From NCBI GenBank assembly GCA_937773775.1, contig CALJVL010000006.1, forward strand, positions 1-64,000: a DNA stretch of 64,000 bases. Reading direction: 5' to 3'. The translations under genes and the position numbers were made by a program. Source of the DNA: an uncultured Flavobacterium sp. Lineage in GTDB: Bacteria; Bacteroidota; Bacteroidia; Flavobacteriales; Flavobacteriaceae. Position 1 is the stretch's first letter; every line of letters begins with the position of its first letter. This document shows positions 1-64,000 of this stretch, piece by piece. Below the pieces are notes generated by a model. That model saw nothing but the letters and a program-made list of their open reading frames with translations, was not told the origin of the DNA and ran no database searches.

Positions 1-138
1 TAGAAATAAATCGTTACGGAATTGTGTTGGATCTGGAATTTGCGCATAAGCATAGAAAGACAAAGTAAGTCTTTGTTTTCCGGCATCATCAATCATGATA
101 GCTCTTTCTTCTGCGCTTAAAGTGTTATATAGTTGCAT
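1..138 (-). CDS. trhO: Rhodanese-related sulfurtransferase, TrhO/YceA-like (N-terminus only)
   Basis: This is a partial gene: the first 46 codons are present and the rest lies beyond the left edge. The protein begins MQLYNTLSAEERA and continues with LTLSFYAYA, which I recognise as the N-terminus of Bacteroidota rhodanese-like proteins of the TrhO (YceA) family. In other bacteria TrhO takes part in oxygen-dependent 5-hydroxyuridine formation in tRNA. The rhodanese domain and its active-site Cys are outside the window, so the family call rests on the N-terminal string alone. A textbook promoter lies 36-66 bases upstream, which supports this ATG as the start. Confidence 0.65.
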   Translation of the reverse strand, partial: MQLYNTLSAEERAIMIDDAGKQRLTLSFYAYAQIPDPTQFRNDLFL

Positions 139-173
139 GCTATAAACGGTTTAAGTGTGAAAAATTATTTTTG

Positions 174-204
174 CAAAAGTAGAGAAAAGGTTTTAAAGGG
201 GCAA
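174..204 (-). promoter_or_regulatory. Bacteroidota-type promoter for the rhodanese gene
   Basis: Read on the minus strand, TTG (202-204) is followed after exactly 20 bases by TACTTTTG (174-181), matching the -33/-7 consensus TTG-N20-TAnnTTTG. The rest of the 139-435 spacer is AT-rich and shows nothing else I can support; it must also hold the promoter of the plus-strand gene at 436. Confidence 0.75.
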
Positions 205-435
205 TGGTTTGATTATGAAAAAACGAATAGCCAAATCTAGGTAAGTTTGTTATAGAGGTTTAGAAAGAAAGCTGTTGCGGTTTTCTAAGTTGTCGATTAT
301 TTGAACAATGCATTACAATATACTGCATCGACTGTTTTTTTTAGCTTGTTTAAATCAATTAAAAGATGTTTCTTAGAGTAAGTGTTTAAGAACTATAGTG
401 TTAAAGGTGTTTCAATTAACTAAAGTAAGAAAATT

Positions 436-924
436 ATGAAAAAAGGTGTTTTTGTACTAGCTGTATTTTTCTGTTTAACAATCATGTTTTCGCAAGAGAA
501 TAAAAATGATTTTGATGGTATCAGAAAGAATGGGATTTCTTTTAATTTTTTAGGAACTACGCCGATAATTGGTATTACTTATGAAAGAGTGTTGTCCCAG
601 TATATGAGTTTAGAGCTTGGTATTGGCTCTAATAGTGCTGGTTTAGGAGTAAAAATACTGCCATTTAAGATTAAAGAAAGTACTATGATGTTTACTACGG
701 GCTTATCGACAACTTACGCTGATTATAAAGATGGTTGGTTAGCAAATGGTAAAAGAGTACAGTTATATGTGCCAATTGGCATAAGTTATTATGGAACCAA
801 AGGATTTAACTTTGGAATTGATGTTGGACCTGGATATAGAATGTGCATTAAAGAGTCTAATAATGTCAATGATGACAATGGATTTCTTCCTTGCGCTGGT
901 ATTAAAATTGGTCACGGATTTTAA
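436..924 (+). CDS. Small secreted beta-barrel-like protein, unrecognised family
   Basis: The 162-residue product starts with a clear signal peptide (hydrophobic stretch at residues 4-18, cleavage probably after FSQ at 18-20). The mature part alternates short amphipathic stretches with Gly-rich turns and ends in GIKIGHGF, with a terminal Phe as in outer-membrane barrels. That pattern fits a small outer-membrane beta-barrel of 8 or fewer strands. I do not recognise a named family. It stands alone: the upstream gene is divergent and the downstream gene convergent. The outer-membrane location is inferred from composition and the C-terminal Phe only. Confidence 0.6.
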   Translation: MKKGVFVLAVFFCLTIMFSQENKNDFDGIRKNGISFNFLGTTPIIGITYERVLSQYMSLELGIGSNSAGLGVKILPFKIKESTMMFTTGLSTTYADYKDGWLANGKRVQLYVPIGISYYGTKGFNFGIDVGPGYRMCIKESNNVNDDNGFLPCAGIKIGHGF

Positions 925-1102
925 TTACAATATTCAGCCTAGTATACAGAATGAAATTGTACGCTAACTGTCTTGATATATACGCACGATAGATTTAGTT
1001 CTTTAATCACGAACTAAACAAATGTATTCGCGAGCTGGCTGGGGTCTTTTCTATCTCGGCTAGAAAACGATTTGTCTGTAATTGTAGTTATCTTAGAAGT
1101 AG

Positions 1103-1894
1103 CTATTTGTTATTGTTAATTACGTTCTCGGTAAGTATTTGCGACACTTCTTTTAACTTTCCTTGTTCGTATAATTTTGGTAAATCTTTTAAAGTGGTTC
1201 CGAGGGGCGCTTCATAATTAATATAATCCTGGAAAGTTACGCCGTCAATCACTCTTGTATTAAAAGCGGTTCTAAAGCGGACCCCGCCATTATTTGTCAG
1301 GTAGTTATAGGCGATATAATCAATCTTATGCGTTTGTTTATTTATCCAATAGTGAAATTCATCATCAAAATCTTTTCCTCCACCGTCTTGACCAAAAGTT
1401 ACTTCCACAACATCGTATTGCTTTTCTTTTATTGTAGTTTCTTCAATGAATTTTCTATTTACTGAAGCGTCTTGTAGTTTGTACGGAAGAGTAGCAAAAT
1501 AAATCACGGAATTTAATGCTTCGGAATATTTGCCAACCTCTTCTTTATTCAAAGGCTGCAAATGGTTGTTTATGTATCTTTCAAAGCTATCGTTTATCAG
1601 ATCGTCTTTAATTAGGGAGTCATTTTTTTGTTCTTCAGATGAATATTCAAAAGAACTTCCGTTATTCTCAAAACGATATTTCTTTGATCTAAAGACAAAT
1701 GAATAATCGGCCTTAGTATATAGGTCGCCTCCGTGAGCTTCAATTACCTCATTGATCAAAGAATCCACTTTTGAGAATTGCTTTTCTGCTACAATTTTGT
1801 CGTCTTTTGTCGCTGTTTCTGTGCCGCCTTTTTTTTTATTGCATGATATTACTAAGGCCGCCAAAACGCAAAGAATAATTATAGTTTTTTTCAT
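1103..1894 (-). CDS. DUF6503-family lipoprotein
   Basis: This 263-residue protein begins with a lipoprotein signal peptide: a hydrophobic core, then LVISC with the lipidated Cys at position 18, then a Lys-rich tether. The body contains the segment 'INEVIEAHGG' near residue 47 and later YWINKQTHKIDYIAY. I associate this arrangement with the DUF6503 family of Bacteroidota, in which a helix around a conserved HGG precedes a LolA/LppX-like sheet. It is probably anchored in the outer membrane facing the periplasm. Function is unknown. It is monocistronic, with about 300 bases of spacer on its upstream side. Confidence 0.7.
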   Translation of the reverse strand: MKKTIIILCVLAALVISCNKKKGGTETATKDDKIVAEKQFSKVDSLINEVIEAHGGDLYTKADYSFVFRSKKYRFENNGSSFEYSSEEQKNDSLIKDDLINDSFERYINNHLQPLNKEEVGKYSEALNSVIYFATLPYKLQDASVNRKFIEETTIKEKQYDVVEVTFGQDGGGKDFDDEFHYWINKQTHKIDYIAYNYLTNNGGVRFRTAFNTRVIDGVTFQDYINYEAPLGTTLKDLPKLYEQGKLKEVSQILTENVINNNK

Positions 1895-2104
1895 TTTTTA
1901 AAAGTAGCAAATATATAAGGAACAAAGGTCCCAGATTATTATTTTTTGAACTTAAATAGCTGTTGTTGATAGCTGTAAAGAAGTAATTGAATTTATTTTA
2001 AAAAGCTTGCTTTTAGTAGTTATAAAAAGCTTGCTACTGAATTTTTATTGCCAATAAAGTCATAAATAAATAGCCAAGATTTCTCTTATTAAATCATAAA
2101 CATA

Positions 2105-2112
2105 TACCTTTG
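2105..2112 (+). promoter_or_regulatory. -7 element for the carbonic anhydrase gene
   Basis: TACCTTTG matches TAnnTTTG and lies about 100 bases before the ATG at 2213. No TTG stands 20 bases upstream, so the -33 element is weak or absent. The 1895-2212 spacer otherwise holds an imperfect direct repeat (AAAAGCTTGCT at about 2011-2021 and 2045-2055) and a small hairpin just after the -7 element (CTATC/GATAG). I see no coding sequence in it. Confidence 0.55.
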
Positions 2113-2212
2113 CCTATCGGGAAGATAGAGTACTATAAAAAGTGCTTTTATCTAAACTAATTTTTTTATTAACATCTACTATAAACACAAGAATTCAACA
2201 AACTTAATTCAA

Positions 2213-2824
2213 ATGAGTAAAGAAAATTTATTACAAAAAGAGAACAGTATTGTTCACGAAGAAGTGCTAATTGCAAATCAAAGTTATTCAGAAAGCTTTG
2301 GCGAAAAAGCTAATTTGGCAATGCCTCCAGCTAGGAAGTTTGCGATTTTGACTTGCATGGATGCTCGATTAGATCCCGCAAAATATGCCGGACTTTCAGA
2401 AGGTGACGCGCACGTTATTAGGAATGCAGGAGGAAGAGCGAGTGATGACGCTATTCGTTCTCTTGTTATTTCTTATAAATTATTAGGTACTGCAGAATGG
2501 TTTGTCATTCATCATACTGACTGTGGAATGGAGACTTTTACAGATGAGATAATTAGAGATTTGTTAGCTACAAGTCTGTCTACGGCAACAGTTGATTCAA
2601 ATGGATGGAGAAATATTACTGAAGAAGGTGGTTCTGATGAAGCTAAAAACATTTCGTTCCTTACAATAAGCAATCAATCAGCTAGTATTATTGAAGATGT
2701 GCGTAGAATAAAAAACCATGCTTTAGTTCCATCACATATTCCAGTTTATGGCTATATTTTTGATGTAAAAAGCGGAAAGCTAATTGAAATTCCAGAGGCT
2801 ACTGTTATCGGTAAAGCAAGTTAG
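2213..2824 (+). CDS. Beta-class carbonic anhydrase
   Basis: The 203-residue enzyme interconverts CO2 and bicarbonate in the cytoplasm. Zinc ligands are visible: Cys48 within CMDAR (C48-x-D50-x-R52, with the Asp-Arg dyad that gates activity) and His101/Cys104 within HHTDCGM. The RNAGG segment at 70-74 is also typical. The N-terminal 40 residues form the helix that wraps the partner subunit in beta-CAs. The compact size and the divergent C-terminal third place it in the mycobacterial Rv1284-like branch rather than with the plant-type enzymes. It stands alone, convergent with the bacilliredoxin gene and sharing a terminator with it. Confidence 0.9.
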
Positions 2825-2863
2825 ATTTGAGAGTACAATAGTATTTTCTAAAAAATGGAATAA

Positions 2864-2896
2864 AAAAATAGCCCCGTGATTACGGGGCTATTTTTA
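2864..2896. terminator. Bidirectional terminator between carbonic anhydrase and bacilliredoxin
   Basis: A-run, GCCCCGT, loop GATT, ACGGGGC, T-run: a perfect GC-rich stem flanked by A and T tracts. It can stop transcription from both convergent genes. Confidence 0.9.
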
Positions 2897-2906
2897 TTTA
2901 AGTGTA

Positions 2907-3317
2907 TTAACAGTGCTCGTTAAAAGCATCTCGTAAATTCTCAGCAATCATTTCAGCTGGACGACCCTCAATATGGTGACGTTCCAACATGTGTACTAAT
3001 TCGCCGTTTTTGAACAAAGCCATAGCTGGTGATGATGGAGGGAAAGGGAACATGTGCTTTCTTGCAGCATCTACAGCATCTTTATCAACTCCTGCAAAAA
3101 CAGTGATTAAATGATCTGGTTTTTTTGCTCCTTCTAAACTCATTTTAGCTCCTGGACGTGCATTTCTTGCAGCGCAACCACATACAGAGTTAACTACAAC
3201 TAGAGTCGTACCTTCTGCTTTCATCGCGTTTTCAACTGCTTCTGCACTATGTAAATCTTGAAAACCTGCAGCTGTTAATTCAGCTTGCATTGGGGTTACC
3301 ATATCTTGTGGATACAT
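2907..3317 (-). CDS. BrxA/BrxB-family bacilliredoxin (YphP/YqiW)
   Basis: This 136-residue thioredoxin-fold protein removes bacillithiol from mixed disulfides on cytoplasmic proteins in organisms that make that thiol. The CGC active site is at residues 46-48 (VNSVCGCAARN), the characteristic motif of the family in place of CxxC. The C-terminal part has the conserved FPPSSPA and HxIEGR segments. Length is normal for the family. The gene is monocistronic with its own -7 element upstream. Whether this organism makes bacillithiol cannot be seen from the window. Confidence 0.92.
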   Translation of the reverse strand: MYPQDMVTPMQAELTAAGFQDLHSAEAVENAMKAEGTTLVVVNSVCGCAARNARPGAKMSLEGAKKPDHLITVFAGVDKDAVDAARKHMFPFPPSSPAMALFKNGELVHMLERHHIEGRPAEMIAENLRDAFNEHC

Positions 3318-3353
3318 ATCTTTTATATTTTTTAATTTGTATTATTTTGTAAG

Positions 3354-3361
3354 CAAAGTTA
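3354..3361 (-). promoter_or_regulatory. -7 element for the bacilliredoxin gene
   Basis: On the minus strand the sequence is TAACTTTG (TAnnTTTG), 37 bases upstream of the ATG. No clear TTG lies at the usual distance. Confidence 0.5.
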
Positions 3362-3474
3362 CGAAGTTTAGTAATAAGTCCTTGGTTAGAATTATAAAGT
3401 TTTGTTATAGTTCAATAGTTGTTTTTCGGGTTATTCGTAAATTAGATTCCAATCAAAAAGATAAAGTTAAAACA

Positions 3475-4620
3475 CTAAAAATAGCGCATGCTTCTGGCTA
3501 TAGCCTTGATGAAAAGAAGTTGAGGGCATCTTGATATAACTTGAAGATCTTCAAAATAAGAGGTCTCTTCATCTAAGAATTTAAAAACTAATGTAGGATC
3601 CCCTTTTTTGAATATGGATGAAAATATTCGTGCACCTAATTCGTTGTGTTTGTCTAAGATGTTCAATAATAGCAAATCATAAAACCAAAACTTAGTTTTT
3701 GTATGAAACTCTTTTAACTCCCGATCTTGCTGAAGAAAAGCGACTAATTGGGATGACTTCTTGTCAGAGTTTTTGAAAGTATAACCTGTACTTGCTTTAG
3801 TCCACCCGCCAGCGGTTCCTATATTCAGGACGCGCTTGGTAGTTTTGTTCCAGAAAAGATAGCAGGTCATGGGAATACTACCTTTTTCTTTTTCGATTAT
3901 TTCGAAATTTTGAATGCCTAGTTTTTCAATGTATTGCTTAATCTCCTGTTCGTATTCCTCTTTGGTCAAAAGCTGGTGTGAAAACAATGTATATTCCAAT
4001 AAAGCTTCGGTGGTTGAAGTTGGCAGCACATACATAAAGCGAGTATTGCCTTTTTGTTCAACTGAAAAATCCATAAAAGTAGCTTGGTCTGGATTGAAGA
4101 CAGGTTCTTTACTTTTTATAAACCAACCTATAAAATGTTGTTGTAAAACGGGGTATTTAGTTTGATTTTCTACTCCCTCTTTGTCGTAAATACTATTGAA
4201 AATGGTATCACAGGTATAGCCATCTGTTTCAGTGGCGACATAAGCATGATTTTCTAATTCATTGATATCCGTTACTTTTTGATTGACATAACTGATGTTT
4301 TTTTCATGTAAAATAAAATCAAAAACTTGATTGTAAAAATCTAATCCTTGAACCATGTTGTATTGATAGGGTTGCAAATCTAAGTTTCGCTTAAAATCAG
4401 CGTTGGCGAAAAGTGCTGAATCCCATTTTTTGGAAATGGATGGTTCCCAGTCGCCTTTTTCTATTTGCCAAAAACACCAAGTACGATCATTAGTTTTTTT
4501 TTGGTTTTCATCTAATAATAAAATAGTCTTTTCCTTAAACTTCCCAGATTTAGCCATTTTATAGACTGTCATTAAAGCGGCTAATCCGCTGCCCGTGAAA
4601 ATGTAATGGTAGTGTTTCAT
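3475..4620 (-). CDS. crtY: Lycopene beta-cyclase (CrtY-type)
   Basis: The 381-residue flavoprotein would cyclise the ends of lycopene to beta-carotene, on the way to zeaxanthin-type yellow pigments. The N-terminal dinucleotide-binding fold is YHYIFTGSGLAAL, followed by the diagnostic DRTWCFW near residue 50. The later motif GTAGGWTKASTGYTF belongs to the same family. I chose the ATG at 4620; a TTG 24 bases upstream would only add a non-conserved tail. The gene is the third in an apparent operon, 34 bases after the thioredoxin-like gene, itself 48 bases after a TonB receptor. The rest of the carotenoid pathway (crtB, crtI, crtZ) is not nearby, which is unusual. Confidence 0.88.
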   Translation of the reverse strand: MKHYHYIFTGSGLAALMTVYKMAKSGKFKEKTILLLDENQKKTNDRTWCFWQIEKGDWEPSISKKWDSALFANADFKRNLDLQPYQYNMVQGLDFYNQVFDFILHEKNISYVNQKVTDINELENHAYVATETDGYTCDTIFNSIYDKEGVENQTKYPVLQQHFIGWFIKSKEPVFNPDQATFMDFSVEQKGNTRFMYVLPTSTTEALLEYTLFSHQLLTKEEYEQEIKQYIEKLGIQNFEIIEKEKGSIPMTCYLFWNKTTKRVLNIGTAGGWTKASTGYTFKNSDKKSSQLVAFLQQDRELKEFHTKTKFWFYDLLLLNILDKHNELGARIFSSIFKKGDPTLVFKFLDEETSYFEDLQVISRCPQLLFIKAIARSMRYF

Positions 4621-4654
4621 ATTAGTGTTAGAAATTCTTATCAAAAATAGGGAA

Positions 4655-5119
4655 TTAATTTATTTTTTCAAGGATAGAAATAAGGTCTTTCGTTTTTAAA
4701 TAAGACTGTCGTTGGAATAGAATTGAATAATCAGGATCTAAAACGGTTAATGTGGGATAAACTACTTGGTTGTCAATTGTAGCTAATGCGGTTGCCAACT
4801 CGTGAATTCCTGTAGTTGTTCCCGTGGGTTTGAAGCGGAAAGTATGGTTGTTGAAAGTGATATCTTTTTTTGTTTCAGCATCGAAAGAAATGAAATAAAA
4901 ATTATCGTTCAGTTCTTTAATGACAGCAGGGTTTTTAAAAGTCGAGTGCTCCATCATTTCACAGTATTTGCACCAGGAAGTATGAATAAACACTACGATT
5001 GGTTTTGGTTTTCCTTTCGATAATTGTTCTATTTCTTCAAAGGTGTGCCTTTTCAATTGGGCAGAACTCGACGCGGTTGCCAGAATCAGAAACAAAAGGA
5101 AAAGGACTGTTTGTTGCAT
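4655..5119 (-). CDS. Exported thioredoxin-like protein
   Basis: The 154-residue product has a signal peptide (residues 1-21, ending SSSAQ) and a single thioredoxin fold. The active site is Cys50-Lys-Tyr-Cys53 in SWCKYCEMM. The cis-Pro loop is VVYPTLTV. This resembles the periplasmic DsbD-gamma/DUF255-like thioredoxins that reduce disulfides or handle metal centres. It sits between a TonB receptor (48 bases upstream) and lycopene cyclase (34 bases downstream) on the same strand, so it is probably cotranscribed. A role in reducing the CxxC-bearing plug of that receptor, or its substrate, is possible but is inference. Confidence 0.85.
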   Translation of the reverse strand: MQQTVLFLLFLILATASSSAQLKRHTFEEIEQLSKGKPKPIVVFIHTSWCKYCEMMEHSTFKNPAVIKELNDNFYFISFDAETKKDITFNNHTFRFKPTGTTTGIHELATALATIDNQVVYPTLTVLDPDYSILFQRQSYLKTKDLISILEKIN

Positions 5120-5167
5120 TTTTAGTTTGTTGATTAAACTTAAATAACTTATATATTTTTTAAAAAA

Positions 5168-7420
5168 TTATTTCAACGTATATCTTAAACCAAAAAAGCT
5201 GCGAATTCCTTGATTAGGCCCATAAACGTAGCTAGGGTCAAAAGTTAATGCATAAGGGTTATTTGGAGTTGCTAGTACATTGCCGTTAGTGTCATATTGT
5301 ACGTTTTTGTCAAAAGGGTCATTTGCTCTTGCTATTATAAACGGATTTCCTTTGTTAGGTGTCCAGTTCAACATATTTTTTACGCCGGCGTAGAGCTCTA
5401 AATTTTTAAATTTATTGAAAGTGAACTGGATATTTTGGATACTCCATGTTGGAGAATACCCCTTTCTGGGATCTAAATCTCCCAAAAGTGGCAAACGCAT
5501 CGGTCCATATAAATTGCCTGTATAGTCAATATCAAGGAATAGCTTGTTGATGCGATAGGAAACTGCCCAAGTGGCCGATATTTTTTCGGTAAGAATTTGT
5601 TGTGTGGTGGTATTGTTTTCCGTTTTTGAAACATCCATGTAGGTAGCACCAAGAATCATTTTTAATCTATTGTTAAAAACAATGTCCATATTAATGCTTA
5701 TCCCTTTTGTAATGGCATATCCATTTAGGTTTTTATAAATAATCTGATTAGGATTAGTGTCATAATCTGGAATTATAGAATTACTGAAACGGGTATACCA
5801 GGCGGTAGTTTCTAGCCCGATGAAGTTGCCATTACGGGTGTATATTTTCTTCAGGTAATTCAGATTGGCATTAAAAGAACGTTCTGGTTTAAGTTCTTCC
5901 ATTACAATTAACTCTCTTGAGCCTGTTAATGCCGCATGTTCTTCTGTAAAAAGATTAACTATTCTAAAGCCTGTGCCAGTATTGAAACGTAAGATATTTG
6001 TTTCATTAATTTGCCATTTATAGGCGAATCGTGGAGTGAAAATGGAGCCGTGATTATTATTGTAGTCATAGCGAGCGCCCAAAAGAATTTTATGTTTCTT
6101 ATTAAATTTAAATTCGTCTTGAACAAACAGGCTGGGGATCCAGTTAATGTCCTCCTTTACAGTGGCAGGGGTGTTGTCATTATAATAATTGTAACGCAAT
6201 GCTGTTCCGAAAAGCAAATCGTGTTTATTTATTTTTTTGTCCCAAGTCAATTGACCAAAACCAATTCGTTGTTTTGCCACATAAGGCATATCGCCATAAA
6301 CCGAATTTTGGTCATGATCGGTATAAGAAAAAGAGAACAGCATTTTTTCGGTGAATGGTAATTCATAAGCTCCCAGTAACTCCCAACGTTTGGTATAGAT
6401 ACTTTCACCGTATACCTCAGTTCCGCCTCTGTATTTTTTCTCCCATTGCATTGCACCACCCCAACGGTCTTCGTAAAATAAACGTCCTGCCACCGAAAAC
6501 AGTTTGTTGCTCTTGCGGTTGATATTCCATTTCTGAAAAATAGAAATTCGGTCTTGCAGCGTAAGGTCTGTAAAGTTGTCGTTATTGTTGTCGATGGGGT
6601 TGTCGTAATTAAAGTAGTTTATGCCTGTTAACACAGATGCTGTTTTGCCAATATTCGCTTTGAAACCTACATCTACATTTAATTCTCCATAATCCGTAGT
6701 AAAGGTATCTGCCGAAAAAAGGGAAGCGTTTTTAGGGTTTTTAGTAATTATATTAATTAAACCGCCTACCGCTTCACTTCCATATAAAGAGGAAGCGGGG
6801 CCCTTAACGATCTCTATTCTTTCCAAGAGCGAACTTGGTATTCCAGATAGTCCATAGACGGTGGAGAGTCCGCTGACGATAGGCATGCCGTCAATTAGAA
6901 CCAAAGTGTAAGGGCCTTCCAGACCATTGATATGAATGTCTCCCGTGTTGCAAACATTACAATTTAATTGCGGACGTACCCCATTTACGTTCTGTAAAGC
7001 TTCAAAAACAGTAGCGGTTGGGTTTTTCTTAAAAAAAACAGGCTTGTACACTTCTACGGGAACTGGGCTTTCTAAACGGCTAACGGGCTTCATGGTTCCG
7101 GTTATTACGACTTCATCTAGGGAGTTATTTTCTTTTAAATTAAAATCAACTATTATTTCAGTACTGTCTGCAACGCTAATATTTCTACGCTCAGATGTAA
7201 ATCCAGTGTAGGACACTGCAATTTCGTGATTACCGGGAGCCAGGTTCCTAAATGAATAAAGTCCATCTGCGTTCGTGATTGTTGTCTTACTAGTTTTTTT
7301 CAGGCTTACATTGACATGTTGTAGTGGTATTCCATCCGCAGTGACAGTTCCTTTTATGGTATACTGAGCAAAGAAAAAGCTCGGGAATAAAGTACAAAAA
7401 AAGATAATTAGATTTTTCAC
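5168..7420 (-). CDS. TonB-dependent receptor with carboxypeptidase-like N-domain, probable metal/metallophore uptake
   Basis: The 750-residue outer-membrane receptor has a signal peptide (1-18), then a CarboxypepD_reg-like domain (about 20-105, YTIKGTVTADG), then a plug domain (about 120-235), then a 22-strand barrel ending FGLRYTLK. The plug contains a CNVC pair in QLNCNVCNTGD near residue 155 and the segment IEIVKGPASSLYGSEAVGG. The CxxC in the plug is notable beside a thioredoxin-like gene. The start codon is GTG. The gene is divergent from the Nramp gene with a TTTAGACAA operator-like site in between, so a manganese or iron role is likely but inferred from context. An operon with the thioredoxin and lycopene cyclase genes is likely. 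Confidence 0.85.
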   Translation of the reverse strand: MKNLIIFFCTLFPSFFFAQYTIKGTVTADGIPLQHVNVSLKKTSKTTITNADGLYSFRNLAPGNHEIAVSYTGFTSERRNISVADSTEIIVDFNLKENNSLDEVVITGTMKPVSRLESPVPVEVYKPVFFKKNPTATVFEALQNVNGVRPQLNCNVCNTGDIHINGLEGPYTLVLIDGMPIVSGLSTVYGLSGIPSSLLERIEIVKGPASSLYGSEAVGGLINIITKNPKNASLFSADTFTTDYGELNVDVGFKANIGKTASVLTGINYFNYDNPIDNNNDNFTDLTLQDRISIFQKWNINRKSNKLFSVAGRLFYEDRWGGAMQWEKKYRGGTEVYGESIYTKRWELLGAYELPFTEKMLFSFSYTDHDQNSVYGDMPYVAKQRIGFGQLTWDKKINKHDLLFGTALRYNYYNDNTPATVKEDINWIPSLFVQDEFKFNKKHKILLGARYDYNNNHGSIFTPRFAYKWQINETNILRFNTGTGFRIVNLFTEEHAALTGSRELIVMEELKPERSFNANLNYLKKIYTRNGNFIGLETTAWYTRFSNSIIPDYDTNPNQIIYKNLNGYAITKGISINMDIVFNNRLKMILGATYMDVSKTENNTTTQQILTEKISATWAVSYRINKLFLDIDYTGNLYGPMRLPLLGDLDPRKGYSPTWSIQNIQFTFNKFKNLELYAGVKNMLNWTPNKGNPFIIARANDPFDKNVQYDTNGNVLATPNNPYALTFDPSYVYGPNQGIRSFFGLRYTLK

Positions 7421-7446
7421 AAATATATTTTAGGGTATATTAATAT

Positions 7447-7472
7447 AATATTTAGACAAAGCTAAAAATATT
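7447..7472. promoter_or_regulatory. Operator-like inverted repeat between TonB receptor and Nramp gene
   Basis: AATATTTAG-ACAAAG-CTAAAAATATT: inverted TTTAG/CTAAA arms around a 6-base centre. The portion TTTAGACAA..TAAAAATA also occurs upstream of both FecA-type receptors (16400-16416 and 19158-19174). It is the best candidate for a metal-repressor site controlling this divergent pair. Binding is inferred. Confidence 0.55.
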
Positions 7473-7497
7473 ATTTCATAAAACAAAAAAACATAAT

Positions 7498-7505
7498 TAT
7501 ATTTG
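7498..7505 (+). promoter_or_regulatory. -7 element for the Nramp gene
   Basis: TATATTTG matches TAnnTTTG, 18 bases before the ATG at 7523. No TTG stands 20 bases upstream, so the promoter may be weak or activator-dependent. The operator-like repeat ends 25 bases upstream. Confidence 0.6.
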
Positions 7506-7522
7506 CATTAAATAGTTATACA

Positions 7523-9394
7523 ATGGGAAAATCATTAGAGGAAGTAAACGAGTCGGTTTCTACGCTAAATAAGAAATCAGTATTCCGAAAAATACTAGCC
7601 TTTTTTGGCCCTGCTTACCTTATCAGTGTTGGCTATATGGATCCGGGAAACTGGGCTACAGACATTGCCGGCGGAAGCCAATTTGGTTATTCCTTACTTT
7701 GGGTTTTATTGATGAGTAACATCATGGCTTTGTTGTTGCAAAGTTTGAGTGCTCGACTGGGAATTGTAACTCAACGGGATTTGGCACAAGCCTCGCGCGA
7801 GACCTATTCGCCCTTTATCAATTACATTCTTTACTTTTTGGCTGAGGTTGCTATCGCAGCCTGCGATTTGGCTGAGGTTTTAGGAATGGCTATCGGGATT
7901 AACTTATTATTCGATATCCCACTTATCGAAGGGGTGATGATTACCGTTTTGGATACTTTTTTATTGTTGTTTCTGATTAATAAAGGCATCCGGAAAATGG
8001 AAGCTTTTATCATTACATTGGTGATGGTAATTGGGGCTTCTTTTATTTTCGAAATGATTTTTGCGCAACCGGAAATGGACAAAGTGATTTTAGGTTTAAT
8101 TCCGTCGATGCCAAATGAAACTGCTTTATATATCGCCATCGGAATCATTGGAGCTACTGTTATGCCTCACAATTTGTACCTGCATTCTTCATTGGTGCAA
8201 ACCAGAAAATACGACCGAAGCAAGGCCGGAATAAAACAGGCCTTAAAATACAATTTCATAGATTCTACCATTGCCCTCAATTTGGCCTTTTTGGTAAATG
8301 CGGCGATTTTAATTTTGGCGGCAGCTACATTTTATAAAGTCGGAATGTACCATGTTGCTGAAATTCAAGATGCACATAAATTTCTGGCTCCGCTTTTGGG
8401 AACCAAGTGGGCTCCTATTTTATTTGCTGTAGCCTTAATCGCAGCGGGGCAAAGTTCAACCATAACTGGGACACTGGCGGGGCAAATTATCATGGAGGGG
8501 TATTTAAATTTAAGAATCCAACCCTGGGTGCGTAGAATCATAACACGATTGATTGCCATTGTACCAGCAGTTATTGTGATTACCATTTTTGGTGAAGGCG
8601 TGACGGGGAAATTACTAATTTTGAGTCAGGTGATTTTGAGTTTGCAACTTGGTTTTGCCATCATTCCGCTAATCCATTTTGTAAGTGATAAATCAAAAAT
8701 GCATGGGTTTCATATCAGTAAATTAACGCAAGTTGCCTCTTGGACCGTGGCTACCATAATTGTCATTTTAAACGGTAAGTTAGTTTATGATGAAATTACC
8801 GGATGGCTTGCCGCTTCAGAAAACCCTGTCGTACTATGGTTGACAGTGGTTCCATTAGCATTTAGTTTCCTGATTCTATTGCTTTACATTGTGTTCAAAC
8901 CATTCGCTTCGAAATCTAAAATCGATATTCACAATCATTCGCCACATAGTTTAAAACTTAAGTTTTCTGAGTCTGGAAGTACGCTTAAAAAGAATATTGC
9001 TGTGACTGTAGATTTTTCTGATGCTGATGAATTGGCTTTGAATAGTGCTTTTGCATTGGGTGGAATAGAAGCAAAATATACGCTGATTCATGTTGTGGAG
9101 ACTGTTGGTGCTATGATTTTTGGTGACAACGTAGATGACCACGAAACCTCAATCGATGAAAAATTATTAGAGCAATACAAAGACATGCTTTCAGAAAAAG
9201 GATTTACGGTAGAAATACAGTTGGGCTTTGGAAAACCAAATAAGGTCATTCCAGACATTATCAATAAGGGAGATTTCGATATTTTGGTCATGGGAACACA
9301 CGGCCATACAGGTTTCAAGGATTTAATTTTTGGTACCACAGTTGATAAGCTACGTCACAAAATTTCAATCCCGCTATTTATAGTTAAAAATTAA
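7523..9394 (+). CDS. mntH: Nramp divalent-metal transporter fused to a UspA domain
   Basis: The 623-residue inner-membrane protein imports Mn2+ and/or Fe2+ with protons. Residues 1-460 form the Nramp core, with the metal-binding DPGN at residues 40-43 and the MPHNLYLHS motif in helix 6 (about 215). From about 485 a universal-stress domain follows (KNIAVTVDFS...), ending with the nucleotide-binding pattern GTHGHTGFKDLIFGT. Classical MntH lacks this tail; Nramp-Usp fusions are known in Bacteroidota. It is divergent from a TonB receptor and followed 91 bases later by an MntR-like regulator. Regulation by that repressor through the 7447-7472 repeat is likely. Mn versus Fe preference is not proven. 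Confidence 0.92.
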   Translation: MGKSLEEVNESVSTLNKKSVFRKILAFFGPAYLISVGYMDPGNWATDIAGGSQFGYSLLWVLLMSNIMALLLQSLSARLGIVTQRDLAQASRETYSPFINYILYFLAEVAIAACDLAEVLGMAIGINLLFDIPLIEGVMITVLDTFLLLFLINKGIRKMEAFIITLVMVIGASFIFEMIFAQPEMDKVILGLIPSMPNETALYIAIGIIGATVMPHNLYLHSSLVQTRKYDRSKAGIKQALKYNFIDSTIALNLAFLVNAAILILAAATFYKVGMYHVAEIQDAHKFLAPLLGTKWAPILFAVALIAAGQSSTITGTLAGQIIMEGYLNLRIQPWVRRIITRLIAIVPAVIVITIFGEGVTGKLLILSQVILSLQLGFAIIPLIHFVSDKSKMHGFHISKLTQVASWTVATIIVILNGKLVYDEITGWLAASENPVVLWLTVVPLAFSFLILLLYIVFKPFASKSKIDIHNHSPHSLKLKFSESGSTLKKNIAVTVDFSDADELALNSAFALGGIEAKYTLIHVVETVGAMIFGDNVDDHETSIDEKLLEQYKDMLSEKGFTVEIQLGFGKPNKVIPDIINKGDFDILVMGTHGHTGFKDLIFGTTVDKLRHKISIPLFIVKN

Positions 9395-9485
9395 AATAAT
9401 TAGAAGCTACTTCCCCATATGTGCTATATCTGTTTAAAGAAAAGGATAAAAGATATCGCTATTATCGGGGCTAAAAAATATAAAG

Positions 9486-10139
9486 ATGACATTATCAGAA
9501 GAGAACTACCTCAAAACCATTTACCATATTACAGTTGTTTCAAATTCTGAAGTGAGCACTAACGCCATCGCCGAAATGATGGAGACTAAAGCTTCCTCGG
9601 TAACTGATATGATAAAGAAACTGGCTGAAAAGGACTTGGTTAATTATAAAAAGTACCAAGGGGTTTATTTAACGGATAAGGGTAAACTAGCTGCTAAAAT
9701 GATTGTGAGGAAGCACCGTCTTTGGGAGGTTTTCTTAGTAGAAAAATTAGATTTCTCTTGGGATGAGGTACATGATATTGCCGAGCAATTGGAACATATA
9801 AAATCAGAAAAACTAATCAATAAATTAGATAATTTTCTGGGAAACCCTACCACTGACCCACATGGTGATCCAATTCCAAATGTAGAGGGGCAAATCCTTA
9901 AAATTGAGAAGCAATTGCTTTCGGAGTTGTCTGCGAGTCAAAAGGGAACTTGTGTAGGGGTGAAAGACACTTCTTCTGAATTTTTGAAATACTTAGACAA
10001 ACAAAAGATTGCCTTGGGTTCAAAAATAGAAATACTCAGCAAGGAAAGTTTTGACTTGTCATTCAAAATTAGTGTAGACGGCATAGTTTTGACGATTTCA
10101 AATAAAATTGCCAGTAATCTTTTCGTGGAAACGACTTAA
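9486..10139 (+). CDS. DtxR/MntR-family metal-dependent repressor
   Basis: The 217-residue protein has an N-terminal winged helix (about 1-65), a dimerisation/metal domain (about 66-135) and a C-terminal SH3/FeoA-like domain. Likely metal ligands are His77 and Glu81 (RKHRLWE), His96, and the triad Glu100-x-x-Glu103-His104 (AEQLEH). At the position where iron-sensing DtxR/IdeR has Cys102, this protein has Glu, as manganese-sensing Bacillus MntR does (Glu99). The DtxR Met10 position is Asn. This argues for manganese sensing, although the SH3-bearing length is DtxR-like. It lies directly downstream of the Nramp gene and is its likely regulator. Confidence 0.88.
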   Translation: MTLSEENYLKTIYHITVVSNSEVSTNAIAEMMETKASSVTDMIKKLAEKDLVNYKKYQGVYLTDKGKLAAKMIVRKHRLWEVFLVEKLDFSWDEVHDIAEQLEHIKSEKLINKLDNFLGNPTTDPHGDPIPNVEGQILKIEKQLLSELSASQKGTCVGVKDTSSEFLKYLDKQKIALGSKIEILSKESFDLSFKISVDGIVLTISNKIASNLFVETT

Positions 10140-10180
10140 AATAAAAGAAACTATATTTGGACTAATTAAATGAAAACCAA

Positions 10181-10591
10181 ATGAAAAATATTGTTTTTGC
10201 CGTTATACTACTTTTCAGCTTTTCTTTATTTGCCCAAGACAATAAGGATATTAGTTATCTGAAAGTCAAGCAAAATAGCTGCATTAAGAAAAAGGGAAAC
10301 TCGTTGATCTTGAAGGAGACTCTTTCAGATTCGCGCTGTCCAGTAGGTGTAAACTGCATCTGGGCTGGCGAGATAAAAGTCCTGGTTGCTGTATATCAAG
10401 ATAAGAAATTCATCAAAGAGGAAACTTTGATTATTTCTGGTAGTAACGCCAAAGAAAACCTAGCTTGGTTTGCGCAATATTTGCCTGCAGATAAAAGAAA
10501 ACTAAAAAGCATAAACGTTTTGCCTTATCCAAAAGAAGGTGTGAAAATCAAAAGGAAAGACTATTGCATACGGATAGGATATATTAAATAG
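10181..10591 (+). CDS. Small secreted protein with SRCPxGxxCIWAGE motif, function unknown
   Basis: The 136-residue product has a signal peptide (1-18, ending LFAQ). The mature part has four Cys residues, two of them in the compact motif SRCPVGVNCIWAGE around residues 53-66. I have seen this motif in small Bacteroidota secreted proteins and lipoproteins without an assigned role. It begins 41 bases after the regulator gene and may share its transcript. Paired Cys residues in an exported protein next to metal genes suggest a disulfide or a metal site; that is inference only. Confidence 0.65.
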   Translation: MKNIVFAVILLFSFSLFAQDNKDISYLKVKQNSCIKKKGNSLILKETLSDSRCPVGVNCIWAGEIKVLVAVYQDKKFIKEETLIISGSNAKENLAWFAQYLPADKRKLKSINVLPYPKEGVKIKRKDYCIRIGYIK

Positions 10592-10659
10592 GCGAGTTTT
10601 AATCTAGATGATGATCCTGCAATAATGAATGTCCTCGTTATTTTAAAACAGTGTCAAAA

Positions 10660-13119
10660 CTATTTTTTGTCGGGTTTGAAACCTATTAATTTTCGATATT
10701 TTTCTTCGATTTCCTCCAATGCAACTTCAAGATTTTTGTATGTGGTAATGTCTTTTATATTTGCTACTGCAGCAATAACCATGTTGTCTTCATCAACTAT
10801 GGGTCTACCACTTATTAAAACTCGTTTTTTGCCTTTTGTTTCGTTACTTTCAATTATTAATTCAACATTAGCGGTTGACTCGCCTTTTAAGGCTTTGTCT
10901 AAGGGAAGATTTTGGGAAGGAAAAATAGTTTTTTCGTCTGGGTAGTATAAAGAATACTTTGCAGACCAGTCTAGGGTGGTAGGCATTTCAGAATTTTGTT
11001 TTATTCCTATAATTTCTTCCGCCATATGATTAGAAAGGACAATTCGTTTTTGGGTATCGGTAACAACAATTCCCTCACCAATATTTTCTAAGATCAATTT
11101 CAACTTTTGTTCGCTTTGACGCACTAGCCGTTCTGCTTCATTTTTCTCGTTTTCCAGTTTTTTGCTGATTGAGACATTTCTTATAAATGTGATAAAGAAG
11201 TAAGTATCCAGCATTTTCGCTGGTGAAACTGTAAATTCAATTTCAAACTCTACTCTTTTCTTATTAAGAGCAGTTATTTCAATTGTTTTATGAATAATTG
11301 GACTTTGGCCTGTTAAAAGAAAGCTTTGAAGACCTTTGTTAATTCTTTCGCGATGTTGTTCAGGAATAATTAAAACAGCCATAGGTTTCCCTAAAACCTC
11401 GTCGAGAGACCAGCCAAATATTTCTTCGGCTTTAGGGTTCCATCTAACTATATTTTGCTGCTCGTTTATTACAAACTAATGCATTTGGTGCTTCGTTAAA
11501 TATGGTTTGCAACTGATCCTCACTTTCTTTTAGTTTTTGTTCAGCAGCATGTCGCTCAGTAATGTTTCTCATAAGCGATTTATGTCCTAATATCCTATTT
11601 CCTTCCCTTAATTGCATAACGGTCTGCTCAACCCATTTTTGCTCTCTGGATTTGGTAATTATTGGAAATGAATAAAGCGTCTCATTTATTTTGTTTTTAA
11701 ATTGATATAAATAAAACTCATTCACGCGTTGTCGCCATTCAGGTGAAATGAGTTCCGAAATATTCGTGTTTGTCAATTCTTTTTGAGTATAACCTGTTAG
11801 TTTTTGACAAGCTTGATTAATGTAGGTAAAGTTTCCTTTGTAGTCAGTGGTGTGAACAACATCACTACTGTTTTCTACTATGTCACGATATTTTTCTTCA
11901 CTTTTTTGAAGTGTTTCTATAGCTTCGGCCAATTGGCCTGTACGCTCTGCCACCTTTTGTTCTAGGTCTTCATTTAGTTTTGTTATAAGGTTTTCTGATT
12001 TTTTTCTTTCGGTAATATCATGAAACACACACACAGTTCCTGTTATTTTACCAGATAAATCTTTTAGAGGTCTGGCAGATATTATGACAAAATTGCCTTC
12101 TGTCTTTTGATAGTTCTGAACAAACATTTCCATAGAATCGACGTTTTCTCCACGTAACGCTTTCACTAAGGGTAGGTCGTATGTCTCCATTATTTTTTTA
12201 GTATCGGGCCAGAAAATACCATAGGTGTCAGCCCATTTTTCTTCTGGAATATCTAGTAATCCAATTCCAATTATTTTTTCAGATGCGGGGTTCCAAAGAA
12301 GGAATTTTCCATTTTTATCAGCGACGATTAGTCCATCTCCCATGTTTTTAATAACGGATTGTAAAAGAATATTTTGACTACTTAACTGCTCTTTAGAGAT
12401 AACCACTTCGCGGTCTCTTTTCTCAATGTTTTCCAATAACTCATTAAACCCAGTGGCAAGGATGCCAATTTCATCTTTTCCTTCGACAAGCACTCGGATT
12501 TTGTAGTCTGCTGAATCTTTTATCTTTCCGATAACTGCTACTAGGTTTAGTAAGGGTGTCGAAATGTATTTTTTAATAATTATAGCAATTAAAAGAGCAA
12601 GGCTGAGACCAACGATAAGCAATACTAAGCCTAGGCTCAAGACATCCATTTTTATTCGTTTTAACTCCGTTAATTCGAAACGTAGGCAAACAAAACCTAT
12701 TGTCTTATTATCTTTTTTTACTTCGTTATAAACAAAAAGATTTTGGCGGGTAAAGTAGGACCTATTCTCATCTATGGCAGGATAGGAGAACTTGTAAGTT
12801 AGATCCGCCCCCGGTTTAGTATAGGATGCAAAAGCATTACCCTTGCTGTCCAGAATAACGGCATTTAAAATATCATTTTGCGCTTTTAATTCCGACAACA
12901 TTTGTTCGGCTGCAGTATTGTCTAAAGGGGTAAGCGAAGATGCGGCTTTAAAGCTGATTACTTTTGCAATAGCTGCAGAACTGATTACTTTGCGGTCTTT
13001 AAATTCCTTAATATTAATTAATACAAATGCAGTAATGCATATTCCTAATACAAGTGCAGAGGCAAAAACCTGCATCAACATTAGTTTATTTTGATGGATA
13101 TGTTCTGTAGATTTATCAT
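10660..13119 (-). pseudogene. Membrane HAMP-multi-PAS sensor, two frameshifts, no kinase domain
   Basis: Two same-strand reading frames (13081-11444 and about 11480-10660) belong to one sensor of about 815 residues: TM1, a periplasmic sensor of about 115 residues, TM2, HAMP, then four PAS segments with a coiled coil after the first. A one-base insertion at about 11473-11475 (TT to TTT on the coding strand) splits PAS3; ignoring it restores the PAS signature VINEQQNIVRWNPKAEEIFG. At the start, MINLQNISIKIN ends in TAA at 13081, where one base is missing relative to the usual 'SIKxKLMLMQ' continuation; the main frame restarts at an overlapping ATG. No HisKA, HATPase or GGDEF domain follows; the protein ends YRKLIGFKPDKK. 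Confidence 0.8.
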
Positions 13120-13927
13120 TTATTTCTGTTTTTCAATTGTAAAAAATAAAAGGACTCTAAGTAAAGCTGCGGCAGCTTTATTTTCTAATTATTATTGTTA
13201 TCCATCAAAATCATGCTCAACTAATAATGAAGATTTATGCCTTGACAGCTTATTACTTTATTATAATGGCATGTTATAGTAAGAAAAAACTAATTCCGAT
13301 TCGTGATTTTTTCATTGCTTTTATAGTAAGTTCAAATCTTAAAGGGTTGATCTTTAGATAAATATTTACAAGAAACATGATTGACAAAAGGATACAGTAA
13401 TTCAGCTTTTAACGCATACTTCTTCCCGTCAGATTCGTCTTTGGTTAACACTCAATTCGCCTCGTCATTATGATGATAATTGTCAAATAAGCGAGGTGGT
13501 GTTTTGATTGTGATATCTTTTAATTTTAATCGTTTTTCAGGCTGTCTTGGATTGATTTTAATCCAAGTTAAATTTCATAGATTAGTGCTAAATTAAATAG
13601 CGCTCCCGAATTACTAAAGTCACGGCCTTGATAGGCCTGAAAATATATTTAAAAGGACCCCTTAATTTAAATAAGGAATCTATTGAACAAGTATTTAACA
13701 ATGCAATTACCTGAAAATCAGAACGTATTTGTAGATTAGGGCATAGTAAAGCTAGTAAAAAAAAATTAGCTTAAATTAATACTTATTATTTTAGTTTTTT
13801 TGATTAAGATATAGCTCATTTTTTTTTAAGTTAATTCGGTTTTGAAAAAATTTATAGGGATAAAAAAAAGAGGCTGTTCTTTGTGCGTTTTTACTTAAGG
13901 CGTAAAAAAAGGTAGGTTTATTTTTTA
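13120..13927. other. Gene-free, AT-rich stretch with scattered inverted repeats
   Basis: About 800 bases without a supportable gene on either strand. Visible items are a TGATAATTGTCA element at 13474-13485 (two mismatches from perfect symmetry, one base different from the palindrome upstream of feoA) and a TTGGATT/AATCCAA inverted repeat at 13547-13566. The stretch precedes a decayed peptide gene, so it may be the remains of lost DNA. I could not recover a protein from it. Confidence 0.6.
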
Positions 13928-14030
13928 TTAGTAACCACAGTTGTTTTTACCAAATCTTTTACCAGAGTTCTTCTTTTTTTAAAAGAGTTTTCAATTAGAA
14001 ATGCAAGTGCAATTTCGAGTACTATAGTAG
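13928..14030 (-). pseudogene. Decayed copy of the FeoB-associated Cys-rich membrane peptide
   Basis: On the minus strand the segment encodes VLEIALAFLIENSFKKR in one frame and SGKRFGKNNCGY in another, each aligning to the intact 42-residue peptide at 16684-16812 (ALGIALAFLIKKFFLKKKK, then NCG). A run of about 20 bases (14015 back to 13996) is nearly identical in both copies. The decayed copy has lost its start codon, is frameshifted between the membrane helix and the tail, and keeps only one of the four Cys residues. It lies just downstream of the broken FecA-type receptor, as the intact copy does for the intact receptor. Confidence 0.75.
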
Positions 14031-14062
14031 TTGAGAGAGCTTAAACCTCTTTGTAGAAGAAT

Positions 14063-14096
14063 AAAAAAAAGGTTTTCATTTGAAAACCTTTTTTTT
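14063..14096. terminator. Terminator downstream of the broken FecA-type receptor
   Basis: A-run, GGTTTTCA, TGAAAACC, T-run: a perfect stem with an A8/T8 border, ending 17 bases from the receptor stop codon. Confidence 0.85.
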
Positions 14097-14112
14097 AATA
14101 AATAATATTCAC

Positions 14113-16345
14113 TTAAAATTTTGCGCCAACTGAAAGGTAGAATGTTTGAGCTTCGCCAGGTAAAATTCCTGGTCCAGGATAACCGCTAGCTCTTCGGGTT
14201 GTATACTGCTCGTTAAATACATTATTAATTCCTGCTTTCAGGTTGTAATTTTTCTTGAATTTATATTCGGTTGATAAGTCAAATACTTGATAACCGTCGA
14301 GGTAAACCTGTAACGCCGTTAGCAGATGGTGCTGTGGTATTGTTTGCATCTGTAAAAACTCTACCAGACATGCGGTACTGCATCGTGCTTGAAAATTGAC
14401 TGTTACTCCATGAAAGGCCTAAATTGTGAATGTATCTTGGAGCATTTTCTACTCGATTGCCCGAAAGGTTATTTTCGGTAATGGTTGTATTTTGTCCCGT
14501 TCCCGACGAAGTGAAGGTTTGGAAATCCCCGTAGCGACTATCAATAAAACTCATCGAAGCAAAAAAGTCTAAGGCACCGTATTTTTTATCCATGGATAAT
14601 AATCGGGTAACATTCAAATTAAAAAACCCTTCAATCCCTTTGTTTACTGTTTCTCCTAAATTAGTTCTGAAAAGAAAAGTACCTTGCGTTGGATCATTGT
14701 TTACAAATTGTGTTACTCCACCAATACGGTTGTTGTAACTCAAATAAAACAAGCTTAAATCAAAATTCAAATAGTTTTTGAAGTTACCCCTAAATCCTAA
14801 ATCGGCATTAAAACCACTGGCATCTTTTAAGTTGGGATCAATTACATCTGTTACTGCGGGTGGTGTTAGGTCTGAAAACAATACAGGTCTGAAAGCTTGA
14901 GTAATATTAGCATATACATTGGTAGTGTTAAACTTATACTCGATGCCCAATCCAAAAAGGGACTTATTTCTCACTAATGTTTCTTGAGGAATAGGTACGT
15001 CGATTCCTTGTGAAACTCCAAATCTTCCTTGGCCCACGGAGGTAATATGTTCGTAGCGGATGCCGGGAGTGACACTAAATTTTTCGGTTACTCTAAACTG
15101 GTTTTCTGCAAAAAGCGCAACATTTTCAGTTGTAAAATCTAAATCCCTAGGATAAGCTCCCTCTATACTCAGATCGAAATCATTTCCGGTAGTACCGCGT
15201 CCTTGTTGTTGTCTTGTTGTGTTTGCTTTGTACAATCTGGCACCAAATGCCAAGTGTTGTTTGGTTTTTCCTAAATTATATTCTAGAATATTTCTATTTT
15301 CAACACCAAAGTTTTGGTAGAAATCACGATCAACGCGTCGATTAGCTAAGCTGTTTGTTGTTGGATTAACAGCATCTGCCATATTCGGAGTAGCGGTGAA
15401 ACCGACACTATTTCGCTCACCAACCAAACCAAATAATTTGGTGTTAGAGCTTAATCTTGAAGTTATTTTTGTGTCAAAATTCAATGAAAATACATTCCAA
15501 GGGGTGCCAAACCAATTACGACCGCGTACCGATTGTCTTGGGTTTTCATCAAATTGTACATCAGTTAAACCACCTGGCTGCTGCATATCATAATTCATAT
15601 TGGTATACTCGGCTGATATTTTTGTTTTATTAGTGAAGCGATACTCGATAAATGCATGTGTGTTTCGCACTGAATACTCGTTATTTTCTCTCCAACCGTC
15701 AGCACTCCTCGAATGGTTGTATGAGTAATAAGAGAATTTTTTAATTGTTCCTCCAATGGCGTTGTAGCTACTCATCAACCCATAGCTTCCAACTGTATTT
15801 TGAGTTTCAAAAGTAAATTCTTTTTCGGTTTCTCTTTTAAGCACATAATTCAACATACCGCCAAACTGAGGGCCAAACTGCAAGGATGCACCACCACGAA
15901 TCAATTCTATTGTTTCAACCGCCTCCATTGGTGGATTGTAGTATGCTTCTGGATACCCAAATACATCAGAAGAAATGTCGTAGCCGTTTTGTCTTGTATT
16001 TAGTTCCCAACTTCTGTTCGGACTTAAACCTCTTACACCAACATTGATTTGAATGCCAGAACCTTCATTTTCCCAAATGTTTACACCGGGAATTCTTGAA
16101 AAAATTTCTCTGGCATTATTCGTAGCAAAGTTTCCGTTGATGCTAGAAAGTCGCACTACTTCATTTTTTTTACCTGAAAAAAGCGTGTTGTTTTTGATCT
16201 CAGGCAAACGTTCTGGACTTTGTTTTTTTGGAGTAACTATAACAGGTGACAATTCTTTGATAGTGTCATTCTGTGTTAAATTATTATTTTGGGCGTAAAT
16301 TTGCGCCGAAACAAAAAGGACCAGTAGCGAAAAAGAAAACTTCAT
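14113..16345 (-). pseudogene. FecA-type TonB-dependent receptor broken near its C-terminus
   Basis: The main frame (688 codons) carries a signal peptide, a plug (GVRGLSPNRS, then LIRGGASLQFGPQFGG) and most of a barrel, the layout of FecA-like ferric-siderophore receptors. A one-base insertion at 14304-14306 (GGTTACC to GGTTTACC on the coding strand) replaces the last part with a short false tail. In the next frame the missing end is intact (YLDGYQVFDLSTEYKF... to ...FYLSVGAKF, stop at 14113). The repaired protein would be 743 residues with a terminal Phe. Without the last strands the barrel should not close. The promoter region is well preserved, so the break is recent, or it is an assembly error. 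Confidence 0.82.
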
Positions 16346-16353
16346 ATTTATTC

Positions 16354-16414
16354 TTATTTAGATTAATTCTATGGTGCAAATATAGAACCCTAATCTTATT
16401 TAGACAAGGTAAAA
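16354..16414 (-). promoter_or_regulatory. Promoter with two operator-like sites for the broken FecA-type receptor
   Basis: On the minus strand TTG (16405-16407), 20 bases, then TATATTTG (16377-16384): an exact -33/-7 pair. One TTATTTAGA word (16396-16404) covers the -33 region. A second, in TTATTTAGATTAATTCTA (16354-16371), lies just downstream of the expected transcript start. Both positions suit a repressor. The block is nearly identical to 19111-19172. Confidence 0.75.
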
Positions 16415-16683
16415 ATAGCGATTGAAGGAACTTTAACATTCGTTTATTGAGTCATAGTAGTGTCTGACGATTTGAAAAAGAAGTTTGACTCGTTTTTGCT
16501 GCTGAAAAGAAGTAATTTGTATGTTGAAGGGAAAGGTGCGGGTGTTAATTCTGAATGTAAGGATTCGAAATTTATTGAAAACAGGACATTGCTTTTATAA
16601 AAAAATGTAAAGTCCTTTGGGGGTTTAGTAGTCAGTAAAAAAATTAAAAAATCATTCGGAATGTAGCGTCATTGAAAGTTTGG
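16415..16683. other. Spacer between receptor promoter and Cys-rich peptide
   Basis: AT-rich spacer with no supportable gene. A weak AGGAC/GTCCT inverted repeat (about 16584-16617) is the only structure noted. Confidence 0.5.
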
Positions 16684-16812
16684 TTAATGACAGCCACAGC
16701 CGTCGTCACCACAATTTTTAGCGGATTTTTTCTTTTTCAAAAAGAATTTTTTAATTAGAAATGCAAGTGCAATTCCGAGTGCCATAAAGGCTATAATTTC
16801 TTGAATATCCAT
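16684..16812 (-). CDS. FeoB-associated Cys-rich membrane peptide
   Basis: This 42-residue product (MDIQEIIAFMALGIALAFLI, a Lys-rich stretch, then NCGDDGCGCH) matches the small FeoB-associated Cys-rich membrane proteins: one N-terminal helix, a basic cytoplasmic segment, and a Cys-rich tail (Cys34, 39, 41 plus His42). Such peptides are thought to help FeoB-mediated ferrous iron import, perhaps by handing over iron; their mechanism is not established. feoAB lies 2.4 kb upstream on the same strand with a receptor gene in between. TATTTTTG, matching the -7 consensus, ends very close to the ATG, so the leader would be short or absent. A decayed second copy is at 13928-14030. Confidence 0.85.
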   Translation of the reverse strand: MDIQEIIAFMALGIALAFLIKKFFLKKKKSAKNCGDDGCGCH

Positions 16813-16826
16813 ACTGCAAAAATAAG

Positions 16827-16853
16827 AAAAAGCAACCGAATGGGTTGCTTTTT
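16827..16853. terminator. Terminator downstream of the intact FecA-type receptor
   Basis: AAAAAGCAACC, loop GAAT, GGGTTGCTTTTT: a strong hairpin with flanking A and T tracts. On the minus strand it follows the receptor stop codon and separates it from the Cys-rich peptide gene. Confidence 0.88.
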
Positions 16854-16877
16854 AGAGTTAAACTAATGACAAAATTT

Positions 16878-19106
16878 TTACAATTGTGCCATAATTCCAA
16901 AATTGATACTGAAAGGCATTCCTGGTCGCAATCCTGCAGGAACTCTTGACACGGCATACTCTTTATCCATTAAATTAACTATGTTCGACATCAGACTCAC
17001 TTTTTGACTGAGGTGATATTTTGCTGATAGATCTATAATAAAATTACTGTTTACTTTGTTTTGTGAGGGAATTGCTCCAGCACCAGCTAATGTTCTGAAT
17101 GCGTCTACATATTTACCACTGAGGGCAAGATTAAATTTTTCCGTTTCGAAAGCTGCTGTTAGGGCAAATTGATTTTTTGCGATATACGGAATTTCGTCTC
17201 CTTGCTCTACATTTCCCCAGATTGGGCTGTTAAAGTCACTATTTAATTTAGTGTCTGTTAAAGTATATGAAAAAGTAAGAGGTAGTTTGTATTCTTTGTC
17301 TGAACTATTTAAGATATCATAAGTTGCAGAGAATTCAATTCCTTTAACAATTGCTGCGCCTGCATTGAACAAATCACCGGTTCCAGTTCCCCCGCCAGAC
17401 ATATTATCAGTTCCTTGTAAGTTAGAAAAATCATTATAATACCCAATCAACTCGCCGTAAAAGGCATTTTTGCGGAAGCGAAAGCCAAGTTCTGAGTTGA
17501 TACTACTTTCTGCATCTTCGCCAACTTTTGCTCCTGGAGGAGAGAACCCTTTGTGAATGCTTGTAAATACGTTGTAGTCCTCGTTTATTTTGTAAAGTAT
17601 GCCCATTCCAGGAATCCAAACATCTATATGGTTATCTACTTTTGCTACAGTTGATCCGGTTCTTGAAACATCATTGCTACCATAATTGATGGATTGCAAA
17701 TTGATGTTTTCATATCGTATTCCTGGAGAGAAAGTAAATTTGTCATAGCTAATCGTGTAAAGAATATGAGCAGCGACTGCTTCGGCTTTTGTAATTCTAT
17801 TTGCGTCTGTGCCTGGTGTTCCGTTGGATGTTCTATTCATTACACCATTTTGGATAGCGTATCCGTCGACCCATTGAAAGCGATCCTCATAATCTTCGTG
17901 GTAACGAAAGCCAAAATCAAGGTCATGTTTAAGTGATCCTTTTCCAAAATTATAATTCGCTACTGATTGGATTCCTTTTGCCCCATACTTTCGGTTGTTA
18001 GCCTTAACTAATAATGCATTATCTGCAGTGTTGTTTGCGCCCGTTAAAGCTAGGTATTCTGCATTGTAAGTCGTTGGATCAGTTAAGATAGAGTTTATTC
18101 CCACTTTTGTAGATCCTAGTTTTAAGGCATCAAGCTTATACCAGTTCCTAGCGAAGTCATTTTGATATGCCTTTGTTGTTATATTAAAATTTTGGGAAGG
18201 TTTTATAAAATGGGTCAGCAGAACTTGTTTGTGCTCTGAATCAATATAATCTTCATTCGAAGCTGCATATCTTCTATAAGGGTTATCACCATAATCTTCT
18301 TCGGTTAGGCCAAGGTAGGTTTCATTAGCTAAATCCTCGCTGTATTGAATTTTGGCAGTCAACGACTGATACACTTTAGCATCGGCATCCGTATTAACTC
18401 TAAACTTAGCTACATAATCGTTTCCTTCGAAACCAGTGTTTTTCGTACTGTTGTCAATTTTTTTAAACCCATCAGAATTTCTGTTGTTGTACTCTAATAC
18501 GTACCCAAAGTTCTTTCTTTCGTCTCCAATATTGACATATGTTCTTTTAGTATTGAAACTTCCAATGCTCGCCACAACTCTGGCTTTAAAACGGTTTGGT
18601 ATTTGGGTAGAAACCATATTGATAGCTCCACCTGTGGTATAGGGACCGTATTGAATTTGACTTCCGCCTTTGAGAATTTCAAAAGCTTGCATGCGGTTTA
18701 CTGTTGGGAAATAATAAGCTGCTGGAGCTGCATAAGGCGCTGGTGCGATCAGAACACCATCTTCCATAAGTGTTATTTTACTAGAACGATCTGGACTGGT
18801 TCCTCTCATGCCAATATTGGGTCTGAGGCCAAAACCGTCTTCTTCCTGAATATTTAAACCAGGAATAGTTCTTAGTATGCGAGAGACATCATCGTAGTTA
18901 AAAGTTTTTAGTTCTTTTGCTGAGATAAAAGAAGTAGAACCAGCCTTGTTTTTGGCTTTGAATTTACTCCCGACAATGGCATCAGTGTTGATAACAACTT
19001 CATTTAAATTTTCAATACTGTCTTTTTGAGTATTCGTAAGTTCCTTCTCTTGCGCAAATAAAACTGGTGCAATTAATAGCGTTGCTGCAATTATAATATT
19101 TCTCAT
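16878..19106 (-). CDS. FecA-type TonB-dependent siderophore receptor
   Basis: The 742-residue outer-membrane receptor has a signal peptide (1-18), a short TonB-box region, a plug (about 55-190) with GMRGTSPDRSSKITLMEDG and ILKGGSQIQYGPYTTGGAIN, and a barrel ending FSINFGIMAQL. The plug strings closely follow the ferric dicitrate receptor FecA (GIRG-NPDRS, RGG-A-QYGP-TTGG). It lacks the N-terminal signalling domain of true FecA and the carboxypeptidase-like domain of the 5168 receptor. The substrate is probably a ferric-carboxylate complex, but that is inference. An exact -33/-7 promoter with two repressor-like sites lies directly upstream. A paralogue at 14113 is frameshifted. Confidence 0.88.
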   Translation of the reverse strand: MRNIIIAATLLIAPVLFAQEKELTNTQKDSIENLNEVVINTDAIVGSKFKAKNKAGSTSFISAKELKTFNYDDVSRILRTIPGLNIQEEDGFGLRPNIGMRGTSPDRSSKITLMEDGVLIAPAPYAAPAAYYFPTVNRMQAFEILKGGSQIQYGPYTTGGAINMVSTQIPNRFKARVVASIGSFNTKRTYVNIGDERKNFGYVLEYNNRNSDGFKKIDNSTKNTGFEGNDYVAKFRVNTDADAKVYQSLTAKIQYSEDLANETYLGLTEEDYGDNPYRRYAASNEDYIDSEHKQVLLTHFIKPSQNFNITTKAYQNDFARNWYKLDALKLGSTKVGINSILTDPTTYNAEYLALTGANNTADNALLVKANNRKYGAKGIQSVANYNFGKGSLKHDLDFGFRYHEDYEDRFQWVDGYAIQNGVMNRTSNGTPGTDANRITKAEAVAAHILYTISYDKFTFSPGIRYENINLQSINYGSNDVSRTGSTVAKVDNHIDVWIPGMGILYKINEDYNVFTSIHKGFSPPGAKVGEDAESSINSELGFRFRKNAFYGELIGYYNDFSNLQGTDNMSGGGTGTGDLFNAGAAIVKGIEFSATYDILNSSDKEYKLPLTFSYTLTDTKLNSDFNSPIWGNVEQGDEIPYIAKNQFALTAAFETEKFNLALSGKYVDAFRTLAGAGAIPSQNKVNSNFIIDLSAKYHLSQKVSLMSNIVNLMDKEYAVSRVPAGLRPGMPFSINFGIMAQL

Positions 19107-19110
19107 TTTT

Positions 19111-19172
19111 TTATTTAGATTAATTCTACGGATGCAAATGTAGAACCTTAATCTTATTTAGACAAATTAAAA
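19111..19172 (-). promoter_or_regulatory. Promoter with two operator-like sites for the intact FecA-type receptor
   Basis: On the minus strand TTG (19163-19165), 20 bases, then TACATTTG (19135-19142). TTATTTAGA words lie at 19154-19162 (over the -33 region) and in TTATTTAGATTAATTCTA at 19111-19128 (downstream of the start site). The layout is the same as at 16354-16414. Confidence 0.78.
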
Positions 19173-19228
19173 ATAAAAAAATTTATAATTTTATTTCATG
19201 GAATTTTAGTAGATTATTAATCAGTGGA

Positions 19229-21328
19229 TTACTTCAAAATTTGATATGAAATTAGTGCCACAATATAAGCAAACCCACTCATGAAAATAAGCTGACCTAA
19301 GGGCCATTTCCAGGAATTCGTTTCTTTTCGGGTAATAGCAATGGTACTTGCACATTGTAAAGCAAAGGCATAGAATAGCAATAAGGATATTCCTGATGCG
19401 AAGTTAAATATTTTCTTTCCCGTTACTGGGTTAACTTCGGCCGCCATTTTGTTTTTTATCGTGTCTTCACTATCACTGCCACCAACACTATATATCGTAG
19501 CTAAGGTTCCTACGAAAACCTCTCTAGCGGCAAAGGAAGTTAAAACGGCAATCCCAATTTTCCAGTCATATCCCAAAGGAGAGATAGCAGGCTCAATTGT
19601 TTTTCCCATAATCCCAATATACGAATTTTCAAGTTTATATGAGGCCACTTTGTTTTGGAGCTGCTGTTGTGTCAGATTTGTATTGCCAGCCTTAGTGTGT
19701 ATTATCTTATCCGCGCTATCAAATTTTTGACCTGGCCCATAAGAAGCCATAAACCATAAAACAATCGAGATGGCTAAAATTATTTTTCCCGCGCCAAAAA
19801 CAAAAGCTTTGGTTTTTTCAATTACATTAATCGCTACGTTTTTAAACATCGGCAATTTGTAGTTCGGCATTTCAACAACAAAAAATGTTTTACCTTTTAT
19901 TTTTAATATCTTATTCAAAGCATAGGCTGAGAATATAGCCATCGCAAAACCTAAAAGGTACAATAGCATTAAGGTTAAGCCTTGAAGATTGAATATACCA
20001 AGCACGCGAGTATCGGGAATAACCAACGCAATTATAATAGCATATACAGGTAGTCTGGCAGAACAGGTCGTAAACGGCGTAACAAGAATGGTAATAAGCC
20101 GTTCTTTCCAGTTTTCAATATTTCGGGTCGCCATAATGGCTGGTATGGCACAGGCCGTTCCAGATATTAATGGAACAACGCTTTTTCCTGATAAACCAAA
20201 TTTACGCATTATCTTATCCATTAAGAAAACCACTCTACTCATATAACCACTTTCTTCTAATATGGAAATGAATAAAAATAAAAAAGCAATTTGCGGAATA
20301 AAAATTAAGATTCCGCCAATACCGGGGATGATACCTTGCGAAATTAGACTTGTTAGAACACCAGCCGGTAATGAATCGTTTGCTAAGCTGCTTAAAGAGG
20401 CAAAAGAGCTGTCAATGAAATCCATAGGAGCTTTTGACCAGTCGAAAATCGATTGAAAAATAATGAATAATATAGAAAAGAAAATAACGTATCCCCAAAC
20501 TTTGTGCGTCAATACTCGATCCAGTTTACTTCGAAAATCCTTAGCCATGCTAGCGTCTACTTTTAGTCCTTCTTTTAGGACATCATTAATAAACTGATAG
20601 CGCTTGATAGTTTCTTTTTGTTGTAAACGTTTTAAATCCGAGTGCGATTTAGTAAAGGAGCCTTGAATCTCCTTACGCTCTAAATTCAGGAAATTTACAT
20701 CTTGGGTGATTACTAACCACAGTTTGTATAACAACTGGTTAGGAAATGCTTTACGAAGGCTATTGAAATATTCTGTGTCAATAACCGAAGCGTTCAAACA
20801 AGGTTCGCTTGAAATGGATTTGTAAGTGACAATCAATTTTTTTAACTCTTCGATTCCAAAACCTTTTCTGGAGCTTATAAGAGCAATTTTAGTTTTTAAT
20901 TTTTCCTCTAGATACGGTATGTTTAATGTAATTCCCTTGTGTTCCATTCTGTCAGCCATATTGATGACTAAAATGGTAGGGATTTCTAAATCTTTTATTT
21001 GTGTAAAAAGCAGTAGATTACGTTTTAGATTTTCCACATCGGAAACTACCAGAGCTACGTCCGGATATAACTTATCGTTTTTGTTAAGCATTAATTCGAT
21101 TACAACATTTTCGTCAATCGAACTAGCATTAAGACTATATGTACCTGGTAGGTCTAAAATATTTGCCTTTATATTATGGGATAATTTACAAAAACCTATT
21201 TTTTTTTCAACGGTGATTCCGGGATAATTTCCTACCTGTTGGTTCAGCCCAGTCAACTGATTAAAAACAGAAGTTTTGCCCGTATTTGGATTGCCTATTA
21301 AAGCGACATTGATATTTTGGTTGATCAT
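19229..21328 (-). CDS. feoB: Ferrous iron transporter FeoB
   Basis: The 699-residue inner-membrane protein imports Fe2+. The N-terminal G domain is complete: G1 GNPNTGKTS (12-20), G3 DLPGTYSL (about 59-66), G4 NMAD (about 123) and G5 SSRKG (about 151). After the helical GDI region come two Gate domains with the Cys-bearing STACA/CSARLP segments (GTACAIPAIMATR, TTCSARLPVYA). The start ATG overlaps the feoA stop by one base (TAATG), so the two are translationally coupled. The length is normal for a FeoB not fused to FeoA. Iron-responsive control through the site upstream of feoA is likely. Confidence 0.95.
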   Translation of the reverse strand: MINQNINVALIGNPNTGKTSVFNQLTGLNQQVGNYPGITVEKKIGFCKLSHNIKANILDLPGTYSLNASSIDENVVIELMLNKNDKLYPDVALVVSDVENLKRNLLLFTQIKDLEIPTILVINMADRMEHKGITLNIPYLEEKLKTKIALISSRKGFGIEELKKLIVTYKSISSEPCLNASVIDTEYFNSLRKAFPNQLLYKLWLVITQDVNFLNLERKEIQGSFTKSHSDLKRLQQKETIKRYQFINDVLKEGLKVDASMAKDFRSKLDRVLTHKVWGYVIFFSILFIIFQSIFDWSKAPMDFIDSSFASLSSLANDSLPAGVLTSLISQGIIPGIGGILIFIPQIAFLFLFISILEESGYMSRVVFLMDKIMRKFGLSGKSVVPLISGTACAIPAIMATRNIENWKERLITILVTPFTTCSARLPVYAIIIALVIPDTRVLGIFNLQGLTLMLLYLLGFAMAIFSAYALNKILKIKGKTFFVVEMPNYKLPMFKNVAINVIEKTKAFVFGAGKIILAISIVLWFMASYGPGQKFDSADKIIHTKAGNTNLTQQQLQNKVASYKLENSYIGIMGKTIEPAISPLGYDWKIGIAVLTSFAAREVFVGTLATIYSVGGSDSEDTIKNKMAAEVNPVTGKKIFNFASGISLLLFYAFALQCASTIAITRKETNSWKWPLGQLIFMSGFAYIVALISYQILK

Positions 21329-21567
21329 TAAAGATTAATTTTTATAAGTTCAACTTCAATCTCTTTAGCGGTCTCAGTACGAATTGCTAAATGGGAACCA
21401 TTAATGTCCAAATATAAAGGGTCGCCAAAAGGCGCAATTTGCAGCAATTCGACTATGTTTCCGGGCAAGCAACCCATTTCGAGAAGCTTTAATGGAACAA
21501 TGTCAATATCAAAATCTTTGATAATGGCTTTCTCGCCTTTTTTTAGTGAATTTATCGTTGTTTTCAA
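21328..21567 (-). CDS. feoA: FeoA, SH3-like accessory protein for FeoB
   Basis: The 79-residue protein is a single FeoA/SH3-like domain (LLEMGCLPGNIVELL is the family signature, around residues 29-43). It is the cytoplasmic partner of FeoB and overlaps it by one base. The only plausible start is TTG at 21567, since no ATG or GTG in frame would keep the first strand. The TTATTTAGATT word lies only four bases upstream of that start, so a bound repressor would also sit on the ribosome-binding region. Confidence 0.9.
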   Translation of the reverse strand: MKTTINSLKKGEKAIIKDFDIDIVPLKLLEMGCLPGNIVELLQIAPFGDPLYLDINGSHLAIRTETAKEIEVELIKINL

Positions 21568-21570
21568 GTC

Positions 21571-21635
21571 TTATTTAGATTGAATTAATATTGCAAAAGT
21601 ACATATTATAATACTAAAACAGATGATAATTATCA
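21571..21635 (-). promoter_or_regulatory. Iron-responsive promoter region of feoAB
   Basis: On the minus strand TACTTTTG (21594-21601) gives a -7 element, without a clear TTG at -33. Downstream is a TTATTTAGATT word (21571-21581) as in the two receptor promoters. Upstream is a perfect 12-base palindrome TGATAATTATCA (21624-21635), centred where a -33 box would be. Two different symmetric elements therefore flank the -7 box. Confidence 0.65.
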
Positions 21636-21715
21636 CTTTTATGACTTATTTAAGTGCACTAAAAACAAAGATTTTCAGTTAGGGTTGGGGAGTAATAACA
21701 ATATTTTAGGTGTGG

Positions 21716-22381
21716 CTATTCGTTGCTTAAAAAATTAATATCGATTATTAGCTTTTGGATATCCTCTTCTTTTGTGCCGTCGTAAAAACCGCGAACTCTC
21801 CTTTTGCCATCTACTAGAACAAAGTTTTCAGTATGAACCATATCATATAATTCACTCGGTTTACCCAATTTAACTGCTAGATAGGATTTTCTAGCCATCG
21901 TATAAATTTCTTTTTTGTCGCCTGTAACTAGGTTCCACTTGCTGTCATCGACACCATTTTTGATAGCATAGGCTTTCAAAACTGCAACGTTATCGTTTTC
22001 AGGAAAGACAGTATGGGAAAGCAACTTAACTTTTGGGTTGTTGATAATTGCTTTTTGAACTTCAACTAAATTACCCGTCATTTTAGGACAAATGGAGCCG
22101 CAGGTGGTAAAGAAGAAGTTAGCAACGTAAATCTTGCCTTCATAATCTTTTTGGGTTATTGTTTTTCCATTTTGATTCACGAAAGAAAAATCTGCTATAG
22201 TATGGTATTTGCTGATGTATTGCACGGTGCTATCAACCAGTTCAGGGTTTACGTCCGCTGGGTTATAGATAGGAAGTGTTTTACTGGGTTTTAGGGCTGT
22301 ATAGAACAAGTACAGAATAATGGTGGATAACACAAAAAAAACACCAAAAAATATTCGGTATTTGATGAAAATAGACTTCAT
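21716..22381 (-). CDS. SCO1/SenC-family copper chaperone-like protein
   Basis: The 221-residue protein has one N-terminal membrane anchor (about 10-28) and an exported thioredoxin-like domain. The Cu-binding set is complete: Cys94-GSI-Cys98 (TTCGSICPKM) and His183 (MVHTENF). SCO proteins deliver copper to the CuA centre of cytochrome c oxidase or act as thiol reductases there. The neighbouring genes are iron-related rather than oxidase genes, so the partner is not visible. It has its own -7 element. Length is normal. Confidence 0.9.
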   Translation of the reverse strand: MKSIFIKYRIFFGVFFVLSTIILYLFYTALKPSKTLPIYNPADVNPELVDSTVQYISKYHTIADFSFVNQNGKTITQKDYEGKIYVANFFFTTCGSICPKMTGNLVEVQKAIINNPKVKLLSHTVFPENDNVAVLKAYAIKNGVDDSKWNLVTGDKKEIYTMARKSYLAVKLGKPSELYDMVHTENFVLVDGKRRVRGFYDGTKEEDIQKLIIDINFLSNE

Positions 22382-22395
22382 AAAATTATTTTTTG

Positions 22396-22403
22396 CAAAA
22401 ATA
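22396..22403 (-). promoter_or_regulatory. -7 element for the SCO gene
   Basis: On the minus strand TATTTTTG (TAnnTTTG), 14 bases upstream of the ATG. No clear -33 TTG. Confidence 0.5.
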
Positions 22404-22482
22404 CAAAAAATCTAGCTGGTTTAAACTGAATTTAATAATTGTTAATTCAGCCAAAATCAATAAATATTAAAACTTTTATCGA

Positions 22483-22490
22483 TAGCTTTG
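22483..22490 (+). promoter_or_regulatory. -7 element for the first M13 peptidase
   Basis: TAGCTTTG (TAnnTTTG), 24 bases before the ATG at 22515. No TTG at the standard distance. Confidence 0.5.
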
Positions 22491-22514
22491 AGCAGTAAAT
22501 AAACAATACAAAAA

Positions 22515-24578
22515 ATGAAAATAAAATGGAATAAACAGTTGCTTTTTGTGATTCCTGCAATAATAGGATTTACAGAGGCTCAAGCTCAGAAGAAAGTACA
22601 GGTTAAGGAACCTGGAATTAACATTTCATACTTTGATAATAAAGTAAAACCTGCTGATGATTTCTTTAGATTTGTAAATGGTACCTGGCTTGATGAAACT
22701 GAAATTCCTAGTGACAGGACTTCTTGGGGGAGCTTTAATGAGTTGCTTAAAAAGACAGATAAAGATGCTTTGGCAATTTTGAAAGAAGCTTCTAAAAACC
22801 CAAAATATAAATCAAATACGGATCAAGGAAAAGCAATTAATCTTTACAATACTATCCTAGATACCGTAGCAAGAGATAAACAAGATATTAGTCCTCTATT
22901 GCCTTATTTGGCTAAAATTGATAAAGTAGAAAATACTACTGATTTACAGCAGCTATTAGCCGAAATGGAACCTATCGGTGGGATTGGCTTTTTTGGTGTC
23001 GGAGTTGGAGCGGATAATAAAAACAGTGCGAAGAACTCGCTTAGTATTGATGTGGGAAGGTTAGGATTACCTGATCAGGATTATTACTCCTCTGAAGAAA
23101 AAGACACCAAGGAAAAACGTCAAAAATATGAGCTGCATATTGCACGAATGTTGCAATTTATAGGAGAAACTCCAGAAGAGTCTAAAGTGAATGCCAGTGC
23201 AATTTTAGCTTTGGAAAGCGAAATGTCTAAACCGCGTTTAGACAGAGTAGAGCGCAGAGATGGAAGGTTGCAGTATAATCCAATGACTATAGCCGATTTG
23301 CAGAAAATGACTCCAGCAATTAATTGGAATAACTATTTTACAGAAATTGGTTTCACTAAATTGGATACCGTTATTGTTGCGCAACCTAAATACATGAGAG
23401 CGTTACAAACAATTCTTACTGAAAATAATGTTTCGGCTTGGAAAGAATATATGAAATGGAATTTGATCAACGGCTCTACTCCCTTATTATCCACAAAAAT
23501 AGAAGAGGCAAACTTTGATTTTTACGGAAAAACGCTAACCGGAGCTATTAAACAAAGACCACGAGAGGAAAAAGCATTGCAAACGGTAAACGGAACCGTA
23601 GGGGAAGCTTTAGGTAAATTATATGTTGAGAAAATGTTTCCTGCCGAAGCGAAATTAAAAGTGGAGAAGATGATTCAGAATATTATTCTTGCGTATCAAA
23701 ACCGAATAAATAATTTAAGTTGGATGTCTGCAGAGACTAAAACAAAAGCCATAGAAAAGCTAAATAAAATCACAATTAAAATAGGTTATCCAGACAACTG
23801 GAAAGACTATTCAAAATTAGATATTAAAGGAATAGCTGAGGGTGGGAGTTATTATGAAAATGTAAAAAATATAGCAAGATGGAGTTTTCAAAAGGATGTT
23901 GATAAGCTCAATAAGCCAGTGGACAAGACAGAATGGTATATGTCACCGCAAACGGTAAATGCATATTACAACCCTTCTTACAATGAGATTGTTTTTCCCG
24001 CAGCTATTTTACAACCGCCTTTCTATAATTATCAAGCAGATGAAGCGGTGAATTATGGAGGGATTGGTGCTGTTATTGGACATGAAATTTCTCACGGGTT
24101 TGATGATTCTGGAGCGCGATATAACGCTGATGGAAACTTAGTAGACTGGTGGACTAGTGGGGATTTAGAACAATTCACAGTACTAGGAACTTCCCTCGCA
24201 GATCAATATAGTGCTTTAGAGCCATTGCCTGGCGTTCATGTTGATGGTAAGTTTACTCTAGGAGAAAACATTGGTGATTTAGGAGGAGTAAATGCGGCTT
24301 ATGACGGTTTGCAGTTGTATCTAAAAGACAATAAAAATCCAGGGCTTATTGACGGGTTTACACCTGAGCAACGTTTCTTTATTGCCTGGACAACGGTTTG
24401 GAGAACTAAATCACGTGATGAAGCGATTAAGAATCAAGTTAAAACGGATCCGCACTCTCCGGGAATGTATAGAGCTTATGTTCCTATTCAAAATGTGGAT
24501 GCTTTCTATGATGCATTTGGAGTTAAAAAAGGAGATGGGATGTATATCGAACCAGAAAAGAGAGTCAAAATCTGGTAG
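22515..24578 (+). CDS. M13-family (neprilysin-like) zinc metallopeptidase, copy 1
   Basis: The 687-residue exported peptidase has a signal peptide ending AQAQ (residue 25). The N-terminal M13 domain fills most of the chain. The zinc site is HEISH at 523-527 (GHEISHGFDDSG), with the third ligand Glu584 and Asp588 in ENIGDLGG. The NAYYNPSYNEIVFPAAILQPPF segment upstream of the zinc site is the M13 substrate-binding strand. Such enzymes cleave oligopeptides in the periplasm. A near-full-length paralogue of identical length follows 99 bases downstream; by eye roughly three quarters of positions agree, more in the C-terminal half. The hairpin between them suggests at least partial separation of the transcripts. 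Confidence 0.95.
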   Translation: MKIKWNKQLLFVIPAIIGFTEAQAQKKVQVKEPGINISYFDNKVKPADDFFRFVNGTWLDETEIPSDRTSWGSFNELLKKTDKDALAILKEASKNPKYKSNTDQGKAINLYNTILDTVARDKQDISPLLPYLAKIDKVENTTDLQQLLAEMEPIGGIGFFGVGVGADNKNSAKNSLSIDVGRLGLPDQDYYSSEEKDTKEKRQKYELHIARMLQFIGETPEESKVNASAILALESEMSKPRLDRVERRDGRLQYNPMTIADLQKMTPAINWNNYFTEIGFTKLDTVIVAQPKYMRALQTILTENNVSAWKEYMKWNLINGSTPLLSTKIEEANFDFYGKTLTGAIKQRPREEKALQTVNGTVGEALGKLYVEKMFPAEAKLKVEKMIQNIILAYQNRINNLSWMSAETKTKAIEKLNKITIKIGYPDNWKDYSKLDIKGIAEGGSYYENVKNIARWSFQKDVDKLNKPVDKTEWYMSPQTVNAYYNPSYNEIVFPAAILQPPFYNYQADEAVNYGGIGAVIGHEISHGFDDSGARYNADGNLVDWWTSGDLEQFTVLGTSLADQYSALEPLPGVHVDGKFTLGENIGDLGGVNAAYDGLQLYLKDNKNPGLIDGFTPEQRFFIAWTTVWRTKSRDEAIKNQVKTDPHSPGMYRAYVPIQNVDAFYDAFGVKKGDGMYIEPEKRVKIW

Positions 24579-24600
24579 TAAGATGGATCTATAAATGCAT

Positions 24601-24630
24601 AAATCACAATCAAATCAGTGATTGTGATTT
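24601..24630. terminator. Hairpin between the two M13 genes
   Basis: AAATCACAATCA, loop AATCAG, TGATTGTGATTT: a perfect 12-base stem but AT-rich and followed by only a short T run. It may be a weak terminator or attenuator. Confidence 0.55.
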
Positions 24631-24677
24631 ATAATAATCTTTAAGTAAACAGGTCAAAATAATTTAACAAAATAAAA

Positions 24678-26741
24678 ATGAGAAATAAAATAAACAAAAA
24701 ATTGCTTTTTGCATTGCCTGCGATTATAGGACTTACAGCTGCTCAAGCACAAAATGTCCCAGTGCCCGTAACGCCTGGCATCAATGTTAATTACATGGAT
24801 AAAGATGTGAAGGCAAGCAATGATTTCTTTCGATATGTAAATGGTGCGTGGCTTGACAATACGGAAATTCCAAGCGATAGAACGCGTTGGGGCAGTTTTG
24901 ACGAACTGAGGCAAAGTACAGATGCAGATGCTTTGGCAATCCTAAAAGAATCCGCAAATAACCCTAAGTATAAATCAGATACGGATCAGGGTAAGGCGAT
25001 CAACTTGTACAAATCTATTTTAGATACTGTGGGGCGAAATAAATTAGGGATCACACCTTTAAAACCCTACTTGAAGCAAATTGATGCTGTTAAAAACGTA
25101 AAAGACTTAGAGGCTCTAGCAATAGAAATGGAACCCTTAGGAGGAATTGGTTTTTTTGGTGCTAATGTTGGTGCCGATGCCAAAAACAGCAATAGAAACG
25201 TAATTAGTGTTGGACCAGGAGGTGTAGGCTTGCCTGACAGAGATTACTATGTTTCTGAAGATGCGGACTCTAAAGAAAAAAGAGTAAAATACGTTCTCCA
25301 TGTCGCAAGAATGTTAGGGTTTCTTGGGGAAACACCTGCAGAGGCTAAATTGCATGCAGAGCAAATTTTAGCACTGGAAATCCAAATGTCTGAACCTAGA
25401 TTTGACCGTGTTGAAAGAAGAGATAGGAGAAAGTCTTACAATCCAATGACGGTTGCTGATCTGGGAAAATTGAGTCCATCCATAAACTGGAATAATTACT
25501 TCACGAAAATTGGATTTAAAAATGTAGACTCTTTAATAGTTTCACAACCTAAATACATGAAGGCTTTAGAGTCAGTATTGAAAGAGAATAAAGTAGATCA
25601 ATGGAAGGCGTACATGCGATGGTCATTATTAAATAGAGCTTCAAGTCAGTTGTCAACAACTATTGAAGCGGCAAACTTTGATTTTTATGGTAAAACCTTA
25701 ACTGGCGCCGTGAAACAGAGACCTAGTGATGAGAGAGCGTTGCAAGTGATTAACGGAAGAATTGGTGAGGCATTAGGAAAATTATATGTTGAGAAAAAGT
25801 TTCCGGCTGAAGCCAAAGCCAAAGCGGAGATAATGATAAAAAATATATTTATCGCCTTTGAAAACAGAATAAATAATTTGGCGTGGATGTCTCCAGAAAC
25901 CAAAGTAAGTGCTGTTGAAAAACTACATAAGTCAAAAATAAAAATTGGTTATCCTGACAAATGGAAAGACTACTCTGCATTAGTAATTTTAAGTCCAGAA
26001 GAGGGAGGGACTTATTTTGAGAATGCAAAAATAATGGCTAGATGGCGTTTTGAAGAAGATTTAGTGGACTTAAAAAAGCCAGTGGACAAAACGAAATGGA
26101 ATATGTCACCACAGACCGTAAACGCGTATTACAATCCGTCTTATAACGAAATTGTTTTCCCAGCAGCAATATTACAGCCACCGTTTTATAATTATCAAGC
26201 AGATGAAGCAGTTAACTACGGAGGTATTGGTGGAGTAATTGGACATGAAATTTCTCACGGATTTGATGACTCAGGATCTCGATATAATGCTGATGGTAAC
26301 TTGGTGGACTGGTGGACAGCTGATGATTTAAAACAATTTTCGGCCTTAACGGGTGCGTTAGCAGATCAATACAGTGCTTTGCAGCCTATTCCAGGAACAT
26401 TTGTAGACGGTAAGTTTACCTTGGGGGAAAACATAGGGGATTTAGGAGGTGTAAATGCAGCCTATGATGGATTGCAATTGTATTTAAAAGAAAATAAAAA
26501 CCCAGGCCTAATAGATGGGTTAACTCCTGAGCAACGTTTCTTTATTTCTTGGGCAACCGTTTGGAGAAGTAAATCTCGTGACGAAGCTATAAAAAACCAA
26601 GTAAAAACCGATCCACATTCTCCAGGGATGTACCGATCGTATGTTCCTTTGCAAAACATTGATGCTTTTTATGAGGCATTCGGACTCAAAAAAGGGGACG
26701 GAATGTATATTGAACCAGGTAAAAGAGTTAGAATCTGGTAA
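24678..26741 (+). CDS. M13-family (neprilysin-like) zinc metallopeptidase, copy 2
   Basis: The length of 687 residues and the layout match copy 1. The signal peptide ends AQAQ (near residue 25), HEISH is at 523-527, and ENIGDLGG holds the third zinc ligand at 584. The sequence differs most in the N-terminal third, which shapes the substrate chamber in M13 enzymes; this suggests the two copies have diverged in specificity. The product is probably periplasmic. It is followed by a strong terminator. Both copies appear fully functional, unlike the decaying paralogues elsewhere in the window. Confidence 0.95.
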   Translation: MRNKINKKLLFALPAIIGLTAAQAQNVPVPVTPGINVNYMDKDVKASNDFFRYVNGAWLDNTEIPSDRTRWGSFDELRQSTDADALAILKESANNPKYKSDTDQGKAINLYKSILDTVGRNKLGITPLKPYLKQIDAVKNVKDLEALAIEMEPLGGIGFFGANVGADAKNSNRNVISVGPGGVGLPDRDYYVSEDADSKEKRVKYVLHVARMLGFLGETPAEAKLHAEQILALEIQMSEPRFDRVERRDRRKSYNPMTVADLGKLSPSINWNNYFTKIGFKNVDSLIVSQPKYMKALESVLKENKVDQWKAYMRWSLLNRASSQLSTTIEAANFDFYGKTLTGAVKQRPSDERALQVINGRIGEALGKLYVEKKFPAEAKAKAEIMIKNIFIAFENRINNLAWMSPETKVSAVEKLHKSKIKIGYPDKWKDYSALVILSPEEGGTYFENAKIMARWRFEEDLVDLKKPVDKTKWNMSPQTVNAYYNPSYNEIVFPAAILQPPFYNYQADEAVNYGGIGGVIGHEISHGFDDSGSRYNADGNLVDWWTADDLKQFSALTGALADQYSALQPIPGTFVDGKFTLGENIGDLGGVNAAYDGLQLYLKENKNPGLIDGLTPEQRFFISWATVWRSKSRDEAIKNQVKTDPHSPGMYRSYVPLQNIDAFYEAFGLKKGDGMYIEPGKRVRIW

Positions 26742-26760
26742 CATTCAGGTATACTAATAA

Positions 26761-26790
26761 AAAAATCTCGAGAGTAATCTCGAGATTTTT
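26761..26790. terminator. Terminator after the second M13 gene
   Basis: AAAAATCTCGAG, loop AGTAAT, CTCGAGATTTTT: a perfect 12-base stem with A/T borders. It serves the M13 gene and the convergent transporter gene. Confidence 0.88.
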
Positions 26791-26824
26791 TATGTTGAAT
26801 CATTTGTGGTGCGGGGTATCTTAT

Positions 26825-27724
26825 TTAAGATTTATTTTCCAGTAACAGCCTGCGGGCTCTCCTTATTGATTTATTGACCATAAATAATCCAAACAGGGTT
26901 ATTGCACCGCCTATTGCAATAGTCACAGTAAGGACTTCCCCAAAGATAATGGCACCAAGCAGTACGGCTATTATTGGGTTGATATAGGCGTAAACACTGT
27001 TGATTTCTGGCGGTAGTTTTTGGATCATGTAGATGAATGCAATAAAGCTTAAAATGGAACCTATTATCACTAAATAAGCAATCGCCCACCATGAAATTGC
27101 TGGAATGGAAGTTATATTCACGCTAGTTCCCGTCGCTCCTGTAATGGCAAATAGGAAGCTGCTAGAAATCACCATTTGTAATCCTAGGCTAAAATAAGGA
27201 TTGAAGGTAGCCGCTTTTTTCTTGGTATACAAACTACCGAACGCCCAACTTATAGTGGCGATGAATGATAGGAAAATACCAAATCTAAAATCAGGCTGCA
27301 AGAAATCACTCAGATGATCATAGAAAATAACGCAAACGCCCCCAAAACTTGTTATCAGCCCCATAATAGCTAATTTAGCTAGCTTTTCACCTCTAAAAAA
27401 GGTAATGATCACAATCCACAATGGAAATACGGCATTTAAGATTGCGCCTAACCCGCTGCTGATATATTTTACTCCCCAAGTACTTAATCCATTGCTTAAT
27501 GCAAAATTAAGAATGCTTAAGATGATTATTGTTTTCCATTGCTTTCCTTTTGGCCAAGGCGCTTTTTTATACAGGAAAAAGGAAACATAAAGGATTCCTC
27601 CTATAAATTGTCTGATTGCTGCTAGTTGTAGTGCGGGCATGTGTTTAACCCCTTCTTTTGAAGCAATCCAAGTCGTTCCCCAAAAAAAAGCACACAAAAG
27701 ACAAGGCCAATATGGGCAATCCAA
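26825..27724 (-). CDS. EamA-type DMT transporter, N-terminus doubtful
   Basis: The 299-residue frame encodes a ten-helix drug/metabolite transporter with two EamA repeats. The first helix contains CAFFWGTTWIASK, and the second repeat begins near SFIATISWAFGSLY. The substrate is unknown. The start is suspect: the frame opens only at a TTG followed by DCPYWPC, which does not look like an EamA N-terminus. One base of insertion near 27700 would join INSVGLPILAL (other frame) to LLCAFFWGTTW, giving a normal first helix, but that frame has ATA where ATG is expected. The gene may have lost its start, or it may be expressed from the TTG. Confidence 0.75.
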   Translation of the reverse strand: MDCPYWPCLLCAFFWGTTWIASKEGVKHMPALQLAAIRQFIGGILYVSFFLYKKAPWPKGKQWKTIIILSILNFALSNGLSTWGVKYISSGLGAILNAVFPLWIVIITFFRGEKLAKLAIMGLITSFGGVCVIFYDHLSDFLQPDFRFGIFLSFIATISWAFGSLYTKKKAATFNPYFSLGLQMVISSSFLFAITGATGTSVNITSIPAISWWAIAYLVIIGSILSFIAFIYMIQKLPPEINSVYAYINPIIAVLLGAIIFGEVLTVTIAIGGAITLFGLFMVNKSIRRARRLLLENKS

Positions 27725-27771
27725 CTGAATTTATTTTAGTTGAAAATGCGGTCCTAATTGTAATCTTCACT

Positions 27772-28577
27772 TTATAAATCTTTTTTTGTAAAAGTGTAAC
27801 TAAGCACTCTCTTTAATTTATCACTCAAAATAGTTTTTCCTACAGAATGGATTGTCATAATTAAACGTTGGCGGAGCTAAATTTAAATTCTATCGCTTTT
27901 TGGGTATAATAGACTGATCGCGACGGATGAAAAGGAGTAGCCGCGTTAAAAGTATCGCCCCAAGTCTTAGTTTCTAAAATTTTTAAGATAATAGAGATAC
28001 AGTCGTCTTGGTGTATCAGGTTGATGGGCGCCTCAGGGTTTTCGAGGTTTTTACGACCGGCCAAAAAACGTACTGGATGGCGGTCTTTGCCAATTAATCC
28101 GCCAAAACGAAGCACCGTAGTCTTAAAACTGGTGTTAGTTTGTAACAGCTTCTCCACTATTACCAATTGTTTGCCGCTTTCCGAATCTGGGTTTAAGTCA
28201 GTTTCTTCGGTTACCTTGTCATTTCGATCCCCATAAACGGAAGTGGAGCTTATAAAAAGGACATTTTTTATACTTGATTTTTCTATATAAGGAATAAGTA
28301 ACTGTATTTTCCCAATAAAATATTCTTTATGATCACCCCTTAATTTTGGAGGAATGTCGATAATCAGAATTTTGCTTTCTTGTAAAAAATCTTCAATGGC
28401 ACCAACAACTTTATTGCTTTCAAGTGCAATTAGGAAGGGCTGAATTTTTAATTTTTTTAATGTCGTAAGCTTTTCCGTCGACGTGGTGGAGCCATGAATT
28501 GAAAATCCATATTGGACTAGGGCTTTCGCCAAAGGTAATCCCAACCAACCACAACCTAGAATGCTTATTTGTTTCAT
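27772..28577 (-). pseudogene. SDR-type NAD(P)-binding epimerase/reductase with frameshifted C-terminus
   Basis: The open frame (238 codons, ending at 27861) has a Rossmann start ILGCGWLGLPLA (residues 5-16), SSTSVYGD, and the later TPFHPSRSVYYTQKA that marks YeeZ-like SDR proteins. The family's C-terminus continues beyond the stop in other frames. Removing one A (near 27878) restores KFAPPTFNYDN, and removing one T (near 27847) restores HSVGKTILSDKLKR...TKKDL, stopping at 27772. The repaired length is about 268 residues. Two single-base insertions therefore truncate the protein by about 30 residues. The catalytic core is intact, so residual activity is possible. Confidence 0.7.
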
Positions 28578-28788
28578 TGTAAATTAAAATAGAGATTACA
28601 AAATAGTAGTATAAAACAACAGGATTTTGATTAAAATTTTCACAGTCATTTTTGTACTTACTGCAAAATAAAACACCGCTAATACGTAGATCTTAATTTA
28701 CGAATTGGCGGTGAATTTCAAGCTTTATGGCATAAACATCAACCATAATGCAGTTCCGAATAATTATTGTTATTCTGATCTCAAACTG

Positions 28789-31175
28789 TCAGTTGCTTTT
28801 AAGAGTTGCTTTTCTTTGGGTTGCTGTGCGAGCCTCAATAAATACTGGAACTTCGATTATTTTTGGAGTAGGTTTTATTCTTTTTCGGATAACTACAGCA
28901 TCATTTAAACCAAAAGGAGTGGGCATCATCCAAGAGGCTCTAGGTGTGATACTAAATAATGGATTTGACATTAAGTCAAAAGAGCTTTCTAAAAGTTGCA
29001 TGTCAAAAAAGAACAGCGTTTTTTATTTCAAACTGCATTTCTAGTGGTTCATTATTAACCACATAATAGCTGAGGATTTTCTTTCCGTTGCGGTTCATTT
29101 TGGAGTTTTTCTGTTCGAGTTGTTTTACTCCATTTGCTTTAAAATCGTAAAAGCTTATTTTTTCGTTGGCAAAAATATCATACCGATTGACAGCACGATT
29201 GGGATTAATTCTGATTTTTATATAGCGTTGATTACCAGCTATACTATCTTGTAGGAATTCAATTGTAGGTTCTGCTAATTTCTTTAAAGGTGCTGTAGTA
29301 GCATAGTTGAATTTGGAGCCATACTTACTAAACAGGGGTGTTTCTTCCCAAGAATTCGCTTGTTTTGGGTTTTCACCTAAATAGGCTTTAGTCCAAACAT
29401 CTAGGTTTTTATCATAGCTAACCCAATTTGCTTTGTGTGTATCGGCATTATAGATGTAAATTAAACTGTTCGATTTCGCTTTACCCTTTTCATAACCGGA
29501 TTCGAAATGTGCTTTAGCAAAGAAACCTATGGAAACTATTAAAAAGAAAATTGTCCATCTGCCTTTTTTGGCGAAATCGCCAAAAAACAGGTAAGAGCAA
29601 TGCAAAAGTTAATGCTGTTAGAATAGCACTTAAAAAAAGAACTTTTAATCCTAATCCTACAGGGAACATTTGAATAAAAGGGACAATAAGCAGTAAAGCA
29701 GGAATGCCAAGAATAAGGTTTAAAAGTACATTTGATTTTTGTCTTATAATAAAAAGCCCAAAAGTAAAAAGCCCAAAATAGACTGATGGAATAATTAAAA
29801 ACCCGGCACCCTTTAAATAAAATGCAATAAACCCATTGATGAGTATCCATAGAAATAATGGCGCTACATAATGGTTCATTGTTCGTTTTCCTGACGGATA
29901 GTTTTTGATAAAAGCCAAAAGAATTTGCCAAACTCAACAAAACAAAAGCTGTAATGTAAGTATACCCATTATAGGTAAAACCATTGAGTAGATCGTTGTA
30001 TTGGGGGGTAAACCATCAATAGTCCTTTCCAGCCAAGAAAAGTAATTAATCCAGCTGCAATTACAGAGCCTAAAAGAGGAACGAAACCTTTTATTATTAT
30101 TGAAAAAGACAGCAGTCTTTTTGCGATTCCTATAAAAAACTAAGAATACAAAAAGGAGTATTGCAACTAACAGCAGTGGAAAAGTCCAACTAAAAGGATA
30201 ATGTATAAATGCGTAAGGAATCGTAAAATAGATGTCGTCATTTTCAACTTTACTACTATTTAAGTTAGCATCAGAAAAATAACTTAGCAAAGGCATTAAG
30301 TAGCTGCCTTGATGAGCCAATGTGTTTTTATTTAAATGCTTGCTGTCATCCTGAGCAGTATGATAATTATAATGGTCGTCAATAAATGCAAAATTATAGC
30401 CTTGAATATTGCCTTTTTCTCTAAATACGGTCAAATCGGTATCGTTGGGAAGCATTTTATAAATACTATACATCAAAGGAATTGGTTACCGGAAAAATCA
30501 GTCTTGCTGCCGAGAACTCTTTCACCAGACCGGCATTACCATTGTTGGTTTCCATTAACATATAACTCGGGCCAGAAGTCCCTCTAGCTTCAAAATTTAA
30601 GGACTAATCCAATTTCTTTTGCCCATTGATGTCTGTTACAAAAAGTGCTGCCCCGTTTAAGCCCAATTCTTCGGCATCCGAAAAAAGAATAATTATGTCA
30701 TTTTTGTGAGCTGTTTTAGAATCTAAAAAAGCACGCAGACTTTCTAAAATTGTGGCAACATCCAGAGCCCGCATCACTTGCGCCACGAGAAGAAGAATGA
30801 GGAGCGCTGTCGTAATGTGTAAGCAATAATAATGCTTTTGTATTTTGAGTACCCTTTATCCGAGCCAGAATATTTTTTGATTTTACCAGATTCCCCCAAT
30901 CGGTTAGCGTATACCCTTCTTGTACAGAGGTTTCTAATCCTAATTTTTTCAGTTCTTTTATTAGATAATTGCCAACAAGTTCGTGATTTTCTGAACCCAC
31001 AAAATGGGGTTCTTTCGAAATAGCTTCTACTGTGGCGTAGGCCCCTTTTAGTTGAAAATTCTGAAAGAGGCACATTGTCATTTGAAGTCCATTTTGGCAT
31101 CATCGTAAAGTAGAGGGAACTTAAAACGGCCAGGATGAATAGAGCAGCGAAAATGGATGAAGGTCTTTTTTTCAT
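28789..31175 (-). pseudogene. M28-family membrane metallopeptidase, multiply frameshifted
   Basis: Consecutive minus-strand fragments reconstruct one M28 peptidase of about 790 residues: an N-terminal anchor, a peptidase domain with LTHYDSAPHSSSRGASDAGSG, SDAEELGLNGA and the later DHYNYHTAQDD (all metal ligands kept), then about eight membrane helices and a lumenal C-terminal domain ending SITPRASWMMPTPF and onward. Frames change near 31056, 30760, 30476, 30132, 30005, 29895, 29584 and 29007. Each is explained by one extra base, for example TTT for TT or C6 for C5. A stop at 30604 is a further lesion or a compensating indel pair. No usable full-length frame exists. The boundary at 28789 is the end of the last recoverable frame. 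Confidence 0.85.
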
Positions 31176-31202
31176 ACAAATAATAAATTTGGGATTATGG
31201 CA

Positions 31203-31550
31203 TTAAATATCTTTTTTGACTAACATGTAGAAATCGTTATCCAAGTGCAGATAGCCTTGGTCGTATAAGAAATAGTAGGTATTTCCTGTTTTTGTTTTCA
31301 ATATGTTAGTAAAAAAATCAAAATCGAAACCTTTACTTAAAAGCTTTGTTCTTGTTGTTTTCGACTTTCCATCTGTATTAAGTTCTAATAGGATACGATA
31401 ATTTTTGCGCAACTTGTTATTGATGTTGCGCATAAAATTATTGTTGTCTTTGTTTATTTTGTTATTGAAGGCGTTGCGACATCCGTCACTACAGAATTTT
31501 TTATCTTCTCTACCCACAATTTTCTCGGCACATTCTAAACAATTTTTCAT
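31203..31550 (-). CDS. Small zinc-ribbon protein, function unknown
   Basis: This 115-residue protein starts with a treble-clef/zinc-ribbon, CLECAEKIVGREDKKFCSDGC: two CxxC/CxxxC pairs at residues 4-7 and 19-23. The remainder is a basic helix (NKLRKNYRILLELN) and a short sheet (TYYFLYDQGYLHLDNDFYMLVKK). It resembles Bacteroidota proteins annotated with a DUF2116-like Zn-ribbon. Its ATG is 2 bases from the end of the GNAT-nitrilase gene upstream, so the two are almost certainly cotranscribed and perhaps translationally coupled. A nucleic-acid-binding role is plausible; nothing shows it directly. Confidence 0.75.
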   Translation of the reverse strand: MKNCLECAEKIVGREDKKFCSDGCRNAFNNKINKDNNNFMRNINNKLRKNYRILLELNTDGKSKTTRTKLLSKGFDFDFFTNILKTKTGNTYYFLYDQGYLHLDNDFYMLVKKDI

Positions 31551-31552
31551 TT

Positions 31553-33076
31553 TTATATTTTTTTCAAACTATATAAATCATGTCTTCTGTCTTTCATTAC
31601 CCTTACACTTCCGTGTTCGTGCAGTTCTTTTAATAGATTGATATCAACATCAACGATCAAAGTCATTTCTGTGTTTGGTGTGGCTTCGGCCTTAATCCCG
31701 TTACTTGGGAATGCAAAATCAGAAGGCGTAAATACAGCTGCTTGGGCATATTGAATGTCCATATTATTGACCTTGGGTAAATTACCCACACAACCTGCAA
31801 TGGCGACATAACATTCGTTTTCAATGGCTCTTGCCTGTGCACAGTGCTTTACGCGCGTATATCCATTTTGGGTATCTGTTAGGAAAGGAACAAATAAGAT
31901 ATTCATTCCTTCATCTGCCATTAATCGAGAAAGTTCTGGGAACTCAACATCATAGCAAATCACAATTCCTATTTTTCCACAATCAGTGTCAAAGGTTTGA
32001 ATAGCGTCTCCACCTGTGATTCCCCAATGAAAAACCTCATTAGGTGTAATGTGAATTTTACGGTACATTTCGTTTGTACCGTCACGTTTGCATAGAAAGC
32101 CTACATTATATACATGTCCATTTTCTATAAACGGCATACTTCCCGTAATAATATTGATGTTATAGGAAATAGCAAATTCTTGAAATTTTAGTTTTACCGC
32201 TTCGGTATGTTTTGCAAGTTCTCTTATGGCTTCAGCCTCTGATAAATGATTATAATCGGCCATTAATGGCGCTGTAAAAAACTCTGGAAATAATGCAAAA
32301 TCACATTCATAGCCAGAAACAGCATCAATAAAAAATTCGGCTTGTTCAAAAAGTGCGTGTAAATTAGATAATGAACGCATTTGCCATTGAATTAAACCAA
32401 GTCTAACCACGCTTTTTTTAGTACTAAATAAGTTTGGACTATCTTCGTAATATATGTTGTTCCACTCCAATAAAACAGCATATTCTAAAGATTCAGTATC
32501 TCCTTCAAGATAATTCTTAAGGACCCGAACTTCATGGAAATCATTACTCAATTGAAAGGATAAGACAGGATCATAGATTTCTTTTTTCTTTACCTTTTCG
32601 ATGTAGACTTTTGGGGTGATTTCGTCTTTGTATTTTCCATAAGAGGGAATTCTACCTGCAAAAATGATTGATTTCAGGTTTAGTTGTTCGCACAGCTCTT
32701 TTCGCACATCATATAAACGTCTTCCTAGTCGGAGTCCACGGTATTTTGGATTAATAAAAACATCAATTCCATAAATAACTTCTCCATTTGAGTCGTGAGT
32801 TGAAAAAGTATAATTACCAGTAATATTTTTGTACGTCCTAGTTTTGAAAGCAAAATCTTCTGTTACTAAAATAGATAGTGCGGAACCAACAACAATACCA
32901 TCAACTACGATAACAAGTTGTCCTTCTGGGAATTTTTTTAATAAAATTTCTAACTGCTCTTCTTGCCAAAATGAATCAGCCATTTCTGGGTAAGATTCAA
33001 CCATGGATTTTTTTAACTGTTTGTAATCCTCTATTTTTAAATTTCTTAATTCAATAGATTGTATTGTATTTGACAT
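31553..33076 (-). CDS. GNAT acetyltransferase fused to a nitrilase-family hydrolase
   Basis: The 507-residue fusion has a GNAT domain (about 8-200) with the acetyl-CoA loop region NPKYRGLRLGRRLYD, then a carbon-nitrogen hydrolase domain (about 222-505). The nitrilase triad is complete: Glu265 (LFPEFF), Lys340 (YRKIHI) and Cys374 (VICYDVEFPE). The hydrolase resembles omega-amidases. The fusion is common in Bacteroidota, but I know of no proven substrate. It heads an operon with the zinc-ribbon gene. Its promoter has TTG-N20-TATATTTA and a phased repeat array directly upstream, so it is likely activator-controlled. Confidence 0.9.
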   Translation of the reverse strand: MSNTIQSIELRNLKIEDYKQLKKSMVESYPEMADSFWQEEQLEILLKKFPEGQLVIVVDGIVVGSALSILVTEDFAFKTRTYKNITGNYTFSTHDSNGEVIYGIDVFINPKYRGLRLGRRLYDVRKELCEQLNLKSIIFAGRIPSYGKYKDEITPKVYIEKVKKKEIYDPVLSFQLSNDFHEVRVLKNYLEGDTESLEYAVLLEWNNIYYEDSPNLFSTKKSVVRLGLIQWQMRSLSNLHALFEQAEFFIDAVSGYECDFALFPEFFTAPLMADYNHLSEAEAIRELAKHTEAVKLKFQEFAISYNINIITGSMPFIENGHVYNVGFLCKRDGTNEMYRKIHITPNEVFHWGITGGDAIQTFDTDCGKIGIVICYDVEFPELSRLMADEGMNILFVPFLTDTQNGYTRVKHCAQARAIENECYVAIAGCVGNLPKVNNMDIQYAQAAVFTPSDFAFPSNGIKAEATPNTEMTLIVDVDINLLKELHEHGSVRVMKDRRHDLYSLKKI

Positions 33077-33094
33077 ATTGTATTCAATTTTTAG

Positions 33095-33148
33095 TAAATA
33101 TAATATAATAATTATCCGTTTACAAACGTTTACAAATATTTACAACCG
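33095..33148 (-). promoter_or_regulatory. GNAT-nitrilase promoter with three 10-bp-phased repeats
   Basis: On the minus strand TTG (33123-33125), 20 bases, then TATATTTA (33095-33102). Three tandem 10-mers, TTTACAAACG (33119-33128), TTTACAAATA (33129-33138) and TTTACAACCG (33139-33148) as read on the plus strand, overlap the -33 box and extend upstream on one helical face. The plus-strand ssb gene starts 120 bases away on the other side. Confidence 0.7.
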
Positions 33149-33267
33149 AAAGTAATTGAATACTAACCGAATAAGTTTATGAAGCTACCTAATCTTTGCA
33201 ATGTCGAAATCAAACGATAGTCGGCATGAGTTTTTAATCTAACATAAACATTTAAATTTTACACGCC

Positions 33268-33600
33268 ATGAATGCAATGAAAAACAGAGTACAGTTAATT
33301 GGACACGTAGGGAATGATCCAGAAATCAAAACCTTTGAAGGTGGTAAGGTCTTAGCGAACTTAACAATCGCAACAAACGACAGCTACAAAAATGACAAAG
33401 GGGAGAAAGTAGAGCAAACGGAGTGGCACAAAGTAGTTGCCTGGGGAAAGACTGCCGAAATCATAGAAAAATACGTAACCAAAGGCAAAGAAATTGCTAT
33501 CGATGGGAAATTGACTCACAGAAGCTATGAGGATAAAAATGGTGAAAAACGCTATGTTACCGAGGTAGTAGCCAATGAAGTGTTGCTATTAGGAAAATAG
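33268..33600 (+). CDS. ssb: Single-stranded DNA-binding protein, short form
   Basis: The 110-residue protein is a complete OB fold (NRVQLIGHVGNDPEIK at the start, TEWHKVVAWGKTAEI and AIDGKLTHRSYEDKNGEKRY later). It binds ssDNA as a tetramer. It ends at LLLGK, immediately after the OB fold, and so lacks the flexible linker and acidic DDDIPF-type tail that recruits repair partners. The chromosomal housekeeping Ssb normally has that tail, so this is probably a second, specialised Ssb. Start ATG 33268 was taken; an ATG three codons later is also possible. It is monocistronic with a strong terminator. Confidence 0.92.
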   Translation: MNAMKNRVQLIGHVGNDPEIKTFEGGKVLANLTIATNDSYKNDKGEKVEQTEWHKVVAWGKTAEIIEKYVTKGKEIAIDGKLTHRSYEDKNGEKRYVTEVVANEVLLLGK

Positions 33601-33612
33601 TAGTAAGTTTCT

Positions 33613-33653
33613 AAATGCACGGATTTCTGCTACTGAAGTCCGTGCATTTTTTT
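33613..33653 (+). terminator. Terminator after ssb
   Basis: AAATGCACGGA, 12-15 base loop, TCCGTGCATTT followed by a T run: a strong stem that can also serve the convergent HDAC-like gene. Confidence 0.88.
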
Positions 33654-33681
33654 CAATAACTAACTAGTTATGCCAGCGATT

Positions 33682-34581
33682 TTAGAAAATATTTTTGGCA
33701 GCTCTATAAGTATTGGCATGTGCCTCAATAATAGTTTTAATTTCTGGAGAATACCCACCACCCATAGAGACTTGCACTGGAATTTGGTGTTTTGAACAAA
33801 GTTCAAAAACAAGTTCGTCTCTTTTTTTACAGCCTTCAACTGAGCAAGCTAACTTGCCTAGCTTATCAGAAGCTAAAATGTCAACTCCCGCTAAATAAAA
33901 GATAAAGTCAGGTTTTTGAGTTTCAATTAATCTCGGAATTACACTTGCTATTGTTTGGAGGAATTCATCATCAGTTGTGTCGTTATCAAAAGCGATATCT
34001 AAATCAGATGTTTCTTTTTTAAATGGATAATTGGTTTTTCCATGCGTAGAAAAAGTAAATACATTGGGATTACTTTGAAAAATTTCAGCCGTTCCATTTC
34101 CTTGATGTACATCTAAATCTACGATTAGAATCTTTTTAGCAAGTTTATTGTCTAATAAAAACTGAGAAGCAATGGCTTGGTCATTTAACAAACAAAAAGC
34201 TTCACCATGAGTAGAATAAGCATGATGCGTGCCACCTGCAATATTAAAAGACACTTGAGTTTCGAATGATTTTTGAGCACATAAAATGGTTCCTTGTGCG
34301 ATCCTTAATTCGCGTTCTACAAGTTCTTTCGAAAGTGGAAATCCAATTTTCCGTGCTGCTTTTGGGTTTAAAGTTAGATTAACTAAATCATCTATATATT
34401 CTTTTTTGTGGATTGCCAAAACATGATTTAAGTCACAAACTTCAGGCTGAAAAAAATCAGATTCTGACGCGGTTCCTTCATATAATAATTGTTGAGGAAG
34501 CAATTCGTATTTCAACATGGGAAAACGATGTCCTTCTGGTAACGGATGCTGATATATGGGATGAAATGCTATTGGGAACAT
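33682..34581 (-). CDS. Histone-deacetylase-like (class IV/AcuC-type) amidohydrolase
   Basis: The 299-residue enzyme carries the arginase/deacetylase fold. Active-site segments are visible: GGTHHAYSTHGEAFC (catalytic His pair and charge relay), DLDVHQGNGT (zinc-binding Asp and His) and YLAGVDILASDKLG (third zinc Asp). Bacterial members remove acetyl groups from polyamines, acetoin-pathway proteins or small amides; the substrate here is unknown. It starts MFPIAFHPIYQHPLPEGHRF, as is typical of Bacteroidota orthologues. It is monocistronic, convergent with ssb. Confidence 0.9.
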   Translation of the reverse strand: MFPIAFHPIYQHPLPEGHRFPMLKYELLPQQLLYEGTASESDFFQPEVCDLNHVLAIHKKEYIDDLVNLTLNPKAARKIGFPLSKELVERELRIAQGTILCAQKSFETQVSFNIAGGTHHAYSTHGEAFCLLNDQAIASQFLLDNKLAKKILIVDLDVHQGNGTAEIFQSNPNVFTFSTHGKTNYPFKKETSDLDIAFDNDTTDDEFLQTIASVIPRLIETQKPDFIFYLAGVDILASDKLGKLACSVEGCKKRDELVFELCSKHQIPVQVSMGGGYSPEIKTIIEAHANTYRAAKNIF

Positions 34582-34677
34582 GAAGGGAATTATTTGATGA
34601 GAAATGAATCTTTAATACTAGTGCTAAAAGTAGTAAAATTCATTTTTCGGGATTTAACTTATTTGTAATCATGTTTT

Positions 34678-35307
34678 TTATTGATTCATAATCTCTTGAA
34701 AGTAATCTACAAAGCTTCCAAGCTGCAGGCCATCAATCAATCCGTGATGTACATGAATAGACATAGGCATCGTTCTCTTGCCGTTTTCCGCAACCATCAC
34801 TTTCCCAAACGAGATTTTGGGGCAACTGTCAGGTGCTGCGAAACTTCTGGCGTGTGAAAGGGAAGTGAAATTTAGCCAAGGAATAGCCGAAAAATGAATT
34901 ACATTGTCAGATTCAAAACTTCGGGTAAAAAGCCCTGTCGTGGTTTGGATGCGTTCTATTTCAGCCAAAGCGGTTGCTTTAAAAATGTCAAAGCTATGGT
35001 TATATTCTATCAATGAAAACCCAAATGTACCATCCGGTCTTCCTATAGTCGCTGAGGCATTGATTCTATCGTTTATATAGATTTTGTCATCTAAAATTCT
35101 ATAGCGAAATGGCTCAATAGTATTGACGACAACTAGAGTTTTGTGCAAATAATAGATAAAAAAAGAGCTATCCAGTTTTTTTGAATTTGCGTAAGCGGCG
35201 GTACAGTCGATTTCTACAGTAGCACCAAAGAAGGGTTCGTCAAACTGTCTAAAGAAATGAAAATGTTCTTTTCTAGGCCAATTTTCTATATCTAAAAGGG
35301 TTTTCAT
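34678..35307 (-). CDS. Chloramphenicol-acetyltransferase-like (CAT fold) protein
   Basis: The 209-residue protein has the type-A CAT fold with the catalytic HHGLIDG near residues 187-193 (the second His is the general base) and the SIPWLNFTSLSHA-like substrate strand (here AIPWLNFTSLSHA). Length matches CAT trimers. True resistance enzymes and housekeeping CAT-like acyltransferases of Bacteroidota look alike at this level. The isolated chromosomal setting, with no mobile element and native composition, favours a housekeeping role. Resistance cannot be concluded from sequence. Confidence 0.85.
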   Translation of the reverse strand: MKTLLDIENWPRKEHFHFFRQFDEPFFGATVEIDCTAAYANSKKLDSSFFIYYLHKTLVVVNTIEPFRYRILDDKIYINDRINASATIGRPDGTFGFSLIEYNHSFDIFKATALAEIERIQTTTGLFTRSFESDNVIHFSAIPWLNFTSLSHARSFAAPDSCPKISFGKVMVAENGKRTMPMSIHVHHGLIDGLQLGSFVDYFQEIMNQ

Positions 35308-35430
35308 TAGGTTGTTATTTTTTTTCGTGATTAAAAGTACTATTATTCATTTAATATTGAGGTTCACACTGTAAAACAACTGTTAGTTAATTGTGAATTT
35401 ATGACAGATGAACCTTAAAAAACACTATAT

Positions 35431-35468
35431 AAAAAAGCCCTAAAGGAGTTATCCTTTAGGGCTTTTTG
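35431..35468. terminator. Terminator after the OmpA-family gene
   Basis: AAAAAAGCCCTAAAGGA, loop, TCCTTTAGGGCTTTTT: a long perfect stem, in the right place for the minus-strand OmpA gene. Confidence 0.9.
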
Positions 35469-35485
35469 GATAATCTAACAGTAAA

Positions 35486-36745
35486 TTATTTCACTTCAAA
35501 AGTTACTTTTCTAACTAGGTTCCTAGCAAGTTCCGAATCTTTGTTTACTGAGTCGTCTTCGCCAGCAGCAATTACGTTCAATCTTGAAGGGTCAATATTT
35601 GCTTCTATCAAAATGCTTTTCACGTTGTTCGCTCTTTCATTAGATAATTTATCGTTGTAAGCTGTTTTTCCTAATTCGTCTGCATTTCCTATGATGTCAA
35701 CTGAAGCAGTAGCATTTTTTCTCAAATAAGTTAAAATGAAGTCAATTCCTCCGTTTGAAACTTTTGTGGGGGTAGAACTATCAAAGTCAAAATATGTAGC
35801 AACATAACCACCGTTAATTAAAGCAGTAATTAATTCATTATTGCTTAATAGAGGAGATTTGTCAGTTTTACTTGGATAGTTTTTCATAATGTAGTTTTCT
35901 ACATCATCTGGAACATTATTATTGTTTGAGTCAACTGACATTCCTTTTGTGTTAACTAAAGCTCCAGAAGTAGTGTTAGCCTCCTGATCTAGATAATCTG
36001 CTATACCATCATTATCTGTGTCCAACATTTTGTTTTCAATGTTACTAACCCTGTCTGTCAAAGCTAGGACGTCTTTATCTACAATTTTAACCCAGTCAGC
36101 ATGTTTTTCGTTTTTACCTAGGTAAACCGTTACACCTACTGTTCCATTAAAAAGTATCCCGGTGAAACCTCTATTTGCGCGAGTACTTGCGCCATCAAAT
36201 CCTGCATCTTGGTCTGCATTAAGAATAGTTGTAAAATCTCCTGTTAAAGCAACTCTATCACTCAGCTTGATCTGACCGGTTACACCTGCCATAAAATTAC
36301 CCATTCTGTCTTTTAATGCAGAGTTTTGATCTTCTAATTGAGCTAAACCAAAACCAGCATGTCCTAATAGACCAAGGGTATTAGTCCATGATTCAAAGTT
36401 CATAATTCTACCCAAGTTAGCTACTGCTTGGATGTCAGCTCTGTAGTATTTAGTGTCAAAAGATTGTGAGTCGTCATTTCCTTCAAAGCTGTTATAGCCA
36501 AAGTCAGCTTTTAAACCAAATTTGCTGTTAAACATATATCTTGCCCCTAAATCAATAACGTAAGGACTTGGGGTTGATGTGGCAAAACCGGAAGTCATTG
36601 GTCGTTGTGGTTTATTAAATCCACCAGCCAACTCAATGGACCATTTGTTAAATTCACTATTGGCAACTGTCTTTTCATTCTCTGTTTGAGCACTTAATGT
36701 TGTAAATGCCGTAGCAAAAACTAACGATAGTATGATTTTTTTCAT
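35486..36745 (-). CDS. OmpA/OprF-family outer-membrane protein
   Basis: The 419-residue protein has a signal peptide (1-20, ending LSAQ), an N-terminal eight-stranded barrel (about 22-200), a thrombospondin type 3-like calcium-binding linker (LDTDNDGIADYLDQEA and DSNNNNVPDDVENY) and a C-terminal OmpA peptidoglycan-binding domain (YFDFDSSTPT..., SNERANNVKSILIEA, VRKVTFEVK). It anchors the outer membrane to the wall. I chose the ATG at 36745, which gives a normal signal peptide; an in-frame ATG 27 bases upstream would spoil it. It is monocistronic, with a -7 element upstream and a strong terminator, and is probably abundant. Confidence 0.93.
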   Translation of the reverse strand: MKKIILSLVFATAFTTLSAQTENEKTVANSEFNKWSIELAGGFNKPQRPMTSGFATSTPSPYVIDLGARYMFNSKFGLKADFGYNSFEGNDDSQSFDTKYYRADIQAVANLGRIMNFESWTNTLGLLGHAGFGLAQLEDQNSALKDRMGNFMAGVTGQIKLSDRVALTGDFTTILNADQDAGFDGASTRANRGFTGILFNGTVGVTVYLGKNEKHADWVKIVDKDVLALTDRVSNIENKMLDTDNDGIADYLDQEANTTSGALVNTKGMSVDSNNNNVPDDVENYIMKNYPSKTDKSPLLSNNELITALINGGYVATYFDFDSSTPTKVSNGGIDFILTYLRKNATASVDIIGNADELGKTAYNDKLSNERANNVKSILIEANIDPSRLNVIAAGEDDSVNKDSELARNLVRKVTFEVK

Positions 36746-36773
36746 AATTTTATTTGTTATAATTTTAGTCATA

Positions 36774-36781
36774 CAAATTTA
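36774..36781 (-). promoter_or_regulatory. -7 element for the OmpA-family gene
   Basis: On the minus strand TAAATTTG (TAnnTTTG), 28 bases before the ATG. The rest of the 36746-37038 spacer is AT-rich. Its only other structure is an ATAGCTTC/GAAGCTAT inverted repeat at 36899-36932, possibly the end of the HAD transcript. Confidence 0.5.
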
Positions 36782-37038
36782 CGACATACAAATTATTAAG
36801 AAATTTCAAAACAGTTAATTATTTGACAATTAGCGTTTATAATAGGAATACAATATTTTATATGTATTTTTAATGATTTATTGTCGTTTTTTAAGTAGAT
36901 AGCTTCAACAAGCTTAAATTTTTGGAAGCTATTCTTTATTAATGCTTCCTTAGATAGGTAATGTTGAGGCCAGAGGTATTGTGAAAATTAAAAGAAAACT
37001 GAAATTCAGGGTTTTTACTAGTAGAAGCATGGCGGTTA

Positions 37039-37725
37039 TTATAACTTTTTTAGTACGTCGGTTATTTTTTCATAAGCCCAAAATTTATCATGCACAATTT
37101 TATGATCAACTTTTTCATGTGCCCATGTCGTGTGAAAAGGAATATGTACCGCATGTCCGCCGATGGCCAAAACCGGTAAAACATCCGATTTAAGAGAATT
37201 TCCAATCATGAAAAATTCCTCAGGTTGAATCTCCAATCTTCTTATCAAATCCGAGTAATCAACTTCTTGTTTGTCTGACATCACTTCAATATGATGAAAG
37301 TAATGACCTAGACCGGAATCATGAAGTTTTCTGCGCTGGTCTAATAAATCTCCTTTTGTAGCAACAACAAGTTTGTACTTTCCGTGTAAAGCCGCCAAGG
37401 TTTCTTCAACTCCGTCCAATAAAACAATTGGTTTTTCGAGCAGTTCTTTTCCGTATTGAATTATTTTTTCTATGATTTCAATTGGAATTGTGTTGTTAGA
37501 AATGTTCATTGCGGCTTCAATCATCGAGAGAATATAACCTTTTATACCATAACCATAGATTTTCAAGTTGTCAATTTCAACTTTAAAAAGCTGTTGTGAA
37601 ATCCCTTGGTTTGATAAATAATCTTCCATCAGTGCGCAGAACTTTTCCTCCGTTTCGGCAAAATAAGTTTCATTGATAAATAAGGTGTCATCTGCATCGA
37701 AAGCTATAACTTTTAAATTTTTCAT
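37039..37725 (-). CDS. HAD-superfamily phosphatase
   Basis: The 228-residue cytoplasmic hydrolase has motif I DADDTLF (residues 10-16, the first Asp being the nucleophile), motif II VVATKGD, a Lys in motif III, and motif IV MIGNSLKSDVLPVL, with a helical cap in between. It fits the YjjG/phosphoglycolate phosphatase-like group; the substrate is not predictable. Its ATG overlaps the stop of the DMT transporter by 4 bases (ATGA), so the two form an operon with coupled translation. Confidence 0.88.
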   Translation of the reverse strand: MKNLKVIAFDADDTLFINETYFAETEEKFCALMEDYLSNQGISQQLFKVEIDNLKIYGYGIKGYILSMIEAAMNISNNTIPIEIIEKIIQYGKELLEKPIVLLDGVEETLAALHGKYKLVVATKGDLLDQRRKLHDSGLGHYFHHIEVMSDKQEVDYSDLIRRLEIQPEEFFMIGNSLKSDVLPVLAIGGHAVHIPFHTTWAHEKVDHKIVHDKFWAYEKITDVLKKL

Positions 37726-38645
37726 GCTTTTTTTTGTGTTGCCAAAGAAGAATTGGCGGTTGATTTGTTAAAAATATTTTTTATTGAAAGTGTCTTTGTG
37801 TAAAATGTAGTTCGGATTCCTAGAAGTAAAATTATACCGCCAATGATCATGTTAAAAGTTATTTTTTCATCTAAAAATAGCCAAGCTAGTATAGAAGTTA
37901 GGACTGCTTGCCCAAGTAAACTTAGGGAAATTCGTGTGGGACGCATGTGTTGAGTTGCATAACTGATCGATAGCCACGCCATCAATTGACATACCAAGGC
38001 TTGAATCAGTAAAACTAACCAGCCCACATCAGAAAATCCCGAAAAGGGTTCTTTCATCGCAACACATACTATAGCTAAATACACTGTGGATGCTAGCAAA
38101 CTAATAACCATGAAGGAAAGTACGTCAATATGGCTAAGTACTTTTTTACTGACCAATAAGTAAATAGAGTAAAGTATCCCTGATAATACTGCTAGTATGA
38201 AGGCGTTATCAAAATCTAATTTTAGAAAAAACTGAAAACCAACCAACATCGTCATTCCAAATAAGGCTACTGTTGTTCCTATCCAAAAATTAGTAGCGGG
38301 TTTGGTTTTTAAAAACACGTAAGAAATGATACCCACCCAAAGAGGTGATAAGTTAGTCAGTAAGGAAGCTTGTGTAGCGCTCGACTCCTGAATAGCTATA
38401 TTCCAGACCGCAACATCTGAAGCGAATAAGATCCCGCAAAGAATCGCCAGTATCAAATACTTTTTTTCAGGTAGTTGGAATTTTTGTGTGATTAGTACAT
38501 AGGGTAACAATAAAGAAACAGCAATTGCCATTCTGTAAAAGGCGGAGATCAAACCAGGGGTAAGCTTGACTTTAACCAATATAGGGAAAATCGAAATACA
38601 AAGTATTCCGAAAGCAAGTGCTAATCTTGGTTTTGCATTTGTCAT
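37722..38645 (-). CDS. EamA-type DMT transporter
   Basis: The 307-residue inner-membrane protein has ten predicted helices in two EamA repeats (first ALAFGILCISIFPILVK, second beginning FILAVLSGILYSIYLLV). The C-terminal tail is short and basic. It exports or imports small metabolites; the substrate is unknown. It is the first gene of a two-gene operon with a HAD phosphatase (4-base overlap), which might act on a related metabolite. It is the second DMT transporter in the window and is fully intact. Confidence 0.9.
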   Translation of the reverse strand: MTNAKPRLALAFGILCISIFPILVKVKLTPGLISAFYRMAIAVSLLLPYVLITQKFQLPEKKYLILAILCGILFASDVAVWNIAIQESSATQASLLTNLSPLWVGIISYVFLKTKPATNFWIGTTVALFGMTMLVGFQFFLKLDFDNAFILAVLSGILYSIYLLVSKKVLSHIDVLSFMVISLLASTVYLAIVCVAMKEPFSGFSDVGWLVLLIQALVCQLMAWLSISYATQHMRPTRISLSLLGQAVLTSILAWLFLDEKITFNMIIGGIILLLGIRTTFYTKTLSIKNIFNKSTANSSLATQKKA

Positions 38646-38742
38646 CTTGATTGTGAGAGAAATTTAGACCTACCTATTGTAATTAATGGGCGACTTTTCT
38701 GACCTCGAAAATAACTTTTATTTTTTTAAGACGATATGTTTT

Positions 38743-38801
38743 ACCTAAAATTCGCAAACTTGATTTCTTTTTTTGAAAACAAAAATTTGCGAATTTTAGG
38801 T
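38743..38801. repeat. Perfect 16-base inverted repeat with 27-base loop
   Basis: ACCTAAAATTCGCAAA (38743-38758) and its exact complement (38786-38801) lie between the metG stop codon and the upstream side of the DMT gene. There is no T tract directly after either arm, so it is not a classical terminator. Confidence 0.85.
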
Positions 38802-38807
38802 TAGGAT

Positions 38808-40868
38808 TTAATTGATGGTCTCTCCGTTAGGGACACCATCAGTATCCGGATTTACAAAAACTAGTTTCCCTTCGGCATTGGTGGTCATCAAAATCATTCC
38901 TTGACTTTCAACACCACGAAGGTTTCGTGGAGCTAGGTTGACCAAAACGGTAACTTTTTTACCTACGATGTCTTCCGGTTTAAAACTCTCTGCAATTCCT
39001 GAAACAATCGTGCGGACATCAATTCCAGTATCCACTTTCAAAATCAACAGTTTATTCGCTTTCGGCATTTTTGATGCTTCTATTATCGTTCCTACACGCA
39101 AATCCATTTTAGAGAAGTCATCAAACTGAATTGCCTCTTTTTCTGGTTCCACTATTTTGTTTTCTGCCTTGTTAGCCGTTTTTGTTGCTTCTAGTTTATC
39201 TATTTGTTTTTGGATTTCTTCGTCTTCAATTTTGGCAAAAAGCAATTCTGCTTCACCAATTTGGTGTCCTGCAGGAATCAAATCAGAATTAGTAGAAACA
39301 GTGTTCCAATCAATTTTATCTTCAATTTTCAGAATACGAGATAGTTTAGTCGCAGTAAATGGCAAGAAAGGTGCACAAAGTGAACTCAATGCAGCAGCAA
39401 TTTGTAAGGCAACATACATTTGGGTTTGTACACGACCTTCATCGGTTTTTATCATTTTCCAAGGCTCTTCATCGGCCAAATATTTGTTTCCTAAACGGGC
39501 TACGTTCATTAACTCTCCCAATGCTTCCCTGAACCTATATCTTTCAATAGAGCTCGAAATTACGGCAGGATATGCTTTCAATTCTGTTAAAGTGGCTTCG
39601 TCCACTTCTGATAATGTGTTCGGACTTGGAACGATTCCGTTGTAGTATTTATTGGTTAAAACCACGACACGGTTTATGAAATTCCCGTAAATCGCAACCA
39701 ATTCATTGTTGTTTCTAGCCTGAAAATCTTTCCAAGTGAAATCATTATCCTTAGTTTCTGGCGCATTCGACGTCAAAGCATAACGCAACACATCTTGCTG
39801 GTTTGGAAATTCTTCCAAATATTCGTGTAACCAAACCGCCCAGTTTTTTGAAGTCGACAATTTATTTCCTTCTAAGTTCAAGAACTCATTCGCAGGGACG
39901 TTGTCTGGCAAAATATAACTTCCCTCAGCTTTCAACATCGCAGGAAATATAATGCAATGGAAAACAATATTGTCTTTCCCAATAAAGTGAACCAGTTTTG
40001 TATCCTTGTCTTTCCAATATGGTTCCCAGTCTTTTCCTTCGCGTAAAGCCCATTCTTTGGTAGATGATATATAGCCTATTGGTGCGTCAAACCATACATA
40101 TAATTTTTTTCCTTCGGCACCTTCAACCGGAACATCAATTCCCCAATCTAGGTCGCGAGTTACCGCACGAGGCTCTAGTCCGCCATCAATCCAGGATTTT
40201 ACTTGTCCGTAAACATTGGGTTTCCAGTCGTTTTTATGCCCTACGAGAATCCATTCTTTCAAAAATTCTTCATAACGGTCCAATGGCAAAAACCAGTGCT
40301 TCGTCGATTTCATAATAGGGGTTTCTCCCGTGATGGTCGATTTTGGATTGATTAAATCTGTAGCGTTTAGCGTAGAACCACATTGTTCACATTGGTCTCC
40401 ATAGGCTTCTTCATTACCACATTTTGGGCAGGTTCCTATAACAAAACGATCTGCTAAGAACTGATCTGCTTTGGCATCATACAATTGTTCGGTAACTTGT
40501 TCTATAAAATCACCTTTCTCGTATAATGTCGTAAAGAATTCCGAAGCTGTATCGTGATGAATTTTAGCCGAAGTTCTTGAATAATTATCAAATGAAATTC
40601 CAAAATCAGAAAACGATTTACGAATAATGCCATCATATTTATCAATGACTTCCTGAGGCGTTATGCCTTCTTTCTTGGCTTTCATGGAAATAGCAACACC
40701 GTGCTCGTCGCTTCCGCAAACAAACAAAACGTCTCTTCCTTGCAATCTTAGGTAACGGGAATAAATATCTGAAGGCACATAAACACCAGCCAAATGGCCA
40801 ATGTGAATTGGTCCGTTCGTATAAGGTAATGCTGCTGTAATCGTATATCTTTTTGGATTCTGTATCAT
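38808..40868 (-). CDS. metG: Methionyl-tRNA synthetase
   Basis: The 686-residue enzyme charges tRNA-Met. It has the HIGH signature ([14 protein letters not shown]), a zinc knuckle [18 protein letters not shown] (about 148-165), the KMSKS equivalent KLSTS ([10 protein letters not shown]), an anticodon-binding helical domain, and a C-terminal tRNA-binding OB domain ([21 protein letters not shown] to the end). That C-terminal domain makes it the dimeric form. It is a housekeeping gene, intact and of standard length. Confidence 0.97.
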
Positions 40869-41114
40869 GATTCAATTTTATTGGATGCAAAAATAAGAAA
40901 TAGAATTTTATTTGGGGCTATTTAGCTTCGCTGAATCTTCTATGTCCTGCTATCCATTGCAAATATATTCACTGAACTCCGCTGTAAATAAAAGGTAGGT
41001 GAAGTAATCTTATTTTTTTTAAAGAAAAAACAATAAGGATTTCCACTTTTATCGGGGCTAGGGGATCATTCTAAATTGTTGAGCGTGGCATTACTTTTTT
41101 AGGTAGGCTTTTTT

Positions 41115-41122
41115 TACATTTG
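41115..41122 (+). promoter_or_regulatory. -7 element for the small basic protein gene
   Basis: TACATTTG (TAnnTTTG), 28 bases before the ATG at 41150. The preceding spacer (40869-41114) holds nothing else I can support. Confidence 0.6.
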
Positions 41123-41149
41123 CAACGGAATTAATTAAGACCGTAAATC

Positions 41150-41320
41150 ATGGCAAAGGGACCGGAAAAAAAGACTAAAAATAAGGCTTTACATACCAAA
41201 TTGCTAAATCGCAAAAAAGCTAAGATTCAAGAAGAAAAAAAAGAAAAAGCATTGCGTTTGAAAGTATTAGTTACAAAAATGAATGCGAAAAGAAATAGTA
41301 GTGAATCTGGTGATAGATAA
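41150..41320 (+). CDS. 56-residue highly basic protein, function unknown
   Basis: The product starts MAKGPEKKTKNKALHTKLLN and continues as one Lys/Glu-rich helix (RKKAKIQEEKKEKALRLKVL), ending in a short polar tail. It has no hydrophobic segment and no Cys. A -7 element stands 28 bases upstream, and the reading frame is free of stops from a plausible ATG, which supports it as real. Similar short basic proteins occur in flavobacteria. A nucleic-acid or ribosome association is suggested by charge alone. It lies 69 bases before the DMP19-like gene on the same strand. Confidence 0.72.
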   Translation: MAKGPEKKTKNKALHTKLLNRKKAKIQEEKKEKALRLKVLVTKMNAKRNSSESGDR

Positions 41321-41389
41321 ATTATATTGTGTTTCGTTTCTGTTTTAATTTAACTGAAATTTGCAGCAAACTCTTTAAAACAAAATCAA

Positions 41390-41929
41390 ATGGAATTCGG
41401 TAAAATAATCATTTCAGAAACCGCAATGGATGGCGACAATCCGCAGGATGTAATCCATTCTAATATTTCGGTAATTAACTTGATGCGCGAGGAGGGAGTT
41501 GATGACGATTTAATTCACGAAGATGCTATAATGAGCTATTATTTGGATTATTATACAGCGCAATGTACCGAAGGAAATTTTGCTCAATTTGTATACAATT
41601 CGAGTTGGGATAAAGAACTAAATGAATTAGTGGAAGAAGCTTTGGCTTTGGTTGGTGCCGAAAAGCATTTGGAATTATTCCAACAACAATGCAAAAAAGT
41701 CAGCTTGATGAGCAGCGTAAAGTTGAATAAATTCCTGAAAGGAAAGCTAGAAGGCGTAAATCCAACAAGAGATGTCCTTAATGCACAATCCTTTGCCGCA
41801 ATCGAAGAAAATTTAGTGGTCTTGAATGCTAATTTTTTAAAATCACATCCCGATTTTGAAGTGCTTACAGTAGACGATATGTTTGCCGTTTTGGAAGAGT
41901 TTGTTGGACACGAGATCAAAAGAGCATAG
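41390..41929 (+). CDS. DMP19/DUF4375-like protein
   Basis: The 179-residue acidic, all-alpha cytoplasmic protein contains the segment 'DAIMSYYLDYYTAQCTEGNF' followed by FAQFVYNS, resembling the conserved core of DMP19 (DUF4375) proteins. DMP19 of Neisseria is a DNA mimic; that property should not be transferred without evidence, although this protein is also Asp/Glu-rich. The gene may share a transcript with the small basic protein upstream. Confidence 0.6.
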   Translation: MEFGKIIISETAMDGDNPQDVIHSNISVINLMREEGVDDDLIHEDAIMSYYLDYYTAQCTEGNFAQFVYNSSWDKELNELVEEALALVGAEKHLELFQQQCKKVSLMSSVKLNKFLKGKLEGVNPTRDVLNAQSFAAIEENLVVLNANFLKSHPDFEVLTVDDMFAVLEEFVGHEIKRA

Positions 41930-41932
41930 GCC

Positions 41933-42066
41933 AAGTCAAAAGTCTTAAAATTGTTTCACATTGAATTCAATTGTTTTTTCAGCATACAATTAATCTAAAT
42001 AAAGTGCTGGTAAAATTAAGTTGTCACTGAGCCTTTGACTTTATGAGTTTTGACTTTAGACTTTTG
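41933..42066. repeat. Spacer bracketed by AGTCAAAA/TTTTGACT words
   Basis: Shortly after the DMP19-like stop is AAGTCAAAAGTCT (41933-41945). Just before serS are TTTTGACTT and AGACTTTTG (42048-42066). CAAAAGTCT/AGACTTTTG is a perfect 9-base inverted pair across about 110 bases, built from repeated AGTC/GACT words. Confidence 0.55.
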
Positions 42067-42112
42067 GGTGAACTTTTGTCCCTTTTCTACCAAACATTTC
42101 ATTAAATTTGCT

Positions 42113-42120
42113 TTCATTAA
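42113..42120 (+). promoter_or_regulatory. -7 element for serS
   Basis: TAAATTTG (TAnnTTTG), 29 bases before the ATG at 42150. No clear -33 TTG. Confidence 0.5.
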
Positions 42121-42149
42121 TATTTAAGTAGAGTTATAAAAATCAAGCT

Positions 42150-43421
42150 ATGTTACAAATCGCATTTATTAGAGAGAATCAGGAAAAAGTAATCAAGGCT
42201 TTGGCAAAAAGGAATATGGATGCCACCACTGTTGTTGAAGAAGTCGTAAAACTGGACGAAAGACGTCGTGCTACTCAAGTCGAGTTAGACGGTATTTTAT
42301 CTGAATCTAATAAGTTATCCAAAGATATTGGCGAAATGATGAAAGCCGGAGAGAAATCAAAAGCTGCGATACTTAAAGAGAAAACAGTTTCATTAAAAGA
42401 GAAAAGTAAAGGTTTAGCTGAAATAGCGGACGTTATTGCTCAAGAACTTTTAGAAAAACTATATACATTACCCAATCTTCCAGCTGACATTGTTCCAGAA
42501 GGAAAAACTCCAGAGGAAAACCTAAATGTGTTTGAAGAAGGCGCTATTCCTGTTTTGCATGAAGGTGCACAACCACATTGGGAATTAGTAAAAAAATACG
42601 ATATCATTGATTTCGAATTGGGAGTAAAAATCGCGGGTGCAGGATTTCCAGTTTATAAAGGAAAAGGAGCTCGGTTACAACGCGCTTTGATTAACTATTT
42701 TTTAGATAAAAATACAGCTGCTGGTTACAATGAAGTTCAGGTTCCCCATGTGGTAAATGAAGCGTCTGCTTATGGTACAGGACAATTGCCGGACAAAGAA
42801 GGCCAAATGTATCATGATGCTGCGGATGATTTATACTTAATCCCTACGGCTGAGGTTCCTGTAACCAATATGTTCAGGGATGTAATCCTTGCCGAAAATG
42901 ATTTGCCGGTTTTAACTACCGCTTACACACCCTGTTTCCGTCGTGAAGCAGGTTCCTACGGTGCACATGTACGTGGACTGAACCGTTTACACCAATTTGA
43001 CAAAGTGGAAATTGTGCGCGTGGAGCACCCAGACAACTCTTATAAAGCTTTGGACGGAATGGTAGAACATATAAAAGAAATCCTAAACGAATTGAAGTTA
43101 CCCTATAGAATATTGCGTCTTTGTGGAGGCGATATGGGTTTCACATCGGCATTGACCTATGATTTTGAAGTTTTTTCTACGGCACAAGATCGTTGGTTAG
43201 AGATATCTTCAGTTTCAAACTTCGAAACCTTTCAAGCAAATCGGTTGAAATTGCGTTTCAAAGACAAGGACGGTAAAAACCAATTGGCACACACCTTAAA
43301 TGGAAGTTCTTTGGCTTTGCCAAGGGTTTTAGCAGGAATTCTTGAGAATTACCAAACTGCGGATGGAATCGTAATACCTGAAGTTTTGCGTCCATATTGC
43401 GGATTTGATATTATAGATTAA
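42150..43421 (+). CDS. serS: Seryl-tRNA synthetase
   Basis: The 423-residue class II synthetase charges tRNA-Ser. The N-terminal long coiled coil (about 25-105) contacts the tRNA variable arm. Motif 2 is FRREAGSYGAHVRGLNRLHQF, with motif 1 around GAGFPVYKGKGARLQRALINYF. Motif 3 is LNGSSLALPRVLAGILENYQ. Standard length and intact. Confidence 0.97.
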   Translation: MLQIAFIRENQEKVIKALAKRNMDATTVVEEVVKLDERRRATQVELDGILSESNKLSKDIGEMMKAGEKSKAAILKEKTVSLKEKSKGLAEIADVIAQELLEKLYTLPNLPADIVPEGKTPEENLNVFEEGAIPVLHEGAQPHWELVKKYDIIDFELGVKIAGAGFPVYKGKGARLQRALINYFLDKNTAAGYNEVQVPHVVNEASAYGTGQLPDKEGQMYHDAADDLYLIPTAEVPVTNMFRDVILAENDLPVLTTAYTPCFRREAGSYGAHVRGLNRLHQFDKVEIVRVEHPDNSYKALDGMVEHIKEILNELKLPYRILRLCGGDMGFTSALTYDFEVFSTAQDRWLEISSVSNFETFQANRLKLRFKDKDGKNQLAHTLNGSSLALPRVLAGILENYQTADGIVIPEVLRPYCGFDIID

Positions 43422-43430
43422 AAAATTAAA

Positions 43431-43497
43431 CATATAAGCCATGTAAGTTTGCAGGTTCCTAAAATTAAGCTGTGCTAAAGCTTACATGACTTATATG
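43431..43497. repeat. 17-base inverted repeat spanning the serS-TPR spacer
   Basis: CATATAAGCCATGTAAG (43431-43447) and CTTACATGACTTATATG (43481-43497) are inverted with a single mismatch, around a 33-base centre. It begins nine bases after the serS stop. Confidence 0.8.
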
Positions 43498-43538
43498 GTC
43501 AATAAATAGATATTTGAAGACACAAACGGCAATTAATA

Positions 43539-45317
43539 ATGAAAAAACTCTTTCTACATAGCATGCTGTTTTTTTCATTAGTTTGTTTTTCTCAAAACGA
43601 GCAATTGGCGGAATATTATTATGACAAAGGCGATTTTGAAAAAGCGAAAATCGGTTTTGAGGAATTACTAGTAAGCGTTCCTCAAAACATGCAGTATTTT
43701 CTGAGAACGATAGATTGTTACCAGCAATTAGAACAATACGATGTTGCCGAAAAAGCAATACAGTCACGCTTAGACAAATACAATCAAGGGAACGTTTTGG
43801 TCGAGTTGGGGTATAACTTCCAATTGCAAAAAAAAGAGGATGAGGCCATAATTTACTACGATCAGGCCATAGAAAGAATCAAAAAAAATCCGAATGAAGT
43901 TTATGGAATAGCCGCTTCATTTGAGAAAAAAGTATTGCTAGAAAGGGCATTGAGATCATATCAAACTGCAACAGATGTACAGCCTAATCTTAATTTTAAT
44001 TTCCAAAAAGGTCTGCTTTACGGGCAATTAGGAAATCCGGATATGATGATTTCTACTTTTCTTGACGAAGCTTTTGCAAATCCCCAAAACTCAATACTGA
44101 TCCAGAATCAATTGTCCCGTTTCATGTCAGAAGATAGCGATGCGAATTTTAATGAGGCGATGCGAAAAGCATTAATTATCCGAGTTCAAAAAAATCAAGA
44201 TCTTTTCTGGAACCATTACTTGAGTTGGTTCTACGTTCAACAAAAAGAGTTTTCTAAGGCCTTCATTCAGGAAAAAGCCATTTACAAGCGCAATCCGGAA
44301 TCACTTTCTAATATTGTGAACTTAGCAAACTTATCCATAGAGGAAGGCGATGAGGATATTGCCAAAGAAATTTTAGGATTTGTGATAGAGAACACTAAGG
44401 ATATAGGGCTGCTTATTCAAGCGCAGACTTATTTGATCAAAATGAAAATAGACAAGGCACAAGACAAAGATTTTGTTGCTATAAATGCGGAACTGTCCGG
44501 TTTACTTACGGAATATGAAATAAGTCCTTTTAGCTTACCTTTGCAATTAATTCAAGCACATTTTGTGGCGTTTAATTTGAAAGATCCAGAAAAAGGAAAA
44601 GCAATTATAAAAAAAACGCTCGACTTGCAACTGAACGATTATCAAGTAGCGCAGGCAAAAATGGAATTGGCGGATATTTTACTTTTCGAAGAAAAATTTA
44701 ATCAGGCATTGCTTTATTATTCTCAAATAGAGACGAATTTGAAAAATGATGAGGTCGCTCATGAAGCGAGTTTGAAAGCGGCTAAAACTAGTTATTTTAA
44801 AACTGATTTCGTTTGGGCACTGAAGCAGTTCAAGGAATTGAAATCTGCCAATACGCAATTGATTGCTAACGACGCTTTGGAGTACTTTCTTTTGATAAAT
44901 GACAATACAGTCGCCGATTCGACACAAACGGCATTGAAGGAATTCGCCAAGGGAGACTACCTATTGTACCAAAATAGAAACAAGGAAGCCATCACGCAGT
45001 TTCAATCTGTTTTAGAGAAGTATAAAGGACAGGAGATAGAGTCGGTAACATTATTGCGACTTGGGAAAATTTATGAAAAAACGGGAGATTATAATTTGGC
45101 TTTAAGCCAATATCAAGAAATAATAGAGCATCACAGTGACGGAATTTATATCGATGAAGCTTTGTTTTTTTCTGCGGAAATTTTTAATAAAAAACTGGTA
45201 GCACCTGAAAAAGCGAAACCACTATACGAAAAGATAATTTTTGATCATCAGGATAGTATTTATTTCGTAGAAGCTAGAAAGAGTTTTAGAAAATTAAGAG
45301 GAGATACAAATTTGTAA
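43539..45317 (+). CDS. Exported tetratricopeptide-repeat protein
   Basis: The 592-residue protein has a signal peptide (1-18) and then helical TPR repeats throughout. The first is LAEYYYDKGDFEKAKIGFEEL; later ones include ALLYYSQIETNLKNDEVAH and LRLGKIYEKTGDYNLALSQY. It has no catalytic motif. Such proteins are periplasmic scaffolds, in some cases for outer-membrane assembly. The flavobacterial order SerS, TPR, DUF4286, RsmA, MgtE looks conserved, which points to a housekeeping role. Spacing to the next gene is 64 bases. Confidence 0.88.
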   Translation: MKKLFLHSMLFFSLVCFSQNEQLAEYYYDKGDFEKAKIGFEELLVSVPQNMQYFLRTIDCYQQLEQYDVAEKAIQSRLDKYNQGNVLVELGYNFQLQKKEDEAIIYYDQAIERIKKNPNEVYGIAASFEKKVLLERALRSYQTATDVQPNLNFNFQKGLLYGQLGNPDMMISTFLDEAFANPQNSILIQNQLSRFMSEDSDANFNEAMRKALIIRVQKNQDLFWNHYLSWFYVQQKEFSKAFIQEKAIYKRNPESLSNIVNLANLSIEEGDEDIAKEILGFVIENTKDIGLLIQAQTYLIKMKIDKAQDKDFVAINAELSGLLTEYEISPFSLPLQLIQAHFVAFNLKDPEKGKAIIKKTLDLQLNDYQVAQAKMELADILLFEEKFNQALLYYSQIETNLKNDEVAHEASLKAAKTSYFKTDFVWALKQFKELKSANTQLIANDALEYFLLINDNTVADSTQTALKEFAKGDYLLYQNRNKEAITQFQSVLEKYKGQEIESVTLLRLGKIYEKTGDYNLALSQYQEIIEHHSDGIYIDEALFFSAEIFNKKLVAPEKAKPLYEKIIFDHQDSIYFVEARKSFRKLRGDTNL

Positions 45318-45381
45318 AATACCTTAATATATTAATCGAATAACTGGTTAAACAATTAACCGATTTAACCCAATTGAAAAA

Positions 45382-45693
45382 ATGATAATATACAACGTTA
45401 CCACAAACATACACGAAAGCGTTCACGATCAATGGATGATTTGGATGCAACACAAGCACATTCCAGAAATTTTAGCGACTGGAAAGTTTTCTTCTGCTCG
45501 GTTGGTTCGGGTTTTGATCGAGGAAGAAATGGGCGACGTAACCTACTCGGCACAGTACACGACTGACAGCAAAGAAACTCTAGAAAAATACTATCTGGAA
45601 GACGCACCCAGATTTAGAGAAGAAGGAGCAAGCTTGTTTGGAGATAAAATGCTCGCTTTCAGAACTGAGTTGGAATTGGTTTCAGACCATTAG
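45382..45693 (+). CDS. DUF4286-family protein
   Basis: The 103-residue soluble protein (MIIYNVTTNIHESVHDQWMI at the start) matches DUF4286, small ferredoxin-like alpha/beta proteins of Bacteroidota. No catalytic residues are recognisable. It is commonly found upstream of rsmA, as here (168 bases). Its function is unknown. Confidence 0.85.
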   Translation: MIIYNVTTNIHESVHDQWMIWMQHKHIPEILATGKFSSARLVRVLIEEEMGDVTYSAQYTTDSKETLEKYYLEDAPRFREEGASLFGDKMLAFRTELELVSDH

Positions 45694-45708
45694 CAGAAAG
45701 TAAACAGT

Positions 45709-45852
45709 GTAAAGTTTAATAGTTAGTACATCAAATAGGTAATTATAAGATAGAGATAGAATAAGCGAGTTGCCTCATCTAACTTAAAAAATAGTCTAGA
45801 GAGAATAAGTTTTGAGTTGGTAAACTTTAAACTTGGAACTTTAAACTTTAAA
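45709..45852. repeat. Spacer bracketed by GTTTAAAG-type words
   Basis: GTAAAGTTTAA (45709-45719) shortly after the DUF4286 stop is inverted as TAAACTTTAAAC (45821-45832) and ACTTTAAACTTTAAA (45838-45852) immediately before rsmA. The words are low-complexity and specific to this spacer. Confidence 0.55.
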
Positions 45853-45860
45853 TATAAAAA

Positions 45861-46640
45861 ATGGAAAAAGTAAAAGCGAAAAAACATCTCGGACAGCATT
45901 TTTTGAAGGACGAAAGTATCGCTAAGGACATCGCGGATACTCTGAACCTGGAAGGATATGAAGATTTATTGGAGATAGGTCCGGGAATGGGTGTTTTGAC
46001 AAAATATTTGTTAGACAAACCTGTCAATACTTATGTTATTGAAATTGATACAGAATCAGTGACGTATCTGGACGAGAATTATGCTAAGTTAAAAGATAGA
46101 ATTATATCTAAGGATTTCCTTAGGTATGATATTAATGAAACTTTCGAAGGAAAGCAATTTGCGATCATCGGGAACTTTCCTTATAATATTTCGACCCAGA
46201 TCGTTTTTAGAGCATTGGAATATCGCAACCAGATTCCCGAATTTGCGGGGATGTTTCAGAAAGAAGTGGCGCAACGTATTTGTGAAAAAAAAGGAACAAA
46301 AGCTTACGGAATATTGTCTGTTTTGGTGCAGGCATTTTATGATGCAGAATATTTGTTCACTGTTGATGAAACTGTTTTTATTCCGCCACCAAAGGTAAAA
46401 TCGGGTGTTTTACGTTTGCGCAGGAAAGCTGATTATAGTTTGCCTTGCGGCGAAAAGTTATTTTTCACAGTGGTAAAAACAGCATTTCAACAACGAAGAA
46501 AAACCATGCGTAATAGCTTAAAGACATTAAACCTGTCAGATAGTTTAAGAGAAGATCCTATCTTTGACCTTCGTCCAGAGCAGCTGGATGTAGCGCAGTT
46601 TATAGAACTTACTCAAAAAATAGAAGCCGATGGAATTTAA
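45861..46640 (+). CDS. rsmA: 16S rRNA dimethyladenosine transferase RsmA (KsgA)
   Basis: The 259-residue enzyme dimethylates two adjacent adenines near the 3' end of 16S rRNA using SAM. The start is [13 protein letters not shown]. The SAM loop is [10 protein letters not shown] (about 34-43). The catalytic motif IV is NFPYNIS (about 103), in which Phe replaces the common Leu, a minor variation. The C-terminal helical domain is complete. It overlaps mgtE by 11 bases, so the two are coupled. Confidence 0.96.
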
Positions 46641-47982
46641 AATCAGCAAAGACCTAATACTCGAGTTAGAGCAACATATTGTTAATAAGAAAGACCAGGA
46701 ATTATCTCGCCTTCTTAGCGATTTGCACCATGCTGATATCGCCGAGATTTTGGACGAGCTTGATTTTGATGAGGCAACCTATATTTTTAAAGTATTAGAT
46801 TCTGAAAAAACTTCGGAAATCCTTCTGGAATTGGAGGATGATTTACGGGAGAATATCTTAAAAAGACTTTCTGCCAAAGAGATTGCCGAAGAACTGGATG
46901 AGTTAAACACGGATGATGCCGCTGATATCATTGCGGAGCTTTCGCAGTCCAAAAAAGAAGAGGTAATCTCTGAGTTGGACGACTTAGAACATGCAAAGGA
47001 TATTATTGATCTTTTGCGTTATGACGAGGATACTGCCGGTGGTTTGATGGGAAAGGAACTCGTAAAAGTTAATGAAAATTGGAGTGTGCTTACTTGTGTA
47101 AAGGAAATGCGTGCCCAGGCGGAAAATGTATCTCGTGTACATTCCATTTACGTTGTTGATGATGAAAACAGGTTAAAAGGGAGGTTATCACTTAAAGACT
47201 TGCTGACTACGTCGACCAAAACACCGATTGCCGAAATTTATATTAAAAAAGTAAACTCAGTTAATGTTGATGCGGAAGATGTTGAGGTTGCTAGGATTAT
47301 GCAAAAATATGACCTTGAGGCTATTCCCGTTGTTGATGCTATGGGACGATTAGTAGGTCGTATCACCATTGATGATATTATAGATGTGATCAGGGATGAA
47401 GCGGACAAAGATTACCAGTTGGCTGCGGGTATCTCAAATGATGTAGAAGCAGATGATAGTATTTTAGAATTATCCAAAGCACGCTTACCATGGTTAGTTT
47501 TAGCACTTTTGGGCGGTTTTATTACCGTTCGCGTATTGGGTTTATTTGAAGGGGCCATGGCTGAACACGGAAATTTATTCTTTTTCACTCCTTTAATCGC
47601 TGCTATGGCGGGAAATGTAGGAGTGCAGTCATCGGCAATAATAGTTCAGGGTATAGCTAATAATACATTGAGCGGCTCCTTGTTTAACCGCCTCGTAAAA
47701 GAGGTGTCTTTGAGTTTGTTAAACGGTGGTATTCTGGCAATCATTCTGTTTTTGGGAAGTTATTTCCTTTTGGATGAACCACCGATAATTGGGGTTGTTA
47801 TCACTAGTGCATTAGTTTCAGTAATTATTATCGCTTCTCTTATAGGTACATTTATACCATTATTACTTGATAAATTTGGCATTGATCCCGCATTGGCGAC
47901 CGGCCCGTTTATAACTACAAGCAATGATATTTGCGGAATTTTAATTTATTTTTCTATAGCAAAAATGATTCTAGGATTTTAA
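46630..47982 (+). CDS. mgtE: Magnesium transporter MgtE
   Basis: The 450-residue inner-membrane Mg2+ channel has an N domain of acidic helical repeats (about 10-130), two CBS domains (about 135-255), a plug helix and five membrane helices, with the pore segment [20 protein letters not shown] and a C-terminal [18 protein letters not shown]. It starts inside rsmA (ATGGAATTTAA contains the rsmA stop). Intracellular Mg2+ closes the channel through the N and CBS domains, which are both complete. Confidence 0.95.
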
Positions 47983-48080
47983 GAGTAACCAAACAACCAA
48001 CAAACTATAACCACTTAACACTTTCCGTAGCGTTTACTTCGTATTTGTAACCGGTCAAGGAAAGGAAAACCACAAGCATA

Positions 48081-48857
48081 ATGAAAATACATATAATCGG
48101 AGGAGGAAACTTAGGCGTTGCAATCGCAAAAGGGATATTAAAATTTTCGCAAGGAAATCAAATCACTATAACTAGGAGAAATACGGCAAGTATTCTTTAT
48201 TTGGAGGAATTGGGTGTAACTGTTTCTTCTGATAATACAGACGGAATTCAGGAGGCAGATATAGTTATCCTTACCATAAAACCCTATCAGGTAGATATTG
48301 TTCTGGCAGAAATCCTTCCAGTAATTAATAACAAAGTTTTGGCGTCAGCTGTGAGTGGATTGTCAATAGAGAATTTACAAAGCAAGATAGGGGCTTCAAA
48401 TAGTGCCATCCGAATCATGCCTAATATCGCATCACAATTTGGCGCATCTGCAACCTGCATCGCTTTCCATGAAAAGGACAAAGAGAAAGCTCAGCATGTA
48501 GTTGCACTTTTCGAAGATTTGGGAACAGCGCCGATTATAGACGAGAAATTGATGGATGCAGCTACTGTTCTTGCTGCCTCAGGAACCGCTTTTGCTTTGC
48601 GTTATATCCGCGCCTCTATGCAGGCAGGAATCGAAATAGGATTTGACTGGAAAACAGCATTGGCGATTTCTGCACAAACTGTAAAAGGAGCTGCCGAAAT
48701 GATCATGGAAGAACAGGTACATCCAGAACAATTGATTGATCGTGTTACCACTCCACAAGGTTGTACGATTGCGGGATTGAACGAAATGGAAATGCACGGA
48801 TTCAGTTCGTCTTTGATACGCGGAATTAAAACTTCATTAAAACAAATTAAGGGGTAA
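48081..48857 (+). CDS. proC: Pyrroline-5-carboxylate reductase
   Basis: The 258-residue enzyme performs the last step of proline synthesis. It has the NAD(P) loop GGGNLGVAIAKG (residues 6-17) and the C-terminal dimerisation helices with ASGTAFALRYIRA and VTTPQGCTIAGLNEME, matching the family's TSPGGTT region. It is slightly shorter than typical (about 270) but complete. A strong terminator follows. No other proline gene is adjacent. Confidence 0.92.
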   Translation: MKIHIIGGGNLGVAIAKGILKFSQGNQITITRRNTASILYLEELGVTVSSDNTDGIQEADIVILTIKPYQVDIVLAEILPVINNKVLASAVSGLSIENLQSKIGASNSAIRIMPNIASQFGASATCIAFHEKDKEKAQHVVALFEDLGTAPIIDEKLMDAATVLAASGTAFALRYIRASMQAGIEIGFDWKTALAISAQTVKGAAEMIMEEQVHPEQLIDRVTTPQGCTIAGLNEMEMHGFSSSLIRGIKTSLKQIKG

Positions 48858-48884
48858 GCTAAATCTTGACTTGCCTTCATTAAC

Positions 48885-48924
48885 AAAGGGTCTTATCAGC
48901 ATCAGGTTGATAAGACCCTTTTTT
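48885..48924 (+). terminator. Terminator after proC
   Basis: AAAGGGTCTTATCA, nine-base loop, TGATAAGACCCTTT and a T run: a perfect 14-base stem. Confidence 0.92.
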
Positions 48925-49080
48925 ATTGGCGGAGAGCTCTCTGTTATATTTAGGAGATTCATTTCGACCGCGCAAACAGCTGCAATCGCCCGATGAGTTG
49001 GGATATTGCTTTCATTATTAAGACGAGTCTTGTTTCCAAATCAAATTTGTAACTTTGAGCAATATTAAATTAAGAAAAAA

Positions 49081-50061
49081 ATGTTAAAACCAGAAAGTAT
49101 TAAAATACTTCATATCGATAGTAATAACCCTATTTTATGGGGAGGATTGCAAACATTAGGTTTTACGAACCACGAAGATTTCACTTCTTCCAAGGAAGAG
49201 ATTGAAGCGAAAATCGAGGACTATCAGGGAATCGTAATCCGTAGCCGCTTCAAAATCGACAAGGCATTCTTGGACAAAGCCACTAACTTGCAATTTATAG
49301 CACGAGTAGGAGCCGGTCTGGAAAGTATCGACTGTGAGTATGCTGTTTCAAAAAACGTCGAATTGATAGCCGCACCCGAAGGGAACAGAAATGCGGTTGC
49401 TGAGCATACGCTGGGGATGATCTTGTCGCTTTTTAATAAACTGAATATTGCTGATAGAGAAATTCGCTCCGGACATTGGAATCGCGAAAGCAATCGTGGT
49501 CATGAGCTTGAAGGTAAAACGGTTGGGATTATAGGGTATGGAAATATGGGGAAAGCTTTTGCCAAGAAACTGCGCGGTTTTGACGTGGAGGTCTTGTGTT
49601 ATGATATTCTGGAAAATGTGGGGGATGCCAATGCAAAGCAGGTTTCACTAAAAGAACTGCAACTAAAAGCGGATGTGTTGAGTTTGCACATTCCGTGGAC
49701 ACCGCAAACCAATAAAATGGTAGATGCGGTATTTATAGACGCTTTTGATAAGCCTTTTTGGATTTTAAACACATCTAGAGGTAAAAATATAGTAACGACC
49801 GATTTAGTGGCTGCTATGCAGTCTGGAAAAATTCTTGGTGCTGGCCTAGACGTATTGGAATATGAGAAATTATCCTTTGAAACTCTCTTTCAAGAAGATA
49901 AAACCCCAGAAGCATTCCAGTATTTACTGGAAGCTAAAAATACAATCCTTAGCCCACATGTTGCTGGCTGGACTTTCGAGAGTCATCAGCGACTGGCGCA
50001 AGTCATAGTTGACAAGATAAAATTAAAATATTTTGGACAAGCCCCTAAGGCAGAGATATAA
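49081..50061 (+). CDS. D-isomer-specific 2-hydroxyacid dehydrogenase
   Basis: The 326-residue NAD-dependent enzyme belongs to the phosphoglycerate dehydrogenase-like branch. It has the substrate-binding VGAGLESID (about 77), the NAD loop GIIGYGNMGKAFAKKL (about 150-165), the catalytic Arg in LNTSRGKNI, and the His in SPHVAGWTFES. It lacks the C-terminal ACT domain of full-length SerA. The substrate may be 3-phosphoglycerate or another 2-hydroxyacid. It is monocistronic, with a possible GTTTCT/AGAAAC hairpin about 30 bases after its stop. Confidence 0.88.
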   Translation: MLKPESIKILHIDSNNPILWGGLQTLGFTNHEDFTSSKEEIEAKIEDYQGIVIRSRFKIDKAFLDKATNLQFIARVGAGLESIDCEYAVSKNVELIAAPEGNRNAVAEHTLGMILSLFNKLNIADREIRSGHWNRESNRGHELEGKTVGIIGYGNMGKAFAKKLRGFDVEVLCYDILENVGDANAKQVSLKELQLKADVLSLHIPWTPQTNKMVDAVFIDAFDKPFWILNTSRGKNIVTTDLVAAMQSGKILGAGLDVLEYEKLSFETLFQEDKTPEAFQYLLEAKNTILSPHVAGWTFESHQRLAQVIVDKIKLKYFGQAPKAEI

Positions 50062-50330
50062 TAAAGAGTTGCCAGTATGGGTGCTGTTTCTCTCAGTGAA
50101 AGAAACCCAAACATTGCCTGACCGGCGCAAAACAAACTACTTGAAATATTAGGGTTGACTAGATACAGAAACTACAAGATTAAGCCTCTTTCGAAAAATA
50201 GTTGATGTGGTTAAGCTAAATTTTAGATTGCGAAGGAAATGAAAATGAACTTTTAGGAGGGGTAGATTCGGCTTTCGAATTAATTTTCGTAGATTTAATT
50301 ATTGAAAACAGTTCAAATTATAAATACTCT

Positions 50331-50612
50331 ATGGAAAACACCAAATACGAACACTGGAATAACCCGCAACCGGCTCGAGAAGACAATAAGAAATTGGCAG
50401 CAGGTTTGCTTGCCATACTTTTGGCACCTTTTGGGATTCATAAATTCCTTTTAGGGTATACTAAAGAGGGTATAATATGGTTAGTGATTAGTCTTTGCAC
50501 TTGTGGTATAGTTACAGGAGTCCTTGGCTTGATTGAAGGAATAATTTATTTGACAAAGTCAGATCAGGAGTTTTATCAAACCTATCAGGCTAACAAAAAA
50601 GCGTGGTTTTAA
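50331..50612 (+). CDS. TM2-domain membrane protein
   Basis: The 93-residue protein contains a TM2 domain: KKLAAGLLAILLAPFGIHKF, a short turn, then IIWLVISLCTCGIVTGVLGLIEGIIYL, giving two helices with the characteristic LGxHxFYLG-like turn (here FGIHKFLLGY). Its function is unknown. It is preceded by about 270 bases of spacer without recognisable content and followed by a strong terminator shared with the convergent acyltransferase gene. Confidence 0.9.
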   Translation: MENTKYEHWNNPQPAREDNKKLAAGLLAILLAPFGIHKFLLGYTKEGIIWLVISLCTCGIVTGVLGLIEGIIYLTKSDQEFYQTYQANKKAWF

Positions 50613-50651
50613 ACATAAAAAAGTCTCGACCATGTCGAGACTTTTTTATGT
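50613..50651. terminator. Bidirectional terminator between the TM2 and acyltransferase genes
   Basis: ACATAAAAAAGTCTCGAC, loop CAT, GTCGAGACTTTTTTATGT: a perfect 18-base stem with A and T tracts on either side. Confidence 0.93.
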
Positions 50652-50677
50652 TGTATTTTCTGAATCAGCTATTTTAT

Positions 50678-52480
50678 CTAACCTTCTTTTTCTGTTAATT
50701 TGCGCTCTAGTTCTGCTTGAAACTCCTCCATAACTGGTTTCATGGTACTTTCAGGAATATCTGCAATCCTAATGTACATCAAGCCATCCACCGCATTATT
50801 GAACAAGGGGTCCACATTAAAAGCAACCACCCTTGCATTTTGCTTGATGTATTTTTTTATTAATACCGGCAAACGCAAAACGCCTGGTTCGAGTTCGTCT
50901 ATAATTTTATCAAATTTATTTAAGTCGGCCTCAGTTTCGTTAAAGATAAAATCTTTGTCGGCATCCTTTAGCTTGACTTTGTATGCTTTCTTGGGGTGAA
51001 CGTACTGTGCTATATACGGATCATAATAATTTGATTTCATGAATTCAATCATCAAAGATTTCGAAAAATTAGAGAATTGATTGCTAATACTTACCCCACC
51101 AAGAAGAAATTTGTGTTCTGGGAAACGTAAAGTCGTATGAATAATCCCTTTCCAAAGTAAGAAAAGTGGCATCGGTTTTTGCTGGTACTCCTTGATGATA
51201 AATGCTCTACCCATTTCAATGGACTTGTCCATCATGTCGTCTAATTCAGGTTCAAAACGAAAAAGTTCATTCAAGTAGAAACCTTCAATTCCATATTTAG
51301 GAAAAATTTCAGAACCTAATCCCATTCGATAAGCTCCAGCGATTTGCTTTGCATTCTCATCCCATAAAAAAAGATGGTGGTAGTATTGATCATATTTGTC
51401 GAGATCAATAGACTGATTAGTTCCTTCTCCCACTTCCCTAAATGTAATTTCACGCAAGCGACCTATTTCATGCAGAATGTTTGGAATCGCATCAGCTTCG
51501 GCAAAAAACACCTCATAGTTTTTGCTTTGCAAAAGTCTGCAATCCGTATTTCTTAAGTTATCAACTTCCGCAATCATTTTTTCGCCATTAGCCGGATTTG
51601 CTATTTCTTTTGGACTTCTGGGGATTTTTAAAGTTGGAGGCGTCAGTAACTTACTTTCTTTGTTGTATGGATTAGCTAGGATATAGGTCTTCTTTCTAAG
51701 GAATTCCGAATAGGCTTCGATAGTTTTATATTCATTTTGTTCGGCTACAGAAATGGGTCTGCCGATACGTACTTTTATCACACGACGTTTTTGACTAAAA
51801 ACTTCCGAAGGTAATTTTGCTGTACGGAAGGTGCCGCTAATTTTAGAAAGAAAATAAAACAGCCAACTGTTTTTAGCATGAAAATAAATGGGGATAACAG
51901 GGACCTGTGCTTTTCTAATTACTTTAATAGCGCCTTCTTCCCAAGGTTTGTCTACCATGAGTTTTCCATCTCGATAGCTGGAAACTTCTCCTGCTGGAAA
52001 CATCCCAAGAGGTTTTCCATCACTTAAGTGGCGTAAGGTTTCCTTGATGCCTATAACGCTTGATTTAGCTTCCTTAAGATGTTCAAAAGGATTTACAGGC
52101 ATAATGTATTTCTGGAGAGGTTTAATTCTATGCAACAGGAAATTAGCGATTATTTTAAAGTTGGGCTCTTTTTCTAACATTAACTTCAACAATAAAACAC
52201 CGTCTATTCCTCCCAGCGGATGGTTAGAGATGGTGATGTAAGCGCCATCTTTAGGTAGGCGTTTGAAATCTTCCTGCGGAATTTCAAATTTGATATCAAG
52301 ATCGTCTAATATTGCATTTAGGAACTCAATGTCTTCTAGATGTTTATTGCTATCGTAAAATTTATTAAGCTTAGATATTTTTAAAATTTTCATTAAAAGC
52401 CAACCGGAGAAAGTTCCGAAAACCCCATATTTTTGCGCATTTATTGCTTTTGCAACTTCTTTGGCGGTAACTAAACCCAT
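50678..52480 (-). CDS. OlsF-like bifunctional acyltransferase (aminolipid synthesis)
   Basis: The 600-residue protein joins two acyltransferases. The N-terminal half is a PlsC-type enzyme with the HX4D motif in ITISNHPLGGIDG (about 85) and FPAGEVS (about 163). The C-terminal half is a GNAT-like OlsB/hemolysin-type N-acyltransferase (LREITFREVGEGTN, then YRMGLG). This architecture is that of OlsF, which makes ornithine lipid in two steps and is reported in flavobacteria; glycine-lipid synthesis is an alternative. I chose the ATG at 52480, preceded by AAGGAA; an in-frame ATG 48 bases upstream gives an unlike extension. It is convergent with the TM2 gene. Confidence 0.82.
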   Translation of the reverse strand: MGLVTAKEVAKAINAQKYGVFGTFSGWLLMKILKISKLNKFYDSNKHLEDIEFLNAILDDLDIKFEIPQEDFKRLPKDGAYITISNHPLGGIDGVLLLKLMLEKEPNFKIIANFLLHRIKPLQKYIMPVNPFEHLKEAKSSVIGIKETLRHLSDGKPLGMFPAGEVSSYRDGKLMVDKPWEEGAIKVIRKAQVPVIPIYFHAKNSWLFYFLSKISGTFRTAKLPSEVFSQKRRVIKVRIGRPISVAEQNEYKTIEAYSEFLRKKTYILANPYNKESKLLTPPTLKIPRSPKEIANPANGEKMIAEVDNLRNTDCRLLQSKNYEVFFAEADAIPNILHEIGRLREITFREVGEGTNQSIDLDKYDQYYHHLFLWDENAKQIAGAYRMGLGSEIFPKYGIEGFYLNELFRFEPELDDMMDKSIEMGRAFIIKEYQQKPMPLFLLWKGIIHTTLRFPEHKFLLGGVSISNQFSNFSKSLMIEFMKSNYYDPYIAQYVHPKKAYKVKLKDADKDFIFNETEADLNKFDKIIDELEPGVLRLPVLIKKYIKQNARVVAFNVDPLFNNAVDGLMYIRIADIPESTMKPVMEEFQAELERKLTEKEG

Positions 52481-52588
52481 TTCCTTATTGTTTATTGAAC
52501 GAAAATCAAAGATAGAAAAAAACTCCACTATCTGGCTATTGCCCTGTGGATTTTGTTGTTTTTGCGGTATATCCTTTTTAATTTTTAG

Positions 52589-52596
52589 TACTTTTG
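52589..52596 (+). promoter_or_regulatory. -7 element for exonuclease III
   Basis: TACTTTTG (TAnnTTTG), 20 bases before the ATG at 52617. TTG at 52562-52564 is 24 bases upstream, slightly beyond the usual spacing. Confidence 0.6.
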
Positions 52597-52616
52597 GGGA
52601 TCAAAAAAGTACAACA

Positions 52617-53381
52617 ATGAGAATTATCTCTTACAATGTTAACGGAATTCGTGCAGCAATTTCAAAAGGATTCATCAATTGGTTGCAACAAGCAGACCCA
52701 GATGTAATTTGCCTCCAAGAAATCAAAGCTTCTCCAGATCAACTTCCATTATTAGATTTCGAATTGGCCGGATATCCATATCACTACTGGTTTCCTGCAA
52801 CTAAAAAGGGATACAGCGGTGTAGCCATTTTGTCGAAAAAGAAACCTAATGATATCGTCTTTGGGACAGGAATTCCCCATATGGATTTTGAAGGCCGGAA
52901 TATCCGTGTGGATTTTGATGAGATGTCGGTAATGAGCCTTTATTTACCTTCTGGCACTAATAGCGAAAGACTGGATCATAAATACATGTTTATGGATGAT
53001 TTCCAGAACTATATTACGGAATTAAAAGCAACGATTCCTAATTTGGTAATCTGCGGAGATTATAACATTTGTCACGAAGCGATTGATATACACGATCCTA
53101 TTCGGACTAAAAATGTCTCTGGGTTTTTACCTAAGGAAAGAGCCTGGCTTGATGCTTTTCTGAAAAATGGTTTCATCGATAGTTTTCGTTTTTTGAACAA
53201 GGAACCAGACAATTACAGCTGGTGGACGATGCGCGTCCCTACCGCCAGAGCTAACAACAAAGGATGGCGTATTGACTATTGCTTAGTCAGTGAGCCACTG
53301 AGAGACCGAATAAAAAGAGCACTTATTTTGCCCGAAGCGAAACATTCTGACCATTGTCCCGTTTTAGTAGAAGTAGAATAA
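52617..53381 (+). CDS. xth: Exodeoxyribonuclease III (AP endonuclease)
   Basis: The 254-residue enzyme nicks abasic sites and degrades 3' ends in base-excision repair. The start is MRIISYNVNGIRAA. Catalytic segments are LQEIKA (metal-binding Glu), GDYNICH (Asp/Asn), WRIDYCLVS and HSDHCPV (final Asp-His). The chosen ATG begins the conserved first strand and follows a -7 element by 20 bases. A much longer in-frame extension upstream overlaps the divergent acyltransferase gene and has no family similarity. Confidence 0.95.
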   Translation: MRIISYNVNGIRAAISKGFINWLQQADPDVICLQEIKASPDQLPLLDFELAGYPYHYWFPATKKGYSGVAILSKKKPNDIVFGTGIPHMDFEGRNIRVDFDEMSVMSLYLPSGTNSERLDHKYMFMDDFQNYITELKATIPNLVICGDYNICHEAIDIHDPIRTKNVSGFLPKERAWLDAFLKNGFIDSFRFLNKEPDNYSWWTMRVPTARANNKGWRIDYCLVSEPLRDRIKRALILPEAKHSDHCPVLVEVE

Positions 53382-53419
53382 AGTTAAAATAGATAATAAC
53401 CCAATCTTAAATTATAAAA

Positions 53420-54361
53420 ATGGTAAAGAAAATCGCTCTAGGATTACTGATTATGGTACTTTCGACTTCTTGTGTGTCCAAGAAAATATACACTGATTTA
53501 GAAAACAAATACACTGATCTAAAAAAGGAAAACAGAAGTTTAGCAGATGAAAACTCGGAACTTATGAAAGCCAAAAATCAATTAGAATTAGATCAAGACG
53601 CATTAAAAAATGATTTCGCTAATTTGAAACTGGAACGTGACAAATGGCTTGCTGATTATGGTGCTTTAAGTAACAAAATGAATGTACTTAATGATTCTTA
53701 TAAAGCATTGGAGAAAAATAGCAATGAGGCTTTGCAACTTAATATGAGCAAAAACCGTGATTTGCTTTCTCAATTAGATGCTAAAGGAAAAGCATTGGCG
53801 ATTGAACAAGAGCGCTTGAACAAAAGTGCTCAAAGATTGCAAGAAATGGAATCCTTGATTGCTGCCAAAGAAGCAACAATGAAAAAGTTAAAGGAAACAC
53901 TTTCTAAAGCCTTAAATAGTTTTGAAGGAAAAGGATTGACTGTAGAACAAAAAAACGGGAAAGTATATGTTTCTATGGAAAACAAATTGCTTTTCAATTC
54001 CGGTAGCTATTCAGTAGGTGCTGAGGGTAAAAAAGCCGTAGTTGAACTAGGAAAAGTTTTGGGTGATAATCCAGACATTTCGGTTTTGATTGAAGGACAT
54101 ACAGATGATGATGGTTTTTCCAGTTCAGGACCAATTGCAAATAACTGGGATTTATCAACCAAAAGAGCCACTGCAATTGTTGCTATTTTGAGTGAAAATG
54201 TTGCCATCAACAAACAAAATCTTACCGCCGCAGGTAGAGGAGAATTCTCTCCTTTGACAAGTAATGCTACTCCAGAAGGGAAAGCTAAAAATCGTAGAAT
54301 CGAAATTATTCTTACGCCAAGGTTAGACGAAATAGCCGAGATGTTAAATGAGATAAATTAA
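53420..54361 (+). CDS. OmpA-family lipoprotein with coiled-coil
   Basis: The 313-residue protein has a lipoprotein signal (STSC, Cys18), a long periplasmic coiled coil (about 25-165: DLKKENRSLADENSELMKAK and onward) and a C-terminal OmpA domain (LLFNSGSYSV, IEGHTDDDG, NWDLSTKRATAIV, KNRRIEIIL). The Asp and Arg that bind diaminopimelate (HTDDDG; STKRA) are present. It tethers a membrane to peptidoglycan like Pal or YiaD. It follows exonuclease III by 38 bases and may share the transcript. A terminator follows. Confidence 0.92.
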   Translation: MVKKIALGLLIMVLSTSCVSKKIYTDLENKYTDLKKENRSLADENSELMKAKNQLELDQDALKNDFANLKLERDKWLADYGALSNKMNVLNDSYKALEKNSNEALQLNMSKNRDLLSQLDAKGKALAIEQERLNKSAQRLQEMESLIAAKEATMKKLKETLSKALNSFEGKGLTVEQKNGKVYVSMENKLLFNSGSYSVGAEGKKAVVELGKVLGDNPDISVLIEGHTDDDGFSSSGPIANNWDLSTKRATAIVAILSENVAINKQNLTAAGRGEFSPLTSNATPEGKAKNRRIEIILTPRLDEIAEMLNEIN

Positions 54362-54385
54362 AAAGAAGTCTAGGCTGAGAGAGAG

Positions 54386-54418
54386 AAAGGTTCAGAGTTT
54401 TTACTTTGAGCCTTTTTT
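54386..54418 (+). terminator. Terminator after the OmpA lipoprotein gene
   Basis: AAAGGTTCAGAG, loop TTTTTA, CTTTGAGCCTTTTTT: a 12-base stem with G-T wobbles and a T run. Confidence 0.8.
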
Positions 54419-54514
54419 AGTACCGGGAACGTTTCGAAAATATCTGTTAATGTGATCTCGGACACGACTAATAAAATCTACATTTGTATCCTTATCTATA
54501 GAAAAACCACATAA

Positions 54515-55552
54515 ATGAAATACACTACTTTACCCAATACCGATATAAAAGTCAGCAAAATTTGTCTTGGAACAATGACTTTTGGACAACAAAACACAGA
54601 AGCAGATGGTCATGCGCAAATGGATTATGCGTTTGAGAAGGGGATTAATTTCTTTGATACTGCTGAGATGTATTCAGTTCCTGCACGCGAGGAGACTTAT
54701 GGTAGCACTGAAAAAATCATAGGGACCTGGTTTAAAAAAACAGGAAAAAGGGAAGAAGTTGTTTTGGCTTCAAAAATTGCGGGACCCAACCCGAACTTCA
54801 GTTATATGCGGGAGAAAAATGATTTTTCACCGGCTAGTATTAAATATGCCTTAGACAATAGTTTACAACGTTTACAAACGGAGTATATCGATTTGTATCA
54901 ATTACATTGGCCAGAGCGTAAAACTAACTGTTTTGGACAACGAGGGTTTAAGGTACAAGACGACGCGTGGGAAGACAACATTCATTCTGTTTTAGACACT
55001 TTAGGAGGCTTTATAAGAGAGGGAAAGATCAAGCATATTGGACTTTCTAATGAAACGCCTTGGGGACTGATGCGTTTTCTGGAAGAAAGTAAATACAACC
55101 ATTTGCCTAGGATTAAGACGGTTCAAAACCCATATTCTTTGTTGAACAGACTTTTTGAAAACGGTTCTTCTGAGGTTTGTATGAGAGAAAACGTGGGTCT
55201 ATTGGCTTATTCTCCAATGGCTTTTGGTATTTTGTCGGGTAAATTTTTATCTGGTGAAAGTCATCCCAATTCCCGCCTTAATCTTTTTCCGCAAATGGCC
55301 AGATACAATAGTGCGCAGTGCGCGGAAGCAACTCGCTTGTATCAAGAAATTGCACATAAAAACGGATTAACACTGACGGAGTTGTCATTGGCATTTATTG
55401 AGCAACAGGCTTTCTTGACTAGCACGATAATTGGAGCCACAACCATGGAACAATTAAAAGAAAATATAGAGACCATCAAGATCACTTTAGCTGAGGATGT
55501 GTTGCAAGCAATTAATGAAGTTCAGGCTTTAATTCCAGATCCTGCTCCCTGA
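54515..55552 (+). CDS. NADP-dependent aldo/keto reductase, Tas-like
   Basis: The 345-residue TIM-barrel reductase has the catalytic tetrad region FFDTAEMYSVPAREETYGST (Asp and Tyr), Lys in VVLASKIAG and His in YQLHWPERKT. The long loop carrying CFGQRGFKVQDDAWED matches the E. coli Tas subgroup (346 residues). The substrate is unknown; Tas affects tyrosine synthesis when overexpressed. Monocistronic with a strong terminator. Confidence 0.9.
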   Translation: MKYTTLPNTDIKVSKICLGTMTFGQQNTEADGHAQMDYAFEKGINFFDTAEMYSVPAREETYGSTEKIIGTWFKKTGKREEVVLASKIAGPNPNFSYMREKNDFSPASIKYALDNSLQRLQTEYIDLYQLHWPERKTNCFGQRGFKVQDDAWEDNIHSVLDTLGGFIREGKIKHIGLSNETPWGLMRFLEESKYNHLPRIKTVQNPYSLLNRLFENGSSEVCMRENVGLLAYSPMAFGILSGKFLSGESHPNSRLNLFPQMARYNSAQCAEATRLYQEIAHKNGLTLTELSLAFIEQQAFLTSTIIGATTMEQLKENIETIKITLAEDVLQAINEVQALIPDPAP

Positions 55553-55586
55553 TTTTTAACAGCAAGACTAGCTTTTTTTTTAAATT

Positions 55587-55625
55587 AGCCCACAAAGAAT
55601 AACTGTTTTTTTGTGGGCTTTTTTC
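55587..55625. terminator. Terminator after the aldo/keto reductase gene
   Basis: AGCCCACAAA, loop, TTTGTGGGCT followed by a T run: a strong stem between convergent genes. Confidence 0.9.
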
Positions 55626-55677
55626 TATTCAAATTTGAAGAACATTACGGACTCCGGACATTCAATGTTCAAAGATA

Positions 55678-57639
55678 TTAAAATTCAAATTCAGGAGGCA
55701 TCGCTAAGCTATCAACAGTAGTCGAATCCTGAACTCGCAATCTGATAAGTGATTTAGCAGCCCCAGTAATATTGATCGGCTGTGATTTATAGATCGTATC
55801 ATCAATGTTCAAAAGTCCTCTTCGGATCATGATATTCGTTAAAAAACTTTCCTGTTTTATCGCAAAATCTCTGAGTTCCCCCTGGTCATTGAACTGATAC
55901 ATGAATTTTCTCGGACTGGGAATAATTCGGGCAAGGTACAAACATTCGTTTAGCGTTAATTCTGAAGGACTTTTCTGGAAGTAAAAACAGCTGGCTTCTC
56001 CTATTCCATATACATTAGGTCCCCATTCGATAATATTAAAATAAACTTCCAGCATGCGTTCTTTGCTTACTATTCTGTTGTTTTCTAAAATGTAAACCAA
56101 GAGGATTTCCTCTAGTTTTCGTGAAACTGTTTTTTCCCGGGTAAGAAACACATTTTTTACTAATTGCATGCTAATGGTACTAGCACCTCTAGAGAATTTT
56201 TTGGTTTTTATATTTTTTACAATGGATTGCTTGAAGGCTTCATTGATAAAACCGTGATGTGAAAAGAAAGAGGGGTCTTCTGTGGTCAGGACGCATTTTT
56301 TTAAATAGGGGGAAATTTGATCAATAGCTGTGTAATTAGGATTAGCAGTTCCAACTAATACAGGTCGTTGTAATACGTCATTTATTATTGCTCTGTAGAT
56401 AAATTCTCCCTTGAGTTTGTTAAGATTTGCTTCGCCGTATTTTGTAATTTTTAAGTTTTCTTTTTTTAAATTACTGTCGAAAACGAGTTGGTTGGGTTTG
56501 TTTTTATTGAATTTAAAATCTAATTTATAATCAAAAGTACCTTCGGCTTCCATTCCTTGAAAATGGGTAAAGAGACCGTTTGGAAGAGACGAGATGAAAT
56601 CTTGGGCTTTCATCTTTGGGATATTGACTTTGAGTTTGTAAATTGTATCTGATTCAGTATCGTAGGTCACATAAGGATGAAATTTTACAGCGTTAAACTG
56701 AGCGGTTGAGCTACTGTCTATGGAAATAAAGTCGGAACCCAGTAGCAATCGAAAGTCAAATTGCGCGTTCTTTATTAGTACATCTTTGCTGGCTATTTTT
56801 GGATGATTGAACCTGAGATTTGTGATAGATGTAAGGCCGTCAATATGCAATTCATCACCGCTTTTGTCAATATTTTCGATCTTTAATCGAATGGAATCAA
56901 AACTTGATTTCAGATTGTACCGTTCGTCAAAATAAGGTATTTTAATGGCGCCCGTGTCAATATTGAATAGGCGGATATCTGCTTTTTGATTTCTGGGATC
57001 TGCAAATCCCTTTATTTTCCAGCGCTGCGAAAAAGTATTGGTTTGTACGTTTATGGATGTCTCCAGTTGCTCGTCAAAAATGATTAATTTTTTTATGGAG
57101 ATGATTGCTTTTTTAGCATTGTCATCTAGTTTGAATGTCAAGTTTTCTATTCTCATGTCTGTAGGAACCAGATTAAGTGCATTGGAAATGATTCTGTAAG
57201 CAAAAGCGGCATAATCTCTCTTATCCTTATTTGTTGGCTCCTTGTTTTCTTTTTTTAGAAATGCTGCAAAGTTTTTTACTTTGCCTTTTTGAACTAGTTG
57301 TACGAGACCGTTTTGAATTTCTAAACTGCCTAGTTGCACTTCACCAAGAAATAAATGCCAGAAACTGACACTGGTTTTGATTTTTTTAATACTAAATAGG
57401 GTGTCGGCATGTTCTGGAACTAATGTTATTTCGATTAGCTTTACTCCTGATAAACCTTCAAAAGTAGCTTTTCTTACAGAGAGTCGACTGCTGTATTCTT
57501 GTTCCATTTTGGTTGAAACTTTTGTGATGGCTTGCTGCAAAAGAAAATTTCTAAAGGCAAAGAAAGCTATAGATAAAACCAGAAATATTGCCGTAAGCAC
57601 GCTCAGCAAAATAATTGTTTTTTGTTTTCTGGTTTTCAT
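55678..57639 (-). CDS. GT51 peptidoglycan glycosyltransferase without transpeptidase domain
   Basis: The 653-residue protein has one N-terminal membrane anchor (about 9-28), then about 400 residues of periplasmic sheet resembling an AsmA-like or DUF748-like region, then a GT51 domain (about 425-590). Catalytic motifs are VLTTEDPSFFSHHGF (the Glu acts as general base), RGASTISMQLVKN and RKLEEILLVYILE. The transpeptidase domain of bifunctional PBPs is absent. It polymerises lipid II into glycan strands. The large region before the GT51 domain is unlike E. coli MtgA and appears to be a Bacteroidota arrangement. Confidence 0.85.
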   Translation of the reverse strand: MKTRKQKTIILLSVLTAIFLVLSIAFFAFRNFLLQQAITKVSTKMEQEYSSRLSVRKATFEGLSGVKLIEITLVPEHADTLFSIKKIKTSVSFWHLFLGEVQLGSLEIQNGLVQLVQKGKVKNFAAFLKKENKEPTNKDKRDYAAFAYRIISNALNLVPTDMRIENLTFKLDDNAKKAIISIKKLIIFDEQLETSINVQTNTFSQRWKIKGFADPRNQKADIRLFNIDTGAIKIPYFDERYNLKSSFDSIRLKIENIDKSGDELHIDGLTSITNLRFNHPKIASKDVLIKNAQFDFRLLLGSDFISIDSSSTAQFNAVKFHPYVTYDTESDTIYKLKVNIPKMKAQDFISSLPNGLFTHFQGMEAEGTFDYKLDFKFNKNKPNQLVFDSNLKKENLKITKYGEANLNKLKGEFIYRAIINDVLQRPVLVGTANPNYTAIDQISPYLKKCVLTTEDPSFFSHHGFINEAFKQSIVKNIKTKKFSRGASTISMQLVKNVFLTREKTVSRKLEEILLVYILENNRIVSKERMLEVYFNIIEWGPNVYGIGEASCFYFQKSPSELTLNECLYLARIIPSPRKFMYQFNDQGELRDFAIKQESFLTNIMIRRGLLNIDDTIYKSQPINITGAAKSLIRLRVQDSTTVDSLAMPPEFEF

Positions 57640-57908
57640 GAATTGCAGTGTCGGTTAGTTGTTGATTTGTAAAAACATATAAATATATCGTTAAAAGCTT
57701 CTATTCTAAAAAATGATTTATCTGGACTAGCTTTTTTTAGATTGTGCAAATGAAGACCTTTTAGGGATGTAAACTATTAAAAGTTTTGATATGCTCCTAA
57801 TTTGAATAAATTATTTATTAGGAATATAAAAAAAACCACAAAATTAATTTGCTGTAGTTTTTGCGGTAATCGCTAAAATAAAAGGTTGGTCTCCTCAACG
57901 GAAAGTTA

Positions 57909-58321
57909 TTATTTTTGATTATAAAACTGTTTGACTTTTGCCACAATCTGGTTTGAAGTCATGCTATCAGCTGTTTCAATAGATTTAGGTTTGCTGGCAA
58001 TAGTCGATTTCTCAGCGTTTATTTTTTTTCTAATTTGGTTTTTGTGTCTGCTGGTCCAAAAATATAAAGTTCATCAGCTCCATTAACTGTCGAGATAACA
58101 TCTTTTAGATAGCTATTTATTTGGTGCTTTTTACGTTCATCAAATGATTTCTGAGAGTCAATATGCTGTCCAGCGAAGAAACTTCCTTTGTCTACTTCTT
58201 TGTCATGATACACACGATTCTCAAGATTAGATTGTATTTCTGTTACCGTTTCTTTACCGTCTTCAAGACTTACGATGATTGCTTTTGTTGAGTCAATCCA
58301 AATACCTGTTTGCTTTTTCAT
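57909..58321 (-). pseudogene. Small stress-type protein, truncated by one missing A
   Basis: The open frame (58321-58019, 100 residues) begins MKKQTGIWIDSTKAIIV and ends ADELYIFGPADTKTKLEKK just after a run of eight A on the coding strand. In the next frame the sequence continues INAEKSTIASKPKSIETADSM and MTSNQIVAKVKQFYNQK to a stop at 57909. One more A in the run would give a continuous protein of about 137 residues with a plausible amphipathic tail. I infer a homopolymer frameshift. The YIFGPADTK segment recalls the eRF1-like (BaeRF) fold, but that is weak. The truncated form may still be made. Confidence 0.65.
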
Positions 58322-58363
58322 CTTTTCTTATTTTTAAATTACAGTGGACAATTTTAGATTTCA

Positions 58364-58801
58364 TTAAGTAATTATGCTGTGAGTTTTATTCTGATATTGC
58401 TTTTCTAAAACTGCACTGAGCTGGCTTATTAAAACATGTTCGGATTTGTTTTTGCCTGCAAAGGAGTCTGCAATTGCTTTGGCAGTTTTTAAAATAATTG
58501 CATTTACTTGGTCTGTAAACAAACTGCTATGTACTATTCTGAATGTTTTTAAATCGGGTATCACTTGATCTATATTCCCTTCGTTTTCCACTAACCAGTC
58601 AAATACAATCTCTATTTGGTGTGCTGAATGAGATCCAAAGTTGTCAACAGTGTTTTCAAGGGGTAACCACTCTTTTTGAATTACTTTCTTTAATTCTTTA
58701 ATTTCTTCAGGGCGAACTGTTTTGTCTACAGCGGCAATGTTGTAAAATAGTTTGTCGATTTGCTGATAAAAAACAACCATTGTTTTGTCATAGGGTTTCA
58801 T
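58364..58801 (-). CDS. Helical protein of unknown function, TerB-like size
   Basis: The 145-residue protein is predicted all alpha, without signal peptide or membrane segments. It begins MKPYDKTMVVFYQQIDKLFY with AAVDKTVRPEEIKELKKVI soon after. The 'DKxVxxEEIxxLKKxI' pattern resembles TerB-like or calcium-loop helical proteins, but key residues are not clear. It precedes the frameshifted 57909-58321 gene by 42 bases on the same strand, so the two form a pair. I do not assign a function. Confidence 0.7.
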   Translation of the reverse strand: MKPYDKTMVVFYQQIDKLFYNIAAVDKTVRPEEIKELKKVIQKEWLPLENTVDNFGSHSAHQIEIVFDWLVENEGNIDQVIPDLKTFRIVHSSLFTDQVNAIILKTAKAIADSFAGKNKSEHVLISQLSAVLEKQYQNKTHSIIT

Positions 58802-58963
58802 TTTAGCTTTCTTTATTATGGCAGTGTAATACTCACTAAATAAAGTTACAAAAAAAAATGACTAAACAATTATAATTAACGCGCTAATATCTATAAATCA
58901 GCAAAGTAGATTATTCTGATATATAGGGGTAGAACGTTTCGTTAGCGGTGTTTTAAACAGAGT

Positions 58964-60325
58964 TTATTCAAATAACATTCTAGCTACATCTTCAATTTTT
59001 GTAACCAATTGGATTTTTATGCCAGTATTTTTCAAGGCAATTTTATTATATTTCGATACAAAAATGGTCGAAAAGCCTAATTTCTCGGCTTCCTGAATGC
59101 GTTGATCGACCCGGTTTACGGGACGAATTTCTCCTGACAAACCAACTTCTCCAGCAAAGCAAAAACCTTTATTTACCGGAATGTCTTCATTAGAAGATAA
59201 AATGGCTGCAACGACGGCCAAGTCAATGGCGGGATCATCAACACTTATACCTCCGGTTATGTTTAGAAATACGTCTTTGGCGCCAAGCCTAAAACCAGCT
59301 CTTTTTTCCAGAACGGCTAAGATCATGTTTAGTCTCTTTGCATTGTAACCCGTTGTGCTGCGTTGAGGTGTTCCATATACTGCAGTGCTTACCAGCGATT
59401 GTATTTCTATCATCAATGGGCGCATTCCTTCTAGAGTAGATGCAATGGCGGTTCCAGATAATTCTTCATCTTTATGTGAAATTAGTATCTCAGAAGGGTT
59501 TGAAACTTCGCGTAAGCCGCTTCCTAACATTTCGTAAATTCCTATTTCAGCGGTAGAACCAAAGCGATTTTTTAGAGAACGCAAAATGCGGTAAACGTGG
59601 TTTCTATCCCCCTCAAATTGTAAAACGGTGTCAACCATGTGCTCTAAAATTTTTGGGCCGGCTATATTACCGTCCTTGGTAATGTGACCAATAAGAATCA
59701 CCGGGATATTGGTTTCTTTGGCAAATTTGATCAGTTCTGCCGTGGTTTCCCGAATTTGGGAGATGCTTCCAGCGGTCGATTCGATATAATCGGTATGAAG
59801 AGTTTGGATCGAATCTATGATGACGATTTCGGGCTCAATCGCTTCAATTTGTTTGAATATGTTTTGGGTTTTTGTTTCGGTTAGTATGTAGCAGTTGTCA
59901 CTGATAGAGGTGATTCTTTCTGCCCTCATTTTTATTTGTTTTTGGCTTTCTTCACCCGAAACGTATAAAGTTTTGTAGGGTAATTTTAAGGATATTTGAA
60001 GTAAAAGGGTGCTTTTCCCTATTCCAGGTTCTCCTCCTAAAAGGGTTAGCGATCCAGGAACAATACCGCCACCCAGAACTCGGTTTAGTTCTGCATCAGT
60101 AGTGTCCATTCGGATTTCTTGAGTAGAATCTATTTCGTTAATTTTTAATGGCTTTGGGGCTTTGCTTTTCGGGGAAGATTCGCTTTTCCAGGCTGTCTTT
60201 TCTTCTTTTTGGATAATTTCTTCGGCAATGGTATTCCATTCTTTACAAGAATTACATTGTCCCTGCCATTTTGCATATTGCGCGCCACAATTCTGACAAA
60301 AAAAGGAGGTTTTTACTTTGGCCAT
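58964..60325 (-). CDS. radA: DNA repair protein RadA (Sms)
   Basis: The 453-residue DnaB-like helicase acts in recombination branch migration. It has an N-terminal zinc finger CQNCGAQYAKWQGQCNSC, Walker A GGEPGIGKST (about 93-102), the RadA-specific KNRFGS motif (about 250), and a C-terminal Lon-like domain (AVVAAILSSNEDIPVNKGF region). I chose the ATG at 60325 because it starts MAKVKTSFFCQNCG as in the family; an in-frame ATG 45 bases upstream gives a hydrophobic non-family extension. Confidence 0.96.
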   Translation of the reverse strand: MAKVKTSFFCQNCGAQYAKWQGQCNSCKEWNTIAEEIIQKEEKTAWKSESSPKSKAPKPLKINEIDSTQEIRMDTTDAELNRVLGGGIVPGSLTLLGGEPGIGKSTLLLQISLKLPYKTLYVSGEESQKQIKMRAERITSISDNCYILTETKTQNIFKQIEAIEPEIVIIDSIQTLHTDYIESTAGSISQIRETTAELIKFAKETNIPVILIGHITKDGNIAGPKILEHMVDTVLQFEGDRNHVYRILRSLKNRFGSTAEIGIYEMLGSGLREVSNPSEILISHKDEELSGTAIASTLEGMRPLMIEIQSLVSTAVYGTPQRSTTGYNAKRLNMILAVLEKRAGFRLGAKDVFLNITGGISVDDPAIDLAVVAAILSSNEDIPVNKGFCFAGEVGLSGEIRPVNRVDQRIQEAEKLGFSTIFVSKYNKIALKNTGIKIQLVTKIEDVARMLFE

Positions 60326-60360
60326 AGCTAGTATAATTATTTTTGTTTCAATTAGAATAA

Positions 60361-60395
60361 AAAAAGACAATAGGTAGGAGGGCTATTGTCTTTTG
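60361..60395 (-). terminator. Terminator after panCD
   Basis: On the minus strand AAAAGACAATAG, loop, CTATTGTCTTTTT: a 12-base stem ending in a T run, downstream of panD. Confidence 0.85.
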
Positions 60396-60433
60396 TAATG
60401 TTAAAATTACATTTATTTCCGAACTAATTTAAA

Positions 60434-60784
60434 TTATGTTAAAGAATTGTCTTTTTCATTTGGAAAAATTATCCAAGGTTTGAAGGTTTTGGCTTCTTCA
60501 AATTCTAAAGTAGCATAAGAAATGATAATAATAATATCCTCTTTTTGTACTTTTCTGGCTGCAGGGCCATTAAGTGTTATTTCACCAGAGTTTTTCTTTC
60601 CTTTTATGGCATAGGTTTCAAAGCGCTCACCGTTGTTGATATTCACGATTGAAACTTTTTCCCCTTCAATGATGTTTGAAGCCTCCAATAATGTTTCGTC
60701 TATGGTAATACTACCAATATAATTTAGATCAGCTCCGGTAACTTTTACCCGATGGATCTTTGATTTTAATACTTGAATTTGCAT
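60434..60784 (-). CDS. panD: Aspartate 1-decarboxylase (proenzyme)
   Basis: The 116-residue pyruvoyl enzyme makes beta-alanine for pantothenate. Self-cleavage occurs at Gly24-Ser25 (YIGSITID), which creates the pyruvoyl group. Lys9, the substrate ligand, is in [10 protein letters not shown], and NGPAAR is present at about 73. It lies 14 bases downstream of panC on the same strand. The operon makes both substrate (PanD) and product (PanC) of the last steps before pantothenate. Confidence 0.97.
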
Positions 60785-60798
60785 GATACAAAAGTAAA

Positions 60799-61647
60799 TT
60801 AATTTAATGAAATGGTGTCAATCAATCGAATATTATCGGCAAGAACTGCTATAAAGGCACGGTATTTTTTGGCTTTATCTTTTCTAAGGCAAGGTAATAA
60901 TGCGGTTTCGTCAGCGATTTGAAAGTACTCTAGGTCAAAGGAAGTGTTTTTTTCGAATGTTTTTCTTACCCACGCTGTTACGGACATGGCGCTATTCGTT
61001 TTGAATTTTTCTTTTGCTCCATTTAAGGTTTTGTAAATTAGCGCGGCATCGATTCTTTTTTCCTCTGATAGGCGCTCATTTCTCGAACTCATAGCAAGAC
61101 CATTGGTTTCCCTGAAAATTTCGCAGCCTTTTACGGTAATAGTCAAGTTGTTTTTTTCGACCATTTTTTTTACGATTTGCAATTGTTGGAAATCTTTCTC
61201 TCCAAAATAAGCATTTGTTGGACTCACAATTTCAAACAACCTTTTTACTATAGTTCCAACTCCGTTAAAATGACCAGGTCTGAATTTTCCTTCCATTTGG
61301 TTTTCCAATCCGTCAAAATCAAATTCCTGGGACAAGATTTTTCCCTCATAAACATCTTCAGTAGAGGGGGCGTACAAAATTATTTCAGAACTTAAACCTG
61401 ATATTTTGGCAATATCGGATTCCAAGGTCCTTGGGTATTTTGATAAGTCTTCAAGATTATTGAATTGAGTGGGGTTTACAAAAATACTAACCACGGTATT
61501 ATCGTTCTCTGCCAATGATTGTTGCATCAAAGACAAGTGCCCTTGATGTAATGCCCCCATAGTGGGAACAAAACCAATAGTGGAATCAGGAGTCTTAATA
61601 GATTTCAAAAAGGCCATTAAAGCTTCTTTTCCATTGAAAATATGCAT
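60799..61647 (-). CDS. panC: Pantothenate synthetase
   Basis: The 282-residue ATP-dependent ligase joins pantoate and beta-alanine. Family motifs: [17 protein letters not shown] (the HIGH-like motif), [20 protein letters not shown] and SSRNERL (the KMSKS-like segment). I chose the ATG at 61647 ([13 protein letters not shown]); an ATG 30 bases upstream would overlap the -7 element TATGTTTG at 61671-61678. It is the first gene of panC-panD. Confidence 0.96.
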
Positions 61648-61670
61648 GGTCGTATTATTAAAATTAACTG

Positions 61671-61678
61671 CAAACATA
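61671..61678 (-). promoter_or_regulatory. -7 element for panCD
   Basis: On the minus strand TATGTTTG (TAnnTTTG), 23 bases upstream of the chosen ATG. It decides the start choice, because the longer frame would begin at about the transcript start. Confidence 0.55.
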
Positions 61679-61709
61679 ATATATTAGTTAATAACTGCAT
61701 AAATTTTTG

Positions 61710-61717
61710 TAATTTTG
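61710..61717 (+). promoter_or_regulatory. -7 element for the GT5 gene
   Basis: TAATTTTG (TAnnTTTG), 38 bases before the ATG at 61756. Confidence 0.55.
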
Positions 61718-61755
61718 CGTGTTTTTTATTATCAATAAATTAATCAAATTACAAT

Positions 61756-62562
61756 ATGAAAGATAAGAGGATATTATATGTATCATCTGAAGTGGTGCCT
61801 TATTTGGCTGAAAATGAGGTTTCTTTAATGTCTTACGATGTGCCGAAGATGGTTAATGATCAAGGCGGACAGATTAGAATTTTTATGCCTAGATACGGAA
61901 ACATAAATGAGAGAAGACATCAATTACATGAAGTAATTAGACTTTCAGGAATGAATTTAGTAGTGAATGACTTAGATATGCCATTGATAATAAAAGTGGC
62001 GTCTATACCTAAGGAAAGAATACAAGTTTACTTTATTGATAATGATGAATATTTCAAAAGGAAAGCCACATTTGCAGATGAAGAAGGGGTGATGTATCCT
62101 GATAACGACGAGCGTGCCATCTTCTTTGCAAAGGGAGTTGTAGAAACCGTTAAGAAATTGAACTGGGTTCCTGATATTATACATGTTCATGGATGGATGG
62201 CAGCTATGTTGCCTATTTACATGAAACATTATTATAAAAATGAAGCTTTGTTTTCAGATACTAAGATTGTTACTTCTGTATACAGTCAGTCGTTTGAAGG
62301 TACTTTAGATCCCGAAATGATGAATAAAATAGTACTAGACGGAATCCCTGTTGAAGCTATATCTGACTTAAAAACACCTGATTATGAAAGTATTATAAAA
62401 ACTTCAATTCAGCATTCAGATTCTGTTATTATTGCTACAGACAGCCTGTCTCCAAGTTTAACAAAATTTATAGAGTCTTCAGGAAAACCTTTTTTACCTT
62501 TCGTGGCCAAAGATGCCTTTGCGGAAGCATACAGTAATTTTTACAACAACGAGGTTCTATAA
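61756..62562 (+). CDS. Short GT5 glycogen/starch-synthase-like protein
   Basis: The 268-residue protein covers only the N-terminal (acceptor-side) lobe of the GT5 fold: RILYVSSEVVPYLAENEVSL, the loop normally written KTGGL but here AENEVSL, DNDERAIFFAKGVVE, and DIIHVHGWMAAMLPIYMKHY. The C-terminal nucleotide-sugar lobe is missing. Such one-lobe forms are widespread in flavobacteria directly upstream of a DUF4270 lipoprotein gene, as here (21 bases), so this is not a fresh truncation. The KTGG Lys that binds ADP-glucose is absent, so synthase activity is doubtful. Confidence 0.8.
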   Translation: MKDKRILYVSSEVVPYLAENEVSLMSYDVPKMVNDQGGQIRIFMPRYGNINERRHQLHEVIRLSGMNLVVNDLDMPLIIKVASIPKERIQVYFIDNDEYFKRKATFADEEGVMYPDNDERAIFFAKGVVETVKKLNWVPDIIHVHGWMAAMLPIYMKHYYKNEALFSDTKIVTSVYSQSFEGTLDPEMMNKIVLDGIPVEAISDLKTPDYESIIKTSIQHSDSVIIATDSLSPSLTKFIESSGKPFLPFVAKDAFAEAYSNFYNNEVL

Positions 62563-62583
62563 TTTAAACTTTTATTATCTAAT

Positions 62584-64000
62584 ATGTACAATAATTTTTT
62601 TTTTAAGAAAATTCTAATAGTTAGCTGTGTTGTCTTTTTATATTCCTGTGACAAAGACTTTAATACAATTGGAGACGGACTGATAGGCGGTAATGCCTTT
62701 GATTTTGATAAATATACTTCGGGTGTATTAGCTTATAACCAAAAAATTGGACCCATACAGTCAAACAATCTTAATATAAACTCTTTAGGGATACTAGTTA
62801 ACCCTGCGTTCGGTACAACAACGGCAAATTTTGCGACTCAGTTGTCATTGAATTCTCCAAATCCTGTGATAGGAAATAATCCAGTAATCGAAAGTGTGAT
62901 TTTAACAATACCCTATTTTAGCACATTAATTTCTACCGACACTAATGGGGATCAGGGATATGAGTTAGATTCAATATATGGTGGTACTGATGCTAAAATT
63001 AAACTAAGCGTGTATGAGTCAGGTTATTTTATGAGAGATTTAGATCCTACAAGTGGTTTTCAGGAAGCACAAAAATATTTTACGGATCAAAACGCAGATT
63101 TTGATGGTTCTAAAGTAGGAAGTCGTTTAAATAACGACAGTAATACTTCTCAAAATGATTCGTTTTCCTTCAGTGCTGCTGAATATAAAGAAACCACTAT
63201 GACGGATGGCAAGGAGGTTGTTACTCGAACAGCTCCTGGAATGCGATTGACTCTTAATTCAAGTTATTTTAAAACTAAAATAATTGATGGCGTTGCAGCA
63301 GGAAAGTTATCTACAAATGAGGTTTTTAAAGAATACTTTAGAGGTTTGTATTTTAAGGTAGAAAAATCAGGAAGTAGTCCAAGTGCACTAGCGCAATTAG
63401 ATTTCAAGAAGGGAAAAATCACGATAAAATACAAGGAGGATACCTCATCTACTGACAATACAAAAATTGAAAAGTCGATTGTTCTTAATCTGACCGGCAA
63501 TACGGTTAGTTTGCTGGAACAAAGCAACACGAATACCCCATATGTCAATGCGACTAATTCTGCTAATATTAGCACAACGCTTGGCGATGAAAAGTTGTAT
63601 CTAAAAGGAGGGGAAGGCGCTATGGCGATAATCGAACTTTTTGGTCCGGACGCGGACAATAATGGGGTAGCTGATGATTTAGAAACTATTAGAAATAATG
63701 GGTGGTTAATTAATGAGGCTAATCTTGTTTTTCATGTTGACGCAAGTGCAATGGCAAGTGCAGATGAGCCGAGCCGTATTTACCTATATGATTTAAATAA
63801 TAGCAGACCGGTTTTCGACTATGCGGTAGACGCGACTGCAGGTACGACTGCTAAAAACGGGAAAATAGTATTTGGGGGTCTTTTAAATAAAGAAGATATC
63901 ACAAGTGGAGTATATAAGATAAGAATTACAAATCAAATACGAAATCTTATTAAAAATGCTGATTCAACAAACGTTAGGTTGGGTGTTGTTGTTACAGAGG
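62584..64000 (+). CDS. DUF4270-family lipoprotein (C-terminus beyond window)
   Basis: At least 472 codons are open to the right edge. The product has a lipoprotein signal (hydrophobic 9-20, SC with Cys22) and starts the mature chain DKDFNTIGDGLIG, which is the DUF4270 signature. The rest is a large beta-rich surface domain (GMRLTLNSSYFKTKI, RGLYFKVEKSG, ANLVFHVDASA). It is probably an outer-membrane lipoprotein. It follows the short GT5 gene by 21 bases, so the two are cotranscribed. The stop codon lies outside the window. Confidence 0.85.
   Translation, partial: MYNNFFFKKILIVSCVVFLYSCDKDFNTIGDGLIGGNAFDFDKYTSGVLAYNQKIGPIQSNNLNINSLGILVNPAFGTTTANFATQLSLNSPNPVIGNNPVIESVILTIPYFSTLISTDTNGDQGYELDSIYGGTDAKIKLSVYESGYFMRDLDPTSGFQEAQKYFTDQNADFDGSKVGSRLNNDSNTSQNDSFSFSAAEYKETTMTDGKEVVTRTAPGMRLTLNSSYFKTKIIDGVAAGKLSTNEVFKEYFRGLYFKVEKSGSSPSALAQLDFKKGKITIKYKEDTSSTDNTKIEKSIVLNLTGNTVSLLEQSNTNTPYVNATNSANISTTLGDEKLYLKGGEGAMAIIELFGPDADNNGVADDLETIRNNGWLINEANLVFHVDASAMASADEPSRIYLYDLNNSRPVFDYAVDATAGTTAKNGKIVFGGLLNKEDITSGVYKIRITNQIRNLIKNADSTNVRLGVVVTE

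What the first reader, a model, noticed from the sequence alone, without database searches (positions are those of the whole stretch)
16354..19172. Nearly identical 62-base promoter/operator blocks before two divergent FecA-type receptors
Seen: 16354-16414 and 19111-19172 share TTATTTAGATTAATTCTA, the -7 element, TAGAACC, TAATCTTATTTAGACAA and TAAAAATA in the same order, with about six differences. The receptors themselves are only distantly similar. Inference: the block is under regulatory constraint. The two TTATTTAGA words sit over the -33 region and just past the start site, so one repressor could clamp the promoter at both sites.
Basis: partly seen in the sequence, partly recalled or inferred. 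Interest (0 to 1): 0.72.

Follow-up and report, generated by a model that had tools for sequence, protein, structure and literature searches.

The report
Double Fur lock before swappable receptors
Two predicted iron-receptor genes in what is likely a Flavobacterium share the same predicted promoter, bracketed by two copies of a sequence resembling the binding site of the iron regulator Fur; related species carry this block in front of one or the other of the two receptors, so iron is likely to switch off whichever receptor sits there.

Summary
The exact dual block occurs in 27 of 299 congeneric genomes, the reversed control pattern in none. In 32 distinct blocks a −33, a −7 and two operators keep nearly fixed distances (operators 41-43 bp apart). 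Both operators have the geometry TTATTTAGA-N5-TCTAAATAA, whose core is the Fur box reported for Riemerella (PMC5609570). The genome's only DtxR/MntR-type regulator has a different box before mntH or dtxR-ZIP, which as a class does not fit the block; an exception is the upstream site of block 1, weak on both models. One repressor, predicted to be Fur, at both sites is the best reading; 'clamping' is untested. The receptors are in tandem on one strand, 26% identical. The block is the promoter of a slot after feoB that holds receptor R1 in 13 and R2 in 11 block genomes, both in the window's own. In one clade the receptor ORF differs while promoter and downstream flank are kept. New variant of a known kind; as an exact sequence seen only in this genus.

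The parts
19154..19176 (-). Block 2, upstream operator TTATTTTTA-ATTTG-TCTAAATAA; the -33 TTTG lies in its 5-bp centre
   Evidence: 15 of 19 letters of the Riemerella Fur box; Fur-model scores 9.4-12.8, MntR-model 7.7; TTATTTNTA half kept across 32 blocks
19111..19133 (-). Block 2, downstream operator, core TAGA-ATTAA-TCTAAATAA, covering the predicted transcription start and leader
   Evidence: 15 of 19 letters of the Fur box; Fur-model scores 6.3-17.6
19163..19166 (-). Block 2, predicted -33 element TTTG
   Evidence: 20 bp before the -7; TTTG in 29 and CTTG in 3 of 32 blocks
19135..19142 (-). Block 2, predicted -7 element TACATTTG
   Evidence: TAnnTTTG in 32 of 32 blocks; consensus itself recalled
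16396..16418 (-). Block 1, upstream operator CTATTTTTA-CCTTG-TCTAAATAA (weakest of the four)
   Evidence: 13 of 19 letters of the Fur box; Fur models 0.8-3.3, MntR model 8.3
16354..16376 (-). Block 1, downstream operator
   Evidence: 15 of 19 letters of the Fur box; Fur models 10.1-16.2
16405..16408 (-). Block 1, predicted -33 element CTTG
16377..16384 (-). Block 1, predicted -7 element TATATTTG
16878..19106 (-). Receptor R2, TonB-dependent receptor (FecA-like plug)
   Evidence: Pfam PF00593 and PF07715; best solved match FecA, 6.4e-20
14113..16345 (-). Receptor R1, TonB-dependent receptor; main frame 14279-16345, C-terminal part in another frame (14113-14349)
   Evidence: Pfam PF00593 and PF07715 on 14279-16345; best solved matches YncD and PqqU; frames
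19229..21328 (-). feoB
   Evidence: Pfam FeoB_N, Gate, FeoB_C
21328..21567 (-). feoA (TTG start)
   Evidence: ORF; relatives found by tblastn in 27 of 30 regions; not itself scanned against Pfam
21571..21593 (-). Fur-type operator of feoA, at the same place after the -7 (21594-21601) as the downstream operator of the blocks
   Evidence: kept in relatives; 13 of 19 letters
9486..10139 (+). DtxR/MntR-type repressor fused to a FeoA domain, the only PF01325 protein of the genome
7451..7466 (+). MntR-type box TTTAGACAAAGCTAAA before mntH (contrast site)
   Evidence: MntR model 25.0, Fur models -4.0 to -5.8

Best explanation
Each block is a predicted flavobacterial promoter (-33 TTTG or CTTG, -7 TAnnTTTG) with two operators of the Fur-box type, one with the -33 element in its centre and one covering the predicted start of transcription, and iron-loaded Fur is likely to bind both and shut the receptor gene off when iron is plentiful. 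Shown: the two operators share one geometry (9-bp half, 5-bp spacer, 9-bp half, the far half of the downstream one being only partly kept); they lie 41-43 bp apart centre to centre (about four helical turns, so on one face) in 32 distinct blocks; as a set they fit models of Fur-type sites and not a model of the MntR-type sites of the same genus. Inferred: that Fur is the protein and iron its signal, that both sites are filled together, that the upstream site keeps sigma off the -33 and the downstream one blocks start or escape. Also shown: the block stands before a slot after feoB that holds either of two distantly related receptors in different species. Inferred: receptors are exchanged behind a kept promoter.
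For: Dual block exact in 27 of 299 genomes, reversed control 0 of 299. In 32 distinct blocks length 54 in 24, 53 in 7, 55 in 1; upstream half matches TTATTTAGA at 6-8 of 9 letters in the Fur register (mean 7.3, against 2.8-4.5 in the neighbouring registers tested), and TTTAG in the MntR register in 0 of 32. -33/-7 distance 20 in 25 and 19 in 7; -7 to downstream operator 5 bp in 31 of 32. Fur box with EMSA on promoter fragments in Riemerella (PMC5609570, passages and section 18; PMC10986502, passages). One Fur in the own genome, Fur in 32 of 32 genomes examined. Models. Same operator type at feoA, imelysin, an ECF sigma factor and a small protein in relatives or the own genome. Slot contents; exchange.
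Against: No binding or expression data. The upstream operators score below most Fur training sites (median 10.6-16.0 against training minima 14.2-19.2), and block 1's upstream site scores better on the MntR model (8.3) than on the Fur models (0.8-3.3). The pattern-found Fur training set is partly circular for the downstream operator. DtxR-FeoA is encoded near the block in most block genomes. Own-genome scans at up to 3 mismatches show no excess over the reversed control. feoA, the neighbour, has only one such operator. PMC7976709 (passages) gives a different, E. coli-like Fur-box sequence for Riemerella.
Confidence: 0.7

Rival explanations
1. Two repressors: Fur binds the downstream operator and the DtxR/MntR-FeoA protein the upstream one, so that the receptor answers to iron and manganese together.
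For: TTTAGACAAA of the upstream operator equals the left part of many MntR-type boxes; block 1's upstream site scores 8.3 on the MntR model and 0.8-3.3 on Fur models; dtxR lies 3.5-5.2 kb from the block in 23 of 27 block genomes.
Against: MntR-model median of the 32 upstream operators 1.1, training minimum 18.3; 0 of 32 have TTTAG in the MntR register while TTATTTNTA is kept in the Fur register; CAAA is explained by the -33 TTTG on the other strand.
Confidence: 0.15
2. Only the downstream operator is a Fur site; the upstream conservation is promoter sequence (A+T-rich flank and -33), and conservation after the start partly serves translation initiation.
For: The upstream site overlaps the -33; the end of the downstream operator lies 1-8 bases from the start codon and is A-rich; feoA and other sites have a single operator.
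Against: TTATTTNTA is kept at one exact register in nearly all 32 blocks, more than a loose A+T-rich flank needs; random 31-mers reach the upstream median score on the Fur models at p 2.5e-5 to 5e-4.
Confidence: 0.1
3. The likeness of the two blocks in this genome is only a recent tandem duplication or gene conversion without regulatory meaning.
For: The non-operator spacer of blocks 1 and 2 is alike.
Against: The block stands before R1 alone in 13 and R2 alone in 11 other species, and the operators are kept while the spacer drifts.
Confidence: 0.03

Closest known systems
Fur box of Riemerella anatipestifer, ATTTAGAATTATTCTAAAT (PMC5609570; also PMC10986502)
   Same: Core of TTATTTAGA-N5-TCTAAATAA; before iron-uptake receptors of a Flavobacteriales member; promoter fragments bound by Fur in EMSA
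   Different: Table 5 of PMC5609570 lists one box per gene; here two boxes at fixed distance, one around the -33. Riemerella is another genus, and binding was not shown for Flavobacterium
MntR/DtxR-type operator (TTTAG-N6-CTAAA) before mntH and dtxR-ZIP in the same genus
   Same: TTTAG half-site; metal-uptake genes at the same locus
   Different: 6-bp spacing and inner RC...; block sites have the 9-5-9 geometry and, as a set, do not fit its model
Promoters with more than one Fur site in other bacteria (recalled, not tested; listing only)
   Same: Several Fur sites over one promoter
   Different: Bacteroidota -33/-7 promoter with the -33 in the middle of one operator, and a genus-wide fixed distance

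Membership tests
Fur-regulated promoter (Flavobacteriales Fur box) | Match to the 19-bp Fur box | tested here: met
   15 of 19 for three operators, 13 of 19 for block 1's upstream site; 6 of 63,982 window positions reach 15, three of them these operators
Fur-regulated promoter (Flavobacteriales Fur box) | Site overlaps promoter elements or start | tested here: met
   start of transcription predicted from the -7, not mapped
Fur-regulated promoter (Flavobacteriales Fur box) | A Fur protein is encoded | tested here: met
   one in G000, in 32 of 32 genomes examined
Fur-regulated promoter (Flavobacteriales Fur box) | Metal-dependent binding of Fur to the site | not testable with these tools
   needs EMSA or footprint
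Fur-regulated promoter (Flavobacteriales Fur box) | Iron- and fur-dependent expression | not testable with these tools
   needs RNA measurements
MntR/DtxR-regulated promoter | TTTAG-N6-CTAAA box as before mntH and dtxR-ZIP | tested here: not met
   0 of 32 upstream operators have TTTAG in that register; median model score 1.1 against training minimum 18.3
Bacteroidota housekeeping promoter | -33 TTTG and -7 TAnnTTTG about 19-20 bp apart | tested here: met
   -7 in 32 of 32; distance 20 in 25, 19 in 7; TTTG in 29, CTTG in 3. That -7/-33 elements exist is stated in PMC5609570; the consensus is recalled

The most novel reading that the evidence does not exclude
The slot after feoB is a docking site: a double-locked Fur promoter stays in place while whole receptor genes are swapped behind it, so that a newly acquired outer-membrane receptor is under full iron control at once; the tandem in the window's genome, two near-identical promoters before two different receptors of which one already carries a frame change, is a swap caught in progress.
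Probability: 0.3. Interest if true: 0.7.

Novelty: new variant of a known kind. Interest (0 to 1): 0.5.

Why it matters
It carries the Riemerella Fur box over to a second genus with a precise double-site architecture, separates the predicted Fur and MntR codes of these genomes, and offers a natural series (same promoter, different receptor) in which to ask how receptor identity changes while control does not. If two Fur sites four helical turns apart act together, this is a compact system in which to test it. Outer-membrane iron receptors are elsewhere entry points for phages and antimicrobial peptides (recalled), which would be one possible driver of the exchange.

Tried and rejected
Rejected: the inverted repeat TTCTAC...GTAGAA around the -7 of block 2 as a functional palindrome; it seemed to covary between the two blocks but is absent from many relatives. 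Rejected: plain local duplication as the full story. Rejected for the set: MntR at the upstream operator. Rejected: the bare TTATTTAGA word as a signal. Taken as chance: the Streptococcus phocae stretch (no upstream half-site, no -7).

Limits. Own-genome scans at up to 3 mismatches do not exceed the reversed control (47/44 against 47/43; 28/28 against 31/31), so no full regulon of the own genome was derived; at up to 1 mismatch one search gives four places, two of them the blocks. Searches used a gap of 18-30 bases, which excludes the usual 54-base block (it needs 31), so they see only shorter blocks and one search's zero is uninformative; one search repeats the family scan with 22-40. The named-genome scan could not be repeated (cap), so its named species (F. 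sedimenticola, F. difficile, F. ammonificans, F. buctense and several MAGs; 16 stretches in all) show only the shorter variant. The 32 blocks were chosen by exact pattern, so the letters of the pattern itself are not evidence of conservation; only the letters outside it and the distances are.

Papers. One search (motif letters; 20 of 285 listed) gave nothing relevant. The listings showed no paper on a double Fur operator in Flavobacterium; I read passages only of PMC5609570 (plus its section 18), PMC7976709, PMC10986502 and PMC10434265.

Rows dropped. MntR sites: two of 30 mntH loci (L115, L141) had too little upstream sequence; of the 51 upstream regions then scanned (23 dtxR, 28 mntH) six mntH regions had no box within one mismatch: in four (L113, L114, L118, L124) the upstream sequence looks by eye like the end of dtxR, one (L116) has none, in one (L129) my start codon was wrong. 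Two of the 27 block genomes (G116, G255) were not fetched for gene order. FeoB tree: L195, L198 and L201 left out (split or missing feoB); L178 is a very long branch.
Full report
Observation. Both receptor genes are on the minus strand in tandem and 26% identical. R2 (16878-19106) is closest among solved structures to FecA, R1 to YncD and PqqU, so 'FecA-type' fits R2 better than R1.

Anatomy. In the direction of transcription each block reads: half-site TTATTTNTA (N mostly A or T), five bases that hold the −33, half-site TCTAAATAA, spacer, −7 TAnnTTTG, five or six bases, TAGA-ATTAA-TCTAAATAA, then 1-8 bases to the start codon. The downstream operator thus makes up most of the predicted leader. 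The start of transcription is inferred from the −7 and not mapped.

Conservation. The exact dual block (TTGTCTAAATAA, 18-30 bases, GAATTAATCTAAATAA) is in 27 of 299 genomes of the genus at 28 places, the reversed control in none. With four more from named contigs this gives 32 distinct blocks: 24 of length 54, 7 of 53, 1 of 55 (could only add short ones). The −33/−7 distance is 20 in 25 and 19 in 7; the gap from the −7 to the downstream operator is 5 in 31 of 32. A promoter alone would keep the first distance; it does not demand the second, nor the TTATTT half upstream. In a sample not chosen by the pattern, the six genomes of 61 with an R2 relative, four including the own genome show both operators (in G019 the downstream one is decayed), one (G044) has two words at another distance and one (G022) a single operator-like site. 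In 397 genomes sampled from the family, 3 of them of this genus, only the own genome matched.

Which regulator. The own genome holds one Fur (C13:208086) and one DtxR/MntR-type protein with a FeoA domain (window 9486-10139). The Fur box published for Riemerella anatipestifer, ATTTAGAATTATTCTAAAT, with EMSA on promoter fragments (PMC5609570; a variant in PMC10986502), is the core of TTATTTAGA-N5-TCTAAATAA; another Riemerella paper cites an E. coli-like box instead (PMC7976709). Three of the four operators match 15 of 19 letters and block 1's upstream one 13; 6 of 63,982 window positions reach 15, three of them these operators. A perfect copy of the 23-bp palindrome lies in the own genome before an uncharacterised 123-residue protein. 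In relatives the motif TAGAATTAATCTAAATAA (up to 1 mismatch) has 102 places against 14 for the reversed control in 121 genomes; among the 30 loci looked at it stands before relatives of R1 and R2, imelysin, ECF sigma factors and the same small protein. In Riemerella feoAB is reported to be Fur-regulated with a Fur box (PMC10434265, passages).

The MntR alternative was tested on material chosen by gene homology: 45 of 51 upstream regions of mntH or dtxR carry TTTAG-N6-CTAAA within one mismatch, and the own mntH, not in that set, has TTTAGACAAAGCTAAA (7451-7466). A model from these sites gives the 32 upstream operators a median of 1.1 (training minimum 18.3) and the downstream ones −13.0. Three Fur-type models (pattern-found sites; feoA sites; both) give 16.0, 10.6 and 14.3 for the upstream operators and 19.4, 12.7 and 18.4 for the downstream ones, with training minima of 16.7, 19.2 and 14.2, and −4.1 to −5.4 for the MntR sites. 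So the upstream operators are Fur-like but weaker than typical training sites. Against the reading: block 1's upstream site scores 0.8-3.3 on the Fur models (p about 0.01) and 8.3 on the MntR model (p 0.0003), and block 2's scores 7.7 on the MntR model (p 0.00035) against 9.4-12.8 on the Fur models (p 0.0007 to 0.00005). dtxR is 3.5-5.2 kb from the block in 23 of 27 block genomes; in the own genome it is 9.6 kb away, in G116 and G129 on another contig, and in G255 (82% complete) none was found. The two regulators thus share a locus even if not a site.

Mechanism. Fur with iron is likely to sit on both sites; the upstream one would cover the −33, the downstream one the start. The centres are 41-43 bp apart, about four helical turns, so two dimers would face one side. 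Whether they touch, bridge or simply act twice cannot be told from sequence.

The slot. Thirty stretches from 29 genomes were fetched: 26 genomes with R1 or R2 and three for contrast. The common order is SCO1, feoA, feoB, block, receptor, then convergent dtxR with ZIP or mntH. Of the 27 exact-block genomes 25 were examined (24 fetched and the window): R1 in 13, R2 in 11, both in the window's genome. On a FeoB tree of 28 rows the labels need 5 (R1) and 6 (R2) changes; starred branches force 4 and 6; 1 and 10 of 500 shuffles are as low, so the types cluster but did not arise once each. None of the four R1-slot genomes in the sample (G012, G029, G039, G040) has an R2 relative at 1e-30. In one clade the change is sharp: G012 (R1) against G067, G187 and G239 (R2) has feoB at 87-88% nucleotide identity, the 80 bp before the start codon at 88-91%, the receptor ORF at 54% and the 60 bp after the stop at 78-93%; against G260 the figures are 86, 84, 54 and 47. 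In a second clade the downstream flank differs too: G029 against G007 and G236 88, 71-73, 54 and 45-46; G232 against G007 82, 80, 54 and 39. Either a receptor gene is replaced behind a kept promoter, or an ancestral tandem lost different members; the sharp case favours replacement, and a tandem as in the window could be the intermediate of either.

Verdict. Observation confirmed; interpretation partly supported: one kind of repressor at two sites, predicted to be Fur, yes for the set; clamp untested; block 1's upstream site doubtful. The operator kind is known. The double-site architecture with the −33 inside one operator, and the different receptors behind one promoter, did not appear in the paper listings searched.

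Noticed in passing
14113-16345 (-): R1 spans 2233 bases where a relative (G012) has 2232; its C-terminal part is in another frame (14113-14349) than the 688-residue main frame. Either a real frame change or an assembly error.
   Followed up: partly
21624-21635 (-): TGATAATTATCA upstream of the feoA promoter, kept in similar form in many relatives; resembles an FNR/CRP-type palindrome (recalled), which would fit control of Fe(II) uptake by oxygen.
   Followed up: partly
7451-7466 and relatives (L113-L142, L172-L198): MntR-type box TTTAG-N6-CTAAA before mntH or dtxR-ZIP in 45 of 51 upstream regions; where mntH is not found, dtxR is followed by a ZIP transporter.
   Followed up: yes
L005 1116-1487 (G000:C14): Uncharacterised 123-residue protein with no Pfam match, directly after a perfect 23-bp Fur-type palindrome; its relatives in the genus have the same operator.
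   Followed up: partly
41985-42002 (-): TTATTTAGATTAATTGTA, one mismatch from the downstream operator, between a DMP19-like gene and seryl-tRNA synthetase.
   Followed up: no
L040, L041, L042, L046, L060, L064: ECF sigma factor genes in large-genome congeners carry TTATTTAGAATTAATATAAATAA just upstream of the promoter (Pfam run on L040 only), suggesting Fur control of iron-type sigma factors.
   Followed up: partly
L105, L107, L111: Metagenome bins labelled Bdellovibrio, Rhizobium and Bifidobacterium breve carry Flavobacterium-like blocks; the labels are probably wrong.
   Followed up: partly
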